Below, one piece after another: positions 1 through 60,760 of a stretch of 60,760 nucleotides of DNA. Every line of letters begins with the position of its first letter. Within the stretch, counting starts at the first letter, position 1. A program made the translations under genes and the position numbers. The notes under the pieces are model-generated. The model was not told where the DNA came from and searched no databases. It saw only the letters and a list, made by a program, of their open reading frames with translations. Source of the stretch: an uncultured Archangium sp. (GTDB taxonomy: Bacteria; Myxococcota; Myxococcia; Myxococcales; Myxococcaceae); assembly GCA_903905455.1 (NCBI GenBank), contig CAIVGN010000132.1, positions 1 through 60,760 of the forward strand, in the 5' to 3' direction.

Positions 1-1
1 C

Positions 2-34
2 GACACGTTCACCCAGCTGTCGAGCGGCAACTGA
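2..34 (+). CDS. possible 3' end of an upstream gene (partial)
   Basis: An open frame entering from the left edge reads DTFTQLSSGN and stops at TGA 32-34. Nothing identifies the product. Another frame also stops nearby (TGA 40-42), so the choice rests only on the residue mix. The next gene converges on it and ends at 43. Confidence 0.25.
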   Translation, partial: DTFTQLSSGN

Positions 35-42
35 TCAGCTGA

Positions 43-1026
43 TCACAGCCAGCCGAGGGCGAGGTAGCTCTCGGCGCTGCGCCGCAACGAATCATCGAGG
101 GTGCGCTTCGGGGCGTAGCCCAGCAGCTTCTTCGCCTTGTCGATGCGGCACGTCCAGCCCGGGGCGAGGAGCTGGCGCGCCAGCTTGCGGTTGAGCGGCA
201 GCTTCTTGCCGGTGAGGTTGCTCACCACGTCGGCGGCGGCGCCCAGGAGCGCGAGCACGCGCTCGGGCACCACCACGGTGCGCGGCGAGCACTTCAGCGC
301 GTCGGCGACGATGCGCATCAGTTGCTCGACGCTGGCGGTCTCGTCCGACGACGAGAAGAATGCCTCGCCCACGGCCTCTGGCCGGTCCGCCTGGAGCAGC
401 AGCTGGTCGACCACGTCTTCCACGTCGACGAACGAGAGCCGTCGCTCTGCGCCGCCGATGCGCAAGATGATGCCCTTCTTCACCAGCTTGAAGAACTGCA
501 GGTTCTCGTGGTCGCCGGGCCCGAGGATGCGCGAGGGGCGGCAGCAGGTGACCTCGAGGCGATCCCCAAACGAGAAGGCGATGCGCTCGGCCTCGGCCTT
601 CGACTCGCCGTACCATTCCTGCGGGTTGAAGCCGTCGCTCTCCACGCGGGCCACGCCGTCGATGGAAGGGCCGGTGGCGGCGAGCGATCCGACGAGCACC
701 AGGCGCCTGGCCCCGGCGGCGATCATCGCTTCCCCGACGTGACGCGTGCCCTCGGCGTTGACCTTCATGAAGTCGTCGCGCGTCGCGCCGCGGCGAATGC
801 CCGCGAGGTGAAACACGGTGTGCACGCCGGCCATCGCGGTGGTGAGTGATGCGGGTTGGGTGACGTCGCCGGGCACGATCGTCGCGGCGATTCCCTTCAA
901 CGCCGAGGCGTCGCTGGCTGGCCGCACGAGGCACTTCACGTCGTCTCCACGAGCGACGAGGGCCTTCGCGAGCCACGCGCCGAGGAAGCCGTTGGCGCCG
1001 GTGATCAGGGTCTGTCTGCTGCTCAT
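43..1026 (-). CDS. NAD-dependent epimerase/dehydratase family protein (extended SDR)
   Basis: A 327-residue extended short-chain dehydrogenase that probably acts on a nucleotide sugar or a steroid/flavonoid-like substrate in the cytoplasm. The Rossmann motif GANGFLG lies at residues 10-16, and the catalytic pair is Tyr139 and Lys143 in YGESK. The Val-Phe-His-Leu-Ala-Gly strand near residue 71 is typical of the family. I chose ATG 1026 because the Rossmann strand begins directly after it; the longer open frame upstream reads as non-protein. The specific substrate cannot be told from sequence. It is divergent from the SWIB gene, and its leader contains a small hairpin over the ribosome binding site. 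Confidence 0.85.
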   Translation of the reverse strand: MSSRQTLITGANGFLGAWLAKALVARGDDVKCLVRPASDASALKGIAATIVPGDVTQPASLTTAMAGVHTVFHLAGIRRGATRDDFMKVNAEGTRHVGEAMIAAGARRLVLVGSLAATGPSIDGVARVESDGFNPQEWYGESKAEAERIAFSFGDRLEVTCCRPSRILGPGDHENLQFFKLVKKGIILRIGGAERRLSFVDVEDVVDQLLLQADRPEAVGEAFFSSSDETASVEQLMRIVADALKCSPRTVVVPERVLALLGAAADVVSNLTGKKLPLNRKLARQLLAPGWTCRIDKAKKLLGYAPKRTLDDSLRRSAESYLALGWL

Positions 1027-1027
1027 G

Positions 1028-1044
1028 CGAGGGAGTTTCCCTCG
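1028..1044 (-). promoter_or_regulatory. hairpin covering the Shine-Dalgarno of the epimerase gene
   Basis: CGAGGGA (1028-1034) and TCCCTCG (1038-1044) form a perfect 7-bp stem with a 3-base loop, one base upstream of the epimerase ATG. On the minus-strand mRNA the 5' arm carries GAGGGA, the only Shine-Dalgarno-like sequence, so folding would hide it. Regulation is inferred, not shown. Confidence 0.4.
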
Positions 1045-1181
1045 AAAAAACTGATCGAAGGGCTGTTTTTCCCTCGGGCCGGTGCTAGCAACTCGCTCTC
1101 GGTTTTCCCAAAAGGAAGCCGTCAACGTCCCCGGGGAGGGGGCCTTCAGTCCACCGCAGTCCAACAAAGGAAGCACCATCA

Positions 1182-1472
1182 ATGGCCGCCAAGAAGCCTG
1201 CCGCGAAGAAGCCTGCTGCAAAGTCCGCTCGTAAGCCCAGCGCCGCGTTCATGAAGGAACTGCAGCCGTCGCCTGAGCTCTCCGAGGTCGTCGGCGCCAA
1301 GCCGCTGCCCCGCACCCAGGTCATCAAGAAGCTCTGGGAGTACTTCAAGAAGAACAAGCTGAACGATGGCCAGACCATCAACCTCGACGACAAGCTGAAG
1401 AAGGTCTACGGCAACAAGAAGACCATCAAGATGACGGAGGTCTCCAAGGCCTTCTCGCACCTCAAGGGCTGA
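1182..1472 (+). CDS. SWIB/MDM2 domain protein
   Basis: A 96-residue protein with a Lys/Ala-rich basic N-terminus (AAKKPAAKKPAAK repeats, residues 2-17) followed by one SWIB fold (about residues 25-95, including the LPRTQVIKKLWEYFKKN segment and the C-terminal KMTEVSKAFSHLKG). Free-standing SWIB proteins occur in chlamydiae and myxobacteria, and eukaryotic SWIB domains sit in chromatin remodellers. The basic tail suggests nucleic-acid binding, possibly as a nucleoid-associated protein. An AAAGGAAG ribosome site precedes ATG 1182. Transcription is monocistronic and ends at the strong terminator just downstream. Confidence 0.9.
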   Translation: MAAKKPAAKKPAAKSARKPSAAFMKELQPSPELSEVVGAKPLPRTQVIKKLWEYFKKNKLNDGQTINLDDKLKKVYGNKKTIKMTEVSKAFSHLKG

Positions 1473-1494
1473 GTCTCACCCGCTGGTGCTTCAC

Positions 1495-1534
1495 AAGGGC
1501 TCGCTCCTCATATGGGAGCGGGCCCTTTGTTTTT
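1495..1534 (+). terminator. intrinsic terminator of the SWIB gene
   Basis: A 13-bp stem (1495-1507 with 1515-1527, one G-U pair) closes a 7-base loop and is followed by TGTTTTT. It is the clearest rho-independent terminator in the window and lies 23 bases after the SWIB stop codon. Confidence 0.9.
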
Positions 1535-1567
1535 CTGGACGCGGTGCCCTTCCAAGAAGAGACGCGC

Positions 1568-2242
1568 ATGACGAAGCGGGTGTTGTTGCTCAAGCCGGGC
1601 GTGACGAGTTCGAAGGCGGTGCTCGGTGACTACGAGGCGTGGTTCGCGCGCGCCAGCGGGGCCCAGATGCACCCGGTGGAGCTGCACGCGGGGGAGCGGG
1701 CGCCGGGGGCCGGGGCCTTCGACGCGGTGATCATGACCGGCTCACCGCTCACGGTGACGCAGCCGGTGGCGTGGATGGAGCGCGCGGCGGACTACCTGCT
1801 GGAGGTCGCCGCGCAGGGCACGCCGGTGCTGGGGGTGTGCTTCGGTCACCAGCTGCTCGCGTGGCGCGCGGGGGCGAAGGTGGTGCGCAACCCGAAGGGC
1901 CGCGAGCTGGGCACGGTGTCGGTGGAGCTGACCCCGAGCGGCCTCGGCTCTCCGCTCTTCACGGGCTTCCCGCCGCGCTTCGAGGTGCAGGCCACGCACG
2001 AAGACATGGTGGTGGCCGGCCCCGGGCTCGCGGTGCTGGCGACCAACGCGCACTGCGAGGTGCAGGCCTTCGCCCTGGGACCGCGTACCTTCGGCGTGCA
2101 GTTCCACCCGGAGATGGACGCCACCTCCATCGGCTACTGCATCGGGTCGCAGGACACGCGGGACGAAGATCGCGCGGCGGCGGTGGCGCGCGAGAGTGAC
2201 TGGGGTGCGGCGTTGCTGCGGCGGTTCCTGGAGCTCTCATGA
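1568..2242 (+). CDS. class I glutamine amidotransferase (GMP synthase GATase-like)
   Basis: A stand-alone 224-residue glutaminase domain of the GuaA N-terminal type. Nucleophile Cys91 sits in GVCFGHQLL, and His180 and Glu182 in VQFHPEM complete the catalytic triad. There is no synthase domain, so it resembles the YbgA/GuaA-like free GATases whose acceptors are mostly unknown. I prefer ATG 1568 (MTKRVLLLKP, preceded by AAGAAGAGA) over GTG 1544, which would add eight unconvincing residues. It is translationally coupled to the next lipoprotein gene through an ATGA overlap. Confidence 0.88.
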   Translation: MTKRVLLLKPGVTSSKAVLGDYEAWFARASGAQMHPVELHAGERAPGAGAFDAVIMTGSPLTVTQPVAWMERAADYLLEVAAQGTPVLGVCFGHQLLAWRAGAKVVRNPKGRELGTVSVELTPSGLGSPLFTGFPPRFEVQATHEDMVVAGPGLAVLATNAHCEVQAFALGPRTFGVQFHPEMDATSIGYCIGSQDTRDEDRAAAVARESDWGAALLRRFLELS

Positions 2243-2643
2243 ACAAGGGGTGGTGGCTGGTGATGTTGGCCGCGGCGGGGTGCAAGCCGCCCGTGGGCGC
2301 GGCGGTCACCTCGTGCGAGGTGCCCCTGCTGAAGACCGGCGCGGCCCGCGACTGCACGGTGGAGGTGGTGCGCTTCGAGGGCCCCACGTCGGCGTGGTTC
2401 TCGACCGACTCGAAGAACCGCAAGGCGAAGGTGCGGCTCGAGCTCCAGGTGGCGAAGGGGCAGGTGAAGGCCACGGTGCGCCGCTTCGAGGGCGAGCCCC
2501 TGGCGTTCACCGTGGGGCAGGCGCCCCAGGTGCTCGAGCTGGAGACGTCGATGGGCAACAACCAGCGCTTCGAGCTGGCCCTGGAGCCCCTGGGCGCGGC
2601 CGTCGAAGGGCTGACAGGCACGGTGAACTATTCCAGCCCCTGA
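2239..2643 (+). CDS. hypothetical lipoprotein
   Basis: A 134-residue protein starting at ATG 2239 inside the ATGA overlap with the amidotransferase stop. The N-terminus is short and hydrophobic with a lipobox-like LAAAGC, giving a lipidated Cys15. The rest is a single beta-rich domain with a possible disulfide (Cys26 and Cys39). I do not recognise the family. It is probably exported to the periplasm and membrane-anchored. The coupling to the amidotransferase is positional only. Confidence 0.75.
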   Translation: MNKGWWLVMLAAAGCKPPVGAAVTSCEVPLLKTGAARDCTVEVVRFEGPTSAWFSTDSKNRKAKVRLELQVAKGQVKATVRRFEGEPLAFTVGQAPQVLELETSMGNNQRFELALEPLGAAVEGLTGTVNYSSP

Positions 2644-2652
2644 CGCTTCGGC

Positions 2653-2680
2653 GTGACAGGTGCGGCTCGTCACATACAGT
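2653..2680 (+). promoter_or_regulatory. glgX promoter, predicted leaderless
   Basis: -35 GTGACA (2653-2658), a 16-base spacer, then -10 TACAGT (2675-2680). The glgX GTG begins 7 bases after the -10, with no ribosome binding site between. Confidence 0.6.
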
Positions 2681-2687
2681 GCGAGCC

Positions 2688-4817
2688 GTGCCTGGTTTCG
2701 ACGTCTGGCCTGGAGTGCCGTACCCGCTGGGCGCCACCTGTGACGCGCAGGGCGTGAACTTCGCCCTCGCTTCCCACCACGCGACGGCGGTCGAGCTGTG
2801 CCTCTTCGACCCCATCGATCCCGACCGCGAGCTGGCCCGGCTGACGCTGCGGGACCAGACGAACCACGTGTTCCACGGCTACGTGCCGGGGCTCAAGACG
2901 GGCGCGCTCTACGCCTACCGGGTGCATGGGCCCTGGGCACCGCACGACGGGCACCGCTTCAATCCGCACAAGCTGGTGATGGACCCCTATGCGCTGGCGC
3001 TCTCGGGCAAGCCCGACTGGTCGGCGCCGCTGCTGGGACACAAGCGTGGCCACGTCAACACGCTCGACGTGCAGGACTCGGCCATGGGCGCCCCGCGCTG
3101 CGTGGTGGTGGAGGACGACTTCGACTGGCGCGGCGATCAACGCCCCGAGGTCATCTGGCGCAAGGCCCTGCTCTACGAGCTCCACGTCAAGGGCTTCACC
3201 GCCCAGCACCCCGAGATCCCCGAGGTCTTGCGCGGCACCTACGCCGGCCTCGCGCACCCCGCGGCCATCGAGCACCTGCTCAAGCTGGGGGTGACCAGCG
3301 TCGAGCTGCTGCCGGTGCACGAGTGCGCGCCCGAGGGCTTCCTGCAAGAGCGCGGGCTCACCAACTACTGGGGCTACAACACCCTGGGCTTCTTCGCGCC
3401 CGACCAGCGCTTCAGCGCCTCGGGCACCCGGGGCCAGCAGGTGCGCGAGTTCAAGGAGATGGTGCGCTCGCTGCACCTCGCGGGCATCGAGGTGATCCTC
3501 GACGTGGTCTTCAACCACTCGTGCGAGGGCAACGAGCAGGGCCCGACGCTCTCCTTCCGCGGCATCGACAACGCGACCTACTACTGGCTCGACGAGCGCG
3601 ATCGCTCCAGGTCGCGGGACTTCACCGGCTGCGGCAACTCGCTGGCGCTGCACCGGCCGCAGGTGCTCAAGCTGGTGCTCGACTCGCTGCGCTACTGGGT
3701 GCGCGAGATGCACGTCGACGGGTTCCGCTTCGACCTCGCCACCACCCTGGCCCGCGCGCCGTCGGGCGAGTTCGACCCCAACGCGTCGTTCTTCGCCACC
3801 CTGTTCCAGGACCCGGTGCTCTCGCGCGTGAAGCTCATCGCCGAGCCGTGGGACGTGGGGCCCGACGGGTACCGCCTGGGCAACTACCCGATGATCTTCG
3901 CGGAGTGGAACGACCGCTACCGCACCACGCTGCGGCGCTTCTGGCGCGGCGACGGCGGGCAGCTGGCCGAGCTCGGTTCGCGGCTCTCCGGCAGCTCCGA
4001 CTTCTTCCGGGTCTCGGGACGGCGGCCCAGCGCGTCGGTGAACTACGTGGCCTGCCACGACGGCTTCACGCTCCACGATCTCGTCAGCTACCAGCGCAAG
4101 CACAACGAGACGAACCTGGAGGAGAACCGCGACGGCGCCGACGAGAACCAGTCGTCGAACGCCGGGGTGGAAGGCGAGAGCGACGACCCGGCGATCATCG
4201 AGGCGCGCGATCGCCTGATGCGCAACCTCCTCACCTCGCTCTTCCTCTCGGTGGGCACGCCGATGCTGCAGGCCGGCGACGAGTTCGGGCGCACCCAGCA
4301 CGGCAACAACAACGCCTATTGCCAGGACAACTCGCTGTCCTGGGTGAACTGGAACCTGACGGTGCGGCAGCGCGCGCTGCTCGCCTTCACCCAGCGGCTC
4401 TCGGCGCTGCGCCAGGGCCAGCCGGTGCTCCTGCGGCGCAACTTCTTCCTCGGGGAGGCGCTCGACGACTCGCGGTTCCGCGACCTCGCCTGGTTCCACC
4501 CCGCGGGCCACGAGCTGGCCCCGGACGAGTGGCGCAACCCCGAGCTGCGCTGCTTCGGGGTGTTCTTCGGCGGCGACGCCATCACCATGCGCGACCCGAC
4601 CGGCCACCGCGTGGTGGGCGACACGCTCCTGGCGTACTTGAACGCGGGCCCTTCGCCGGTGCGCGTGGTGATGCCGCCCTCGGCCTGGGGCACGGGCTGG
4701 GAGCTGCTGCTGGAGACGGCCACCGACGAGGCCCGCGCGCTGGAGTGCGGCCCGGGCGAGGTGATCGTGGTGCCCCACTGCGCAGTGCTCGTGCTGAGGC
4801 TGCGAACGGGTCATTGA
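2688..4817 (+). CDS. glgX: glycogen debranching enzyme GlgX (GH13)
   Basis: A 709-residue GlgX/isoamylase-type enzyme that hydrolyses alpha-1,6 branches of phosphorylase-trimmed glycogen in the cytoplasm. An N-terminal CBM48-like domain (from PGFDVWPGVPYPLGA) precedes the GH13 barrel. Conserved region I is DVVFNH; the nucleophile is Asp349 in DGFRFDLA; the acid/base is Glu386 in IAEPWD; and the region IV equivalent is ACHDGFTLHD. The length fits the family (about 650-720). I chose GTG 2688 because the family N-terminus begins there and the promoter lies immediately upstream. No other glycogen genes are adjacent. Confidence 0.95.
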   Translation: MPGFDVWPGVPYPLGATCDAQGVNFALASHHATAVELCLFDPIDPDRELARLTLRDQTNHVFHGYVPGLKTGALYAYRVHGPWAPHDGHRFNPHKLVMDPYALALSGKPDWSAPLLGHKRGHVNTLDVQDSAMGAPRCVVVEDDFDWRGDQRPEVIWRKALLYELHVKGFTAQHPEIPEVLRGTYAGLAHPAAIEHLLKLGVTSVELLPVHECAPEGFLQERGLTNYWGYNTLGFFAPDQRFSASGTRGQQVREFKEMVRSLHLAGIEVILDVVFNHSCEGNEQGPTLSFRGIDNATYYWLDERDRSRSRDFTGCGNSLALHRPQVLKLVLDSLRYWVREMHVDGFRFDLATTLARAPSGEFDPNASFFATLFQDPVLSRVKLIAEPWDVGPDGYRLGNYPMIFAEWNDRYRTTLRRFWRGDGGQLAELGSRLSGSSDFFRVSGRRPSASVNYVACHDGFTLHDLVSYQRKHNETNLEENRDGADENQSSNAGVEGESDDPAIIEARDRLMRNLLTSLFLSVGTPMLQAGDEFGRTQHGNNNAYCQDNSLSWVNWNLTVRQRALLAFTQRLSALRQGQPVLLRRNFFLGEALDDSRFRDLAWFHPAGHELAPDEWRNPELRCFGVFFGGDAITMRDPTGHRVVGDTLLAYLNAGPSPVRVVMPPSAWGTGWELLLETATDEARALECGPGEVIVVPHCAVLVLRLRTGH

Positions 4818-4842
4818 CCTGCGGGGGCGGCGCTCTTAGAGG
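4814..4842 (+). promoter_or_regulatory. promoter of the TerC-family gene, predicted leaderless
   Basis: -35 TTGACC (4814-4819, overlapping the glgX stop), an exact 17-base spacer, -10 TAGAGG (4837-4842), then 6 bases to GTG 4849. There is no Shine-Dalgarno. Confidence 0.65.
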
Positions 4843-4848
4843 CATCGC

Positions 4849-5799
4849 GTGGGCACCCCCGTTCTCTGGGCATCATTTCTCGTCGGCGTGGTGATCGTCG
4901 TCGCCATCGATCTGTTCGCCGCCGGCGGCAAGGAAGTCACCCCCAAGAAGGCCGGCATCTGGACGGGCATCTGGGTCTCGCTCTCGCTGGGCTTCGCGGG
5001 GTTCCTGCACACGCAGTACGGCACCACCGCGTCGGTGCCGTTCCTCACCGCCTACGTCATCGAGTACGCGCTCTCGGTCGACAACCTCTTCGTCTTCCTC
5101 GTCATCTTCAGCGCGTTCAAGGTGGGCAACCGCGCCCAGCACCGGCTCCTCTACTGGGGCATCATCGGGGCCTTCATCTTGCGCGGCACGCTCATCGTCC
5201 TGGGCACGGCGCTGGTGACGAAGTTCGAGTGGCTGCTCTACGTGTTCGGCGTCTTCCTGCTCTACACGGCCTACAAGCTGCTGTTCTCGAAGGCCGAGGA
5301 CGAAGAGGTCGACCCCGAGCAGAACCCGCTGCTCAAGTGGGGCCGCCGGGTGTTGCCGGTCTCGTCGCAGGACCACGGGCTGGCGTTCTTCGTGCGCGAG
5401 GGCGGCAAGCTGGTGGTCACGCCGCTGTTCCTGGTGCTGCTGGTGGTCGAGACGAGCGACATCCTCTTCGCGCTCGATTCGATCCCCGCGGTGCTGGCCA
5501 TCAGCCAGGACCCGTTCATCGTCTTCAGCTCCAACGCCTGCGCCATCCTGGGCCTGCGCTCGCTGTTCTTCCTCGTCAGCTCGTTGATGGACAAGTTCCG
5601 GTACCTGAAGATCGGGCTGGGGGTGATCCTCGCGTTCGTGGGCGGCAAGCTGATCCTCGAGACGGCGTTCGCCGAGTGGGCGCGGCACCACGAGACCATC
5701 GTCATCGTCGTCTCGCTCTCGGTGATCGTGCTGAGCCTCTCGATCTCCATTCTCGCGTCGACCTTCATCAAGCCCAAAGACGCTCCGGCGGAGCCCTGA
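4849..5799 (+). CDS. TerC/Alx family integral membrane protein
   Basis: A 316-residue protein with about nine membrane helices. It shows both TerC signatures: an acidic ALSVDNLFVF helix and a second TSDILFALDSIPAV helix, whose Asp residues line the proposed metal path. TerC/Alx proteins are linked to manganese efflux, tellurite resistance and metalation of exported proteins in the inner membrane. GTG 4849 is supported by the promoter directly ahead and by the hydrophobic first helix. No yybP-ykoY riboswitch is visible in the 31-base gap, unlike many terC/mntP genes. Confidence 0.92.
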   Translation: MGTPVLWASFLVGVVIVVAIDLFAAGGKEVTPKKAGIWTGIWVSLSLGFAGFLHTQYGTTASVPFLTAYVIEYALSVDNLFVFLVIFSAFKVGNRAQHRLLYWGIIGAFILRGTLIVLGTALVTKFEWLLYVFGVFLLYTAYKLLFSKAEDEEVDPEQNPLLKWGRRVLPVSSQDHGLAFFVREGGKLVVTPLFLVLLVVETSDILFALDSIPAVLAISQDPFIVFSSNACAILGLRSLFFLVSSLMDKFRYLKIGLGVILAFVGGKLILETAFAEWARHHETIVIVVSLSVIVLSLSISILASTFIKPKDAPAEP

Positions 5800-5801
5800 C
5801 C

Positions 5802-6185
5802 ATGTCGAACACCGAGACCGAAGGCGTGCGCATCAAGGTGAAGGCCTCGTACTGGCCGGAGCGCAGCTCGCCCGACAACAACCAGTGGGCGTTCACCTAT
5901 TCGATCACCATCGCCAACGAGGGCCCGCGGGCGGCGACGCTCAAGGCGCGGCACTGGGTGATCACCGACGCCAACGGCCGGGTCGAAGAGGTGCGCGGCG
6001 AGGGCGTGGTGGGCAAGCAGCCCAAGCTCGAGGCGGGCAATACCTTCGAGTACACGAGCTGGGCGATGCTGCGCACGCCGTTCGGCACCATGAGCGGCGA
6101 GTACCTCATGGAACGCTCCGACGGGGCGCGCTTCGAGGCGAAGATCTCCGAGTTCGTGCTCACCCAGCCCAACGCGCTGAACTGA
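5802..6185 (+). CDS. apaG: ApaG/DUF525 domain protein
   Basis: A 127-residue protein matching the usual ApaG length. It has the immunoglobulin-like fold signature: YSITIANEG, RHWVITDANGR, GEGVVGKQP and the C-terminal GEYLMERSDG. ApaG function in bacteria is uncertain; the fold also occurs in FBXO3 and PolDIP2. ATG 5802 is two bases after the TerC stop, so the two are probably one operon. Its stop codon directly abuts that of the convergent tsaC gene, with no intergenic base. Confidence 0.92.
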   Translation: MSNTETEGVRIKVKASYWPERSSPDNNQWAFTYSITIANEGPRAATLKARHWVITDANGRVEEVRGEGVVGKQPKLEAGNTFEYTSWAMLRTPFGTMSGEYLMERSDGARFEAKISEFVLTQPNALN

Positions 6186-7151
6186 TCAGCCCGGGCGCGG
6201 GGCGGCGGCGCGCTGCAGGCGATCTCGCACCGCGAGGCCCAGTCCTGATTCGGGCGGCGGCACCGCGAGAATGAGATCGCCCAGGGCGTCGGCTTCCCGC
6301 AGCCGGGCGTAGAGCACCTGGGCGAAGCCCGCGTCACCTTCGGGCACCTCGAGCCGCACCACGCCCGCGGGCACCGGCACGGAGGCCGGCGCGAGCACCA
6401 CCACCCGGGCCCCGGTGGCCAGGCGGCGCTGGGCCTCGTCGTGGAGCGCCTCGGCGGTCACCAGCCACAGGCCGGCGCGGGGCGCGTAGTGCGACTCCAG
6501 CAGGCCGGGGGCGCGTACGTCGGTGGCGTGGGTCACCAGGGTCAGCGGCGCGCCCAGCACGGCCTCGATGGCCTCGCGGGAGATGCCACCGGGCCGCAGC
6601 AGCCGGGGGGGCTGGTGGGTGAGGTCGACGATGGTGCTCTCGACGCCGACCTGGCTGGGGCCGCCATCGAGCACGAGGTCGACGTCGCTGCCCAGCTCGT
6701 CGCGCACGTGTTGGGCGGTGGTGGGGCTGACCTTGCCGAAGCGGTTGGCCGAGGGCGCGGCGATGCCGCCCCCGAAGGCGCGCAGCAGCTCGAGGGCCAG
6801 GGGGTGCGAGGGCACGCGCAGGCCCACGGTGTCCTGGCCGCCGGTGACCGCGTCGGACACCGTCGCGTTGCGCTTGACGATGAGGGTCAGGGCGCCGGGC
6901 CAGAACGCCCGGGCCAGCTTCTCTCCGGCCTCGCCCAGGCCCAGGGTCCATTCGCGGGCGCGCTCCACGCTGGGCAGGTGGACGATCAGCGGGTGGCTCG
7001 AGGGGCGGCCCTTGACGGCGAAGATGCGGCGCACCGCGAGGTCGTTCGAGGCGTCGGCGCCCAGGCCGTAGACCGTCTCGGTGGGCAGGGCGATGAGGCC
7101 CCCTGCGCGGAGCACGTCGACGGCGCGGGAGATCTCGGGGGGCGGGGCCAC
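6186..7151 (-). CDS. tsaC: threonylcarbamoyl-AMP synthase (YrdC/Sua5 family)
   Basis: A 321-residue enzyme making threonylcarbamoyl-AMP from Thr, bicarbonate and ATP for tRNA t6A37 synthesis. The YrdC domain (about 1-200) carries [12 protein letters not shown] at 23-34 and [12 protein letters not shown] at 48-59, plus [10 protein letters not shown]-terminal Sua5 domain follows, joined by the linker motif [11 protein letters not shown]. It is therefore the long Sua5-type form. GTG 7151 has an AGGAAGAACGG ribosome site and begins the family N-terminus; the open frame upstream is not protein-like. It is divergent from queF, another tRNA modification gene. Confidence 0.93.
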
Positions 7152-7169
7152 CCGTTCTTCCTGCCGGAA

Positions 7170-7198
7170 TTGCGTGCACCGCGCCAGCCCGCTAGAGG
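7170..7198 (+). promoter_or_regulatory. queF promoter, predicted leaderless
   Basis: -35 TTGCGT (7170-7175), 17-base spacer, -10 TAGAGG (7193-7198), then 8 bases to the queF ATG. It lies in the 55-base gap shared with divergent tsaC. Confidence 0.6.
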
Positions 7199-7206
7199 CC
7201 CCGCCC

Positions 7207-7581
7207 ATGTCTGCCCAGCCTTCGAAGAACCTCGACACCTTCAAGAACCCCGCGCCGGTCCGTGACTACGAGATCGTCTTCGACTGCCCGGAGTTCACCT
7301 GCCTGTGCCCGCTGACCGGCCAGCCCGACTTCGCGACCTTCAAGATCTCCTACGTGCCCGACGAGAAGTGCATCGAGCTCAAGTCGCTCAAGCTCTACAT
7401 GTGGAGCTTCCGCAACGAGGGCGCCTTCCACGAGGCGGTGACCAACCGCATCCTCGAGGACCTGGTCAAGGCGTGCGCGCCGCGCAAGATGACCGTCTTC
7501 GGGCACTGGTGGGTGCGCGGGGGCATCACCACCGACGTGACGTGCACCTTCGAGAAGAAGGCCGCCAAGAAGAAGCGCTGA
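7207..7581 (+). CDS. queF: NADPH-dependent preQ0 reductase QueF
   Basis: A 124-residue unimodular QueF that reduces 7-cyano-7-deazaguanine to preQ1 in queuosine biosynthesis. The thioimide-forming Cys34 and Asp41 sit in [12 protein letters not shown]. The QueF signature [10 protein letters not shown] contains substrate-binding Glu57, and His75 follows in FHE. A basic KKAAKKKR tail ends the protein. ATG 7207 is the first start after the promoter. The stop codon abuts the stop of the convergent pseudokinase gene. Confidence 0.95.
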
Positions 7582-8805
7582 TCAGCGCCCGAAGAACGCC
7601 AGCAGCCGCGCCAGCAGCCCCACGCGACGCGCGGTGGCGCTGGCCGGCGTGGACGCCAGCGCGGCGAGGTTCACGCGCGGGCGGGCCGGCACCAGGAACG
7701 AAGGGGTCGCAGCGGGGTCGGGCGGTGGCGCCTCGGGCAGCTCGCCGCGCGCCGGCAGCGTGGTGACCGCGACCAGGCGCTCGAGGAGCTGGTCTTCGAG
7801 CACCGCGAGGCCCTCCTCGGGCGTGCGCGAGGAAGGCCACACCCCGTCCCAGTGAATGGGCAGCAGCGGCTCCCGGCGCAGCGCCTGGAGCTGCCGCTGC
7901 ATCACCGGCCAGCACAGGCCGCAGATGACGTCGAAGGTGCGCTGCGGGCTGGCGCGGGGTTCTGGCCACAGCGGCGCGAGGGCCTCCTGCAGCGCCTGGA
8001 GATCGGGGAACCGGTCACCGCTGAAGCGCACGCCCTGGGCCAGCACCGCGGCCAGCGGGGCGCCCACGTGAGGGTGTAGCTCCACGGGCACGCGCACCTC
8101 GGACCGGGAGTACCTGGTGAGGCTGGGGAACATCTCGTAGCGGCCGCCGCGGTAGGGGTGAAAGCCGCCGGTGACCAGCTGCCAGAGGAGCAGCGCGGCG
8201 CGCGTGGCGACGGAGCCCGGGGTCTCGGGCCGCCCGCTGATCGCCTCGGGGCTGAGGAAGAACAGCGAGTCCGGTGAGAGGTTGCCGTCGTACTCGGGCT
8301 CGCCCGCGATGTCGGGGGGCACCACGTCGGTGAGCCACTGGTTGAGGCCGCCCACGGCGAAGTGCCAGGCGCCGTCGATGCCCAGGCCCACGCTGAGATC
8401 GGTCAGCAGCAGTGGGCGGGCGCGCGGCGGCACCCGGGCCAGCGGCGCGAGGCCCTCGAAGATCGTCTCCGCGATGGCGCGCAGCACGTCCATGGGCAGC
8501 ACGCGGCCCGACGTGCGCAGGGCGTGCGAGACGTCGCGCAGGGTGACGCCCACGAAGCGCTCGTAGATGTACTGCGCGTCGTAGCCCCCGAAGTCCGAGC
8601 TGATGAGGCGCTGCCACGGCGGCCCGAGCTCCCGGGCGATGGCTCCCAGGGCGGCGGCCTCGGCGAGCATCTCCTCGGAGCGGGCAGAGGGCAGCAGGCG
8701 CTCCATCACCAGGGGCGCGCGCACGTCCGCCCGGGGGGCGACGGGGATGACCTCGCTGGTGAGGCTCCGGTGGAGCGGCGCGCCGATCACGATGCGCCCC
8801 AGCAT
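7582..8805 (-). CDS. kinase-fold protein lacking catalytic residues (probable pseudokinase)
   Basis: A 407-residue protein whose order of motifs follows myxobacterial Ser/Thr kinases but with key residues changed. The ATP-lysine position reads LVMERLLP (Glu35 for Lys); the HRD position reads LTD (134-136); the DFG position reads VGG (151-153). The APE-like LSPEA (184-188) and the following LLLWQLVTGGFHPYRG helix remain. Residues 300-407 are a Pro/Ala-rich extension with no recognised domain and no membrane segment except a weak hydrophobic C-terminus. It is probably a scaffold or regulator. It is last in the dps-manA-phosphoesterase run. ATG 8805 is used; GTG 8790 is possible, because a TATGCT hexamer overlaps the ATG. 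Confidence 0.7.
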   Translation of the reverse strand: MLGRIVIGAPLHRSLTSEVIPVAPRADVRAPLVMERLLPSARSEEMLAEAAALGAIARELGPPWQRLISSDFGGYDAQYIYERFVGVTLRDVSHALRTSGRVLPMDVLRAIAETIFEGLAPLARVPPRARPLLLTDLSVGLGIDGAWHFAVGGLNQWLTDVVPPDIAGEPEYDGNLSPDSLFFLSPEAISGRPETPGSVATRAALLLWQLVTGGFHPYRGGRYEMFPSLTRYSRSEVRVPVELHPHVGAPLAAVLAQGVRFSGDRFPDLQALQEALAPLWPEPRASPQRTFDVICGLCWPVMQRQLQALRREPLLPIHWDGVWPSSRTPEEGLAVLEDQLLERLVAVTTLPARGELPEAPPPDPAATPSFLVPARPRVNLAALASTPASATARRVGLLARLLAFFGR

Positions 8806-8846
8806 AGAGCGTTTGGGCGCCGCGCCACTTCGCGCGGGCCCGCCTT

Positions 8847-9731
8847 TCAGCGCGTCGTCAGCTCGCGGTTGAGCGGCGAGGCGGGGTTGCCCTCGAACTT
8901 CCCCGAGGCCACGTCCCAGCTGCGGCGCGTGATGCGCACCCGGTGCTGGTCGGGGTCGATGTCGTAGACGTGGTAGCCCGCGCCCTTGACGTGGAGATCG
9001 GTGGCGCTGCCGGCGTTGATGGTGGTGCGGCGCGCGGTCTTCACCACGTAGGGCCGGTGCATGTGTCCGTGCACCACGAGGTCGAGCGACACGTCGGGCC
9101 GATCGATCAACTGGGTCAGCTCGAGGTCGTCGCGCAGGCCGTGCTTGCGGTGATCGCGCTGGCCCTCGGCGCGCAGCAGGCCGTAGTGCATGGCGAGCAC
9201 CACGAACTGGTCTTTCAGCGACGCGTCGGTGAGCACCCCGAGCAGCGCGTCGCGTTGCCTCGGACCGCACAGCCCCGACGAGTCGATGAGGCTGGTGGGC
9301 CGCGCCACGTCGATGCCCACGATGGTCACCTTCGGGGCCACGCGCTTCACGAAGGGGAACGCGCCGCCTTCACACAGCGCCCCGAAGTGTTGCTCGAAGC
9401 GCCCCGCGGCGCTCTTGACGTAGCGATCGTGGTTGCCCGGAAGGCAGGTGAAGCGCTGCGGCTGCTGCAGCCGGGGGCCGAAGAGGCCGGCCACGCGCGC
9501 GAACTCGGCCTCAGACGACACGCCGGTGAGATCGCCGGTGCACAGCGCGTGATCGACGCCCTGCGCGTCGACGTCTTCGAGCAGCCGGGCGATGCGCACG
9601 TCGCTGCCGGCGAAGTGCGCGCCGCGGCCCATCAGCGAATAGCTGGCGATGGCGGCCAGGCGCTTGAGCGCGAAGCCGCCGCTCAAGGGGAAGTCGGTGA
9701 TGTGGATGTCGGAGAAATGCGCGAGCTTCAC
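8847..9731 (-). CDS. calcineurin-like metallophosphoesterase
   Basis: A 294-residue dinuclear-metal phosphoesterase. All five family motifs are visible: FSDIH at the N-terminus (Asp8, His10), CTGDLTG, PGNHD, AMHYG and VHGHMHRP. No signal peptide or membrane segment is seen, so it is probably cytoplasmic, like the cyclic-nucleotide or Icc-type enzymes, but the substrate is not evident. It starts at GTG 9731, two bases after the manA stop, so the two are probably cotranscribed. Confidence 0.9.
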   Translation of the reverse strand: MKLAHFSDIHITDFPLSGGFALKRLAAIASYSLMGRGAHFAGSDVRIARLLEDVDAQGVDHALCTGDLTGVSSEAEFARVAGLFGPRLQQPQRFTCLPGNHDRYVKSAAGRFEQHFGALCEGGAFPFVKRVAPKVTIVGIDVARPTSLIDSSGLCGPRQRDALLGVLTDASLKDQFVVLAMHYGLLRAEGQRDHRKHGLRDDLELTQLIDRPDVSLDLVVHGHMHRPYVVKTARRTTINAGSATDLHVKGAGYHVYDIDPDQHRVRITRRSWDVASGKFEGNPASPLNRELTTR

Positions 9732-9732
9732 T

Positions 9733-10857
9733 TCACAGCCCCGGGGTGGCGCGGAAGATCGTCGCCTGCCCGCGCAGGGTCACCGTCTCGTCGGCGCCGA
9801 TGAACACCGAGCGCCCGCGGCCGAAGGACTGGCCCTGGGCCTCGAACGAGCCTTCGGTCACCAGGAGGATCTGCGGCAGCCCCGGGGGCAGGGTGCGCTC
9901 GCCGTCGAGGGTGAGGCGCGAGAGGCGGAAGTCGGGCGCGGGCGTGGGGTACGTCGCTTCGCCTTCACCCTCGGGCCGCAGCACGTGCGGAGGGCCGTCG
10001 CGGAAGTCGAGCACCGACAACAGCTCGGGCACGTCGACGTGCTTGGGGGTCAGGCCGCCGCGCAGCACGTTGTCGGAGTTGGCCATCAGCTCGATGCCCG
10101 TGCCCTCGAGGTATGCGTGGAGGTTGCCCGCGTCGAGGTACAGCGCCTCGCCGGGCTTCAGGATGACGAGGTTGAGCAGCAGCGCGCCGACGATGCCGAT
10201 GTCACGCGGGTAGGCGGTGCTCAGGCGCTGCGCGAGCAGGCACTCCGCCTCGAAGCCCGGCACCGGCGAGCGCGAGGCGTCGACGAGCTGGTCGACCAGC
10301 GCGCCGCGGGCCGACGGGGGGAGCGTCATCACGTGCTCGAAGTAGCCGCGCAGCCCGTGCTGCTCGAGCACCGAGGTGTCGAGGCCCAGGCCCTTGAAGA
10401 GCCGCACCGAGTCGGCCACGCGGCGGAAGCCGCACAGGGCGTGGAAGTCGGTGAGCGCGCAGATGATCTCTGGCTTGTGGTTGTCGTCCTTGTAGTTGCG
10501 GTGCGGGGCCGAGCGCGGCACGTCGGCCGCCTCTTCCTTCGCGTACCCCGCCTTCGCCTGGGCGAGGGTGGGGTGGGCCTGCAGCGAGAGGGGCTGGGCG
10601 GCGGCGAGCACCTTGAGCAGGAAGGGCAGGCGGGGGCCGAAGCGGGCCAGGACCTTCGGGCCCAGCAGCGTGCCGGGCGAGGTGGCGAGCAGCGAATCGA
10701 GGGTGACCCCGTTGCCCAGCGTCGAGGGCGCCGAGGGGTGCGCGCCGAGCCACAGCTCGGCCTGGGGGCTGCCCGTGGGGGGCTGGCCGAGGAGCGAGGG
10801 GATCGCCGTCAGGCTGCCCCAGGCATACGGCTGCACGCGGTTCTCGAGCGCTTCCAT
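9733..10857 (-). CDS. manA: mannose-6-phosphate isomerase, class I
   Basis: A 374-residue zinc enzyme interconverting mannose-6-P and fructose-6-P, feeding GDP-mannose and polysaccharide synthesis. Zinc and active-site motifs are present: QPLSLQAHP, YKDDNHKPEI (the class I signature) and GNLHAYLEGTGIELMANSDN. The N-terminus VQPYAWGS is typical of type I PMIs. ATG 10857 lies four bases after the dps stop codon. The length is normal. Confidence 0.95.
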   Translation of the reverse strand: MEALENRVQPYAWGSLTAIPSLLGQPPTGSPQAELWLGAHPSAPSTLGNGVTLDSLLATSPGTLLGPKVLARFGPRLPFLLKVLAAAQPLSLQAHPTLAQAKAGYAKEEAADVPRSAPHRNYKDDNHKPEIICALTDFHALCGFRRVADSVRLFKGLGLDTSVLEQHGLRGYFEHVMTLPPSARGALVDQLVDASRSPVPGFEAECLLAQRLSTAYPRDIGIVGALLLNLVILKPGEALYLDAGNLHAYLEGTGIELMANSDNVLRGGLTPKHVDVPELLSVLDFRDGPPHVLRPEGEGEATYPTPAPDFRLSRLTLDGERTLPPGLPQILLVTEGSFEAQGQSFGRGRSVFIGADETVTLRGQATIFRATPGL

Positions 10858-10861
10858 GGCG

Positions 10862-11359
10862 TCAGGACAGGAGGCTGCGGAGCATCCACGCCGTCTTCTC
10901 GTGGATCTGCAGGCGCTGGGTGAGGAGGTCCACGGTGGCCTCGTCGCCCCCCTTCTGGGCTCGGGGGAACACCGAGCGCGCGGTGCGGGCCGCCGCCTCG
11001 TGGCCCTTCACCAGCTCGCGCACCATGTCGTTGGCCTCGGGCACGCCGTCGGCCTCGGGGATCGACGAGAGCTTGGAGAACGCGCTGTACGTCGCGCGCA
11101 CCGGGTAGCCCAGGGCGCGGATGCGCTCGGCGACGGGGTCGGTGGCGAGCCACAGCTCGTTGTACTGGGTCTCGAACATGAGGTGCAGCGTCTGGAACAT
11201 CGGCCCGGTCACGTTCCAGTGAAAGGCGTGGGTCTTCAGGTAGAGCGAGAAGGTGTCTGCCAGCAGCGCGTTGAGCCCGTCCGCGATGGCCTTGCGGTCT
11301 GCCTCGGCGATGCCGATGTCCACCGCCATCTCACTGCCCTTTGCCGTCTTCTTCGCCAT
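10862..11359 (-). CDS. dps: Dps-family ferritin-like DNA-protection protein
   Basis: A 165-residue Dps subunit that oxidises and stores iron with peroxide. The inter-subunit ferroxidase residues lie in [12 protein letters not shown] and in the following [22 protein letters not shown] helix. The N-terminal tail MAKKTAKG is basic, as in DNA-binding Dps proteins. ATG 11359 has a GGGAGG ribosome site. It is divergent from a Fur-family regulator and heads a minus-strand run with manA, which suggests peroxide- or iron-responsive control through the shared intergenic operator. Confidence 0.93.
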
Positions 11360-11448
11360 GACTGCCTCCCGTGCCCCGTGTGATTGACGCAGCGGAAGAT
11401 GCCCCGCCCGCCCGCCCGTTGCTCGTAAAGATTGGGTTGACGTCGTCG

Positions 11449-11476
11449 ATTTCTGGATTAAGTCTAAACTCGAAAT
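11449..11476. promoter_or_regulatory. imperfect palindrome, candidate Fur/PerR-type operator
   Basis: ATTTC (11449-11453) and GAAAT (11472-11476) bracket a TTAAGTCTAAA core (11458-11468), itself a near-palindrome. The site is AT-rich against a GC-rich background and overlaps the start codon of the Fur-family gene. A TTGACG -35-like hexamer lies at 11437-11442. Autoregulation and control of dps are inferred. Confidence 0.5.
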
Positions 11477-11918
11477 GAGTCCAGACCTCGTCACGCAGCT
11501 CAAGACCGCCGGCATCCAGCCGTCGGCGCAGCGCCTCGCGGTGGCGGACTACGTGCTCACCACCGACGCCCACCCGTCGGCCGACGAGGTGCTCGCGCAG
11601 GTGCAGGGGAACTTCCCCATGCTCTCTCGGGCCACCGTCTACAACACGCTCAACCTCTTCGTGGAGAAGGGGCTGCTGCGGCAGCTGGTGCTGGCCGAGG
11701 GGCGCACGGTGTTCGACCCGCGCCTGGGGCCGCACCACCACTTCATCGACGACGAGACCGGGCGCATCGAAGACGTGCCGTGGGACTCGCTGCGAGTCGG
11801 TGACGTGCGCGGGCTCAAGGGCTACGAAGTACGCGAATACATGGTCGTCATGCGGGGCCGGAAACTCGGCGGGTCCCGCGTGCAGGGTCGGTCTGCCAAC
11901 CCTGTGAAGAAGCGCTGA
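11475..11918 (+). CDS. Fur-family regulator without cysteines (PerR/Irr-like)
   Basis: A 147-residue repressor with the Fur winged helix (recognition helix near [16 protein letters not shown], residues 51-66). A regulatory metal site is suggested by His33, Asp81, His87-His89 and acidic residues 92-100 in [12 protein letters not shown]. The C-terminus has no CxxC and the whole protein has no cysteine, so the structural Zn-Cys4 site of classic Fur/PerR is absent. The triple His recalls Irr. Context with ahpC, ahpD and dps favours peroxide sensing. ATG 11475 follows at most a very short leader. Confidence 0.88.
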
Positions 11919-11952
11919 GCGGTCCAACCTCATTACCTGAAGGAGTCACACA

Positions 11953-12498
11953 ATGCTTACCCCTGGAAGCAAGGCCCCCGAGTTCACCACGAAGGCGTGC
12001 GTCGGCATCGAGAAGGGCAAGGAGTTCGCCGACATCTCTTCGAAGCAGTTCGAGGGCAAGTGGGTGGTCTTCTACACCTACCCCAAGGACTTCACCTTCG
12101 TGTGCCCCACGGAGATCGTGGAGTTCGACAAGAAGACGAAGGACTTTGCCGATCGCGGCGCGGTGCTCATCGGCGGGTCCACGGACAACGAGTTCAGCCA
12201 CCTCGCGTGGCGTCAGCAGCACGCTGACCTCAAGGGCATCAAGCACCCCCTGCTCTTCGTGAACCCCTCGATGGCGCAGGGCTTCGGGCTGCTCCAGCCG
12301 CAGGCCGGCGTGGCACTCCGCGCGACGTTCATCGTCGATCCCCAGGGCACGGTTCGTTACGCGTCGGCCAACGACCTCTCGGTCGGCCGCAACGTCGACG
12401 AGGTGCTCCGCGTGCTCGACGGCTTGCAGACCGACGAGCTGTGCCCGTGCAACTGGAAGAAGGGCGAAGAGACCCTGACGGCCAAGCTCAAGAAGTAA
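11953..12498 (+). CDS. ahpC: AhpC-type peroxiredoxin
   Basis: A 181-residue 2-Cys peroxiredoxin that reduces hydrogen and alkyl peroxides in the cytoplasm. The peroxidatic Cys51 is in FTFVCPTEIVEF; the resolving cysteines are in DELCPCNW (Cys164, Cys166) near the C-terminus. The tail resembles the AhpC paired with AhpD rather than AhpF. A perfect AAGGAG ribosome site precedes the ATG. It lies 34 bases after the Fur-family gene and is followed by a strong hairpin and ahpD. Confidence 0.95.
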   Translation: MLTPGSKAPEFTTKACVGIEKGKEFADISSKQFEGKWVVFYTYPKDFTFVCPTEIVEFDKKTKDFADRGAVLIGGSTDNEFSHLAWRQQHADLKGIKHPLLFVNPSMAQGFGLLQPQAGVALRATFIVDPQGTVRYASANDLSVGRNVDEVLRVLDGLQTDELCPCNWKKGEETLTAKLKK

Positions 12499-12511
12499 GG
12501 CTTTTCTTCCG

Positions 12512-12554
12512 CGGGCGTGGCGGGGACGCGTGTCCCTGCCGCGCCCGTGGTGTT
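12512..12554 (+). terminator. hairpin between ahpC and ahpD (partial terminator)
   Basis: A 16-bp stem (12512-12527 with 12532-12547, two G-U pairs) with a 4-base loop is followed by TGGTGTTTTC. It probably ends most ahpC transcripts or stabilises their 3' end, making ahpD less abundant. Confidence 0.7.
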
Positions 12555-12580
12555 TTCACGCTGACTGGAGACGAACCGTC

Positions 12581-13108
12581 ATGGAACAGCTGAACCTTCT
12601 CCGCGAGCAGTTCCCCGACGCGGCGCGCGACATCAAGATCAACCTGACCAACGTGCTCCAGCCCGGCGCGCTCAACGCGGCGCAGACCTGGGGCGTGGCC
12701 ATGGCCACCGCCTACGCGGCGCGCAACGAGACGCTGACGAAGGCCGTCATCGCCGACGCGAAGAGCGCGGGCGTGGACGACGCGGTCCACGAAGACGCGA
12801 AGGCCGCCGCGATCCTCATGGGCATGAACAACGTGTACTACCGGTTCCGCCACGTCATCGGGAAGGAGGAGTACGAGCAGAAGCCCGCGCGCCTGCGCAT
12901 GATGCGCCTCAAGCAGGTGGCCACCAACCAGGTCGACTTCGAGCTCTTCTGCCTCGCGGTGTCGGCGGTGAACAACTGCCAGGCCTGCGTGCAGTCGCAT
13001 GAGCACGTGGTGCTCGAGGGTGGGCTGACCACCGACCAGGTGCACGACGCGGTGCGCATCGCTTCGATCATCAACGCCTCGGCGATGGCTCTCGAGTCGA
13101 ACTTCTGA
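12581..13108 (+). CDS. ahpD: alkylhydroperoxidase AhpD
   Basis: A 175-residue AhpD that regenerates AhpC through a thiol active site. The motif is complete: Glu121 in FELFCLAV, and Cys133, Cys136 and His140 in CQACVQSHEH. AhpD normally takes electrons from lipoylated proteins in other bacteria. ATG 12581 is preceded by CTGGAG and matches the family N-terminus; an in-frame earlier start at 12530 would run through the terminator hairpin. Its stop overlaps the next gene in CTGA. Confidence 0.95.
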   Translation: MEQLNLLREQFPDAARDIKINLTNVLQPGALNAAQTWGVAMATAYAARNETLTKAVIADAKSAGVDDAVHEDAKAAAILMGMNNVYYRFRHVIGKEEYEQKPARLRMMRLKQVATNQVDFELFCLAVSAVNNCQACVQSHEHVVLEGGLTTDQVHDAVRIASIINASAMALESNF

Positions 13109-13746
13109 AGCTCGCGTCGCGCATCGCGGCGAGCCTGGTCTTCAGGTTCGCCTGCTACTTCGCGATGGTGTGGATGGCGCTGTGGGCCGAGGCGAGGCCT
13201 GCCCCGCAGCTGCCCGACCTCGTGCTCGAGTACGTGCCCTACGTGGCGTGGGTCGACCGCTACAACTACCTGCTGTGGTTGTTCTCGTACGTCCCCATCG
13301 CCCTGTGGCTGCTGGTGAAGGACGCGCCGCGCTTCATTCGCTACACCATCTCCAGCGGGCTCATCGCGCTGGTGCGCGGGGTGTGCATCCTGGTGACGGG
13401 CCTGGGGCCGGTGAACGGCCACGACCCGCACGTGGGCATGGACTTCGACACCCGGCTGTCCGCCTTCCTGCACCTGGTTACGCCCTTCGGGTTCTTCGAC
13501 ACCGGCGCCGGCGCGCGCGTGTACCTCACCAAGGACCTGTTCTTCTCAGGCCACACGGCGACCACGTTCCTGCTGCTGCTCTACGTGTGGAAGTTCCCCA
13601 AGCTGCGCGCGGCGATGCTGGTGTCCCACGTGCTGGTGGTGGCGAGCGTCTTCTTCGCGCACCTGCACTACACCATCGACGTCATCGGGGCCTACGCCAT
13701 CACCTTCACGCTCTTCACCCTGCGGGTGGGGCCGGTGTCGCGGTGA
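13105..13746 (+). CDS. PAP2/sphingomyelin-synthase-like membrane phosphatase
   Basis: A membrane protein of about 213 residues with five or six helices. The C-terminal half has the PAP2-type catalytic motifs SGHT and HYTIDVIGAYAI, whose spacing resembles the PAP2_C group that includes sphingomyelin synthases. It may be a lipid phosphatase or head-group transferase. The first ATG (13165) would cut the first helix in half; reading back to CTG 13105, which overlaps the ahpD stop, restores a complete helix (SLVFRFACYFAMVWMALWA). I therefore favour the CTG start, with ATG 13165 as the conservative choice. Its 3' end overlaps the convergent permease gene by 32 bases. Confidence 0.78.
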   Translation: MKLASRIAASLVFRFACYFAMVWMALWAEARPAPQLPDLVLEYVPYVAWVDRYNYLLWLFSYVPIALWLLVKDAPRFIRYTISSGLIALVRGVCILVTGLGPVNGHDPHVGMDFDTRLSAFLHLVTPFGFFDTGAGARVYLTKDLFFSGHTATTFLLLLYVWKFPKLRAAMLVSHVLVVASVFFAHLHYTIDVIGAYAITFTLFTLRVGPVSR

Positions 13747-15139
13747 TCACCGCGGGGCCGCGGAAGATCTTCCGCACCCCTCCGAACCACGCCACCAGCA
13801 GCACCACGCAGGTCGCCGAGAGGGTGAGGCCCGCGAGATCGTTGGGGGGCAGCGACATCAGCACCACCATGAAGACGATCCACGCCACGGCGACCACGTT
13901 GATCACCGCGCCCCAGCGGCCGAGCGTCCACGGGCCGACGCGGGGCCAGCCGCGGCGCCGCGCGAGCAGGCCCAGCAGCACCGGCAACCCGTAGCTCGCG
14001 TAGAGCGCCACCGTCGAGAGCGCGGCCATCACCGACAGGGCGTCGGCGAAGAGGGCGAGCGCGAAGGCCACGGCCACCGACACCCAGACCCCCACGTGCG
14101 GCGTCTGCCACTTCGGCGAGACGCGGGCCAGCTGGCTGGAGAAGGGCAGGCCCCCGTCGCGGGCGAAGGCGTAGAGCATGCGCGAGTTGCTGGTGACCGA
14201 GGCCAGCCCGCAGAACCACATGGCGCCGACGGCCAGCCACACCAGCGCGGTGCCCAGCCCCCCGAGCGACTGCTCGAGCACGAAGATGAAGGGGTTCTTC
14301 GCCTGGAGCGTGGCGGGGAGATCGGTGATCGCCAGGGTGATGGCGAGGATCATCACGTAGCCGGCGATGGCGCTGGCGATGATGGCCATCAAGATGCCCC
14401 TGGGGGCGTTGATCGCCGCGTCCTTGGTCTCCTCCGAGGCGTGGGCGGAGGCGTCGTAGCCGGTGAAGGTCCAGGCGGCCTGCAGCAGCCCGGCGAAGAA
14501 CCCGGGGATCACCGCGTTGCCCAGGCCGGGGGCGCCCTCGAGGAGGAACGAGGCCGGCTGCTTCTTCGCGAAGAGCACCACCGCGCCCACGAGGATGATC
14601 ACCCCCACCACGTGGTACCAGGCCGACACGGTGTTGAGCGCGGCCACCACCTTGACCCCCACGTGGTTGAGCACCGCGTGGCTCAGCAGCAGCACCGCGT
14701 AGAGCGCCAGCACCGCGCCCCGCGAGCCCTCGAGGCCCAGCAGCGGCGCGAGGAACTCGGCGAGCCCGAAGTCGATGGCCGCGGTGATCGCGAACTGGCC
14801 CAGCACGTTGAGCCAGGCCGTGGCCCAGCCCGCGCCCGGCCCGCCGAGAATGGAGCTCCAGTGGTACAGCGCGCCCGCGGTGGGGAAGGCCGACGCCAGC
14901 TCGGCCAGCGAGAGGCCGACCACCAGGGTGAAGATCGCCACCAGGGGCCAGCCGAAGAGCATCACCCGGGGGCCGCCCGCGGTGAGGCCCGCGCCGTAGA
15001 GCGTCACCGCCCCGGTGAGGACCGAGATGATCGAGAAGCTGAGCGCGAAGTTCTGGAACGCGCCCATGTCGCGCAGCAGCTCCTGCTTGTAGCCGAGCGC
15101 CGCGAGGTCCCCGTCGGCCGGCGGTCGTTCAGCGGCCAT
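13715..15139 (-). CDS. APC-family amino acid/polyamine permease
   Basis: A 474-residue transporter with about 12 membrane helices. The N-terminal FALSFSIISVLTG helix and GWPLVAIFTLVVGLSLAELA are typical of the APC amino acid/choline transporter group. WTFTGYDASAHASEET in helix 6-7 is the conserved substrate-region signature of GABA/choline-type permeases. The exact substrate is not determinable. ATG 15139 lies within the end of the glycosylase gene (11-base overlap), so the two are probably cotranscribed. Confidence 0.9.
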   Translation of the reverse strand: MAAERPPADGDLAALGYKQELLRDMGAFQNFALSFSIISVLTGAVTLYGAGLTAGGPRVMLFGWPLVAIFTLVVGLSLAELASAFPTAGALYHWSSILGGPGAGWATAWLNVLGQFAITAAIDFGLAEFLAPLLGLEGSRGAVLALYAVLLLSHAVLNHVGVKVVAALNTVSAWYHVVGVIILVGAVVLFAKKQPASFLLEGAPGLGNAVIPGFFAGLLQAAWTFTGYDASAHASEETKDAAINAPRGILMAIIASAIAGYVMILAITLAITDLPATLQAKNPFIFVLEQSLGGLGTALVWLAVGAMWFCGLASVTSNSRMLYAFARDGGLPFSSQLARVSPKWQTPHVGVWVSVAVAFALALFADALSVMAALSTVALYASYGLPVLLGLLARRRGWPRVGPWTLGRWGAVINVVAVAWIVFMVVLMSLPPNDLAGLTLSATCVVLLVAWFGGVRKIFRGPAVITATPAPPAG

Positions 15140-15764
15140 CGGCCACCCTCCACAGGTACCAGCTGGCGACGGTGCGGTACGGCCGCCAGGCGTCGGCGTG
15201 CGGCACCAGTGCCTTCGGGGTGATGGGGGCCTTCAACTGGCGCAGCAGGGTGAAGCCCTTGCGGACCCCGAAGTCGTCGATGGGCAGCACGTCGAGGCGG
15301 CCCAGCCGGAACATGAGCATCATCTCCACCGTCCACCGGCCGATGCCGCGCACCTGCGTGACGCGCTCGACGATGGCGTCGTCTTCCAGGGTGCGCAGCT
15401 CGGACAGCGAAGGCACGGTGCCGTCGAGGCACTTCGCGGCGAGGTCCTTGATGGCGGCGGACTTCGAGGCCGAGAGCCCGCACGCGCGCATCGCCGGGAG
15501 CCGGGCGCGGTGGAGTCGCTTCACGTCGGGCTCGTCGCCGTCGCCGAAGCGGTCCTTCACGCGCTGGTGGATGGTCTCGGCGGCCTTTCCATGGAGCTGC
15601 TGGTGGCAGATCGAGCGCACCAGCGCGTGGAAGGGCTCGAAGTCGGGCGAGGGGTCGATGTCGCAGGGACCCACCCGCGCGATGACCTCGCCCAGCGGGG
15701 CATCGATCGAGGAGAGGAACTTCTCGGCCTTGCGCAGGGAACGTCGGAACGCGGCGTCGGACAC
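15129..15764 (-). CDS. AlkA-like DNA-3-methyladenine glycosylase II (HhH-GPD)
   Basis: A 211-residue base-excision repair glycosylase. The helix-hairpin-helix is QVRGIGRWTVEMMLMF and the catalytic Asp is in LPIDDFGVRKG; SICHQQLHGKAA is the usual N-terminal motif. It lacks the AlkA N-terminal domain and resembles the shorter bacterial/yeast Mag1 forms. It starts at GTG 15764, six bases after a TACAGT hexamer, with no ribosome site. It is divergent from the receiver-protein operon across 65 bases. Confidence 0.93.
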   Translation of the reverse strand: MSDAAFRRSLRKAEKFLSSIDAPLGEVIARVGPCDIDPSPDFEPFHALVRSICHQQLHGKAAETIHQRVKDRFGDGDEPDVKRLHRARLPAMRACGLSASKSAAIKDLAAKCLDGTVPSLSELRTLEDDAIVERVTQVRGIGRWTVEMMLMFRLGRLDVLPIDDFGVRKGFTLLRQLKAPITPKALVPHADAWRPYRTVASWYLWRVADGR

Positions 15765-15770
15765 CGTGGC

Positions 15771-15776
15771 ACTGTA
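15771..15776 (-). promoter_or_regulatory. -10 hexamer of the glycosylase gene, predicted leaderless
   Basis: TACAGT on the minus strand ends six bases before GTG 15764. No convincing -35 is seen. Confidence 0.45.
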
Positions 15777-15829
15777 CCTGAACTCAGTCCGCCGCCCGGC
15801 GCGGGTTCGGGGGTATGCTCCGCGCGCTC

Positions 15830-16228
15830 ATGACTCAGGCAGCCCCCCGAATTCCCGGCCGGATTCTCGTCATCGACGACGACCGTTCCGCGCGCCTCCT
15901 CCTCGAGCGGGTGCTCGTTCGCGCCGGCCACCAGGTGGTCCTCGTCGACAACGCCGAGCAGGGCCTCCAGGCCATCACCCAGGGGGGCTTCGACCTGTTG
16001 ATCACCGACAAGAACCTCCCGGGCACCGACGGTCTCGAGGTGCTGCGCCAGGCGCGGGAGAAGCAGCCGACGATGCAGGCCATCCTCATCACCGGCTTCC
16101 CCACCGCCGAGACGCGCACCCACGCCAACGATCTCGGCGTCTTCAGCTACGTGACCAAGCCCTTCGGCGTGCACGACATCCTCGACATCTGCGACGCCGC
16201 CATTCGCGCCCGGGGTACTGCAAGGTGA
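15830..16228 (+). CDS. single-domain response regulator (receiver)
   Basis: A 132-residue CheY-like protein with no output domain. The acidic pair is IDDD, the phosphoacceptor Asp is in ITDKNLPG, the switch Thr is in ILITGF, and the Lys is in TKPF. ATG 15830 follows a TATGCT hexamer by ten bases; ATG 15815 is also in frame but lies inside that hexamer. It is first in a five-gene operon ending with a histidine kinase, its likely phosphodonor. Confidence 0.9.
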   Translation: MTQAAPRIPGRILVIDDDRSARLLLERVLVRAGHQVVLVDNAEQGLQAITQGGFDLLITDKNLPGTDGLEVLRQAREKQPTMQAILITGFPTAETRTHANDLGVFSYVTKPFGVHDILDICDAAIRARGTAR

Positions 16229-16677
16229 ACCACCGGGTCGTCGTCATCGACGATGAACCGGAGGTGTGCGCGCTCCTGGGCAAGGTGTTGGTGCGGGCGG
16301 GCCACGAGGTCTTCAGCGCGCACTCCGGCGAGGCCGGGCTGGCGTTGCTCGAGCAGCACGAGGTGCACTGCCTGGTGGTCGACAAGCTGCTGCCCCAGAT
16401 GGGCGGGCTGGAGGTCATCGCCGAGGTGCGCCGCCGCTGGCCCCGGGTGGCCATCGTGCTGGTGACCGCGCACCCCGAGCCGTTCAACCTCGAGGCCGCG
16501 CGGCCCGAGGTGGTGCTCCCCAAGCCCTTCAAGACGCTGCAGGCCGTGGAGGACGCGGTGCGCGAGGCGCTGGAGGCGATGGAAGCCAGCGCCCGGAAGG
16601 ACCCGCTGACGAACCTGCGCGATCGCGTCGCGGCCGTGGTCGCGGAGATCGCCCCCGGCCGTCGCAAGCGGGAGTGA
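16225..16677 (+). CDS. second single-domain response regulator
   Basis: A 150-residue receiver protein starting at GTG 16225 inside a GTGA overlap with the previous stop. IDDEPEV, phosphoacceptor VVDKLLPQMGG, switch VTAH and KPF are all present. A 30-residue C-terminal tail with basic residues follows the receiver, with no known output domain. It is similar to the preceding receiver (for example LVRAGH and DK-LP), suggesting an old tandem duplication. Confidence 0.88.
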   Translation: MNHRVVVIDDEPEVCALLGKVLVRAGHEVFSAHSGEAGLALLEQHEVHCLVVDKLLPQMGGLEVIAEVRRRWPRVAIVLVTAHPEPFNLEAARPEVVLPKPFKTLQAVEDAVREALEAMEASARKDPLTNLRDRVAAVVAEIAPGRRKRE

Positions 16678-16681
16678 CGCG

Positions 16682-17887
16682 ATGATCCGGGCGCTCGGCG
16701 AGAGGGATCTCTGGCTGGCGGGCGTCTCGGCCCTCGTGGCCACCGCTGCGTTGACCCTGGCCTTCGGCATCGGCCGCACCCGCGACGACGCCACCACGCC
16801 CACCGTCGCCTCGGTGAAGCAGTCTTCCGGCGAGGTGAAGCTGCGCCCCGCGCTCACCCTGGGCTGGCGCGGGGCCTCGCGCGGCGTCGAGGTGCACGAC
16901 GGTGACGCGGTCTTCGTGCCCCCCGGGGCCGAGGCCACCATCGCCTTCCTCGACGGCACCGAGCTCTCCCTCGACGAGCGCTCGCTGGTGGTGATCGAGC
17001 GACCGCGGGCTGGCGTGCGCAACGTGACCCTGCGGCAGGGCTCGGTGTCCGGCCGCGCGGGCCGCGACGGGCTCACCCTCAACACCCCCGCCGGTGAAGC
17101 GCACCTCGAGGCGGAGACCGAGGCCCACGTCGAGCTGACTGGCAAGCAGCTGGAGGTCTCGGTCAAGAAGGGGACCGCGAAGGTGACGGGCAAGGCCGGC
17201 GGCCAGAGGGCCATCGCCCGGGGGCAGCGCGTCGCCGCGGCCGAGACCGGCACCACCGAGCTCGCCCCCTGGCCCGCGCAGCTGTTGCTGCCCGACGCCC
17301 AGGCGCGCGTGCCGTTTCGGGGCGAGCCTGCGCCGGTGACGTTGACCTGGTCGGGCGCGCTGGCCGAGGGGGCCAAGGTGCAGGTGGCGCGCGACCGGCT
17401 GTTCGCCTTCCTCGAGTTCGAGCTCCCCGCGGTGGGCGGCAGCGCCGTGGTCAAGCAGCCCTCGAAGGGCGTCAACTGGTGGCGGCTGGTCGACGCCGAC
17501 GATCGGCCGCTGTCCGAGGCGCGGCGCTTCACCTGCGCCGAAGACGTGGCCCCGGTGGCCATGTTCCCGCGCAATGGCGAGGTGCTGCTCGCGCCGCCGG
17601 GCACCGAGGTGGCCTTCGTGTGGGCGCCGCTGCCGGGCATCACCCGCTACCGCCTGGAGATCTCTCCCAGCCAGGGCTTCGAGCCGGTGACCGTGAGCCA
17701 GACGGTGGCCGGGGCCTCGGGGCGGCTCAAGCTGACGCTCAACGAGGCGACGTGGTTCTGGCGGGTGCGCGCCGAAGACGAGCTGGGCCTGGGCGCTCCG
17801 TCAGCGCCGCTGCGCTTCCGGGTGATCCACAAGGGCATCCCCGAGGCGCCGGAGTTGTTCAACCCCGAGATCGAGGTCACGCCCTGA
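16682..17887 (+). CDS. FecR-domain membrane-anchored periplasmic protein
   Basis: A 401-residue protein with an N-terminal signal anchor (LWLAGVSALVATAALTLAFG, residues 11-30). A FecR-like beta domain follows (about 40-165; VHDGDAVFVPPGAEATIAFL, LTLNTPAGEAHLEAETEAHV). The C-terminal half has FN3-like beta sandwiches with the WWRLVDAD and FWRVRAEDELGLG signatures shared with the next gene. FecR domains usually sense or relay outer-membrane signals to regulators. It starts four bases after the receiver gene. No sigma factor is nearby, so the partner is probably the histidine kinase downstream. Confidence 0.8.
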   Translation: MIRALGERDLWLAGVSALVATAALTLAFGIGRTRDDATTPTVASVKQSSGEVKLRPALTLGWRGASRGVEVHDGDAVFVPPGAEATIAFLDGTELSLDERSLVVIERPRAGVRNVTLRQGSVSGRAGRDGLTLNTPAGEAHLEAETEAHVELTGKQLEVSVKKGTAKVTGKAGGQRAIARGQRVAAAETGTTELAPWPAQLLLPDAQARVPFRGEPAPVTLTWSGALAEGAKVQVARDRLFAFLEFELPAVGGSAVVKQPSKGVNWWRLVDADDRPLSEARRFTCAEDVAPVAMFPRNGEVLLAPPGTEVAFVWAPLPGITRYRLEISPSQGFEPVTVSQTVAGASGRLKLTLNEATWFWRVRAEDELGLGAPSAPLRFRVIHKGIPEAPELFNPEIEVTP

Positions 17888-19980
17888 GGCGCGGTCGGCG
17901 CTGGCTGCTGGGCCTGCTGGCCCTCGTGGCCTCGGCTGCCGGGGCGCAGAACGCGCGCATCGTCTTGCGGTGGAAGGACGTGCCCGGGGCGTCGGCCTAC
18001 GAGCTGCAGATCGCCAAGGATCCGGCCTTCGTGGAGATCGTGCTGCAGACGCGCACCACCACCGCCGGCTACCGCTGGGAGCAGCTGCCCACCACCACCC
18101 ACTGGTGGCGGGTGCGGAGCTTCGATGGCGAGAGCCGGGCCAGTGAATGGAGCCCGCCGCGGACCATCGCCGTGGACAGCGCCATCCCCACCCCGGTCAA
18201 GCCGGCAGACGGTGCGCTGAGCCCGTGCGGGGCGACCGTGGCCTTCGAGCTCGACCCCTCGCCGCTGGTGAAGGAGTACCTGATCGAGCTGTCGAGCAAC
18301 TCCGAGTTCAACAGCTTCCGCACGCTGCGCTCGCCCGCGCCGCTCTTCGAGGTGCCGGGGCTGCCGGCGGGCGCGTGGTGGTGGCGACCGCGGGCCATCG
18401 ACGTCAAGGCGCGCACCAGCGGGCCGGGGCCGGTGCGGAGCTTCGCGGTGCGCATCGCGCCGCCGAAGTTGAAGGCCGTGGCCGACGTTCCGCTGGGCAC
18501 GCCCCAGGTGCAGCTGAGCTGGTCCGAGGCGGGGTGCGCCAGGAGCTACCTCGTGGAGGCCACGCAGGACGGGCGCGACAAGATCTCCATTCCCGCCCCG
18601 GGGCTCTCGCTGGCGTTCAAGGCCGGCGTGGCCGGTGAGTACAAGTGGCGCGTGGCGAGCGTCGACGAGCGGGGCACCGCGGGCGACTACAGCCCCGAGA
18701 GCGTGTTCCGGGTGCGGCTGCCGACGCCGAACAACCGCGCCGAGTCGATCTCCCTGCGGGCCGATCTCTCGTGGGGGCCAGTGCCCTCGGCCACGGGCTA
18801 CAAGCTCGAGCTGCAGCGCCAGGGCGCGAAGGGCCCGGAGAACGTCTCCGCGGTGACGGTGCCCGCGACCTCGTGGCGCTCGGCCGAGTTGCCGCCCGGC
18901 GAATACCGCTGGCGGGTCACCACCCGCGATGCGCTGGGGCACACCTCGTTGCCGTCCGACTACCGCACCTTCGTGCGCGCGGCCGGGGCCCCGGTGGCCC
19001 AGCCCGCGTGGCGCTCGCCCCTGGCCGACGTGGTGGTCGAGCCCAACGCCGACGTGGAGCTCTCGTGGTCCGCGGTGGCCGAGGCCCGCAAGTACGAGGT
19101 CGAGCTCGACGGCACGCCGACCCGGGTCCTGGGCACCAGCACCACCACCGGGCCGCTGAGCGAGGGCGCGCACGTGGTGCGGCTGCGCAGCGTCTCCGAC
19201 GGCTTCCGTTTCTCGGAGTGGACCGCGCCGCTCGAGCTCTTCGCCGGCCGGCCACCGGTGGCGCGCGCCGAGGTGTCGCTGGTGGGTGAGCTGGTGCAGG
19301 TGCGGCTGGTCGACGCCAAGGGGCGGGTGGTCCACGGCGCGACCCCGCGCTTCTCGGTGCGCGCTGGCGCCCTGGCCCCGGCCGAGCTGAAGGACGGCGC
19401 GTGGCTCGCCCAGTGGACGCCGCCGGCTTCCGGTGACGACCTGCTGACGGTCGACGAGCGCGACTTTCACTTCGAGCAGGTGCTGACGCCCTCTTCCGAC
19501 GCGACGTGGTCGGTGGCGGCGCGCGCGGGCGGCATCTTCAGCGGTGGCGCGGTGGCCTCCCCCTCCTTCGGCCTGGGGGGCACGGTGCGCCTGCCGTTCT
19601 TGCGCAAGCGCCTGGGCGTGGAGCTGCGCGCCGGGCTGTACCGCGCGGGGAGCTCCTTCGAGCTGGGCGGGGCGGTGATCCCGGCGCAGGCGTGGATGGT
19701 CCCGATCTCCGCGGTGCTGGCGTGGCACCAGAACGTCGGTGCCTTCCAGCTGAAGGCCGGCGTGGGCCCGGCGATTCAGTTGGCGTGGGTGCAGGTTGGC
19801 CGCGAGTCGGGCTTCTTCGGCATGCCGGGGGTCGAGGTGGTGGCCGCCGTGTCGCGGCGCCTGGGGCCCGGGCGGCTCGAGGTCGAGCTGAGCTTCCTGT
19901 ACGCGCGGCTCGACGTGCCCCTGGCGCGCCTGAACGCGGGCGGCGTGGGCGTCCGCCTGGGCTACGCTTTCGATTTCTAA
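17884..19980 (+). CDS. secreted FN3-like repeat protein with a C-terminal beta-barrel
   Basis: A protein of about 698 residues. Reading from CTG 17884, inside a CTGA overlap with the FecR gene stop, gives a textbook signal peptide (basic RRGRR, hydrophobic WLLGLLALVASAAG, cleavage after AGA). No ATG, GTG or TTG gives one. About five FN3-like domains follow, each with a strand such as YELQIAKDPAF and an HWWRVRSFDG-type motif. The last 150-160 residues alternate hydrophobic strands and end in GYAFDF, with terminal Phe, like an outer-membrane barrel. It probably links the outer membrane to the FecR protein. Confidence 0.75.
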   Translation: MRRGRRWLLGLLALVASAAGAQNARIVLRWKDVPGASAYELQIAKDPAFVEIVLQTRTTTAGYRWEQLPTTTHWWRVRSFDGESRASEWSPPRTIAVDSAIPTPVKPADGALSPCGATVAFELDPSPLVKEYLIELSSNSEFNSFRTLRSPAPLFEVPGLPAGAWWWRPRAIDVKARTSGPGPVRSFAVRIAPPKLKAVADVPLGTPQVQLSWSEAGCARSYLVEATQDGRDKISIPAPGLSLAFKAGVAGEYKWRVASVDERGTAGDYSPESVFRVRLPTPNNRAESISLRADLSWGPVPSATGYKLELQRQGAKGPENVSAVTVPATSWRSAELPPGEYRWRVTTRDALGHTSLPSDYRTFVRAAGAPVAQPAWRSPLADVVVEPNADVELSWSAVAEARKYEVELDGTPTRVLGTSTTTGPLSEGAHVVRLRSVSDGFRFSEWTAPLELFAGRPPVARAEVSLVGELVQVRLVDAKGRVVHGATPRFSVRAGALAPAELKDGAWLAQWTPPASGDDLLTVDERDFHFEQVLTPSSDATWSVAARAGGIFSGGAVASPSFGLGGTVRLPFLRKRLGVELRAGLYRAGSSFELGGAVIPAQAWMVPISAVLAWHQNVGAFQLKAGVGPAIQLAWVQVGRESGFFGMPGVEVVAAVSRRLGPGRLEVELSFLYARLDVPLARLNAGGVGVRLGYAFDF

Positions 19981-19993
19981 GAGGGGGCTTCAC

Positions 19994-21769
19994 GTGCGGT
20001 GGTCGCTGCGAACACAGATCGTCGGGCTGGTCGGGGCGATGCTCGTCGCGGCGATGGGCGTGTACCTGGCGCTCGCCACGCGGGTGGTGACCGCCGACAA
20101 GGAAGCCAGCGTCTACGACGTCAACGCGCTGGTCGCGGGCACCGTGGCCCAGCAGGTGGGGCGCACCGTCGACGGCATCGCCGACAAGCTGCGGTACTTC
20201 GGGCAGGAATACGAGATCACCCCCGGTGACGCCGAGCGCCGCGCGCGCAGCCTCTTCGACGCCGACGAGGCGGTGCTCTCGCTGGAGGTCTTCAAGCGTA
20301 CCGAGGGCGGCTTCGAGCGCTCGTTCCTCTTCGTGGACAACAAGCGGCTGGCCGAGCTGAACCTCACGGCCGACGACCTGACCGAGGCGCGCAAGCGCAC
20401 GCCGGCGCCGCTGGAGGCCGTGCAGTCGGCGGGCCTGGTGCTGCAGAACGCGTCGCTGGCGCCGGATCTCGCCCTGGTGCGGCTGAGTTCGGCGACGGCG
20501 GATGGGCGCGCGGTGGTGATCGCCGATCTCCGGCCCGAGTGGCTGCTCTCGGCCGTGTCCACCGGCCACGTCTACAAGGTGTTCCTCGTCGATCGCCTCG
20601 GCCGCGTGCTGGCGCACCCCGACGGCGAGCTGGTCATCAAGCGTGAAGATCTCTCGCTGCTCCCGGTGGTGAAGGACGCCCTGGGCGGCAAGCTGGCCCG
20701 CGGCACCGAGGAGTACGAAGCCAACGGGGTGCGCAAGGTGGCGGCCTTCGCGCGCGTGGAGAACGGCGTGGGCGCGGTGGTGGTGGAGGTGCCGCGCGAC
20801 GAGGTGTTCAAGGCCACCAACGAGTTGACACGGCGCTCGCTGCTCTTCGCCGTGGGCGTGGTGTCGCTGGCGCTGGTGTTCGCGGTGCTGCTGGGGCGTC
20901 GCGTGACGCGGCCGCTGCGCGAGCTGCAGCAGACGATGATGGTCATCTCCCGCGGCGAGTTCGGCGTCGAGGTGCCGGTGGCGGGGCCGACGGAGATCCG
21001 CTCGGTGGGCGCGGCGCTCAACGAGATGAGCCGAGAGCTGGTGCGCCGCAGCGAGCAGCTGCAGAAGACCAACGCCCAGCTGGTGCAGTCCGAGAAGCTG
21101 TCGGCGGTCGGCGAGCTGGCGGCCAGCGTGGCCCACGAGGTGAAGAACCCCATGGTGGGCATCGTGGGCTTCGCGCAGCTCGGCCAGGAGTCCGTCGACC
21201 ACGTGGAGATCCAGGAGTACTTCAAGCTCATCGAGCAGGACGCGTTCCGGGCGAACAAGATCCTCCAGAACCTCCTCGAGTTCTCGCGGCCGCCGGAGAT
21301 GGAGATCGAGGCGCTCTCGCCCAATGACGTGGTCATGGGCTCCATGGCGCTGTGCGTGCACCAGCTGCAGATGCAGGGCGTGAAGGTGGACACGGCGCTC
21401 GCCGAGGGGCTCCCGGCGATCCGCGGCAACTCGAACCAGCTGCGCCAGGTGCTGCTCAACCTGATGATGAACGCCGGCCAGGCGATGGACCAGTCGCCCA
21501 AGAAGCTGATCACCGTGAGCACCCAGACGGTCGAGGCGGGCTTCGTGGAGATCCGCGTGGCGGACACCGGCCCGGGCCTGGCCGACGACGTGAAGGACAT
21601 GCTCTTCAAGCCCTTCTTCACCACCAAGCGCCGCGGCCAGGGCACGGGCCTGGGGCTCTCGGTCTCGCGCACCATCATCGAGGCGCACCGCGGGCAGATC
21701 CGCGCGGAAGGGGCGCCCGGCGCCGGCGCGACGTTCATCATCCGGCTGCCGACGGCGAGCGGAGGGTGA
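19994..21769 (+). CDS. transmembrane sensor histidine kinase
   Basis: A 591-residue kinase. Transmembrane helix 1 (about 7-28) and helix 2 (281-301) flank a 250-residue periplasmic sensor region that looks like a Cache-type fold. A HAMP domain (about 302-355) and coiled coil follow. HisKA phospho-His381 is in SVAHEVKNPM; then come the N box NLMMNAGQAM, G1 VADTGPGL and G2 GTGLGLSVS. It has no receiver of its own, fitting the two receivers at the head of the operon. GTG 19994 has a strong GAGGGGGC ribosome site. Confidence 0.93.
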   Translation: MRWSLRTQIVGLVGAMLVAAMGVYLALATRVVTADKEASVYDVNALVAGTVAQQVGRTVDGIADKLRYFGQEYEITPGDAERRARSLFDADEAVLSLEVFKRTEGGFERSFLFVDNKRLAELNLTADDLTEARKRTPAPLEAVQSAGLVLQNASLAPDLALVRLSSATADGRAVVIADLRPEWLLSAVSTGHVYKVFLVDRLGRVLAHPDGELVIKREDLSLLPVVKDALGGKLARGTEEYEANGVRKVAAFARVENGVGAVVVEVPRDEVFKATNELTRRSLLFAVGVVSLALVFAVLLGRRVTRPLRELQQTMMVISRGEFGVEVPVAGPTEIRSVGAALNEMSRELVRRSEQLQKTNAQLVQSEKLSAVGELAASVAHEVKNPMVGIVGFAQLGQESVDHVEIQEYFKLIEQDAFRANKILQNLLEFSRPPEMEIEALSPNDVVMGSMALCVHQLQMQGVKVDTALAEGLPAIRGNSNQLRQVLLNLMMNAGQAMDQSPKKLITVSTQTVEAGFVEIRVADTGPGLADDVKDMLFKPFFTTKRRGQGTGLGLSVSRTIIEAHRGQIRAEGAPGAGATFIIRLPTASGG

Positions 21770-22167
21770 AGGCACGACAGCCCCGGTGCGCTCGAACGCC
21801 TGGCCGGCGAATGGTGGGGCGACGCACGCTCAGCGCTGGAACGAGGCGAACCTGCCCGGGGTGCGCACCTGGCCGTGCTTTGAACGTCAGGGGGCGTCGT
21901 CGTCCGCAGCGCCCCGGGGAAACCAGCGCGCCTGGGGACCGACGCCGATGAAGAGGTCGTTCACGCCCTCGCCACGATCCAACAACAGCGTCACGGGTCC
22001 GGCCACGCCGTGGTGTTGGCGCACCCGGAGCGCTGCGCGACCATCGAGATCGACGTCAGCCACGAAGGCAGCGGCCCCGCCTCGCCGGCACCGCACCGGA
22101 GCGCTCCTCTCGCCGGTTCGGACCCCCGTGCGTCGCGTCGGCGTGACGGGCCGCGGGGGGGCCCTCC
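21770..22167. other. 398-base gap containing a gene remnant
   Basis: No intact gene is visible. Plus-strand frames are Arg/Pro-rich shadows. The minus strand holds a fragment that looks like the end of an FG-GAP repeat protein (separate entry). GGGGGG at 22155-22160 is the likely ribosome site of the next gene. Confidence 0.5.
21887..22096 (-). pseudogene. possible remnant of an FG-GAP/VCBS repeat protein
   Basis: A 70-codon minus-strand frame contains VADVDLDGRAALRVRQ, then GPVTLLLDRGEG and FIGVGPQARWF. This is the Asp-rich calcium loop and following strand of an FG-GAP repeat. The frame continues upstream without a stop into the 5' end of the next gene but loses protein-like character. It is read as a decayed C-terminus. 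Confidence 0.35.
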
Positions 22168-24399
22168 GTGGCGCTCTCGGCCGGCGTCGTGCATTCTCCG
22201 GTCTTGCGCCGCTTCGTCCTCGCCCTGGGTCTGCTGCTCTCCTCTCGCGCCACGCTGGCCGCCGACGCCTGGGATGACCCGTTTCCCGGGGTGAGGCACC
22301 TCAACCGCACCGGTCCCTCGAATCTCAACATTCACGCCGTCGTCGTCGACCTCTGCGCGCCCGGCGTCTCGGTGCGCACCACGGCGTACGCCGAGAAGGC
22401 CCAGCGCACCTCGGCCTTTGCCTCCTCGGTGGGCGCGCAGCTGGCCATCAACGCCGACTTCTCGTGTCGCCCCGTCGACACCGGCCCGAACAGCCCCTTC
22501 GCTCCCTGCATGGGACACGTGCCCTACGTGACGTACGGCATCGCGATCCACGACGGTCAAGAATGGCCCGGCACGCTGACCCGCGACGCGTTGCTCGCCT
22601 TCGGCGCGGACCGCACGCAGCTGTTCGACAACGCCGAGATGCAGCCCTTCGACGCGAGCTGGATGAAGGAAGGGACAGGAGGGCATTTCTCGTCGGTCAT
22701 CAACGGCGCGGCCAATGGTTACGACTGCCCCATCGACCCGCGCACGGCGGTGGGCCTCTCGGCCGATCGCACCCGGTTGATCATGGTGGTCGCCGATGGT
22801 CGCAGCACCTGGCGCGGCATCACCTGTCGCGAGGCGGCCGACCTGATGGTCGAGCTCGGCGCCGATCGCGGCACCGGCCTCGACAGTGGGGGCTCGTCGA
22901 CGATGTGGTTCGCGGGCCGCGGCGTGCTCAACCACCCCTCTGACGGCACCGAGCGCGTGGTAGGCAACCATCTGGCGATCTACGCCACCGGCACGGGCGC
23001 TCCGGCGCACTGCGTCCAGCCGCCGACCACCGTCAACACCGCGGCCGTTCCCCCCACCGTCGCTGCGTTCGGGAGGCCGGGGCGCTTCAACGGGGTGACC
23101 CCGGTGCGCCTGTTCGACACGCGCACCCCCCCCGGCTCCGCCAACCTCTCCGGCGTGGTGCGTGACGCCGCCGGGCGACTCGCGGCGATGAGCCCGTTCT
23201 CGCTCGACCTCGCAGGGGCCTTTGGCGTGCCCGCCGACGCGACGGCCGTGGCGTTGAACCTCACGGCGGCCGACGAGGGGGCCGGTGGGTACGCGCGCGT
23301 GTGGCCGACGGAGCTCACCCAGCCGAATGTCTCGAACCTCAACTTCACCAACGTGGGGGCCATCACCAACACCGCGCTGGTCGGGCTCGGAACGCCAGGA
23401 CGCCTCTCGGTCAGCGCCAGCGCTCCGACCCACCTCCTCGCGGACTTGCAGGGGTACTTCGCCGCGACGGGCGCGGGCTTCATTCCCGCCACGCCGCGGC
23501 GCCTGCTCGACACGCGCTCGGACCCCGCCGGCAAGCTGCGGTCGCACGTGAGCCGGGTCATCATGCCGGCGAGCTCGCCTTCGCCGCACGCGGTGGCCTT
23601 GAACCTCACCGCGCTCGACGCGACCCTCGCAGGCTTCGTCACGGTGTACCCCTGCGACCAGCCAGTGCCCGCGGCGTCGAGCGTGAACTTCGCCGCGGGC
23701 CAGGTCATCGGCTCGGCGGTCATCGCCCTCATGGGGACGACCGGCATCTGCGCCGACGCGCAGGTTGACGTGCACCTGGTCGTCGATGCCATCGGCACGT
23801 TCGAAGCCGAAGGGGGGCTCGCCTTTCAGCCCGTGACGCCGGTTCGCCTGGTCGACACGCGAGAGGCGAGCAGCGCCTGGGTGGGGCGCACCATGCGCCA
23901 ATCACCGCTCGAGCTGCGGGTCGACCGGCTGCCGGGCCTGCCGGCGCGCACCGGCGCGATCTCGCTCAACGTCACGGTGACGGGCGCGGTCGATGACGGG
24001 TTCGTCACCCTCTACCCGTGCGCCGCGGGTCTCCCGTCGACGTCGAACCTCAACTACCGCGCGGGGCAGACCATCGCCAACGCGGTGCTGGTGGGCCTGG
24101 GTGATGGCCGGTTGTGTCTCAACAGCACGGGCCGCACGCACGTGGTCATCGACCTCACCGGCGTCTTCGTCGGGCCGCCGCCGGTGGTCGATGCGGGTTC
24201 GCCAGACTCGCCGGACGGCGGCCTTCCGATCGGCGGTGGCGCGGGCGGTGGTGGAGGAGCCGCGGGTGGTGGTGCCGCGCCGGACGACCCGGGGGCCATG
24301 ACCGGAGCCGGCGTGGCAGGGTGCGGCTGCGGCACGGGTCCGCTCGAGTTGGCGGGGCTGCTGACGTTGCTGGTTCGTCTGGTCCGCAAGCCCGGCTGA
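22168..24399 (+). CDS. secreted phosphodiester-glycosidase-domain protein with MYXO-CTERM-like tail
   Basis: A 743-residue surface protein. A signal peptide (LRRFVLALGLLLSSRATLA) precedes an N-terminal NAGPA-type phosphodiester glycosidase domain (about 50-275) with the signature LDSGGSSTMWFAGRG and a following NHLAIYATG. Three tandem repeats of about 125 residues follow, each opening with TPVRLFDTR, TPRRLLDTR or TPVRLVDTR and each containing a SNLNF/SVNF plus A-L-V-G-L strand. After a Gly/Ala/Pro linker the protein ends in GCGCGTGP, a hydrophobic helix and VRKPG, a MYXO-CTERM-like sorting tail. GTG 22168 has a G-rich ribosome site; GTG 22189 is also possible. Confidence 0.8.
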   Translation: MALSAGVVHSPVLRRFVLALGLLLSSRATLAADAWDDPFPGVRHLNRTGPSNLNIHAVVVDLCAPGVSVRTTAYAEKAQRTSAFASSVGAQLAINADFSCRPVDTGPNSPFAPCMGHVPYVTYGIAIHDGQEWPGTLTRDALLAFGADRTQLFDNAEMQPFDASWMKEGTGGHFSSVINGAANGYDCPIDPRTAVGLSADRTRLIMVVADGRSTWRGITCREAADLMVELGADRGTGLDSGGSSTMWFAGRGVLNHPSDGTERVVGNHLAIYATGTGAPAHCVQPPTTVNTAAVPPTVAAFGRPGRFNGVTPVRLFDTRTPPGSANLSGVVRDAAGRLAAMSPFSLDLAGAFGVPADATAVALNLTAADEGAGGYARVWPTELTQPNVSNLNFTNVGAITNTALVGLGTPGRLSVSASAPTHLLADLQGYFAATGAGFIPATPRRLLDTRSDPAGKLRSHVSRVIMPASSPSPHAVALNLTALDATLAGFVTVYPCDQPVPAASSVNFAAGQVIGSAVIALMGTTGICADAQVDVHLVVDAIGTFEAEGGLAFQPVTPVRLVDTREASSAWVGRTMRQSPLELRVDRLPGLPARTGAISLNVTVTGAVDDGFVTLYPCAAGLPSTSNLNYRAGQTIANAVLVGLGDGRLCLNSTGRTHVVIDLTGVFVGPPPVVDAGSPDSPDGGLPIGGGAGGGGGAAGGGAAPDDPGAMTGAGVAGCGCGTGPLELAGLLTLLVRLVRKPG

Positions 24400-24431
24400 T
24401 CGTTCCCTCGTTCAGGAGGGAAGGAAGACAC

Positions 24432-24444
24432 CCCTGCGACAGGG
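24432..24444. repeat. 13-base palindrome CCCTGCGACAGGG, copy 1
   Basis: CCCTG and CAGGG arms flank a CGA centre. The reverse complement occurs at 27470-27482, and a related CCCCTGCGGCAGG occurs at 24813-24825. Confidence 0.5.
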
Positions 24445-24807
24445 AGCGTCGTACGGGGCGTGGAGCGTCTGCGCCGCGAAGCCACGCCGACGACAGCCGC
24501 GCCCCCACCAGCACCGCCCGCAGCGGCCTGCGTCTCGCGGCCCGAAGGCCCGAGCCCTGGGCGCGCATGCCCTGGAGGAAGGCCTCGCGAAGCGCTCGGA
24601 CCTCGCCCTCGGTGCGCCCGGTGCGTTGCGCGAAGGTGGGGGCTCACCGCGCCAGAGACGAGGTCGACGAGGTCGTGCTGGTCCCATGACATGCGGGGCC
24701 TGAACCTTCCGAATCGGGAGGACCCCAGACCCCTGAACGTCAATTGGAACGAAGGAACGTTCTCTGGGCGACGAATGGGCGCGGTTCTCTGACGGTTCTC
24801 ACCGGCA

Positions 24808-25040
24808 TTGACCCCCTGCGGCAGGATCTACTCACGAGCTTTGACCCCTCTGCACCCGCGTGACGCGGCTCGTCCACCCGCTCCAGCCATCCCGGCTGGA
24901 ACGGGAGGCTGGCGTGGCGTTTCGCGAGGTGTCGATGTTGGAAGTGAAAGAGGTGCTTCGGCGCTGGCTGGCCGGAGAGGCGAAGAAGGCGATCGCGCGC
25001 GCCGTGGGCGTGAGCAGGAACACGGTCCACTCGACGCATG
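24808..25040 (+). mobile_element. IS21-family insertion sequence remnant (left end and IstA N-terminus)
   Basis: ATG 24935 opens MLEVKEVLRRWLAGEAKKA followed by IARAVGVSRNTV, the N-terminal helix-turn-helix of IS21 IstA transposases. The match stops at about 25030, where the frame runs into unrelated sequence. Two copies of (A/T)TTGACCCC, at 24808-24816 and 24840-24848, lie upstream and could be subterminal repeats of the element's left end. The catalytic DDE region and istB are missing, so the element is dead. Confidence 0.6.
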
Positions 25041-25065
25041 GGCTGCCAGCACCCTTCGACGCCCT

Positions 25066-25941
25066 TCAACCGCGCGCCGCGAGCGCGGCCCACAGCGGAG
25101 CCCCGGCGAGCCCGATCGTCACCGAGCGGGCCTCGAGCTCGGCCGGCACCTCGGGGTGTTGCCGGTTGACGCGCACCAGGGTGGCGCCCGGGTGGTGGAG
25201 CGTGAGCGCCTCGGCCGGCCAGCGGATGACGCTGGGCGTGTTGAAGCCGGTCCCCACGTCGAGGATGACGAGCTTCCCTTCCTGGGCCTGGCTGAACCAC
25301 GCCTCGAAGCGCCCTTTCTGCACGCGGTAGGGCTCGTCGATGAACCAGTCGCCGCCGCGCACGTTGAGCATCACCTTGCCGCCGCAGTTCGGGCAGCGCG
25401 GCACCAGTGCCGGGTCGGTGAGCTCCTCGGTGGCCAGGTCGACCTTCGGCAGCGCGGCCTCCACCCACGGCCCCGCGCTCCACGTCGAGGCGTCACTGCA
25501 CGGCGCGAGGCACTGCAGCCGTGCGTAGCTCCCCTGCCGCGTCCAGATCCGCCGTGCATCGAAGCCGCTGCGCTCGAAGAGGTCGTCGGCGTTGCTGGTG
25601 AGCACGAAGCGGTGCTTGCCCTGGGTGATGGCCCGCAGGTGCTCGTAGGGTTCGCCGTGGGGAGGGGGCGTGAAGCGCAGCTCCTCGAGGTGGCGGGCGA
25701 GGTGCCCCCACTGCACCGCGTCGCTCGGCCACGCGTAGCCGAAGAGCTGGTACCGGCAGCGGGGCCCGCGCGAGGCCAGCACCGGGTAGCGCCGGACGAA
25801 CTGAGCCTCGCTGGTGTAGTCGAAGCCCGCGTCGGCGCTCATGCCCGCGCCGGCGGCGATCAAGACGTGGTCGGCTCCGGCGAGCAGCGCGGCGACGCGC
25901 TCGACGAGCTGGGGGGTGAGCGCACGGGCGAGGTCACGCAC
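25066..25941 (-). CDS. class M sirtuin (SirTM)-like protein ADP-ribosyltransferase
   Basis: A 291-residue SIR2-fold protein. The NAD loop AAGAGMSADAGF is at 29-40. The canonical TQN-D region reads TSNADDLF (Asn117). The catalytic His position of deacetylase sirtuins is Gln136 in RQGSY, as in SirTM enzymes that ADP-ribosylate proteins. A zinc site is formed by Cys144, Cys148, Cys183 and Cys186. GTGFNTPSVIRWP (230-242) is also SirTM-like. GTG 25941 overlaps the macrodomain stop by 8 bases, so the two are coupled. The GcvH-L and LplA2 genes usually linked to SirTM are not nearby. The class assignment comes from motifs only. Confidence 0.82.
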   Translation of the reverse strand: MRDLARALTPQLVERVAALLAGADHVLIAAGAGMSADAGFDYTSEAQFVRRYPVLASRGPRCRYQLFGYAWPSDAVQWGHLARHLEELRFTPPPHGEPYEHLRAITQGKHRFVLTSNADDLFERSGFDARRIWTRQGSYARLQCLAPCSDASTWSAGPWVEAALPKVDLATEELTDPALVPRCPNCGGKVMLNVRGGDWFIDEPYRVQKGRFEAWFSQAQEGKLVILDVGTGFNTPSVIRWPAEALTLHHPGATLVRVNRQHPEVPAELEARSVTIGLAGAPLWAALAARG

Positions 25942-26737
25942 GGAGTGCCTCCAGAAAGGCGCTCGCGGTCGCGGCCTGGTCTGCGGCGGAGAAGGTGACG
26001 AGCACGACGTGCTCGAGGCGGGGGTCCTTCGCGAGGCCCTCCCGGACGGCGGCGATGGCCACCGGCGCGGCCGCGGCCACCGGGTAGCCGAACACGCCGG
26101 TGGAAATGCCACAGAAGGCCACGCTGGTCGCGCCCGCATCGCCCGCGGCCGCGAGGCACGCCGCATAGCAGCGCGACAAGGCCCGCGCGTCCTCGTCGCT
26201 CGGCCGGCGCCCCGCGACGATGGGCCCCACGGTGTGGATCACGAAGCGCGCCGGGAGGAAGGCCCCGCCGGTGGTGGTCGCGGTCGAGGTGGGCTCCGGG
26301 CGCCCGCGCCGCGCCATGATCTCCCCGCACTCTTCCCGCAGCCGCGGGCCGGCGGCCGTGTGGATGGCGTTGTCGACGCAGGGGTGGTCCGGGCGGTAGC
26401 AGCCGGTGAGCCCCGAGTTCGCGGCATTGACGATGGCGTCCACGGCCAGCGTGGTGAGGTCGCCCCGCCAGTGGCTCACCCGCGCGCCCCAGCCCGTCGC
26501 CGCGAGCCGGGGGAGCTCGGACGCGCGCGTGGGGGCGCGCTGCTGCGCCTCGGCCGCCCACACCGCGTCGAGCAGGGGCCAGGCCTCCGCGGGGAGCGTC
26601 GCGGGTGGCGCGACCGTCAGCCGCGCGCGCAGGCGCTGCCGGGAGCGCTGCGGCCCGGCGGCAGGCTCGTCCCCGAGGAGGTGGAGCAGCTCCTCCACCG
26701 CGTCGGCAGCCGGGAGTGTCGCGGTCGGGGCGGGCAT
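25934..26737 (-). CDS. zinc-type macrodomain ADP-ribosyl hydrolase
   Basis: A 267-residue macrodomain protein with the 85-residue helical N-terminal extension typical of SirTM-linked macrodomains. The ADP-ribose loop IVNAANSGL (102-110) runs into GCYRPDHPCVDNAIH (112-126), whose Cys/His cluster is the signature of zinc-dependent macrodomains. HTVGPIV and FCGISTGVFGYP (208-219) complete the ligand site. It is expected to remove the ADP-ribose placed by its sirtuin partner. ATG 26737 follows a TATTCT hexamer by nine bases. It is first in the two-gene unit. Confidence 0.88.
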   Translation of the reverse strand: MPAPTATLPAADAVEELLHLLGDEPAAGPQRSRQRLRARLTVAPPATLPAEAWPLLDAVWAAEAQQRAPTRASELPRLAATGWGARVSHWRGDLTTLAVDAIVNAANSGLTGCYRPDHPCVDNAIHTAAGPRLREECGEIMARRGRPEPTSTATTTGGAFLPARFVIHTVGPIVAGRRPSDEDARALSRCYAACLAAAGDAGATSVAFCGISTGVFGYPVAAAAPVAIAAVREGLAKDPRLEHVVLVTFSAADQAATASAFLEALRA

Positions 26738-26746
26738 TGGCGCGCG

Positions 26747-26776
26747 AGAATAGGGCGGGGGCTTACTCCCTGTCAC
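26747..26776 (-). promoter_or_regulatory. promoter of the macrodomain-sirtuin pair
   Basis: Minus-strand -35 GTGACA (26776-26771), 18-base spacer, -10 TATTCT (26752-26747), then 9 bases to the ATG. It lies in the short gap after the CheX-like gene, so the pair can be transcribed on its own. Confidence 0.55.
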
Positions 26777-26789
26777 CGCTGGCGCAGGG

Positions 26790-27383
26790 TCAGAGGAAGT
26801 CGACCTCGCCACCATCCGAGACGCACACCTTGGAGATGTCCGCGTCCTTCAGGGTGCTGAAGACTTCCCAGTCCGTCACTTCGACCGTGAAGGCGCACAG
26901 GAACTGGTGCTCGCCAAACACGAGCAGCCACTTGTCGCTGTAGCGGCCGAGGTTCCGCAGTTCCTCGGGCCCGAGATCGAAGGACGGCGTCGACTTCGGG
27001 GTGGTCAGCGACATGCCGGTAAACGAGCTGTGGGCCAGCGAGAGCGAGTTCTGGCAGAGCCCAACGGTGAGGTTGCAGAACTCGCCCATGTTGTCGTGCG
27101 CGAGCGCCGGCTTCACTTCCTCCGGAGCCTGGCCCAGCCCCGCGGCGACCAGGGCGCGCGCGACGCGGGAGGTGAACCGCGCAGAGAAGGAGAGCTTGAA
27201 GGCCCGCGAGCTGAGCATGATCGCCGTCACCCAGTGATCGAAGCTCAGGTCATGGTCGGAGGTCAGTTCGCGCTCCTCGAAGGGAATCGACTGCAGGGAC
27301 GCCTGGAGCGCCCTGCGCGCTGCGTCTCGAGCCATCGCCCGGATCGTCGCAACTGCTGCTTCGTGCGTGTCTTGGTGCTTCAT
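26790..27383 (-). CDS. hypothetical protein with CheX/CheC-like signature
   Basis: A 197-residue protein of uncertain family. DNMGEFCNLTVGLCQNSL (97-114) carries the E-x-x-N pair (Glu101, Asn104) found in CheC/CheX chemotaxis phosphatases, and the alternation of helices and strands around it fits that fold. There is no signal peptide or membrane helix. An AAGGGA ribosome site precedes ATG 27383. It has four Cys in the C-terminal half and ordinary base composition. No chemotaxis genes are adjacent. If the resemblance is chance, it is simply a hypothetical protein. Confidence 0.6.
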   Translation of the reverse strand: MKHQDTHEAAVATIRAMARDAARRALQASLQSIPFEERELTSDHDLSFDHWVTAIMLSSRAFKLSFSARFTSRVARALVAAGLGQAPEEVKPALAHDNMGEFCNLTVGLCQNSLSLAHSSFTGMSLTTPKSTPSFDLGPEELRNLGRYSDKWLLVFGEHQFLCAFTVEVTDWEVFSTLKDADISKVCVSDGGEVDFL

Positions 27384-27451
27384 GGGTTCCCTTGATGCGC
27401 GGGGGGCATGAGAGACCGAAGCCTACGTTTGGATCGCACGAAGGACAACAT

Positions 27452-27479
27452 TGCGACAGGCAGCGCCCACCCTGTCGCA
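27452..27479. repeat. perfect inverted repeat with palindrome copy 2
   Basis: TGCGACAGG (27452-27460) and CCTGTCGCA (27471-27479) form a 9-bp perfect stem around 10 bases. The right arm lies within CCCTGTCGCAGGG (27470-27482), the reverse complement of the palindrome at 24432. It sits 37 bases beyond the stop of the GH25 gene but lacks a U run, so a terminator role is doubtful. Confidence 0.55.
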
Positions 27480-27518
27480 GGGCGTTACTACCCCCGAAGC
27501 CCGCTCCGCCGGGGGGGA

Positions 27519-29261
27519 TCAGCGCCCGGCCCTGCGGCGCGAGAGGCCGAGGAAGACGAGGCCAAGCAGCCCGACGGCCCCCGGGGCCGCGCTGCAGCCA
27601 CCCTGTACCGGGGGTGACGCCGCGAGGTCCGGGGTCGGCGTCGGGCTGCCGCCCATGCCCAGGCCCTCGTCTCCGGCCACCGGGGGGCCCCCCGCGTCGG
27701 GCTCGACCCGGGGCATCGCGGTCAGGCCGCCATCATCGGGAGCGCGCTGCGGCTGCCCCGCGTCGACCACGACCGGTCCGCCCGGCGTGGTGCACGCGCC
27801 CCGGTCGCAGCCCGCGTCGAGGGCCTGGCAATCGAGGGCCTGCCGCGCGGTGCAGCCCGTGCCCTCAGCCGAACCTCCGGCGCACTTCTCGTCGACACAG
27901 CCGGCGCCCATGGCCGCGCACTGGGCGGTCTGCTGTCCGGTGCAGCCGGAGCCGGGGCAGTAGCCGCCAGCGCAGGTGCCGTCGACCGAGTGACAGCCGT
28001 AGGCGCCGCAGTCGAGGGCGTTGCGGGCGGTGCTGCCGCTGCCGGCGCAGTGGTCGCCGCCCGAGCAGGCGTGGTCCACGCAGCCGCAGCCCTGGGAGGT
28101 GCAGTCCGTCGTCTCCTTGCCGGTGCAGCCAGAGCCCGGGCCGGCGCCTCCGGCGCACTGGTGATCGACGCAGTGGACCCCGAAGGCCGCGCAGTCGTGC
28201 GTCTCGCGCCAGGTGCAGCCCGAGCCCGCGCAGGCCGCGCCGCCGTTGCACTGGTGGTCCGCGCAGCCGCAGCCCACCTGGCCGCAGTCGAGGGTCTCCT
28301 TCGCGGTGCAGCCGGAGCCGGGGGCCGTACCCCCGTTGCAGGCGCCGTCGACGCAGCCCGCGCCGTACGCGCCGCAGTTGGCGGCGTGCTGCGCGGTGCA
28401 GCCGGTACCGGGACAGAAGACGCCGTTGCAGGCATGGTCCACGCAGCCGCAGCCGAAGTTGCCGCAGCCCGCCACCTCGTGGCCCAGGCAGTTGTCTTCG
28501 GTCAGGCCGTTGGCCAGCACCTGGAGCGCAGCGAGGTCGCCGTTGAAGAGGTTCTTGTCGACGTTGCCGCCGATGCCGGGGATGGCCCCCACCGAGGAGT
28601 ACTGCCAGAAGTTCCAGGCGTTCCACCCCATCGGGGTATTGGGGCAGCTCGAGGGCACGCCCCCGGTGTTGGCCCCGTAGGCGGCGATCCACAGGGCATG
28701 GCTGCCGTAGTTGGCCGACTGCACGCTGGGGTCCCACGCGTACTTGCCGGTGTAGATGAGCGGCTTCTTGCCGGTGCCGGCCTCGACCCGCGAAAGCCAG
28801 GTGTTCATCTGCGACTGGATGAAGGCGGCGCTCTGGCCCTGCATGCTGGCGCCCTCGATGTCGAACATCACCGGCAGGTCGCCCGCGCCCAGCCGGCCCA
28901 CCGCGGCGATGACGATGTCGGCCATGCGGTTCTGATCATTCGAGGCGCGCCAGAATTGATATGCGCCGCGGATCATCCCTGCGTTCTTGATGCCCGCCCA
29001 GTTGGTCTGGAAGGTGGAGTCTCCGCCGTAGCCGTCGCCGATGCGGGTCACCGCGAAGTCCCAGCCGGCGGCGTGCACCGCGTTCCAGTCGACGTGGCCC
29101 TGGTAGACCGAAACGTCCACGCCGCGCACGGTGGGGCCGGCCGCGCAGGACACCACGGCCTGCTCGATCCACGCGAGGTCCGCGGGGCTGCCCGGCTCGG
29201 GAGCGGGCCCGGAGCACCCTGCGAGCCACAACGCCGCGACCAGCCCGATGGAGTTTCGCAT
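27519..29261 (-). CDS. GH25 lysozyme-like lipoprotein with Cys-rich repeats and MYXO-CTERM tail
   Basis: A 580-residue surface protein. A lipobox signal (ALWLAGC, Cys16) is followed by a GH25 muramidase domain (about 45-245) with catalytic acids in RGVDVSVYQG and VMFDIEGAS. Residues about 255-500 hold some eight tandem repeats of 30 residues, each with a C-x-D/V-x2-C core, a G-S-G-C-T step and a closing D-C, for example GCGCVDHACNG then GTGCTAQ. A Pro/Asp linker leads to a MYXO-CTERM-type end: GGCSAAPGA, hydrophobic helix, SRRRAGR. Having both a lipobox and a C-terminal sorting tail is unusual. It may act in cell-wall or prey lysis. Confidence 0.87.
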   Translation of the reverse strand: MRNSIGLVAALWLAGCSGPAPEPGSPADLAWIEQAVVSCAAGPTVRGVDVSVYQGHVDWNAVHAAGWDFAVTRIGDGYGGDSTFQTNWAGIKNAGMIRGAYQFWRASNDQNRMADIVIAAVGRLGAGDLPVMFDIEGASMQGQSAAFIQSQMNTWLSRVEAGTGKKPLIYTGKYAWDPSVQSANYGSHALWIAAYGANTGGVPSSCPNTPMGWNAWNFWQYSSVGAIPGIGGNVDKNLFNGDLAALQVLANGLTEDNCLGHEVAGCGNFGCGCVDHACNGVFCPGTGCTAQHAANCGAYGAGCVDGACNGGTAPGSGCTAKETLDCGQVGCGCADHQCNGGAACAGSGCTWRETHDCAAFGVHCVDHQCAGGAGPGSGCTGKETTDCTSQGCGCVDHACSGGDHCAGSGSTARNALDCGAYGCHSVDGTCAGGYCPGSGCTGQQTAQCAAMGAGCVDEKCAGGSAEGTGCTARQALDCQALDAGCDRGACTTPGGPVVVDAGQPQRAPDDGGLTAMPRVEPDAGGPPVAGDEGLGMGGSPTPTPDLAASPPVQGGCSAAPGAVGLLGLVFLGLSRRRAGR

Positions 29262-29335
29262 GAGGGGTGGTCGGCCGGAGCAGGGGCGAGGTCACCGCCT
29301 GGGACGTAAAGGCCCTTGCTGATCCACCCCGCATT

Positions 29336-29512
29336 TTAGCGATGATTTACCGGCTGCCCAGGCGCGGCCGGCGCTGCGTCGAGCGCCTCTTCGAACCTCG
29401 ACACGAGCACCTTCCTCGAGCAGGGCGACTCTGCGGCGGCGGGTGCGGCGAACGAGGGCGCGTGGAAATCACACACCTCCCCGCGCTGCTCGAGCCGCGG
29501 CAGCTTCCAGGC
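29336..29512 (-). other. orphan protein-like frame without a clear start
   Basis: In the 279-base gap between two minus-strand genes, one minus frame reads QRAVAWKLPRLEQRG, then EVCDFHAPSFAAP, then RKVLVSRFEEALDAA, and stops at TAA 29336-29338. The residue mix is protein-like, but the only start is GTG 29476 with no usable ribosome site. It may be a decayed C-terminus or a small gene. Confidence 0.25.
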
Positions 29513-29540
29513 GACCGCGCGCTGCCCGTGACGTAGCTCC

Positions 29541-30581
29541 TCAGGGCGAGACGATGAGCTTCTGCCCCTCGAGGATGATCTCCTCGGTGCCCTGGTGCAC
29601 GGCCACCCAGCTGGGGGTGTTCTCAGTGCGGGCCCAGGTGCCGCTGCCGCGATCGAGGCCCAGCTCGAGCCAACCCTTCGGCTGCCCCTTGAGCGAGTAT
29701 TCGATGCGCATCTGCACCTGCGGCGCGCCGACCTTCGGCTCTTCGCCCGCGCTGAGCACCTCGGTGACGATGAGCCGGTTCCAGATCTTGTCGTGCCAGT
29801 TCTTCGCCAGCTCGTCGGCCTTCTCGGGCGTGGCGGCGCGGGCCACCTTCGCGGTCTGGGCGATCTCGGCTGCGCTCTGCACGAAGGCCGCTTCCTTGTC
29901 TTGCGACTTCACGACGAAGGCATCGAACTCGGTGGGCTTGAAGAGGTGCAGCCGGCGGTCGACCAGCAGCTGCGAGCTGGGGTCGAGGTCGTTGAAGATG
30001 CTCGACGAGATGAGGAACACCTCGCCCGACTTCTCGTCCTGGGCGTAGCTGCCGATGAGGCCGCTGATGGGGCGCGAGATGACGAAGCGCCGGGTGACGC
30101 CCGCGACCTGGAGCTCCAGCCTGCGCTCGGTGTCCACCAGGCCCAGCTCCTTCAACTTGTCGGCGCCCAGCTTGCCCAGGGCGCGCGTGCCCTCGAAGGG
30201 CGTGAGCTTGACCCACAGGGTGTCGGCGCGATCGTTGGCGAAGACGGTGCGATCGGGCGCGGGCTCCGCGGGGCGCACGGAGGCGACCACCGTGCCCGCA
30301 TCCACGCCGCCATCCAGCTCGACCAGCGACACGCCGGCGTCGAACACCGGCCGCTTCCCGGGGAGGAAGGCGAGGGTGACGAGGAACCGGTCCTTCTTCT
30401 CGAGGTCGACGAAGCGGGCGCCGTCTTCGTAGCGCACGCGCTCCAGCGAGTTCTTCTGCGCGTCGACGATGACCACCGACTCGGCGTGGGTCGATTCCTT
30501 CGGGCGCTGCCAGGTGACGTAGGCGGCGATGAGACCCGCGACGGCGAGGCCTCCCTGCAGGGCTGCGCTGCGCGCTTTCAC
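29541..30581 (-). CDS. DUF4340-type protein, last gene of the Gld-like ABC operon
   Basis: A 346-residue protein with an N-terminal membrane anchor (LQGGLAVAGLIAAYVTW) and a large extracytoplasmic beta-rich domain. Position and style match DUF4340 proteins found next to GldG-like components (EGTRALGKLGADKLKELGL, RRFVISRPISGLIGSYAQD). GTG 30581 overlaps the gldG-like stop in GTGA, so translation is coupled. The role is unknown; context suggests an accessory of the ABC system. Confidence 0.8.
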   Translation of the reverse strand: MKARSAALQGGLAVAGLIAAYVTWQRPKESTHAESVVIVDAQKNSLERVRYEDGARFVDLEKKDRFLVTLAFLPGKRPVFDAGVSLVELDGGVDAGTVVASVRPAEPAPDRTVFANDRADTLWVKLTPFEGTRALGKLGADKLKELGLVDTERRLELQVAGVTRRFVISRPISGLIGSYAQDEKSGEVFLISSSIFNDLDPSSQLLVDRRLHLFKPTEFDAFVVKSQDKEAAFVQSAAEIAQTAKVARAATPEKADELAKNWHDKIWNRLIVTEVLSAGEEPKVGAPQVQMRIEYSLKGQPKGWLELGLDRGSGTWARTENTPSWVAVHQGTEEIILEGQKLIVSP

Positions 30582-32422
30582 GACTTGGTCTCCTTGGTGA
30601 CGGGCTTCTTCACGCGGCGGCGGGCGAGCCACCCGATGCCCACCACGGCGAACGGCGCGAGGAAGGTGGTGCCGTAGAACCACGCCGAGTCCTGCTGGCG
30701 GCTGCGGGTCAGGGGCACGTCGATCTCGGTGTTGGTGATGCCGGCGAGCTGCTCGTCACCCAGCAGCCACTTGAAGCCATCGATGACCAGGTACTGGTTG
30801 CCCGGAAGCTGCCCCAGGACGAGATCGGCGATGGCGTCGGAGTCACCCATCACCAGCGCGCGCATCGCCTCTTCGTTCTTGTTCGACGGAGCGCGGCGCT
30901 CGACGGCGGTGACCACGCCCCAGGCCTTCTTGGCCTCGCCTTCCTTCGCGTCGTACTCGAAGTTGGAGACCACCTCGTTCCAAGCGTCGGGCAGCGAGCG
31001 CACGGCGAAGTCGAGGGTCAGGCCCGCGGGGTGCTGCGGCAGTTCCTCGAGCGCGCCGGCGCCCAGCAGCAGCAGGGGCGAGCTGTTGCGGCCCAGGAAG
31101 CTCACCACCGGGTGCGAGCTGAAGGCGCGGGTGCCGATGTTGATGCGATCGGCCGGGCCCGGGGGCGGGCGCACGTTGGCGTTGCCGCGCTCCTGGGCGA
31201 GCACCTGGGGCTTGAACGACAGGCCCAGCGGCTTCATCAGCTCGTCGAAGCCGAGGCCGTTCTCGGGGTCGAGGGCGATGAAGAGCCGGCCCCCGCGCTG
31301 CTCGTAGGCCTCGATCGACTTCGCCTCGGGCTCGGTGAAGGCGCGCGTGGGGCTGATGATGAACAGCGCGGCGGCGTCTTTCGGGATCTCGTTGCCCAGG
31401 CCCTCGGCGGTGGTCAGCGTGCGCACCTCGAAGTTCTGGTCCTGCAACGTCTTGTAGAGGATCTCGATGGTGGCCCGCTGGTCCATGCCGTTGGTCGGGT
31501 CCTGGCTGCGCTCGCCGTGACCGCCGGTGAGGTAGACGGTGCGCCGCGACCTGGCGACCTGGAGGATGCGCTTCTGCACCTCGGCGTCGAGCCCGCGCAG
31601 CTGGGTCTTGGCCTTCTCGACCTCGACGCCGATGAAGATGCTCTCCTTGCGCGCGCCCTTCTTGATGAGCACCGTGCCGTTGCCGCTGACGCCGAGCTCC
31701 TTGGCCCTGGTGGGCTCGAGCGCGTGGTCGAGCTGGGTGACCTTGAGCTGCGGGGAGGCCGCCTCGAGGTCCTTGAAGTAACCGATGACCGCCTCGGCCG
31801 CGTCGCTGGCCGGGGGGAAGAAGAGGTACACCTCGAGCGGCTCGTCGAGCGAGGCCACCAGCCTGGTGGTGGCGTCACCGGCGCGGGCCACGCGGAAGTA
31901 CGAGAAGTCGGCCTTCACGTCGCGCTCGGTGGCCACGTACTGCATGGTGAAGGCGAAGATCAGCGCGCCCGCGAGCCCGAGGCCCGAGAGCAGCGCCTCC
32001 TGGATACGCCCGTCTTCGAGCGTGGGCGCCTTGGCCATGGACGCGAAGGCCAGCTCCATGAGCAGCGTGGGCAGCAGCGAGACCGTCATCAGCGCCGGCC
32101 ACAGCACGCCCAGGGCGCCGGCGAACTTCGGCGAGCCCGACGCGAGCGCTGCGCCGGTGAGCTTGGTGAAGAGGTCCGACTGCAGGAAGTAGAAGAGGAA
32201 GGCGAGCGCCGCCGTGCCGTGCAGCAGGGCGAAGATGCGGTGGGTGCGCGCCAGGGCCACGTTCTTCGCGCTGCTCGCGCGGAACAAGCGGAGCACCAAC
32301 GCCCCGAGCACCAGCACCGCGCCCACGGCGGTCAGGGTGTAGCGCGCGACGGGGTTCTCGACGATGCGCTCGCCGACCCACGCCAGCAGGAGCCCGACGG
32401 TGAGGATGATGGACAGCTGCAT
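30578..32422 (-). CDS. GldG-like ABC-associated extracytoplasmic protein
   Basis: A 614-residue protein with four or five N-terminal helices (residues 1-175), a large periplasmic domain and one C-terminal helix (SAWFYGTTFLAPFAVVGIGW) followed by basic residues. The periplasmic domain has the ABC_transp_aux/GldG signature: VYLTGGHGERS, LKTLTTAEG-like LTTAEGLGNEIPKDA, and FIALDPENG. It works with the ATPase and permease encoded just upstream. GGAGGTGGAG precedes ATG 32422. In Bacteroidetes the GldA/F/G set is needed for gliding; a similar role here is not established. Confidence 0.85.
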   Translation of the reverse strand: MQLSIILTVGLLLAWVGERIVENPVARYTLTAVGAVLVLGALVLRLFRASSAKNVALARTHRIFALLHGTAALAFLFYFLQSDLFTKLTGAALASGSPKFAGALGVLWPALMTVSLLPTLLMELAFASMAKAPTLEDGRIQEALLSGLGLAGALIFAFTMQYVATERDVKADFSYFRVARAGDATTRLVASLDEPLEVYLFFPPASDAAEAVIGYFKDLEAASPQLKVTQLDHALEPTRAKELGVSGNGTVLIKKGARKESIFIGVEVEKAKTQLRGLDAEVQKRILQVARSRRTVYLTGGHGERSQDPTNGMDQRATIEILYKTLQDQNFEVRTLTTAEGLGNEIPKDAAALFIISPTRAFTEPEAKSIEAYEQRGGRLFIALDPENGLGFDELMKPLGLSFKPQVLAQERGNANVRPPPGPADRINIGTRAFSSHPVVSFLGRNSSPLLLLGAGALEELPQHPAGLTLDFAVRSLPDAWNEVVSNFEYDAKEGEAKKAWGVVTAVERRAPSNKNEEAMRALVMGDSDAIADLVLGQLPGNQYLVIDGFKWLLGDEQLAGITNTEIDVPLTRSRQQDSAWFYGTTFLAPFAVVGIGWLARRRVKKPVTKETKS

Positions 32423-32424
32423 GG

Positions 32425-33147
32425 TTATCTCCACCTCCGCGCTTCGATGACGCGCGTCGCAGCGAAGAGGGCGATGAAGGTGACGAGGCCGAAGTAGGCC
32501 ACGTGCTTCAGGTGCACGAGGCCGGTGCGGAAGGCGTCGAAGTGCCCCCACCAGGCCAGGCCGTTGACGATGTCGGTGAGCGGGCGGTCGGTGACCTTGC
32601 CCAGCAGCCAGGCGGTGGTCAGCGCCAGCACCATCACCCCCGAGAGCACGGCGGCGACGACCTGGCTCCGGGTGAGCGCGCTGCCGAAGGTCCCGATGGC
32701 GAGGCCCGAGGCCCCCACCAGCATCAACCCGAAGTACCCGGCGGCGATGTGGCCCAGCGAGACCTTGCCGTACACCGCGACCAGCAGCGGCATGTACGTG
32801 GTCGACGCGAAGAACAGGCACATGAAGAGGAACGCGGCGAGGAACTTGCCGAGCACGATCTCCACGTCGAGCACCGGCGACGAGTAGAGCAACGCGATGG
32901 TGCCCGTCTGCCGCTCCTCGGCGATGAGGCGCATGGAGAGGAACACCGCGCCCACCATGGTGATGCCGGAGGTCAGGGTGAAGAACTCGGCGAGCACCTG
33001 CGACGAGGGCTTGGCGGTGCCGGCGACGGCGAAGGCGTTGAACAGCAGCCCGTCGATGAAGAGCATCACCGCGATGATGATGTAGCCGCTCATGGTGCGC
33101 AGGTACGACTGCAGCTCCCGTCGAGCGATGAGGGTCACGTTCTTCAC
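32425..33147 (-). CDS. ABC-2 type permease (GldF-like)
   Basis: A 240-residue permease with six helices. MSGYIIIAVMLFIDGLLFNAF and the SMRLIAEERQTGTIALLYSSP loop are hallmarks of the GldF/NosY group of ABC-2 permeases. ATG 33147 overlaps the ATPase stop in ATGA, and the gene ends two bases before the gldG-like start, so the operon is tightly coupled. Confidence 0.92.
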   Translation of the reverse strand: MKNVTLIARRELQSYLRTMSGYIIIAVMLFIDGLLFNAFAVAGTAKPSSQVLAEFFTLTSGITMVGAVFLSMRLIAEERQTGTIALLYSSPVLDVEIVLGKFLAAFLFMCLFFASTTYMPLLVAVYGKVSLGHIAAGYFGLMLVGASGLAIGTFGSALTRSQVVAAVLSGVMVLALTTAWLLGKVTDRPLTDIVNGLAWWGHFDAFRTGLVHLKHVAYFGLVTFIALFAATRVIEARRWR

Positions 33148-34079
33148 GGTGCGTCCTTCCCGTGCGTCAGCTTCAAGAAGATGTTCTCGAGGCGGGTGGC
33201 GGCCTTGTCGACCTTGAGCACCGTGGCCTCGGCGGCTACCAGCGCCTTGACGATCTGCGGCCGCAGCTCCCCGGTCCCCACCACGCGGAGCTGCGCGGTC
33301 TGCCCTTCGAGCCGGGTGAGGGTGACGTCGGTGACCCCCGCCACGGCCTTGAGCGCGTCGATGGCGGCCTGCGCGGGGCTGGTCACCTCGACCTCCACCG
33401 CGCCGGCGTTGCCCAGGAGGTTCGAGAGATCCGCCTCGGTGCCCCGCGCGATGATCTCGCCCTGCTGGATGACGAGGTAGCGATCACAGATCTGCGAGAT
33501 CTCCCCGAGGATGTGGCTCGAGACCAGCACCGTGTGCTCGCCCTTGAGCTGGCGGATGAGCTCGCGCATTTCGACGATCTGCACCGGGTCCAGGCCGCCC
33601 GTGGGCTCGTCGAGGATCAACAGCGACGGGTTGTGCACCAGCGCCTGGGCCACGCCCACGCGCTGCCGGTAGCCGTGCGAGAGCGTGCTGATCACGTCGT
33701 CGCGGCGATCGGTGAGCGAGGTCTTCCGCATCGCGTCGTCCACGCGCAGGTCGAGGTCGGCCGAGGTCACCCCGCGCAGCTGCGCGACGAACTCGAGGTA
33801 CCCGCTGACCGTCATCTCGTCGTACAGCGGCGGGGTGTCCGGCAGGAACCCGATGCGCTTGCGGATCTCGTGGGGATCTCGCGAGACGTCGAAGCCGTCG
33901 ATGAGCACGCGGCCGCTGGTGGGCAGCAGCACGCAGCCCAGGACCTTGAGGGTGGTCGACTTGCCCGCGCCGTTGAGGCCCAGGAAACCGATGACTTCGC
34001 CCTTGGCGATGGTGAACGAGAGGTCGCGGATGGCCGCGCGCTCTCCGTAGTACTTGGTGAGGCCTTCGACCTGGATCAT
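33144..34079 (-). CDS. ABC transporter ATPase (GldA-like)
   Basis: A 311-residue ATPase. Walker A GLNGAGKST (residues 34-42), ABC signature TLSHGYRQR, Walker B LLILDEPTGG and the switch His in VSSHIL are all present. An 80-residue C-terminal domain (VEVEVTSPAQAAI onward) is the extension found in GldA/drug-type ABC-2 ATPases. It is the first gene of the operon. Its own promoter lies in the end of the upstream CPBP gene. Confidence 0.94.
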   Translation of the reverse strand: MIQVEGLTKYYGERAAIRDLSFTIAKGEVIGFLGLNGAGKSTTLKVLGCVLLPTSGRVLIDGFDVSRDPHEIRKRIGFLPDTPPLYDEMTVSGYLEFVAQLRGVTSADLDLRVDDAMRKTSLTDRRDDVISTLSHGYRQRVGVAQALVHNPSLLILDEPTGGLDPVQIVEMRELIRQLKGEHTVLVSSHILGEISQICDRYLVIQQGEIIARGTEADLSNLLGNAGAVEVEVTSPAQAAIDALKAVAGVTDVTLTRLEGQTAQLRVVGTGELRPQIVKALVAAEATVLKVDKAATRLENIFLKLTHGKDAP

Positions 34080-34088
34080 CGGTGCGGA

Positions 34089-34116
34089 CCTCTAGTCACT
34101 GTCGATCTCAAGTCAA
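34089..34116 (-). promoter_or_regulatory. promoter of the Gld-like ABC operon
   Basis: Minus-strand -35 TTGACT (34116-34111), 16-base spacer, -10 TAGAGG (34094-34089), then 9 bases to ATG 34079. The -35 overlaps the end of the CPBP gene, so this operon is uncoupled from the genes upstream. Confidence 0.65.
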
Positions 34117-34935
34117 GGAGCCTCGGTTGAACCGCACGAGACTCAGGCCCAGCGCCAGGGCCAGGACCACGGCCGTCCAACCCGCGGCCTCGGGGCCGAA
34201 GTCCCCGCCCGACCAGAACCCGGGAGGCGCGACGGCCCTGGCCACCAGCAGCGAGGTGCCGGCTGAGTTGCCGCTGACCGGCTGACCGAAGACGAAGCCC
34301 TCGAAGAAGTTCCACGCCACGTGGAGCCCCATGGGCATCCACACCGCGCCGGTGCGCACCATGACCGCCCCGAACCACAGCCCCACGAGGGTGATGAGCA
34401 GCGCCGCCACCAGCGAGGCGTGGGGGTTGAGCAGGTGCAGCCCGCCGAACAGCGCGCTGGAGATGGTCACCGCCTTCACGTCGCCCAGGCCCCGGCGCAG
34501 CGCCTGGAAGCCGAGGCCGCGCAGCAGCAGCTCCTCGCCGAAGCCCGCGGGCGCGAGGGTGAGCAGCTGGGTCAGCCCGGCGAGCACGACGGGCTGCGTG
34601 TTGAGCCGCAACGTCGTCGCGCCCACCAGCAGGGGCCCGAGGCAGGAGAGGCTGAGCGCCGCGCCGCCGAGGAGGAACCCGAGCCCGAACTGCCGCGCCG
34701 GCCTGGGGTGCGAGAGGCCCGGAGGCTCGCGAAAGTAGTGCCAGGTCACCGCCGTGGCGGCGAGGCCCGAGAGCAGGGTGGGCAGGGTCGCGAAGAGGAC
34801 CCGCGGCGAGTCGAGGTGCCGCGAGCCGCCCAGGCCCGCCACCGCGAAGGCAAAGGTGGTGCCCGCCTGCACCAGCACGGCCACCACCACGAAGCAGAGG
34901 ATCACCCAGCCCGGCCGGGGGCGGTATTCGCTCAA
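34108..34935 (-). CDS. CPBP-family intramembrane metalloprotease
   Basis: A 275-residue protein with about eight membrane helices. The CPBP motifs are complete: FGEELLLRGLGFQAL (Glu-Glu), FGGLHLLNPH (His) and GLHVAWNFFEG (His and Asn). Bacterial members process prenylated or other membrane peptides, or give self-immunity to bacteriocins. TTG 34935 is chosen because it overlaps the ChbG stop in TTGA and is followed at once by the first helix; the longer frame has no protein-like N-terminus. Confidence 0.88.
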   Translation of the reverse strand: MSEYRPRPGWVILCFVVVAVLVQAGTTFAFAVAGLGGSRHLDSPRVLFATLPTLLSGLAATAVTWHYFREPPGLSHPRPARQFGLGFLLGGAALSLSCLGPLLVGATTLRLNTQPVVLAGLTQLLTLAPAGFGEELLLRGLGFQALRRGLGDVKAVTISSALFGGLHLLNPHASLVAALLITLVGLWFGAVMVRTGAVWMPMGLHVAWNFFEGFVFGQPVSGNSAGTSLLVARAVAPPGFWSGGDFGPEAAGWTAVVLALALGLSLVRFNRGSLT

Positions 34936-35636
34936 ACGCCGGCCCAGGACGACAGCGCGAGGCGGCGATCCTCCAGGGCCCGGCGGGTCGAAGGCGAGAG
35001 GAACGTGGCGAGCTCGAGCTCCCGTTGGGCGCCGTAGCCGCTGCTGACGTGCGAAGGCGCGTGGCCCGGGTGGCACATCAGCTCCACCACGCCTTCCCGC
35101 GGGGCGAGGTCCAGCTGCTCGACCCAGCGCGCGGGCGTCCAGTAGGCCTCGGCGCCGGCGTCCCCGAGGAATACGTCGTTGGTGCGCACCCCGTACGCGC
35201 GGAGCTGCGCGCGCATCGCGGGGTTGATGCTGCGCACCGCCAGCGAACGCGCCTTCGCCACGCGGGCGAGGCCCTCGAGCACCGGGGCCCGCAAGTGCGC
35301 GTGCTTGTGGACGTCGAGGTGCGTGGCGCCGCGGCCGAGCAACGCCTCGAGGCGGTCGAGCTGGGCCCGCGTCTCGCGCTCCACGAAGTCGGCGTCGAGG
35401 GTGTCCTGCTCGTTCAACTCGCGCGCGGGTTCACTGATGGAGGGGAAGCGCACCAGGTTCAAGTGGAGCCCGATGGCGAGCCCGTCGGCCTGCCGGGCCG
35501 CGTCTTCGCTGTGCGGCGAGTTGACGATCATCGTGGTCGACGACACCACGCCCTGGCGCATGGACTGGGCGATGCCGCGGCTGACGGCCGGGTCGTAGCC
35601 GAAGTCGTCGGCGTTCAAGATGAGCCGCGAGGTCAT
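34932..35636 (-). CDS. ChbG/HpnK-family carbohydrate deacetylase (YdjC-like)
   Basis: A 234-residue deacetylase. The metal-binding Asp-Asp lies in LNADDFGY near the N-terminus, His and Asp in HLDVHKHAHL, and a C-terminal His in LMCHPGHA; IGLHLNLV is also conserved. Members remove acetyl groups from chitobiose or from hopanoid glycosides (HpnK). The substrate here is not determinable. ATG 35636 overlaps the kinase stop in ATGA. Confidence 0.9.
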   Translation of the reverse strand: MTSRLILNADDFGYDPAVSRGIAQSMRQGVVSSTTMIVNSPHSEDAARQADGLAIGLHLNLVRFPSISEPARELNEQDTLDADFVERETRAQLDRLEALLGRGATHLDVHKHAHLRAPVLEGLARVAKARSLAVRSINPAMRAQLRAYGVRTNDVFLGDAGAEAYWTPARWVEQLDLAPREGVVELMCHPGHAPSHVSSGYGAQRELELATFLSPSTRRALEDRRLALSSWAGV

Positions 35637-37699
35637 GGTGCGGGGGCCGCGGCGGCGCACTTGGAGAGCAGTGCGTCAGCCTCCTTGGGGAACCGCTCGC
35701 GCAGCTTCTTCTTCGCCGCCTCGAGCTCCGGGGTCTGCTGCATCTGCTCCATCTCGCACAGGGTGGTGAGGGCCCGCGGGTCGGCTCCGGCCAGCGCGTC
35801 GGCGGCGAGGTACTCGGCCCGGGCCCCGGCGAGGTCGCCCTTCGAGAAGAGCACGGCGGCGAGGTAGAAGTGCCCGTCGAACAGCTGGGCGTCCTGCTTC
35901 ACCGCGCTGCGCAGCAGCTTGAGCGCCTCGTCCTTCTGCTCCTTGCGGAACTTCACGAAGCCCAGCTCGGCGGTGGTGGCGGCGTCGGGCTTCTTCTTCA
36001 TCGCCCGGGTGAGCGCCGCCTCGGCCTCGTCGAGCTTGCCGGCCTGCGACAGCCAGAAGCCCTGGCGCGCGAGGTACTGCGGGTTGGTGGGCGCCTTGCC
36101 CACGGCCTTCGTCCACGCCTCGAGGGAGGCGCTGGAGTCGGCCTGCGCCTCGCGGAGTTCGGCCATCAGCGCGTCGGGCCGCGGGTCGGCGGGGTCGAGC
36201 GCGCTGGCCTCGCGAATGGCGGCCTCGGCGCGCCTGGCCTTCTTCCACTGCGACGCCGCCTTGCCCTCGATGAGCCTCGCGTCCAGGTTCTTCGGGTTCT
36301 TCACGCGCCAGCCATCGACGAGCGAGAGCGCCGCCTCCCACTCCTTCGCCTCGAGCAGCAGCGCCCCGGCGCGGGTGAGCTGGGCATCGGTCGCGTCGGG
36401 CAGCGCGGCGATCTTCACCAGGGCGCTGGTGCGCGCCGGTCCCTGGACCGATTCGGCCTGCGCGAGCTGCTCGGTGGCCGTGAGGCTCGGCTTCTGGAGC
36501 GCCACCAGGGCGCCCAGGCCGACCACGACCAGGGCCAGCACGCCGATGGTCAGCGGGAGCTTCGAGCGCTTCTTCGGCGCTTCGACCGGGGCCGGCGCGG
36601 CCAGGGGCGTGGGCGCGGGCGCAGGCTCCGCCGGCACGTAGGCGCGCAGCGGCGAGGGGTGCGTGGCCTCGAGCCCCTGACCCGGGGTGAGCGGCGGGGC
36701 GAGGCTCCCGGGAATGGAGGGGTCGGCCTCGCGGGCGCGGCGCAGCGTGTTGCGGCGCTCGTCGGTCTTCGCCGGGAAGAGCAGGGTGACGTACTCGGCG
36801 ACCTCTTGCGGCGTGGCGAGCACCGTGTCGCCCCCGACGCTCTCCAGCGCCTCGACGAACTCCGCGAGCGACTGGAAGCGGCTGCGCGGCTCCTTGGCGA
36901 TGGCGCGCAGGCAGATCGCCTCGAGCGCCTTGGGCACGGCCGGGTCGTAGCTCGAGGGCAGCGCGGGGTCTTCGCGCGCGATGCGGATCACCACCTCGTC
37001 GATGCTGTTGCCGGTGAAGGGGCGCCGCCCGCAGATCTGCTCGTAGAGCATCACCCCGGCGGCGAAGATGTCGGCGCGGTGATCGACCGGCTTGGCGGTG
37101 ATCATCTCGGGCGACATGTAGAAGAACTTGCCCTTGAGCGTGCCCGGTTCGGTACCCGACCCCCACGCGGTGGTGCGCGCGATGCCGAAGTCGATGACCT
37201 TCACCTCGCCGTTGACGCCCACGTGGATGTTGTCGGGCGTGAAGTCGCGGTGCACCAGGGCCAGCGGCTTGCCGTCTTCGCCGAGCGCGCGGTGGGCCGC
37301 GTCGAGACCCCGGCAGGCGTCGCTCAGGATGCGCAGCGCGACCCCGGCGGGCATGCGGCGCCCGTCTTCGGCCGCGCGCTGCCGAAGCTCGGCCCAGGTG
37401 CGCCCCTCGAGCAGCTCCATGGCGATGTACGGCTCACCGCCGACCTGGCCCAGCTCGAAGATGGTCACCACGTTGGGGTGGTGGATCTGCGCGGTGATGC
37501 GCGCCTCGTTGAGGAACATGCGGACGATCGCCGAATCCTTGACCAGGTGAGGCAGCAGCCGCTTGACCGCCACCATCGGGCCGAACTGGCCTTCGGGGGT
37601 GATGTGCCGCCCCACGTAGACCTCGGCCATGCCGCCCGTCGCGATGCGCGAGGTCAACCGGTACTGCCCGAGCCACGTCGGTTCGCCCAAGTTCTCCAC
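35633..37699 (-). CDS. membrane Ser/Thr protein kinase with C-terminal TPR-like domain
   Basis: A 688-residue Hanks-type kinase. The Gly loop IATGGMAEV (19-27), Lys46 in VAVKRLLP, HRDFTPDN (150-157), DFG (170-172) and YMSPE (194-198) show an active catalytic domain ending at about 290. A Pro/Ala-rich linker, one helix (LPLTIGVLALVVVGLGALVAL, about 381-401) and an extracytoplasmic helical-repeat region (about 405-680) follow, the last including TPR-like pairs (LARQGFWLSQAGKLDEAEA). GTG 37699 comes nine bases after a TAGAGT hexamer. It heads the operon with ChbG and CPBP genes. Confidence 0.93.
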   Translation of the reverse strand: MENLGEPTWLGQYRLTSRIATGGMAEVYVGRHITPEGQFGPMVAVKRLLPHLVKDSAIVRMFLNEARITAQIHHPNVVTIFELGQVGGEPYIAMELLEGRTWAELRQRAAEDGRRMPAGVALRILSDACRGLDAAHRALGEDGKPLALVHRDFTPDNIHVGVNGEVKVIDFGIARTTAWGSGTEPGTLKGKFFYMSPEMITAKPVDHRADIFAAGVMLYEQICGRRPFTGNSIDEVVIRIAREDPALPSSYDPAVPKALEAICLRAIAKEPRSRFQSLAEFVEALESVGGDTVLATPQEVAEYVTLLFPAKTDERRNTLRRAREADPSIPGSLAPPLTPGQGLEATHPSPLRAYVPAEPAPAPTPLAAPAPVEAPKKRSKLPLTIGVLALVVVGLGALVALQKPSLTATEQLAQAESVQGPARTSALVKIAALPDATDAQLTRAGALLLEAKEWEAALSLVDGWRVKNPKNLDARLIEGKAASQWKKARRAEAAIREASALDPADPRPDALMAELREAQADSSASLEAWTKAVGKAPTNPQYLARQGFWLSQAGKLDEAEAALTRAMKKKPDAATTAELGFVKFRKEQKDEALKLLRSAVKQDAQLFDGHFYLAAVLFSKGDLAGARAEYLAADALAGADPRALTTLCEMEQMQQTPELEAAKKKLRERFPKEADALLSKCAAAAPAP

Positions 37700-37708
37700 G
37701 AGGCGCCG

Positions 37709-37714
37709 ACTCTA
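37709..37714 (-). promoter_or_regulatory. -10 hexamer of the kinase operon, predicted leaderless
   Basis: TAGAGT on the minus strand ends nine bases before GTG 37699; no ribosome site lies between. A -35 is not clear. Confidence 0.4.
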
Positions 37715-37810
37715 GGGCACGGGGCCGCGGTTTGACTCGAAAAGGCCGGGCGGACCCCCTCAAATCCGCCCCAGAGGGGGCGCGGGCGCGGTGCTAGAAA
37801 GCCCACCGCC

Positions 37811-39268
37811 ATGGATCATCTGCGCTTCAACTTGAACGGCGTCTGGGTCGAAGAACGAAGTGTCAGCCCGACGATGACGCTGCTGCGGTACCTGCGCGAT
37901 CGAAAGCAGCTCACCGGCACCAAGGAAGGCTGCGCCGAAGGCGACTGCGGCGCGTGCAGCGTGGCCATCGCCGAGCTCGGCGCCGACGGCCAGCCCGTGT
38001 GGCGCTCGGTGAACTCGTGCCTCGTGATGTTGCCCATGCTCCAGGGCAAGCACGTGCTCACCGTCGAGGCGCTCAAACAGGGCGAGGCGTACCACCCGGC
38101 GCAGGTCTCCATGACGAAGGCGCTGGGCAGCCAGTGCGGCTACTGCACCCCGGGCATCGTGATGTCGATGTTCGAGGCCACCTACCGCAAGGACCTCGAC
38201 GCGCCGTGGAAGCTCGACGACCAGCTGTGCGGCAACCTCTGTCGCTGCACCGGCTACCGCCCCATTCGCGACGCGGCCGAGGAGGTCGCGGGCACCTGCC
38301 CCAACGACGGCTTCACCCCCGCGAAGCCCGAGTCGATGGAGCTCGCCTACGAGGCCCACGGGCAGCGCTTCGTCACGCCGGGCACGTTCGAGGCCCTGTG
38401 GCAGGAACTCGACGCGCACCCCGACGCGCGCTTCGTCGTCGGCGGCACCGATCTCTGCCTCGAGGTGACCAAGAAGTTCGCGGTGATCCCCAAGCTGGTC
38501 TCGCTCGAGGGGCTCACGGAGTTGAAGCAGGTCTCCGAGACCGACGCGTTTTTTCGCATCGGCAGCGGCGTGAGCATCGCCGAGCTCGAGACCTTCAGCG
38601 CCACGCGCCTGCCCTCGCTGCACCGCATGGTGCGCTACTTCGCCGCGCGGCAGATCAAGCACCGCGGCACCGTCGGCGGGAACCTGTGCACCGCGTCCCC
38701 CATCGGAGATCTCCCGCCCGCGTTGATCAGCCTCGGCGCCACCGCGGTGATCCGCGGGCGCGGCGGTGAACGCCGGGTGCTGCTCGAGCAGTTCTTCGTC
38801 GGGTACCGCAAGACCGCGCTCGCGACGAAGGAGCTCCTCGTGGCCGTCGAAGTGCCGCGCCCCGCCTCGAGCGCCCGCGCCGTTTGTTACAAGGTCTCCA
38901 AGCGCCGCGAGCTCGACATCAGCACCGTCTCGGCCGGCTTCTACGTCGACACCGACGGCGAAGGCGTGGTGACCGTGGCGCGCCTGGCCTACGGCGGCAT
39001 GGCGGCCACCACGCTGCGCGCCGCGGGCGCCGAAGCGGCCCTCGTGGGCAAGGCGTGGTCGGCCCAGAACGTCGCCCTCGCCGCGAAGGCCCTGGCCACC
39101 GACTTCACGCCCCTGTCCGATCACCGCGGCAGCGCCGCCTACCGCTCGCTCGTCGCCGCCAACCTCCTGCGCGGCTTCTTCGACGAGACCCTCGAGGTGC
39201 GGCAGCCACCGCTGGGGAGCCAGCACGTGGCGACGGTGCAGTCGGCCGAGGAGGTGCGCCATGGTTGA
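37811..39268 (+). CDS. xdhA: xanthine dehydrogenase iron-sulfur/FAD subunit XdhA
   Basis: A 485-residue subunit. N-terminal ferredoxin-type [2Fe-2S] cysteines are Cys41, 46, 49 and 70 (EGCAEGDCGACS). The second cluster uses Cys109, 112, 144 and 146 (SQCGYCTPG and GNLCRCTGYRPI). The FAD domain (about 185-470) has VVGGTDL and the TVGGNLCTASPIGD loop. It transfers electrons from the molybdenum subunit to NAD. ATG 37811 begins the family N-terminus; TAGAAA (37795-37800) may be its -10. Confidence 0.95.
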   Translation: MDHLRFNLNGVWVEERSVSPTMTLLRYLRDRKQLTGTKEGCAEGDCGACSVAIAELGADGQPVWRSVNSCLVMLPMLQGKHVLTVEALKQGEAYHPAQVSMTKALGSQCGYCTPGIVMSMFEATYRKDLDAPWKLDDQLCGNLCRCTGYRPIRDAAEEVAGTCPNDGFTPAKPESMELAYEAHGQRFVTPGTFEALWQELDAHPDARFVVGGTDLCLEVTKKFAVIPKLVSLEGLTELKQVSETDAFFRIGSGVSIAELETFSATRLPSLHRMVRYFAARQIKHRGTVGGNLCTASPIGDLPPALISLGATAVIRGRGGERRVLLEQFFVGYRKTALATKELLVAVEVPRPASSARAVCYKVSKRRELDISTVSAGFYVDTDGEGVVTVARLAYGGMAATTLRAAGAEAALVGKAWSAQNVALAAKALATDFTPLSDHRGSAAYRSLVAANLLRGFFDETLEVRQPPLGSQHVATVQSAEEVRHG

Positions 39269-41570
39269 GAACCCCGGGAGCCCGCTCCACCAGCCGCTGC
39301 TGCACGAGAGCGCCCAGCGCCACGCCAGCGGCGAGGCGAAGTACGTCGACGACTTCCCCGCGCCCGCGGGCATGCTCGTCGCCCAGGCCGCCGGGGGCAG
39401 CCACGCGCGCGGCCGCATTCGCAGCGTGGACATTTCGAAGGCGAAGCTGGTGCCGGGCGTGGTGGCGGTGCTCACCGCCCGTGACATCCCCGGTCAGAAC
39501 AACGTCGGCCCGGTGATCCACGACGAAGAGCTGCTCGCCAGCCAGCAGGTGCACTTCCTGGGGCAGCCGGTGGTCCTGGTGGTCGCCGAGAGCCTCGAGG
39601 CCTGCCGCGCGGGCGTGGCGGCGGTGAAGATCGACCTGGAGGCGTCCGCGCCGATCGTCACCATCGAGCAGGCCATCGCCGCGGGCAGCTGGCTGTCGGA
39701 CGAGCACCGCATGCAGCGCGGGGACGTCGGCGCCGCGCTCGCCACCGCCGACGTGCGGTTCCAGGGTGAAGTGCGCACCGGCGGGCAGGATCACTTCTAC
39801 CTCGAGACCCAGGTCACCCTCGCCATCCCCGAGGAGAACCGGGCGCTCAAGCTCTACTGCTCGACGCAGCACCCCAGCGAGGTGCAGGCCATCGTCGCCC
39901 ACGTGCTCCACTGCGGCCGGCACCAGGTGGTGGTCGAGGTGCCGCGCATGGGCGGCGGCTTCGGCGGCAAGGAGACCCAGGCGGCCCCCTGGGCGGCCAT
40001 GGCGGCGCTGGCGGCGCTCAAGACCGGGCGGCCGGTGAAGGTCTGGCTCAACCGCGATCAAGACATGCTGCTGACGGGCAAGCGGCACCCCTTCCTCACG
40101 AAGTTCGACGTGGGCTTCTCGAAGGACGGCACCCTCGTCGGCCTCGACGCGCAGTTGGTCAGCGACGGCGGTTTCAGCAACGACCTGAGCCGCGCCATCC
40201 TCGACCGCGCGCTCTTCCACTCGGACAACGGCTACTTCCTGCCGCACGTACGCCTCACCGGCCGCGTGGCGAAGACCAACCTGCCGTCGAACACCGCCTT
40301 CCGCGGCTTCGGCGGGCCGCAGGGCATGGCGTTGATCGAAGACCTGATCAGCCGTTTCTGCGAGCGCACCGGGCTCGATCCCGTCGAGGTGCGCCGCAAG
40401 AACTTCTACGGCGCCGCCCCGCGCAACCTCACCCCCTACTGGCAGGAGGTGAAGGACAACCGGCTGCCGCGCATCTTCGACGAGCTGCTCGCCTCGTCGG
40501 ACTACACGAAGCGCCGCGCCGAGGTGGCCGCCTTCAACGCGAAGAGCACGAGCTCGAAGCGGGGCCTCGCGCTGACGCCGGTGAAGTTCGGCATCAGCTT
40601 CACCACCGGGTTCTTGAACCAGGCCGGCGCCCTCGTGGTGCTCTACGCCGACGGCACCGTGCAGCTGAACCACGGCGGCACCGAGATGGGCCAGGGGCTG
40701 CACACCAAGATGCTGGCCATCTGCGCCCACGAGCTGGGGGTACTGCCCGAGAACGTCCGGGTGATGAACACCTCCACCGAGAAGGTGCCCAACACCTCGG
40801 CGACCGCGGCCTCGAGCGGGGCCGATCTCAACGGGCAGGCGGTGAAGAACGCGTGCGAGACGCTGCGGTCCCGGCTGGCGCCCATCGCGGCGCGGCTGCT
40901 GGGGGGCGCGGATGAACGCGAGCTCGTCTTCCGCGGGGGCCACGTGTTCCTCGGCGAGCACCCCGAGCAGTGGGTGGCCTTCGACGCGCTGACCAGCGAG
41001 GCGCACCTCGCGCAGGTCTCGATGTCGGCGACGGGCTTCTACCGGACGCCGGACATCACCTTCGACCGCAACTCCGGGCGCGGGAAGCCGTTCCACTACT
41101 TCGCCTACGGCGCGGCGGTCTGCGAGGTCGAGCTGAGCGCGTTGACCGGCGAGCACCGGCTGCGCCGCGTGGACATCCTCCACGACGTGGGCAACTCGCT
41201 GGCCCCGACCATCGACCGCGGGCAGATCGAGGGCGCCTTCATCCAGGGGGTGGGTTGGCTGACCTCCGAGGAGCTGCGGTTCGACGCCCAGGGGTTCCTG
41301 CGCACGCACAGCCCCGACACCTACAAGATCCCCGCCTTCGGTGATGCGCCCCGCGAGTTCCACGTGGCGCTGCTGCAGAACGCCGCGCAGTACGACGTGG
41401 TCCACGGCAGCAAGGCGGTCGGAGAGCCCCCGCTGATGCTCGCCCTGGCGGTGGTCGCGGCCCTGCGCGACGCGGTGACGGCGTTCGGCCCGAAGGGGCG
41501 CGAGGTGAAGCTCGACATGCCGTGCACCGCCGAGGCGCTGTTGTTCGCCGTCGAGGCCCAGCGCCAATGA
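39261..41570 (+). CDS. xdhB: xanthine dehydrogenase molybdopterin subunit XdhB
   Basis: A 769-residue catalytic subunit oxidising hypoxanthine and xanthine to urate. Substrate-site residues of true xanthine dehydrogenases are kept: Glu238 in GGGFGGKE, Arg348 in TAFRGFGGPQ and the base Glu722 in AVGEPPLM. Thus purine rather than aldehyde specificity is likely. It overlaps xdhA by 8 bases with a GAGGAGG ribosome site. The maturation factor XdhC is not in the window. Confidence 0.96.
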   Translation: MVENPGSPLHQPLLHESAQRHASGEAKYVDDFPAPAGMLVAQAAGGSHARGRIRSVDISKAKLVPGVVAVLTARDIPGQNNVGPVIHDEELLASQQVHFLGQPVVLVVAESLEACRAGVAAVKIDLEASAPIVTIEQAIAAGSWLSDEHRMQRGDVGAALATADVRFQGEVRTGGQDHFYLETQVTLAIPEENRALKLYCSTQHPSEVQAIVAHVLHCGRHQVVVEVPRMGGGFGGKETQAAPWAAMAALAALKTGRPVKVWLNRDQDMLLTGKRHPFLTKFDVGFSKDGTLVGLDAQLVSDGGFSNDLSRAILDRALFHSDNGYFLPHVRLTGRVAKTNLPSNTAFRGFGGPQGMALIEDLISRFCERTGLDPVEVRRKNFYGAAPRNLTPYWQEVKDNRLPRIFDELLASSDYTKRRAEVAAFNAKSTSSKRGLALTPVKFGISFTTGFLNQAGALVVLYADGTVQLNHGGTEMGQGLHTKMLAICAHELGVLPENVRVMNTSTEKVPNTSATAASSGADLNGQAVKNACETLRSRLAPIAARLLGGADERELVFRGGHVFLGEHPEQWVAFDALTSEAHLAQVSMSATGFYRTPDITFDRNSGRGKPFHYFAYGAAVCEVELSALTGEHRLRRVDILHDVGNSLAPTIDRGQIEGAFIQGVGWLTSEELRFDAQGFLRTHSPDTYKIPAFGDAPREFHVALLQNAAQYDVVHGSKAVGEPPLMLALAVVAALRDAVTAFGPKGREVKLDMPCTAEALLFAVEAQRQ

Positions 41571-41612
41571 CTCCCTCGCCCCGCATCGCGGGGAGAGGGC
41601 CGGGGTGAGGGG
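41571..41612. repeat. REP-like palindromic repeat between convergent genes
   Basis: CCCTC-G-CCCCGC (41573-41584) pairs with GCGGGG-A-GAGGG (41588-41599) around ATC, followed by CCGGGGTGAGGGG. Sequences of this type, which translate as PHPGPLP-like strings, are dispersed in many bacterial genomes. It sits between the xdhB and pit stops and could act as a two-way terminator. Confidence 0.6.
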
Positions 41613-41643
41613 CCGCGCATCGCCCCAACGCCCCCCCCTCGTT

Positions 41644-42852
41644 TCACGCCCCGAAGAAGGTCAGCACCTGCATCGTCACCCACGCGAGCCCGGCCGAGAA
41701 CGGCAGGGTGACGACCCACGCGATGAGGATGTTGGTCGCCACGCCCCAGCGCACGGCAGACACGCGCTTCGAGGCGCCCACGCCCATGATCGACGCGTTG
41801 ATCACGTGCGTGGTGGACACCGGAATGCCGAGGTGGCTGGCGCCGAGGATCGTCAGCGCGCCCGCGGTCTCCGCCGCGAAGCCCTGCAGCGGCGTGATGC
41901 GGATGATCTTGGTGCCCATGGTCTTGATGATGCGCGTGCCACCGGCCGCGGTGCCGAAGGCGATCGCCGTCGCGCACACGATCACCACCCAGGTCGGCAC
42001 GTGATCGGCCCCCTGGGGCATCACCCAGGAAGGCATCCACTCCGGCGTGGCCTGGCCCGTCGAGACGAAGGCCAGCAGGGCCAGGGTGATGATGCCCATC
42101 GACTTCTGCGCGTCGTTGCTGCCGTGCCCGAAGGCCATCAGGCCGGCCGAGAGCAGCTGCAGCCGCCGCGAGTGCGCGTGCACGATGTTGGGCCGGGCGC
42201 CGTAGAGCACCGGCACCGCGATGAGGAAGGCGACCCCCATGGCCAGCACCAGGCGCGTCTCGAAGGTGCTCGCCGCGAGCGCCTTGCCCAGCGCCTCGCC
42301 GTTCCACACCGCGAGGCCGAGGGCCAGGAAGACGGCCGCGACGAACAGCGCGAGCGTGGGCCGCCCCCAGTGCCCGCGGGCGATCCACACCAGGCCCACC
42401 ATCACCAGGAAGGCGACCACGAAGCCGATGGTCGGGGAGGCCACCAACGGCACCAGCACCTTCTGCACCAGGGCGTTCCACTTGAACGCGCTGAGGCCCG
42501 AGTGCGCGGTGACGGCGCCGGCCAGTCCACCGACCAGCGCGTGCGAGCTGCTCGAGGGAATGCCGTACCACCAGGTGATGAGGTTCCACACCGAGGCGCC
42601 GATGAGCGCCGCGAGCACCACGCCCTGGGTGACGATGGCGGGGTCGGCGAAGCCCGAGGCGATGGTCTTGGCGACCGCCGTGCCGGTGACCGCGCCCACG
42701 AAGTTCAAGATGCCCGCGAGGAACACCGCGGTGCGAATGGGCAGCACGCCCGTCGAGACCACCGTGGCGATGGCGTTCGCCGCGTCGTGAAAGCCGTTGA
42801 TGTAGTCGAACACGATGGCCATCAAGACCACCGCGATGAGCAGGCTAACCAT
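41644..42852 (-). CDS. pit: low-affinity inorganic phosphate transporter (Pit family)
   Basis: A 402-residue PiT symporter with about ten helices. Both PiT signatures are present: GFHDAANAIATVVST near the N-terminus and GHGSNDAQKSMGII in the middle. The selectivity loops GIPSSSSHALVGG and GIPVSTTHVIN are the duplicated P-loop-like motifs. ATG 42852 overlaps the DUF47 gene by 8 bases, so the two are coupled and share the upstream PHO-box-like element. Confidence 0.95.
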   Translation of the reverse strand: MVSLLIAVVLMAIVFDYINGFHDAANAIATVVSTGVLPIRTAVFLAGILNFVGAVTGTAVAKTIASGFADPAIVTQGVVLAALIGASVWNLITWWYGIPSSSSHALVGGLAGAVTAHSGLSAFKWNALVQKVLVPLVASPTIGFVVAFLVMVGLVWIARGHWGRPTLALFVAAVFLALGLAVWNGEALGKALAASTFETRLVLAMGVAFLIAVPVLYGARPNIVHAHSRRLQLLSAGLMAFGHGSNDAQKSMGIITLALLAFVSTGQATPEWMPSWVMPQGADHVPTWVVIVCATAIAFGTAAGGTRIIKTMGTKIIRITPLQGFAAETAGALTILGASHLGIPVSTTHVINASIMGVGASKRVSAVRWGVATNILIAWVVTLPFSAGLAWVTMQVLTFFGA

Positions 42853-43483
42853 GCTTCACGGCCAGGTTCGAGAGGAGGTCGGCCACGTTGTCGCAGTAGT
42901 CGACCGCCGCCTCGAGATCGTCCAGCGCCTCCTTCTGCTTGAGCAGCTCGCGGAAGTCGGGGTGTGACTCGGCGAAGAGTCCCGAGATGGCCTGGCGGTA
43001 GATGGTGTCGGCTTCCTTCTCGAGGGCGCGCACCTTGCGGCCGGCGTCGAGCAGCTCGGCGAACTGGTGCTTGCGCAGGCAGGGGACCGCCTGGGCGATG
43101 AGCGCGGTGCAGGCCTCGAGCTTCTCCATGATCTGCACCATCGGGGCCGTGGGCCGCTCGAGGTGGTACAGGTTGAAGGCGCGCGCCGAGAGGTTGCAGA
43201 GGTCGATGATGTCGTCGAGCTCGCTGGTGAGGCGGTGCAGGTCTTCACGGTCCAGCGGGGTCACGAAGGTGCGGGCCAGCGCGTCTTCCATCTTGCGCAC
43301 CACGTCGTCGGCCTTGTGCTCGATCACCTGCACCGACTCGCGCACCTTCGAGGCCGGGCTGTCCTTGAAGGTGTGCAGCGCCTTGGCGGCCTCGTGCCCG
43401 TAGCGACCCAGCTCCTCGAGCATGTCGTACCAGTGGTCTTCGCGCGGGAGGATGAAGCGGATCAGTTCCTGGAGAGCGGCCAT
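42845..43483 (-). CDS. DUF47/PhoU-like Pit accessory protein
   Basis: A 212-residue all-helical PhoU-like protein. The repeated E-x-x-A-D-x-x motifs (VIEHKADDVVRKMEDAL and LEKEADTIYRQAISG) are the metal-binding elements of PhoU/DUF47 proteins. Linkage to pit is common (orfA-pit in rhizobia) and the protein probably regulates Pit. ATG 43483 with AAGGG upstream is preferred to TTG 43498. It is the first gene of the operon. Confidence 0.93.
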   Translation of the reverse strand: MAALQELIRFILPREDHWYDMLEELGRYGHEAAKALHTFKDSPASKVRESVQVIEHKADDVVRKMEDALARTFVTPLDREDLHRLTSELDDIIDLCNLSARAFNLYHLERPTAPMVQIMEKLEACTALIAQAVPCLRKHQFAELLDAGRKVRALEKEADTIYRQAISGLFAESHPDFRELLKQKEALDDLEAAVDYCDNVADLLSNLAVKHG

Positions 43484-43519
43484 GGAGCAGCCCTTCAACA
43501 GACGACCCGCACTGTCCCG

Positions 43520-43546
43520 GTTACAACTCGGTGACGGTTGTGTGAC
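43520..43546 (-). promoter_or_regulatory. PHO-box-like direct repeats upstream of the DUF47-pit operon
   Basis: On the minus strand, GTCAC, GTCAC and GTAAC occur at an exact 11-base period (plus-strand positions 43542, 43531 and 43520). This is the spacing of PhoB half-sites. A fourth, slightly displaced GTAAC is at 43554-43558. The site ends 37 bases before the DUF47 ATG. PhoB control is inferred. Confidence 0.6.
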
Positions 43547-43579
43547 CGCCCAAGTTACCGCCGTCGCTTGGGTTTCTGG

Positions 43580-45385
43580 TCACTTCCGCTTCCGGGCGGC
43601 GAGCAACTGGGTGAGTTTCGGGGCCAGGCCCAGCGACGCGGCGACGCGCGTGAGCTGCTGGAGTTCGCGGATGTCGGCCTGGTCGACCAGGGCCAGTTCG
43701 ATGAGCGCCGAGAGCAGCACCACGGCCTCGGGCGAGCCGCGGGGGAAGGGCGGGGTGGCGTCCGCGGATTGGATCGCCGGCTCCACCACCGCCTCGGCGA
43801 GGCCCCAGCTCTTCGCGAGCTGCCGCAGGTGGAGCCGCTCCTGGTCGGTGACCACGCCGTCGGTCCGCGCGAAGGCCGCGACACATTGAAAGAGGCGCAA
43901 GGACTCGTGCTTCGGCGGCGGGGCGGGCGCGACGGCCGCCACGGAGCGCTGGAGTCCGCGCGCGATGAACTGCTCCCAGGTGAGGATGGTGTCGAGCACC
44001 CAGTCTTGCGCCGAGGCCGCCAGCGCCGCGCCGCAGTACTCGCAGGTGGGCTGGCCGTTGTCGGTCAGGGGCGCGCTGCACGCCGCGCAGCGGTTGGTGG
44101 CGAGGCCGATGGTCGAGGGTGCGCCGGCCCCGCGCCGCTTGAGCAGCAGCACGTAGCGCTCGTGGCGGCCCTTGGCGCTCCAGCGCACCTCGCAGGCGGC
44201 CACGTCGTCCTCGCCTTCGCGCCGGAGATCCTTCGTGTTGACCGCGCCGACCGCGCAGTCGTCCATGCGGCGCAGCAAGCCCTGGTGCTTGAGCTTGGCC
44301 AGCTGGGCCTGCACGGGAGCGAAGAAGGCAGGGGAGCTGACCTTCGCCAGCGACGCCGGCGAGCCGCTGCGCTGCGCGTCGACCCACTTCCAGAACACCA
44401 GCGACGCGCGGTCCTCGAGCACCGCGACGCTGAAGTGCTCGTCGCGCTTCTCGAACTCGGACAGGCCGGTGACGCGCCCCGCGCTCTGGGCCTCGACGCT
44501 CTGGGTCATCTCGGTCACCACCCAGTCGAAGTGCCCGCTGTTCAAGATCGCGCCGCAGTGCTCGCACTGGCCTGCCGCGTTGCCCTGGAACGGTGCGCCG
44601 CACTGGGGACAGCCGGTACCGCGCTTCGTCGAGGCGCGCGTGCTGCGCACGAAGGTCCACACCTCGGTGAAGGTGTCGACGCGGGCGCGCAGGGCGATGG
44701 CCTCCGCCTCGGCATCGGTGGCGCTCGCCGGGGCCTCGGAGTCGCGCAGGCTCGCGGTGATGCTCACCTCGATCGAATCGAACACGCGACCGACCTGCAC
44801 CTCGACCAGCTTCGCGTCGAGCACCCTCAAGTCGGCCGTGGCGTCACGCACGCCCAGGGACTTCATGATCTCCAGCTGCGTCGCGAGCCGCTGCCAGGTG
44901 GCGTCGGACACGAAGGGGCGGATGGGCTGGAGCTCGCGCTTGAACCACGCGGCCTGCACCGCTTCGAAGTGCCGGCGCACCTGGCCGAGGAACACGCTGC
45001 GCTCGAAGGCCTGGTCGTGATCCATCAACGCGCGCAGCCCGGGGGGCGGCGGGTCTTCGCGGGGGCCGGTGTCTGGCTGGTGGTGCGGTTGAGCGCGCCC
45101 GGTACGCCGGCGACCTGAGCTGCCGAACGTGAGGACCAGGATGAGCGCGAGGAGGACGATGCCCGATACGATCAGCGGGGGCACGGGGTCTCCCTTCCCT
45201 CCCGGGTTGGTGCCCCCCGAGGATGAACTCGATCCACTCGAGGACCGCGAGGGACTGCGGGTCGAACCCGAAGAACTCCCTCCGCCCGAAGGCTTGGCGG
45301 GCTTGTAGGTCTCCCCGCCACCGGCACGACCCAGCGCGGGCAACGCCATCAACGCCACCAGCAGCACCAGCCCCCGTCGATTCAT
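43580..45385 (-). CDS. TIM44-like domain protein with zinc ribbons and TerB-like C-terminus
   Basis: A 601-residue membrane protein. A signal-like N-terminus (MNRRGLVLLVALMALPALG) is followed by a Ser/Gly-rich linker (30-65) and a helix (PLIVSGIVLLALILVLTF, 70-87). A TIM44/MBA1-type domain comes next (about 125-250). Zinc ribbon 1 has Cys259, 262, 274 and 277 (CPQCG, CEHCG). A second TIM44-like stretch and ribbon 2 (CAACSAPL, CEYCG) follow, and the last 110 residues form a TerB-like helical domain. It is probably a membrane-tethered cytoplasmic assembly; the function is unknown. ATG 45385 lies seven bases after TAGGGT. Confidence 0.82.
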   Translation of the reverse strand: MNRRGLVLLVALMALPALGRAGGGETYKPAKPSGGGSSSGSTRSPSRSSSGSSSSSGGTNPGGKGDPVPPLIVSGIVLLALILVLTFGSSGRRRTGRAQPHHQPDTGPREDPPPPGLRALMDHDQAFERSVFLGQVRRHFEAVQAAWFKRELQPIRPFVSDATWQRLATQLEIMKSLGVRDATADLRVLDAKLVEVQVGRVFDSIEVSITASLRDSEAPASATDAEAEAIALRARVDTFTEVWTFVRSTRASTKRGTGCPQCGAPFQGNAAGQCEHCGAILNSGHFDWVVTEMTQSVEAQSAGRVTGLSEFEKRDEHFSVAVLEDRASLVFWKWVDAQRSGSPASLAKVSSPAFFAPVQAQLAKLKHQGLLRRMDDCAVGAVNTKDLRREGEDDVAACEVRWSAKGRHERYVLLLKRRGAGAPSTIGLATNRCAACSAPLTDNGQPTCEYCGAALAASAQDWVLDTILTWEQFIARGLQRSVAAVAPAPPPKHESLRLFQCVAAFARTDGVVTDQERLHLRQLAKSWGLAEAVVEPAIQSADATPPFPRGSPEAVVLLSALIELALVDQADIRELQQLTRVAASLGLAPKLTQLLAARKRK

Positions 45386-45392
45386 GGGCGGC

Positions 45393-45398
45393 ACCCTA
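45393..45398 (-). promoter_or_regulatory. -10 hexamer of the TIM44-like gene, predicted leaderless
   Basis: TAGGGT on the minus strand ends seven bases before ATG 45385; there is no Shine-Dalgarno. Confidence 0.45.
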
Positions 45399-45481
45399 GC
45401 GTGACGGTCGATGACTTCTGGAGACATTGAGGTAGTGCATCGATTACCCAACGTCATCGATTCGCGCAGCGGACTTCGCGG

Positions 45482-45487
45482 CATGAT
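45482..45487 (+). promoter_or_regulatory. -10-like hexamer of the N-acetyltransferase gene
   Basis: CATGAT ends six bases before GTG 45494; no ribosome site lies between. It is weaker than the other examples. Confidence 0.3.
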
Positions 45488-45493
45488 GCGCCC

Positions 45494-46300
45494 GTGGACC
45501 TCGACGCCTACTTCCGCCGCATTCGCTACACCGGCAGCACCACCCCCACGTTGGCGACGCTCCATGCGCTGTGCCTGGCGCACGTGAGCACCATCCCCTT
45601 CGAGAACCTCGACGTGCTGCTCGGGCGGGGCATCGATCTCTCGGACGAGGCGGTCGATGCCAAGCTCATCACCCAGGGCCGCGGCGGCTACTGCTTCGAA
45701 CACAACCCGCTCTTCCTGCGCGTGCTCCAGCAGCTGGGCTTCACGGCGCGACCCTTGAGCGCGCGGGTGCGGCTGCAGCGGCCCCGCGACTTCACGCCGC
45801 CGCGCAGCCACTGCTTCGTGGGCGTCGACCTCGACGGCGAGCGCTGGCTGGCGGACGTCGGCGTGGGAGGCCTCGCGCCCACCGGGGCCCTGCGCCTCGA
45901 CGTGCAGACCGAGCAGCAGACGCCCCACGAGCCGCGGCGCATCGTGCAGGAAGGCGCGCTGCGCTTTCACCAGGTGAAGCTGGGGGACACGTGGTCCGAC
46001 GTCTGCGAGTTCACGCTCGAGGAGATGCCGCCCATCGATCGCGAGGTCGCCAACTGGTTCACCAGCACCTCGCCGCAGTCCCACTTCCGCAGCCGGTTGC
46101 TGGTGGCCCGCGCGGCTCCCGACGGAGGCCGGGTCACGCTGCTCAACCGCCAGCTCACCCTGCGCCCCGCCAGCGGCGAGCCCACCATCACCGAGGTGCA
46201 GAGCCCCGACGCGCTGCTCGAGGTGTTGGCGGAGCACTTCGCGCTCGAGTTCCCGAAGGGCACGCGCTTCCCCGGGCCGCCGTTCGAGTGGCCGACCTGA
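45494..46300 (+). CDS. arylamine N-acetyltransferase
   Basis: A 268-residue acetyl-CoA-dependent NAT. The Cys-His-Asp triad is Cys67 in RGGYCFEHN, His106 in RSHCFVGVD and Asp121 in ADVGVGG, with the family spacing. TIPFENLDVLLGR is the conserved N-terminal segment. It acetylates aromatic amines or hydrazines; natural substrates in free-living bacteria are unclear. GTG 45494 begins the family N-terminus directly. It converges with the membrane-protein gene. Confidence 0.94.
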   Translation: MDLDAYFRRIRYTGSTTPTLATLHALCLAHVSTIPFENLDVLLGRGIDLSDEAVDAKLITQGRGGYCFEHNPLFLRVLQQLGFTARPLSARVRLQRPRDFTPPRSHCFVGVDLDGERWLADVGVGGLAPTGALRLDVQTEQQTPHEPRRIVQEGALRFHQVKLGDTWSDVCEFTLEEMPPIDREVANWFTSTSPQSHFRSRLLVARAAPDGGRVTLLNRQLTLRPASGEPTITEVQSPDALLEVLAEHFALEFPKGTRFPGPPFEWPT

Positions 46301-46303
46301 GGA

Positions 46304-47542
46304 TCAGCGCACGTCGAGGTCGGCGCCGAAGTCACCCGACAGCGCGCCGCGCAGCCACGCCCCCAGCCCCTTGAGCCCGCGCAGCAGCGGCAGGTCGTCG
46401 ATGGGCAGGCCCCCGAGCACCCGCGCCACGTCTGCTTCGCGGCCCCGCGCCCGCGGCGTGAGGCGGAAGGCGAGGCGGCCGCGCTCGTCGAGCACCACCG
46501 GGTGCAGCACCCCGCGTTCGATCCGCAGCGCCCCGGGCACCGGCACCTCCCGCGGCAGCACGAAGGCGCGCCGGTAGCGGAACACCAGCTGCCCTTCCCG
46601 CATCGCGAGCCACCCGTTGGTGCGCACCGGCAGCGGCAGGGCCGGCCCCGAGTAGACGAAGACGCGACCCGCGCTCGCCACGTCGACCGGCGCGCGGAAG
46701 AGCCCCACCACGAAGGACCACCCGAAGCGCATCAGCCGGTACGAGAACCCCGCACAGAGCACCGCGAGCACCACCAACAGCGCACACAACATCGCGCCCA
46801 GCGTGGGGAACCAGCGCGAGAGCAGGCTCACCGTCACCAGCAACCCGAAGCGCAGCAGCTTGAGCGCGTTGTCCACCAGGCCAAACGGACTCAGGAGGAT
46901 GAGCACGTTGAGGGTGTGCGAGGCGAGCCACACGCTGCCGTAGACCACCGTGGCGCCGAGGATCGCGAAGACCCAGGTGAGTCCCTCGGGCAGCGCGGCC
47001 GAGCTGACGTCACCCGTTCCCGCCCAGGCGGTCCCCACCAGCAGCCCGGTGACCTGCTGCGCGCTGAGCCCCTGCATCGCGCGCTGAAAGGCCCACGCCA
47101 GGGCCCCGATGGCCAGGGGCGAGGCGAGCAGCCCCGACACCTTGTTCTCCAGCAACTGCAGCGCGTCGAGCGGCTTCTTCGCCCCGGGAATGCGGGCGAT
47201 GACCACCTCCTTGAAGAGGATGAGCAGCAGCACCACCACCGCCGGGCCCCAGAACCACGGCTGGGCGAAGAACGAGAGCTGGCCGCGCGCCGCCGCGTCG
47301 GTGTGCCACCAGCGCCACGCGCTCATCGCGGTCAGCGCCAGCAGCGGCGAGATGGCCAGCTCGGTGGTCTGCGAGAGCGCCTCGGCGAGGCCCTGGCTCT
47401 GGCCGGAGACCGCGAGCAGCTCGCGCCCCAGCGGCGACGTCGCGCCCTCGCGGGCCACGTCGCCCAGCAACAGGTCAGCCGGCTCGGCGGCGAGCACCAC
47501 GTGACCCAACGAGCACACGATGAGGAGCAGTCGAAGGGTCAC
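46304..47542 (-). CDS. hypothetical integral membrane protein
   Basis: A protein of about 412 residues: a signal peptide (VTLRLLLIVCSLGHVVLA), a 30-residue loop, then seven or eight helices to about residue 285 and a 120-residue cytoplasmic-type domain rich in Arg (GALRIERGVLHPVVLDERGR region). I do not recognise the family. GTG 47542 is chosen because TAGAGT (47550-47555) ends seven bases before it; ATG 47575 or GTG 47551 would place that hexamer inside the coding region. Confidence 0.7.
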   Translation of the reverse strand: MTLRLLLIVCSLGHVVLAAEPADLLLGDVAREGATSPLGRELLAVSGQSQGLAEALSQTTELAISPLLALTAMSAWRWWHTDAAARGQLSFFAQPWFWGPAVVVLLLILFKEVVIARIPGAKKPLDALQLLENKVSGLLASPLAIGALAWAFQRAMQGLSAQQVTGLLVGTAWAGTGDVSSAALPEGLTWVFAILGATVVYGSVWLASHTLNVLILLSPFGLVDNALKLLRFGLLVTVSLLSRWFPTLGAMLCALLVVLAVLCAGFSYRLMRFGWSFVVGLFRAPVDVASAGRVFVYSGPALPLPVRTNGWLAMREGQLVFRYRRAFVLPREVPVPGALRIERGVLHPVVLDERGRLAFRLTPRARGREADVARVLGGLPIDDLPLLRGLKGLGAWLRGALSGDFGADLDVR

Positions 47543-47549
47543 CCGGCGC

Positions 47550-47555
47550 ACTCTA
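47550..47555 (-). promoter_or_regulatory. -10 hexamer of the membrane-protein gene, decides its start
   Basis: TAGAGT on the minus strand ends seven bases before GTG 47542, matching the leaderless pattern at other genes here. Confidence 0.4.
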
Positions 47556-47614
47556 CGCGTCGGCTGCCCGGCCATTGCGCCTCAACGCTGGGCGGCGGCG
47601 TCAAGGACGAGCGG

Positions 47615-48523
47615 TCAGTCGAGCATCGTCTGGGCGATGACCCGCTGCAGCCGGCGCCGCTCGAGGGTGTACGCGCCGAGGTGGCCGGTGGCGATGCGCA
47701 CCGGCTCCACGCCCCAGTGCGCGGCGATGCGCTCGGTGGCGGCGGGCGAGACGATGCCGTCTTGCGTGGTGACCACCACCGCGCAGCGCTTCGACTTCGG
47801 CGGCGGGAGATCGAGCACCGACACGCGCCCCATCGCTGCGCGCAGCCGCGCCTTCGCGTCGTCGCCCAGCACCTGCCACTGCACCTGCGTCGCCAGCGGC
47901 CCGTCGCAGAACACCACGTCGGGCGAGGGGCTCGCGGCCATGGCCACCACCGGCACCTCGAAGGGCAACGACTGCACCGCCTGCGAGCCGAGCTGCCCCG
48001 CCATGCTGTAGCCGGCGACGCCGGTGGGCAGTCCTTCGGCGTGGTGCGTCTGGGCGAGCGCGCGCACCTCTTCGACGTGCGAGAGCCCCATGCGGAAGAA
48101 GTCTTCGACGCGGTTGATCGGCGCGGCGCGCAGGCCGAAGTAGGCGCCCTCGAGCAGCCATGGCTCGAGGCCCTGGGCCACCAGCGCGCCCACCAGCCAC
48201 ATGCGCGGGCCGTAGCCGGCGTCACCCCACGAGGGCGGGACGATCACCCGGCGCTTCGGAGGCCTCGGGGTCAACACGCGCCGCACGTGCATCGTCCGCA
48301 GCGCCTCGGGCAACACCGTGCTCGGGCTCGGCGCGGTGCCGTCTTGCACCAGCAGGCCCCGTTCCCGGTGGGATGGCTGCCAGGTCAGCTGAACCAGGGG
48401 CGCGTCGTGCGGCGTCTTGAACGAATCGGCCAGCGCCTCGAACGGCGCCAGCTCGCCCCAGCCCCCTTCGAACACGGCCGCGCGACGCAGCAGCCGGAGC
48501 GAGAGGTGATCGAGCCAGTGCAT
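47615..48523 (-). CDS. ABHD18-like alpha/beta hydrolase
   Basis: A 302-residue hydrolase. The nucleophile elbow is GYSMAGQ, and the likely catalytic His is in ATGHLGAYTLERRRLQ near the C-terminus. RVIVPPSWGDAGYGPR and LEGAYFGLRAAP match the ABHD18/DUF2048 pattern of oxyanion and cap residues. There is no signal peptide. ATG 48523 shares a base with the stop of the dehydrogenase gene (TGATG), so translation is coupled. The substrate is unknown; neighbours suggest lipid metabolism. Confidence 0.82.
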   Translation of the reverse strand: MHWLDHLSLRLLRRAAVFEGGWGELAPFEALADSFKTPHDAPLVQLTWQPSHRERGLLVQDGTAPSPSTVLPEALRTMHVRRVLTPRPPKRRVIVPPSWGDAGYGPRMWLVGALVAQGLEPWLLEGAYFGLRAAPINRVEDFFRMGLSHVEEVRALAQTHHAEGLPTGVAGYSMAGQLGSQAVQSLPFEVPVVAMAASPSPDVVFCDGPLATQVQWQVLGDDAKARLRAAMGRVSVLDLPPPKSKRCAVVVTTQDGIVSPAATERIAAHWGVEPVRIATGHLGAYTLERRRLQRVIAQTMLD

Positions 48524-49314
48524 CACATGCCGATCAGCTGGCCACCGATGAGCGACATGCCGCCGTCGACTGAGTGGATGCTGCCGGTGACGTACTTCGC
48601 GGCCGGCGAGGCGAGGAACATGGCCAGCTGCGCGACGTCGTCGGTGGTGCCGAAGCACTGCAGCGGCAGCGCCTGCTCGATCTTCTTGCGCACCTCGGGG
48701 TCACCGGCCAGGCGCTGCATGCCCTCGGTGCCGTCGATGGGCCCGGGCCAGATGGACATCACGCGCACGCCCGCGGGGCCCCATTCCATGGCGAGCGTCT
48801 TGACCAGCATGTCGACGCCGGCCTTCGCCGCGCAGACGTGGGCCTGCATGGGGTAGGCGACCTGCGCCTGCGGGGCCGAGATGGCGATGATCGCCGCGCC
48901 CGGCTTGGTGAGGCGCTCGAAGGCCGCGCGGCACGCGTTGAAGGTGCCCAGCACGTCGATGTCCATCACCGCCTTGAAGCCGTTCGACGACATCATGGCC
49001 ACCGGGGCGGGGAAGTTGCCGGCCGCGCCGCACAGCAGCACGTCGATGGGGCCGAACGCCTTGACCGCCGCCTCGATGGACGCCTCGAGGGCCGCGTAGT
49101 CGCGCACGTCGGCCGAGTAGCCCTCGGCGGTGATGCCCTTGGCGCGCAGGCCCTTCACCGCGGCCTCGAGCTTCTCCACCTTGCGGCCGTTGATCGACAC
49201 CTTGGCGCCCAGCTCGCCGAAGGCCTCGGCGATGCGCAGGTTGATGCCGCTGGAACCGCCGGTCACGAAGGCGTGCTTGCCGGCGTACAGGCCGGGCTTG
49301 AAGATCGAGGTCAT
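48523..49314 (-). CDS. SDR-family oxidoreductase, 2,4-dienoyl-CoA reductase-like
   Basis: A 263-residue short-chain dehydrogenase. The cofactor loop is VTGGSSGIN (the usual final Gly is Asn), then AAGNFPAP and NGFKAVMDIDVLGTFN. Where classic SDRs have YxxxK, it reads QAHVCAAKAGVD, as in peroxisomal 2,4-dienoyl-CoA reductases; EWGPAGVRV and PGPIDGTEGM also match that group. It probably reduces dienoyl-CoA in beta-oxidation of unsaturated fatty acids. ATG 49314 overlaps the TetR stop in ATGA. Confidence 0.88.
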   Translation of the reverse strand: MTSIFKPGLYAGKHAFVTGGSSGINLRIAEAFGELGAKVSINGRKVEKLEAAVKGLRAKGITAEGYSADVRDYAALEASIEAAVKAFGPIDVLLCGAAGNFPAPVAMMSSNGFKAVMDIDVLGTFNACRAAFERLTKPGAAIIAISAPQAQVAYPMQAHVCAAKAGVDMLVKTLAMEWGPAGVRVMSIWPGPIDGTEGMQRLAGDPEVRKKIEQALPLQCFGTTDDVAQLAMFLASPAAKYVTGSIHSVDGGMSLIGGQLIGM

Positions 49315-49934
49315 GAGGTCACCGGCTTGAGGAAGGGGATGGGGGTAGGCACGCTGGTCGGCCGCGCGCCGTTCATGAAGAGGTGGGTCACGCCGTGCAG
49401 CATGTCGTCGAGCGGCATGATCGGCTGCACGCACCACGAGGCCATTGCGGCCAGGCAGTTGAGCAGGAAGAAGTCGGCCAGCACCTCGGCGGGGATGACC
49501 GGCGACAATTCCCCTCGGTCCGCGGCCTCGTGGAAGCGGCGGGTCATCGCGGCGCGAACGATCTCCGCCTCGCGATCCTCGAGCACCGGGGCGCGGCGCA
49601 GCGAGACGCTGAAGACCTCGACCAGCAGCTTGCGGCGATCACCCTCGGACCAGAACTGGCTCATGCCGCTGATCAACGTGTCGAACACGGTCTGCAGGGC
49701 CACGTTGGGCGGCAGCGCGTGGAGCGCGTCGGTCACCGGCCCCTCGGATTCCTTGAGCAACTCGAGGAGGACGTCGTCCTTCGAGGGGAAGTGGAAGTAG
49801 AATGCCGCCCGGCTGACGTCGGCCTTCAGGGCGATGTCCTCGATGCGGCAGTTGGCCACTCCGTCGCGGCTGAAGACCTCGATGGCCGCGTGGTACAGCT
49901 TCTTCCTCGTTTCTTCTCGCTGTCTGTCACGCAC
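49311..49934 (-). CDS. TetR-family transcriptional regulator
   Basis: A 207-residue regulator. The N-terminal helix-turn-helix (IEDIALKADVSRAAFYFHFPSK) is typical; the C-terminal ligand domain is variable. It starts at GTG 49934, only six bases from the ATG of the divergent TANGO2-family gene; TACACA (49947-49942) ends seven bases before the GTG. It is followed by the dienoyl-CoA-reductase-like and hydrolase genes, which it probably controls, perhaps in response to an acyl-CoA. Confidence 0.9.
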   Translation of the reverse strand: MRDRQREETRKKLYHAAIEVFSRDGVANCRIEDIALKADVSRAAFYFHFPSKDDVLLELLKESEGPVTDALHALPPNVALQTVFDTLISGMSQFWSEGDRRKLLVEVFSVSLRRAPVLEDREAEIVRAAMTRRFHEAADRGELSPVIPAEVLADFFLLNCLAAMASWCVQPIMPLDDMLHGVTHLFMNGARPTSVPTPIPFLKPVTS

Positions 49935-49940
49935 GCCCCA

Positions 49941-50681
49941 ATGTGTACTCTGATCGTCAGCTTCCAGCAGCAGGAGAGCGCCCCCCTGGTCATCGCGGCC
50001 AATCGCGACGAGCTGCGGGGGCGCCCTGCCACGCCGCCCCACCGCTGGCCCGGGGAGGACTTCCTCGCCCCGCGCGACGAGCAGGCCGGCGGCACCTGGC
50101 TCGGACTGACACGTGAAGGCCTGTTCGTGGGCGTCACCAACCGCTTTCCCTCCGAGCGGTTCACCGATCGTCAGTCGCGGGGCACGCTGGTGGTCGAGGC
50201 GCTGCGGGCTCGCACTGCGCGCGCGTGCCGGGCGCAGCTCGAGGGCCTCACGGCGACGCGGTTCAACACCTTTCACCTCCTCTACGCCGACCACGAGGCC
50301 GCCTTCGTGACCTGGAGCGACGGGGCGCGCATCTCGCACGCGCAGCTGTCGCCGGGCCTGCACGTGGTCACCGAGCGCAGCCTGGGCGGGGACGATCACG
50401 GCCGCACCCAGCTCATCGAAGCGGCGTGGCCGAGGTTGCCCCGGGAGGGTGGGGTGCCCACGGCGCAGGGGCTCGAGGTGTTGCTGGGCACGCGCGGCGC
50501 GGAAGATCCCACCGCCGGGGTGTGCGTGGACGTGCCCGAGATCAATTACGGCACACGGAGCTCGCTGGTGCTCTTCGTGGCGCCCGGGCTGCGAAGCTCG
50601 CGCTGGTACTGGGCCGATGGCCGGCCGGATACGACCCCCTTCGTGGAACATCCGTGGTTGATCGAGGAGCTGTCGCGATGA
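49941..50681 (+). CDS. NRDE/TANGO2-family protein
   Basis: A 246-residue protein. The invariant start MCTLIV and NRDE in AANRDELRGRP define the family; GGTWLGL, GVTNRF and SRGTLV also match. Human TANGO2 is linked to lipid or haem handling, but the biochemical role is unsettled. The N-terminal Cys is reminiscent of N-terminal nucleophile enzymes. Its neighbours are a lipid-type regulator and an acyl-CoA ligase, which may fit. It is coupled to the next gene by ATGA. Confidence 0.92.
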   Translation: MCTLIVSFQQQESAPLVIAANRDELRGRPATPPHRWPGEDFLAPRDEQAGGTWLGLTREGLFVGVTNRFPSERFTDRQSRGTLVVEALRARTARACRAQLEGLTATRFNTFHLLYADHEAAFVTWSDGARISHAQLSPGLHVVTERSLGGDDHGRTQLIEAAWPRLPREGGVPTAQGLEVLLGTRGAEDPTAGVCVDVPEINYGTRSSLVLFVAPGLRSSRWYWADGRPDTTPFVEHPWLIEELSR

Positions 50682-51517
50682 TCGAACTCGAGCAGGTGGG
50701 GCGGCTCACGGTGTCCGCGGCGAGCGCGTGCGTGGTGCGGCAGGGCCGGTTGTACGTGGTGGCCGATGACGACGTGACGCTCCGGAGCTTCGCGCTCGAC
50801 GCCTCGCCCCTCGAGGTGGTGTCCCTCTTCCCCGACGCGATGCCCGCCGACGAGAAGGCGCGCAAGAAGGTGAAGCCCGATCTCGAGACCCTCGCGGTGT
50901 TGCCCGACGGCTCGTTGCTCGCGCTGGGGTCCGGTTCGTCGGCGGCCCGGCAGCGCGCCGCGTGGGTGCGGTTTTCCGGCTCCGGCGTGCAGGTGGACGT
51001 CGTCGATTGTGCGCCGCTGTTCGCGCGCCTGGCGCGGGAGTTCGAGCAGCTGAACGTCGAGGGACTGGTGGTGCAGGGCGACGCGCTGGTGCTCGGCCAG
51101 CGGGGCAACGGGGCGAAGCGGGAGAACGCGCTGGTGCGGTTGGACCTGGCCCAGGTGCTGCGCTGCCTGGACCGCGGCGCGCTGCGGGCCGACGTGGTGC
51201 TCGGCGTGGAGCGGGTGGACCTGGGTGAACTCGATGGCGTGCCGCTGTCGCTGACGGATCTGGCGCTGGGCAGTGATGGCTCCCTGCGCTTCAGCGCCGC
51301 CGCGGAGGACACCGAGGATCCGTACGTCGACGGGGTGTGTGCCGGCTCGGTGATCGGCGCCATCGACGGGGGACGCGTGTCGTGGAGTGAGCGAGTCTCC
51401 CTCGTGGTGAAGATCGAGGGGTTGACGTTGATCAAGGGCGATCGCTGGGCCCTGGTGGCCGACGCGGATGATCCGACGGTGATGGCTCCGCTGTTCGTCG
51501 CGTCGATGCGCGCGTGA
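50678..51517 (+). CDS. hypothetical beta-propeller-like protein (DUF6929-like)
   Basis: A 279-residue protein without signal peptide or helices. It is built from repeated beta strands with turns such as LPDGSLLALGSGS and GSDGSLRFSAAAED, suggesting a propeller. KARKKVKPDLETLAVLPDGS is the most distinctive stretch. It resembles uncharacterised cytosolic proteins found in many Bacteroidetes and myxobacteria; no activity is known. It starts in the ATGA overlap with the TANGO2-family gene. Confidence 0.78.
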   Translation: MIELEQVGRLTVSAASACVVRQGRLYVVADDDVTLRSFALDASPLEVVSLFPDAMPADEKARKKVKPDLETLAVLPDGSLLALGSGSSAARQRAAWVRFSGSGVQVDVVDCAPLFARLAREFEQLNVEGLVVQGDALVLGQRGNGAKRENALVRLDLAQVLRCLDRGALRADVVLGVERVDLGELDGVPLSLTDLALGSDGSLRFSAAAEDTEDPYVDGVCAGSVIGAIDGGRVSWSERVSLVVKIEGLTLIKGDRWALVADADDPTVMAPLFVASMRA

Positions 51518-51525
51518 TCCGGCGG

Positions 51526-51531
51526 TAGGGT
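51526..51531 (+). promoter_or_regulatory. -10 hexamer of the acyl-CoA ligase gene, predicted leaderless
   Basis: TAGGGT ends seven bases before ATG 51539, with no Shine-Dalgarno between. Confidence 0.45.
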
Positions 51532-51538
51532 CCGCCGC

Positions 51539-53152
51539 ATGAAATCGTATGTGAGCGGGCCGAGCACCACCCCGTTGCTCGGGGAGACCATCGGCGAGAA
51601 CCTGCGGCGCACCGTCGAGAAGTTCGGCGAGCGCGAGGCGCTGGTGGTGCGCAGCCAGGGCTACCGCGCCACGTGGCGCCAGCTGTGGGACCAGGTGGAG
51701 CGCATCGCGCTGGGCCTCATCGCCCACGGCGTCGCCCGCGGAGATCGCGTCGCGCTGTGGTCGCCCAACCGCTTCGAGTGGGTGGTGCTCCAGTTCGCCA
51801 CCGCGCGCGTGGGCGCCGTGCTGGTCAACTTGAACCCCGCCTACAAGACCGCCGAGCTCGAGTACGCCCTCAACCAGTCGGGCAGCAGCGTGCTCATCCT
51901 CGCGCGCGCCTTCCGCCACAACGACTACGTGAAGATGCTCGGCGAGGTGCGCGACCGCTGCCACGCGCTGCGCCTGGCCCTGGTGCTCGAGGACGACTGG
52001 GAGCTGCTCTTGCGCTCCGGCGCCCACGTCACCCCGCAGGTGCTCGAGGAGCGCGAGCGCTCGCTGCAGTTCGATGACCCGATCAACATCCAGTACACCT
52101 CGGGCACCACCGGCTTCCCCAAGGGCGCCACGCTCAGCCACCACAACGTGCTGAACAACGGCTTCTTCGTGGGCGAGACCATCCGGCTGACGGAGGTCGA
52201 TCGCATCTGCATCCCCGTGCCGTTCTACCACTGCTTCGGCATGGTCATGGGCAACCTGGCCTGCGCGTCCCACGGCTCGACGATGGTCATCCCCGGCGAG
52301 GCCTACGATCCCCAGCTGGTGCTCGAGACCATCGCCGCCGAGAAGTGCACCGCGCTGTACGGCGTGCCCACCATGTTCATCGGCGAGCTCGATCACCCGC
52401 GCTTTGCCGAGTTCGATCTCTCCAGCCTGCGCACCGGCATCATGGCCGGCTCCCCGTGCCCCACCGAGGTGATGAAGCGCGTGGTGACCCAGATGCACAT
52501 GACCGAGGTCACCATCTGCTACGGCATGACCGAGACCTCGCCCGTCTCAACCCAGACCACCCACGACGACGCCCTCGAGCAGCGCGTGTCCACCGTGGGC
52601 CGCGTACACCCCCACGTGGAGGTGAAGGTCATCGACCCCGAGACCGGCGCCATCGTGCCCCGGGGCCAGCCCGGCGAGCTCTGCACCCGCGGCTACTCGG
52701 TGATGCTCGGTTACTGGAACAACGACCAGGCCACCGCCACGGCCATCGATCGCGCGGGCTGGATGCACACCGGCGATCTCGCGACGCTCGACGAGGCCGG
52801 CTACGTGAAGATCGTCGGCCGCATCAAGGGCATGATCATCCGCGGCGGGGAGAACGTGTACCCCCGCGAGCTCGAAGAGTTCCTCCACTCGCACCCCGGC
52901 ATCAGCGAGGCCCAGGTCATCGGCGTGCCCAGCGACAAGTACGGAGAAGAGGTCATGGCCTGGGTGCGCCCCAAGCCCGACGTGACCCTCACCGCCGAAG
53001 AGCTCACGAAGTTCTGCGCGGGGAAGATCTCCACCTTCAAGATCCCGAAGTTCTGGAAGTTCGTCACCGAGTTCCCCATGACCATCACCGGCAAGGTGCA
53101 GAAGTTCCGCATGCGCGAGGTGTCGGTGCAGGAGCTGGGGCTCACGCGCTGA
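51539..53152 (+). CDS. fatty acyl-CoA ligase (AMP-binding family)
   Basis: A 537-residue ANL-superfamily ligase. The P-loop is [12 protein letters not shown], the adenine motif is [10 protein letters not shown], and the hinge [19 protein letters not shown] and catalytic C-terminal Lys in [11 protein letters not shown] are all present. Activation of medium- or long-chain fatty acids is most likely; this group includes enzymes often annotated as FadD or AcsF. It fits the adjacent dienoyl-CoA reductase-like SDR. A hairpin follows the stop codon. Confidence 0.94.
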
Positions 53153-53161
53153 ACGAACGAC

Positions 53162-53191
53162 GACGGCGGCGAGGTCACCCTCACCGCCGTC
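53162..53191. terminator. two-way hairpin between acyl-CoA ligase and aconitase genes
   Basis: A 13-base arm (53162-53174) pairs with 53179-53191 with one mismatch and a 4-base loop. It lies ten bases after one stop and 27 bases from the other, and no long U run is present on either side. Confidence 0.55.
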
Positions 53192-53218
53192 GGTCTGCTT
53201 CAGTCTTTCGAACCGCGC

Positions 53219-55903
<2,685 letters not shown>

Positions 55904-55958
55904 GGCGAACGTCTTATTCCGCCGGGCGCCAGCAGACGCAACACCCAAAAGACTTCAG

Positions 55959-57524
55959 TTACTGCATCGACTCGCGTTCGATCTCCGCGCGGTACTGGCA
56001 GGGATGAGCGCGGGTCGGGAAGTACTGCTTCACGTAGTCGAGCTGGGAGATGGCCTCGGCGACCTTGTTGAGCTCGTAGGCCGAGCGCGCCTTGCGGATC
56101 AGCTCCTTGCACTTGTCGTCCAGCGCCCGCTTGGACTCGTTCATCTTGTCGCGCGCCAGGGAGTAGGTGTACGGGCGGGCCTGCTGGGGCAGCGCCTCGA
56201 GGGTCAGCCAAGCTTCGCGGTAGTTCTTGTAGGCGTCCCAGCGGTTGCTCGCGCCGATGTCGCGCTGCTCCCACTCCTGGTTGCCGCGGCGGTAGTGCTC
56301 CTCGGCGTCGGCGATGAGGCCCACCTCGTCGCGTTCCGGCAGCACGGCGACCTCGATCCACAGGCTCCAGATGCGCCAGGCGTCTTCTTCGGGCGGGTTG
56401 CGCATGTTGTCGAAGGTGACGGTGTTGATCTCGCCGCGCTTGACCAGGTTCGCGGGGATGATCACCTCGAGGGTGCGCTCGGCGACGTCCATGGTGTCGG
56501 GGGGCAGCCAGCCGACCTCCATGCCGTTGACGGTGATCGACACCTCGTCCTTGGAGTTGATGTCGCGCGCCATGTAGTGGAGCACCACCATCACCTGCAC
56601 CGGCGACTTGACCTCGAAGTCGAAGGTCTTCGAATCGGAGCGCGTGAACATCACGCCCTCGCCCAGGCCGAACGAGTACTCGATGGGCTCGCCCGACAGC
56701 ACCTCGGGTTCCTTCGGCCTGGGCTTCGCGTCATCGGGGATCACCGCGAAGATCATCCCGCCCAGCAGGCCCAGGGTGACGACGCTGGCGACCACCGAGA
56801 CGGCGATGCGCTTGGCCAGCGGGGCCTCGGTCCACCACAGCCGGCCCTGGCCCACGACGCCGCCACGCTTGAGCCGGGCGCGATCCGAGGCCGACAGCGC
56901 GACCTGTTCCCCGGTGGTGCGCACCAGCCGCGGGCGACCGCCACCGGCGACCTCCACACCCTGGGGCAGATCGTCTTCGCGCACCGCGAGCTTCGTGGCC
57001 GGCCGTGCCTCCGGGCTGGGCGGCTTGCGACCCGGGGTGCTGGGCCGTGTCGCCTTCATCACGGGGAGCATCTGGGTGCTGCGCCGCCCCATCTCCACGA
57101 CCTCCTCGCGGCTGGCGTCCCTGGGCAGCATCGCTACGCCCTTGTTGCGCGACTTCTTGAGCTCCGAGACCGAGATGATGCGGGTGTGCGCGCCGCCCTC
57201 GGCGAGGGGAGCCTCTTCTTCGGGCTCGAGGTCCTTGGGCTTGAAGTTGAAGACCACCGGGCCCATCGAGATGGTGTCGCCGTCCTTGAGGAAGGTCTTG
57301 CCCTTGATGGTCTCGGTGTTGACGCGGGTGCCGTTCGACGAGCCGAGGTCCTCGATGGAGATCCCCGCGGGCTCGATGGCGATGCGCGCGTGTTGCCGCG
57401 AAACGCCCGCCTCGTAGAGGATGACGTCACATTCCGCGGTGCGGCCGATGACGACGGAGTCCTGGTCGAACTCGAACTCTCGACCCGACTCCTTGCCTTC
57501 GGCGATGACGAGCTGAAAACCCAT
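55959..57524 (-). CDS. FHA-domain membrane protein
   Basis: A 521-residue protein. The N-terminal FHA domain (1-95) has VIGRTAECDVILY, SRQHARI and DLGSSNGTRVN, the phosphothreonine-binding residues. A disordered basic linker (95-245), one helix (AVSVVASVVTLGLLGGMIFAV, about 250-270) and an extracytoplasmic region of a beta domain plus C-terminal helical repeats follow. It probably reads phosphorylation by Ser/Thr kinases and relays across the membrane. ATG 57524 follows TAGAGT by 12 bases, with a possible TTGCCG -35 (57566-57561) inside the upstream gene. Confidence 0.9.
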   Translation of the reverse strand: MGFQLVIAEGKESGREFEFDQDSVVIGRTAECDVILYEAGVSRQHARIAIEPAGISIEDLGSSNGTRVNTETIKGKTFLKDGDTISMGPVVFNFKPKDLEPEEEAPLAEGGAHTRIISVSELKKSRNKGVAMLPRDASREEVVEMGRRSTQMLPVMKATRPSTPGRKPPSPEARPATKLAVREDDLPQGVEVAGGGRPRLVRTTGEQVALSASDRARLKRGGVVGQGRLWWTEAPLAKRIAVSVVASVVTLGLLGGMIFAVIPDDAKPRPKEPEVLSGEPIEYSFGLGEGVMFTRSDSKTFDFEVKSPVQVMVVLHYMARDINSKDEVSITVNGMEVGWLPPDTMDVAERTLEVIIPANLVKRGEINTVTFDNMRNPPEEDAWRIWSLWIEVAVLPERDEVGLIADAEEHYRRGNQEWEQRDIGASNRWDAYKNYREAWLTLEALPQQARPYTYSLARDKMNESKRALDDKCKELIRKARSAYELNKVAEAISQLDYVKQYFPTRAHPCQYRAEIERESMQ

Positions 57525-57528
57525 GGAA

Positions 57529-58464
57529 TCAGGCGGACTCTAGTGAGGCCCGCGCAGCTTCGGCAACAGCGCGGATCGCCCATTCGGGCTCCAGCACGGT
57601 GGCGTTTCCCCCGAAAGAGAGCACCCAGCGGGTCAGCCAGCGCTCCGAGTCGCCGGGCACGGTGACCACCACGCTGCCGTCGGCCTCGAGGGTGGCCTCG
57701 CCACCAAAACGTTCTTGCTGGTAGGGCGCGAGCTCGGGCGAGAAGCGCACCTTGACGTGCTTTTCGCTGCCGCCGCCCCCGGGCACCTGGCGCGTCGACT
57801 CGGTGGGCTCGGGGAAGCGGGCGTCGGTCAGGCTCACCTTGCCCACGCGATCGACGCGGAAGAGGCGCTCGCCGTTGCGGGTCAGGCAGAAGGCCTGCAG
57901 GTACCACTGGCCGCGGTGGCTGAAGAGCTCCACCGGCCGCACCCGGCGCTGCTCGCGCTCGCCCTTGCCGACGCTGATGTATTCGAGCTCGAGCTCGCGG
58001 TGCTCGAGGATGCCCTGCGAGATGAGCGCGAGGCTGTCGGGGCCGTCGGCGCTCACGTCGAGCTGCCGGGCCATCTCGCGGTACTGCTGCATGGAGGCCG
58101 GGGGGAGCACCTTCTCCAGCTTGGCGAGGCCGGTCGAGAGCGCGCCTCCCGACGAGGGCTTGAGCAACGCCGCGGCGGCCGCGAGCGCGACCCCTTCGGC
58201 GGCCGTGAGCCTGGGCGGCGCCGAGAGCCGCTGATCGAGATCGAGGTAGACGCGATCGTCCTCGACGTAGATGTCGATGAAGTCGCCGGGCTGAAACGGA
58301 GGCCGGCCCACCAGCGTGAGGAGGTCGAGCTCCTCGAGCAGGTCCTGCTTCGAGCACCCCACGGCCTGGGCCACCTCTTCCACGGTGCGGCCGGGGTTCT
58401 TGGAGACGAAGGGCACCACGAAGAGCAGGCGCCGCAGCCGCTCGAAGGCGAGGGTGTGGCTCAT
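57529..58464 (-). CDS. WYL-domain transcriptional regulator (PafC-like)
   Basis: A 311-residue regulator. The N-terminal winged helix (RTVEEVAQAVGCSKQDLLEEL) leads to a WYL domain with the strand RRVRPVELFSHRGQWYLQAFCLT and a C-terminal WCX domain. Such domains bind nucleic acid or nucleotides; in actinobacteria the PafB-PafC pair activates DNA-repair genes. ATG 58464 overlaps the stop of its partner in ATGA. Confidence 0.9.
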   Translation of the reverse strand: MSHTLAFERLRRLLFVVPFVSKNPGRTVEEVAQAVGCSKQDLLEELDLLTLVGRPPFQPGDFIDIYVEDDRVYLDLDQRLSAPPRLTAAEGVALAAAAALLKPSSGGALSTGLAKLEKVLPPASMQQYREMARQLDVSADGPDSLALISQGILEHRELELEYISVGKGEREQRRVRPVELFSHRGQWYLQAFCLTRNGERLFRVDRVGKVSLTDARFPEPTESTRQVPGGGGSEKHVKVRFSPELAPYQQERFGGEATLEADGSVVVTVPGDSERWLTRWVLSFGGNATVLEPEWAIRAVAEAARASLESA

Positions 58465-59465
58465 GGGGCACCTCCCGGGGGCGTGTGCGCGGCCAACACC
58501 CGCTGGGCGAGCTCGCGGGCGCGGGTGCGGGCCTGTTCGGGTTCGACCACGCGAGCGCCGGCGCCGAGCGACAAGACGTAGGTGACGAGGCCGTCGAGGT
58601 TGGTGGCGTTGACGGTGAGCCGGGCGACGCCGTCGGCTTCGGTGGGCTCGACGGCGAAGAGCTGGCGGGCGAGCGGGGCGAGGTCTCCGCTCAACGAGAC
58701 GGTGACGGCCACGGGCGCGTGGAAGCGGTGTTGCCAGGGCCAGCTGGCGACGTGGGCGTCGACGTGGAAGTCGGCGGGCACCTCGAAGTCGTGGGCGCGG
58801 GGCTTGGCGGCGTTGACCGTGAGGGCACGGATGCGGTGCACGGCGAAGGTGCGCAGCTCCTTGCGGAGGTGGCACCAGCCCACGAGGTTCCACACGCCGC
58901 GGCGCAGCGCGAGGCCCCAGGGGTCGACGCGGCGCGAGGTGACGGCGCGGCTGTGCGGCGAGAAGTAGTCGAGGGTGACGAACTTGCGCGCGTTGATCGC
59001 GCCCCACAGGGCCTCGAGCCGCGCGGGGAGGTCCTTGATGTCACCGGTGCCGCCCAGCTCGAGGCGCACGTGGGCGTTGGGCAGCGGGCCGTCGGCGAAG
59101 AAGCCGACCTTGCGCAGGGCGTGGGCGAGGTCTTGCCGGCCGGGGAAGGCACCCGAGGCGAGGGCGGCGGAGCCAGCGGCGTAGAGCACCGCGAGCTCTT
59201 CGGGCGCGAGGCCCGGCTCGGGGAGGTAGTACGCCTCGCGATCGAGCGTGTAGCCCTCGACGCGGTCGTCGTCTTCGGGGGCCCAGGTCAGCGGGATGCC
59301 CAGCTCGTACAGCTCGGCCTTGTCGCGCTCGAACTTGCGCTGCGAGGTCTCGTCGCTGCCGCCGTAGTCGTCGGGGAACGCGTCGCGAATGTCGGCGAGC
59401 GACACGGGGTCGGTCGCGTCGAGGAACAGGGCGACCAGGTTGAGGAGTCTCTCGGTGCGATCCAT
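58461..59465 (-). CDS. WYL-domain transcriptional regulator (PafB-like)
   Basis: A 334-residue partner of the next WYL protein. MDRTERLLNLVALFLDAT and RKFERDKAELYELGIPL are the characteristic N-terminus of PafB-like regulators; the WYL strand is SRRVDPWGLALRRGVWNLVG. The two genes overlap by 4 bases and probably form a heterodimer, as PafBC do. ATG 59465 is favoured; ATG 59483 is also possible. No SOS-type box was seen. Confidence 0.9.
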   Translation of the reverse strand: MDRTERLLNLVALFLDATDPVSLADIRDAFPDDYGGSDETSQRKFERDKAELYELGIPLTWAPEDDDRVEGYTLDREAYYLPEPGLAPEELAVLYAAGSAALASGAFPGRQDLAHALRKVGFFADGPLPNAHVRLELGGTGDIKDLPARLEALWGAINARKFVTLDYFSPHSRAVTSRRVDPWGLALRRGVWNLVGWCHLRKELRTFAVHRIRALTVNAAKPRAHDFEVPADFHVDAHVASWPWQHRFHAPVAVTVSLSGDLAPLARQLFAVEPTEADGVARLTVNATNLDGLVTYVLSLGAGARVVEPEQARTRARELAQRVLAAHTPPGGAP

Positions 59466-59562
59466 GGGGCGGGGGGCGCACATCTTCTCATCAATGGCGC
59501 GCGGGGGACGGGCGAAATCACCGCGGTTCGCGACCCGCGGGCTCGCGCGAGCGCCCCCCCGT

Positions 59563-60744
59563 TCAGCCCGGCTTGATCCCCAGCCGCGCGAACGCCGCGA
59601 GCAGGTACTCCACATCACTCTCGTCGTTGAACACGTGCGTCGAGATGCGCAGGCCCACCCCGCGCGCAGTGGTCGAGAGGTTCGCCTCGCGCAACAAGGT
59701 GCGCACCACGTCGATCGGCGCGCCGTGCACCGGCACCACGCAGATGCCCGACAGCGACGCCGGGTCGTCCGGCGTGTTCGGGGTGAACCCCATCGTCCGC
59801 AGCCCCGCCCGGAGCTTCAACTGCAGCGCGATGTTGTGGCGCAGCGTGTTCTCGACCCCCAGGGCCTCGTGCAGCTCGAGCGCCGCGTCGACCGCGTAGA
59901 GCCCGACCCAGCTCCCGCCGCCGGCCTCCAGCGCCGACGCCTCGTGCCTGAACTTCGTGCCCGTCGCCGTGAAGCCGTGCGCGTCATCGACCCGCGTCGC
60001 GTGGACCCACGGCTGAAACTGCTCTTCCGGCTTCACCGAGAGCCAGCCCCCGAAGGGCAAGCGCACCTCGTCGAGCCACTTCTTCGCCACGTACAAGAGG
60101 CCCGTGCCGTAGCCGGCCATGAACCACTTGTGGCTGGTGCCCGCGAGGAAGTCGGCGCCCAGCTTCGCCACGTCGAGCGGCACGTGCCCCAGGCCCTGCG
60201 CCGCGTTGATGATGAACGTCAGCCCGCGCGCCCGGCACAGCGCCGCGACGCCTTCGAGATCGACCCGGAACCCGCTCCCGAACTGCACCGCCGACACCGC
60301 GATGGCGCCCGTCTTCGGCGTCAGCGCCGCCTCCAGATCGCCCACCGTCACCGTGCCGTCGGCCCGCAGCCGCGCCGCCCGCAGCGTCAATCCGTCGTAG
60401 AGGAATGGAAGCGTGGTGCTGGGGAACTCGCACTCCAGCGTCAGCACCTCGGTGATGCCGCGCGCCTTGAGCATCTGCGCGATGACGTGGACGCCGAAGC
60501 TGGTGCTCTGGGTGAAGGCCAGCTCGCCGCTGGTCGCCCCGATGAACTTCGCCAGGCGCGCCCGGGTGTCGTCCTTGAAGCGGGCCCAGGTGGGGTAGCT
60601 GACGTCGCCGTTCTCGAGCGCGTCGCGCAGGCAGCGCTCCATGGCGTCGAACACCGGCTGCGGGGTGGGGGACGAGGCGGCGGCGTTGAGCCACACGCGC
60701 TTCTTCAAGGCCGGGAACTGGGCGCGCACTTCGGCAGGCGTCAT
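59563..60744 (-). CDS. class V PLP aminotransferase-family protein (NifS/IscS-like fold)
   Basis: A 393-residue PLP enzyme. PLP-Lys is in GTSHKWFMAGYGTG, and NAAASSPTPQPV is the usual N-terminal loop. The position that is normally Asp in the VDGAQ-type motif reads INAAQG, so the residue pairing with the pyridine nitrogen is Asn. There is no conserved Cys loop, so desulfurase activity is uncertain; it may be an isopenicillin-N-epimerase-like or kynureninase-type enzyme. ATG 60744 comes seven bases after TATTCC (60757-60752), so the gene is complete within the window. Confidence 0.88.
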   Translation of the reverse strand: MTPAEVRAQFPALKKRVWLNAAASSPTPQPVFDAMERCLRDALENGDVSYPTWARFKDDTRARLAKFIGATSGELAFTQSTSFGVHVIAQMLKARGITEVLTLECEFPSTTLPFLYDGLTLRAARLRADGTVTVGDLEAALTPKTGAIAVSAVQFGSGFRVDLEGVAALCRARGLTFIINAAQGLGHVPLDVAKLGADFLAGTSHKWFMAGYGTGLLYVAKKWLDEVRLPFGGWLSVKPEEQFQPWVHATRVDDAHGFTATGTKFRHEASALEAGGGSWVGLYAVDAALELHEALGVENTLRHNIALQLKLRAGLRTMGFTPNTPDDPASLSGICVVPVHGAPIDVVRTLLREANLSTTARGVGLRISTHVFNDESDVEYLLAAFARLGIKPG

Positions 60745-60751
60745 GAGGGCG

Positions 60752-60757
60752 GGAATA
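60752..60757 (-). promoter_or_regulatory. -10 hexamer of the aminotransferase gene, predicted leaderless
   Basis: TATTCC on the minus strand ends seven bases before ATG 60744. The -35 would lie outside the window. Confidence 0.4.
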
Positions 60758-60760
60758 GCC

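Follow-up and report, generated by a model that had tools for sequence, protein, structure and literature searches.

The window analysed here, a stretch of 60,760 nucleotides from an uncultured Archangium sp., harbors two overlapping genes for a class M sirtuin (SirTM) and a zinc macrodomain (Zn-macrodomain), which very likely represent a horizontally acquired minimal operon for the writer and the eraser of protein mono-ADP-ribosylation, predicted to act as a stress switch on an unlinked target. For this reading, the protein families, active-site residues, gene order, absence of GcvH-L and LplA, and gain on an island were obtained in this analysis, and the chemistry was taken from published relatives. 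The two genes and the promoter match in front of them are located as follows:

25066..25941, minus strand: SirTM, class M sirtuin of 291 aa (GTG start at 25941, stop at 25066)
25934..26737, minus strand: Zn-macrodomain of the protein-ADP-ribose hydrolase type, 267 aa (ATG at 26737)
26747..26776, minus strand: sigma-70-like promoter match GTGACA-18-TATTCT (by consensus only), between the CheX-like gene and the ATG of the Zn-macrodomain gene

The Zn-macrodomain gene comes first, and its start codon is backed by similar starts of homologues, while a GGAGG is found a few bases 5' of the sirtuin GTG. The genetic linkage of both genes is given by an overlap of 8 nt (GTGCGTGA), and the overlap and the coordinates in the preliminary description proved exact. 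As for the promoter of its own claimed there for the pair, one sigma-70-like match does lie just 5' of the Zn-macrodomain ATG, compared to 0.1 matches expected in shuffles, and this is suggestive only.

Alignment of the sirtuin revealed the class M triad Asn117, Gln136, and Arg195, corresponding to Asn118, Gln137, and Arg192 of SpySirTM, each of which is required for activity (PMC4518038), and structural zinc cysteines (C-x3-C ... C-x2-C). Thus, Gln136 indeed stands where deacetylases have His, as had been claimed. Comparison with solved structures ranked the two known class M enzymes highest, namely Fusarium Mfs1 (8rsn, E 9e-49) and SpySirTM (5a3a, E 2e-29), whereas SIRT5 reached only 7e-5. 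In the phylogenetic tree, rooted with one His-type subgroup only, the window sirtuin was placed outside the His-type sirtuins (100/100), and 5a3a and 8rsn fell on the SirTM side; a placement among deacylases, named beforehand as the result that would speak against class M, was not obtained. Since its Pfam SIR2 score of 14.1 bits lies below the cut-off of 24 bits, a search of the genome with this model returns three other sirtuins without SirTM.

The macrodomain displays the features by which the Zn-macrodomain family is defined, namely a Cx4HxC zinc loop, NAAN, a Dx3H dyad, and an N-terminal extension (PMC11490716). In detail, these are N104AAN107, C113-x4-H118-x-C120 (C113-YRPD-H118-P-C120, within the GCYRPDHPC reported earlier at residues 112-120), D122-x3-H126, and an extension of about 83 aa, where a three-helix bundle is typical of the family and the low-confidence AlphaFold model suggests helices at residues 10-20, 29-42, and 52-65; the alignment with MorMacro starts at residue 32. 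The best solved match was MorMacro (8rsi, E 7e-46), followed by 8rsm, 5kiv, 8rsl, and 8rsn, and human MacroD1 scored below all five. Solved-structure matches, residues, and trees therefore agree with the assignment of both proteins in the preliminary description. As the AlphaFold models of both proteins, built from five-sequence alignments, were poor (pLDDT 63 and 56), the active-site geometry rests on alignment with solved relatives.

A class M sirtuin was detected in five of 195 Myxococcota genomes, in each case with a Cx4HxC macrodomain directly upstream, while the remaining Myxococcota sirtuins examined retained the His and had no such macrodomain inside a flank of about 1.5 kb. None of the five congeners harbored the pair. 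A wider scan for Q-type sirtuins in 84,980 species genomes revealed the same adjacency in Myxococcota, Clostridium, Chitinophaga, Marinifilaceae, Propionibacteriaceae, Brevibacterium, Actinomadura, Gammaproteobacteria, and many Lachnospiraceae and Oscillospiraceae, including more than 20 lipoate-free pairs in other bacteria, whereas His-type sirtuins were found without an adjacent Cx4HxC macrodomain. In the close relatives, class M residues and Cx4HxC are kept throughout, and sirtuin and macrodomain are adjacent on the same strand. Together with three metagenome-assembled genomes (L042, L043, and L044), the window pair forms a four-member Myxococcota clade (sirtuin 100/100, macrodomain 100/99). 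Its sirtuin branch also contains Foc1Mfs1 (90/88 with Foc1Mfs1) and minimal pairs of Actinomycetota and Bacteroidota, while SpySirTM and the Jeotgalicoccus enzyme are found on the opposite side of a 100/97 split. Pairs of the Corallococcus group constitute a second myxobacterial clade; a single origin of the myxobacterial pairs was neither rejected nor demonstrated (AU p 0.216).

The pair is located on a genomic island, of which the following features are relevant here:

21770..29540, no strand assigned: genomic island of about 7.8 kb, flanked by a histidine kinase gene and a GldG/DUF4340-like gene that are convergent
24459-24683: second gene remnant, with 83% identity to the 5' portion of the gene for a 269-aa protein on contig C133
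24789..25033, plus strand: 5' remnant (about 245 bp) of an IS21-type istA, sharing 84% identity with an istA-like gene of contig C204
26790-27383, minus strand: CheX-like gene (197 aa, below the Pfam cut-off), 52 nt upstream of the Zn-macrodomain gene on the same strand

Besides the pair, the two remnants, and the CheX-like gene, the island contains genes for an NAGPA-type phosphodiester glycosidase and a GH25 lysozyme. The dead IS21 element described nearby was thus found again as a short fragment, for which Pfam yielded weak HTH matches only. In two congeners (G069 and G070), the flanking histidine kinase and GldG/DUF4340-like genes are convergent at a distance of 10 to 120 bp and the island is absent, while in a third (G067) AbiEi/AbiEii occupy the same site (L137:273-1627). 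Most simply, the site is an insertion hotspot between convergent genes, and the island was gained by insertion; given its absence at the same site in three congeners, the pair was probably acquired horizontally on it. The CheX-like gene was considered as an operon partner and rejected: it is absent from all others of 96 family genomes and does not occur beside related pairs, and is therefore treated as an island neighbour.

Such an island location, at a site that carries AbiE defence or toxin-antitoxin genes in one congener, would also suit a toxin-antitoxin or phage-defence module resembling DarT/DarG, in which SirTM would be a toxin that ADP-ribosylates a phage protein or an essential one, with the Zn-macrodomain as its antitoxin; the patchy spread (5/195 Myxococcota genomes, 0/5 congeners) and the operon of two overlapping genes, of which the eraser comes first, point the same way. 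We regard this as improbable, as PADLOC models match neither protein, the sirtuin tree separates SirTM from the antiphage SIR2_2 group (PMC12700824), studied SirTMs target one specific carrier protein (PMC4518038), and writer and eraser are unlinked in the genomes of several relatives, which is unusual for a toxin-antitoxin pair. DarT/DarG likewise combines an ADP-ribose writer and a macrodomain eraser in one operon, but the writer in the window is a sirtuin and not a DarT-type transferase, its macrodomain belongs to the zinc-dependent MacroD type, and DNA is not a known SirTM substrate.

With respect to lipoate metabolism, profile searches found neither GcvH-L nor LplA at the locus or across the genome, which is 97.8% complete, confirming that the pair comes without the usual lipoate carrier genes; the search for GcvH-L and LplA2 suggested in the preliminary description was thereby carried out, and neither is present. 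One GcvH is encoded, in a canonical gcvT-gcvH-coaD-gcvP cluster, and the single LplA-B_cat (LplA/LipB-fold) protein is LipB by sequence. The same GcvH profile yielded two GcvH proteins in a Jeotgalicoccus genome, whose SirTM is adjoined or followed by an lplA-type gene, so that a GcvH-L would have been detected. Since both genes are lacking, the target is another protein, as the earlier suggestion of a different or distant target had it. Canonical lipoylated proteins of the same genome (GcvH or E2 subunits), modified in trans, would be available in view of the encoded GcvH and LipB, but they appear even less probable as targets than a toxin-antitoxin role: SpySirTM and SauSirTM leave canonical lipoyl-GcvH unmodified (PMC4518038), the minimal-operon MorMacro strips Asp/Glu-linked ADP-ribose and cannot demodify GcvH-L (PMC11490716), and none of the three residues by which SpyMacro contacts GcvH-L (R172, K175, and R183) is kept in the window macrodomain (gap, A175, and D183). 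That the sirtuin is an ordinary deacylase adjoining a macrodomain by chance, for instance as a remover of O-acetyl-ADP-ribose, can be rejected as very improbable on the basis of Gln in place of the catalytic His, a replacement with which class M enzymes do not deacylate (PMC4518038), and of the tree placement, along with the low Pfam SIR2 score and the co-inheritance of a zinc macrodomain across phyla; in favour of a deacylase, CobB-type NCBIfam models match weakly over nearly the entire length, with scores far under their cut-offs.

For a reversible ADP-ribosylation pair, the published chemistry would imply that SirTM transfers ADP-ribose from NAD+ onto an acidic (possibly cysteine) residue of at least one host protein; with Gln in place of the catalytic His, a deacylase role is not expected. 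To hydrolyse the ADP-ribose bond, the macrodomain would use a Zn2+ coordinated by Cys and His as Lewis acid, and its Asp/His dyad would position the distal ribose. Co-translation of both genes at a fixed ratio is probable, given that they overlap and that the eraser gene leads. The target, presumably modified at an acidic residue, would not be GcvH-L, which is absent, and its gene probably lies at another genomic location. The most likely role, which we put forward tentatively, is that of a reversible switch responding to redox or electrophile stress. A further possibility, doubtful at present, is that minimal pairs serve as mobile modules for stress or defence at island sites with a non-lipoyl target, and that the myxobacterial clade modifies a novel protein.

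Regarding such a role, minimal pairs repeatedly adjoin one-component regulators, and in two myxobacterial cases these are redox-linked (Rrf2/HypR-like, and AraC with OxyR-AhpCF). Pairs of the Corallococcus group are preceded by an Rrf2 regulator in which a single Cys is conserved; among NCBIfam models, it comes closest to that of the superfamily, followed by HypR, with both scores below cut-off. The closest relative (L042/L034) has an AraC/Cupin_6 regulator in divergent orientation (RclR-like, below cut-off), followed by an OxyR-like gene (below cut-off) and by AhpC and AhpF, both over cut-off. Other minimal pairs adjoin MarR, HxlR, or AraC genes, and in Marinifilaceae an Old Yellow Enzyme (OYE) is encoded a few genes away. 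No redox gene was found beside the pair of the window, and L043 and L044 offered no clear case; a fixed third partner in this clade was rejected, as the neighbours of the window pair, L042, L043, and L044 have no common gene. Altogether, the neighbourhoods fit the role in oxidative stress that has been published for Mfs1 and the extended operons; this signal stems from relatives and, being uncorrected for background, could be due to chance.

Independent SirTM/Zn-macrodomain operons without lipoate genes were described in 2015 and biochemically tested in 2024 (PMC4518038, PMC11490716), with lone minimal pairs in Methanobrevibacter oralis, Enterococcus faecalis, and Treponema pedis. The novelty claimed in the preliminary description for a minimal SirTM module was therefore overstated, all the more as the lipoate-free pairs now found elsewhere include further Myxococcota. 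Our additions are modest, namely the Myxococcota as host group, which are not mentioned in the searched main text of both papers, the island, and the regulator neighbourhoods. Like the three published minimal pairs, among which MorMacro provides the best solved match, the window pair consists of two genes with the same catalytic and zinc motifs and no adjoining GcvH-L or LplA2; it differs in its Myxococcota-specific sequence clade, its island location, and its high-GC host. The fungal Mfs1 fusions (Foc1Mfs1, 8rsn) represent the closest solved sirtuin and fall on the same side of the SirTM tree, but are one fused chain instead of two overlapping genes. With the extended operon of Staphylococcaceae and Lactobacillales (GcvH-L, Zn-macrodomain, SirTM, LplA2, OYE, and LLM), the window has the enzyme classes and catalytic residues in common, while GcvH-L, LplA2, OYE, and LLM are missing, the sirtuins are separated by the 100/97 split, and the contact residues are not retained. 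For the question of the physiological target of fungal Mfs1 enzymes and lipoate-free pairs (PMC11490716), the myxobacterial clade with clear empty sites in congeners provides a clean setting, and the recurring regulators hint at which stresses may matter.

Some further observations were made among the relatives. A two-domain SnoaL-like protein is encoded 5' of the Zn-macrodomain gene in both Corallococcus (L035:4221-5090) and Chitinophaga (L046:4519-5289) and may be a partner common across phyla. In a clade of Clostridia/Ruminococcaceae SirTMs (L058-L062, L064, L101, and L103), no macrodomain is adjacent, but a Zn-macrodomain is encoded elsewhere in the genome, its Cx4HxC being confirmed in several; the notion of an orphan SirTM clade in Ruminococcaceae was consequently dropped. 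In L059, an HxlR gene (Pfam) is divergent from SirTM, and L064 looks alike. At the position expected to hold the essential Arg192 of SpySirTM, SirTMs of Propionibacteriaceae and Brevibacterium (L049-L052 and L057) carry Tyr or Asn. In Streptomyces hyaluromycini, SirTM and Zn-macrodomain genes lie in one locus (L053) with an AraC gene and one for an aldehyde dehydrogenase between them, and a second, disrupted-looking sirtuin copy is located on a separate contig (L080).
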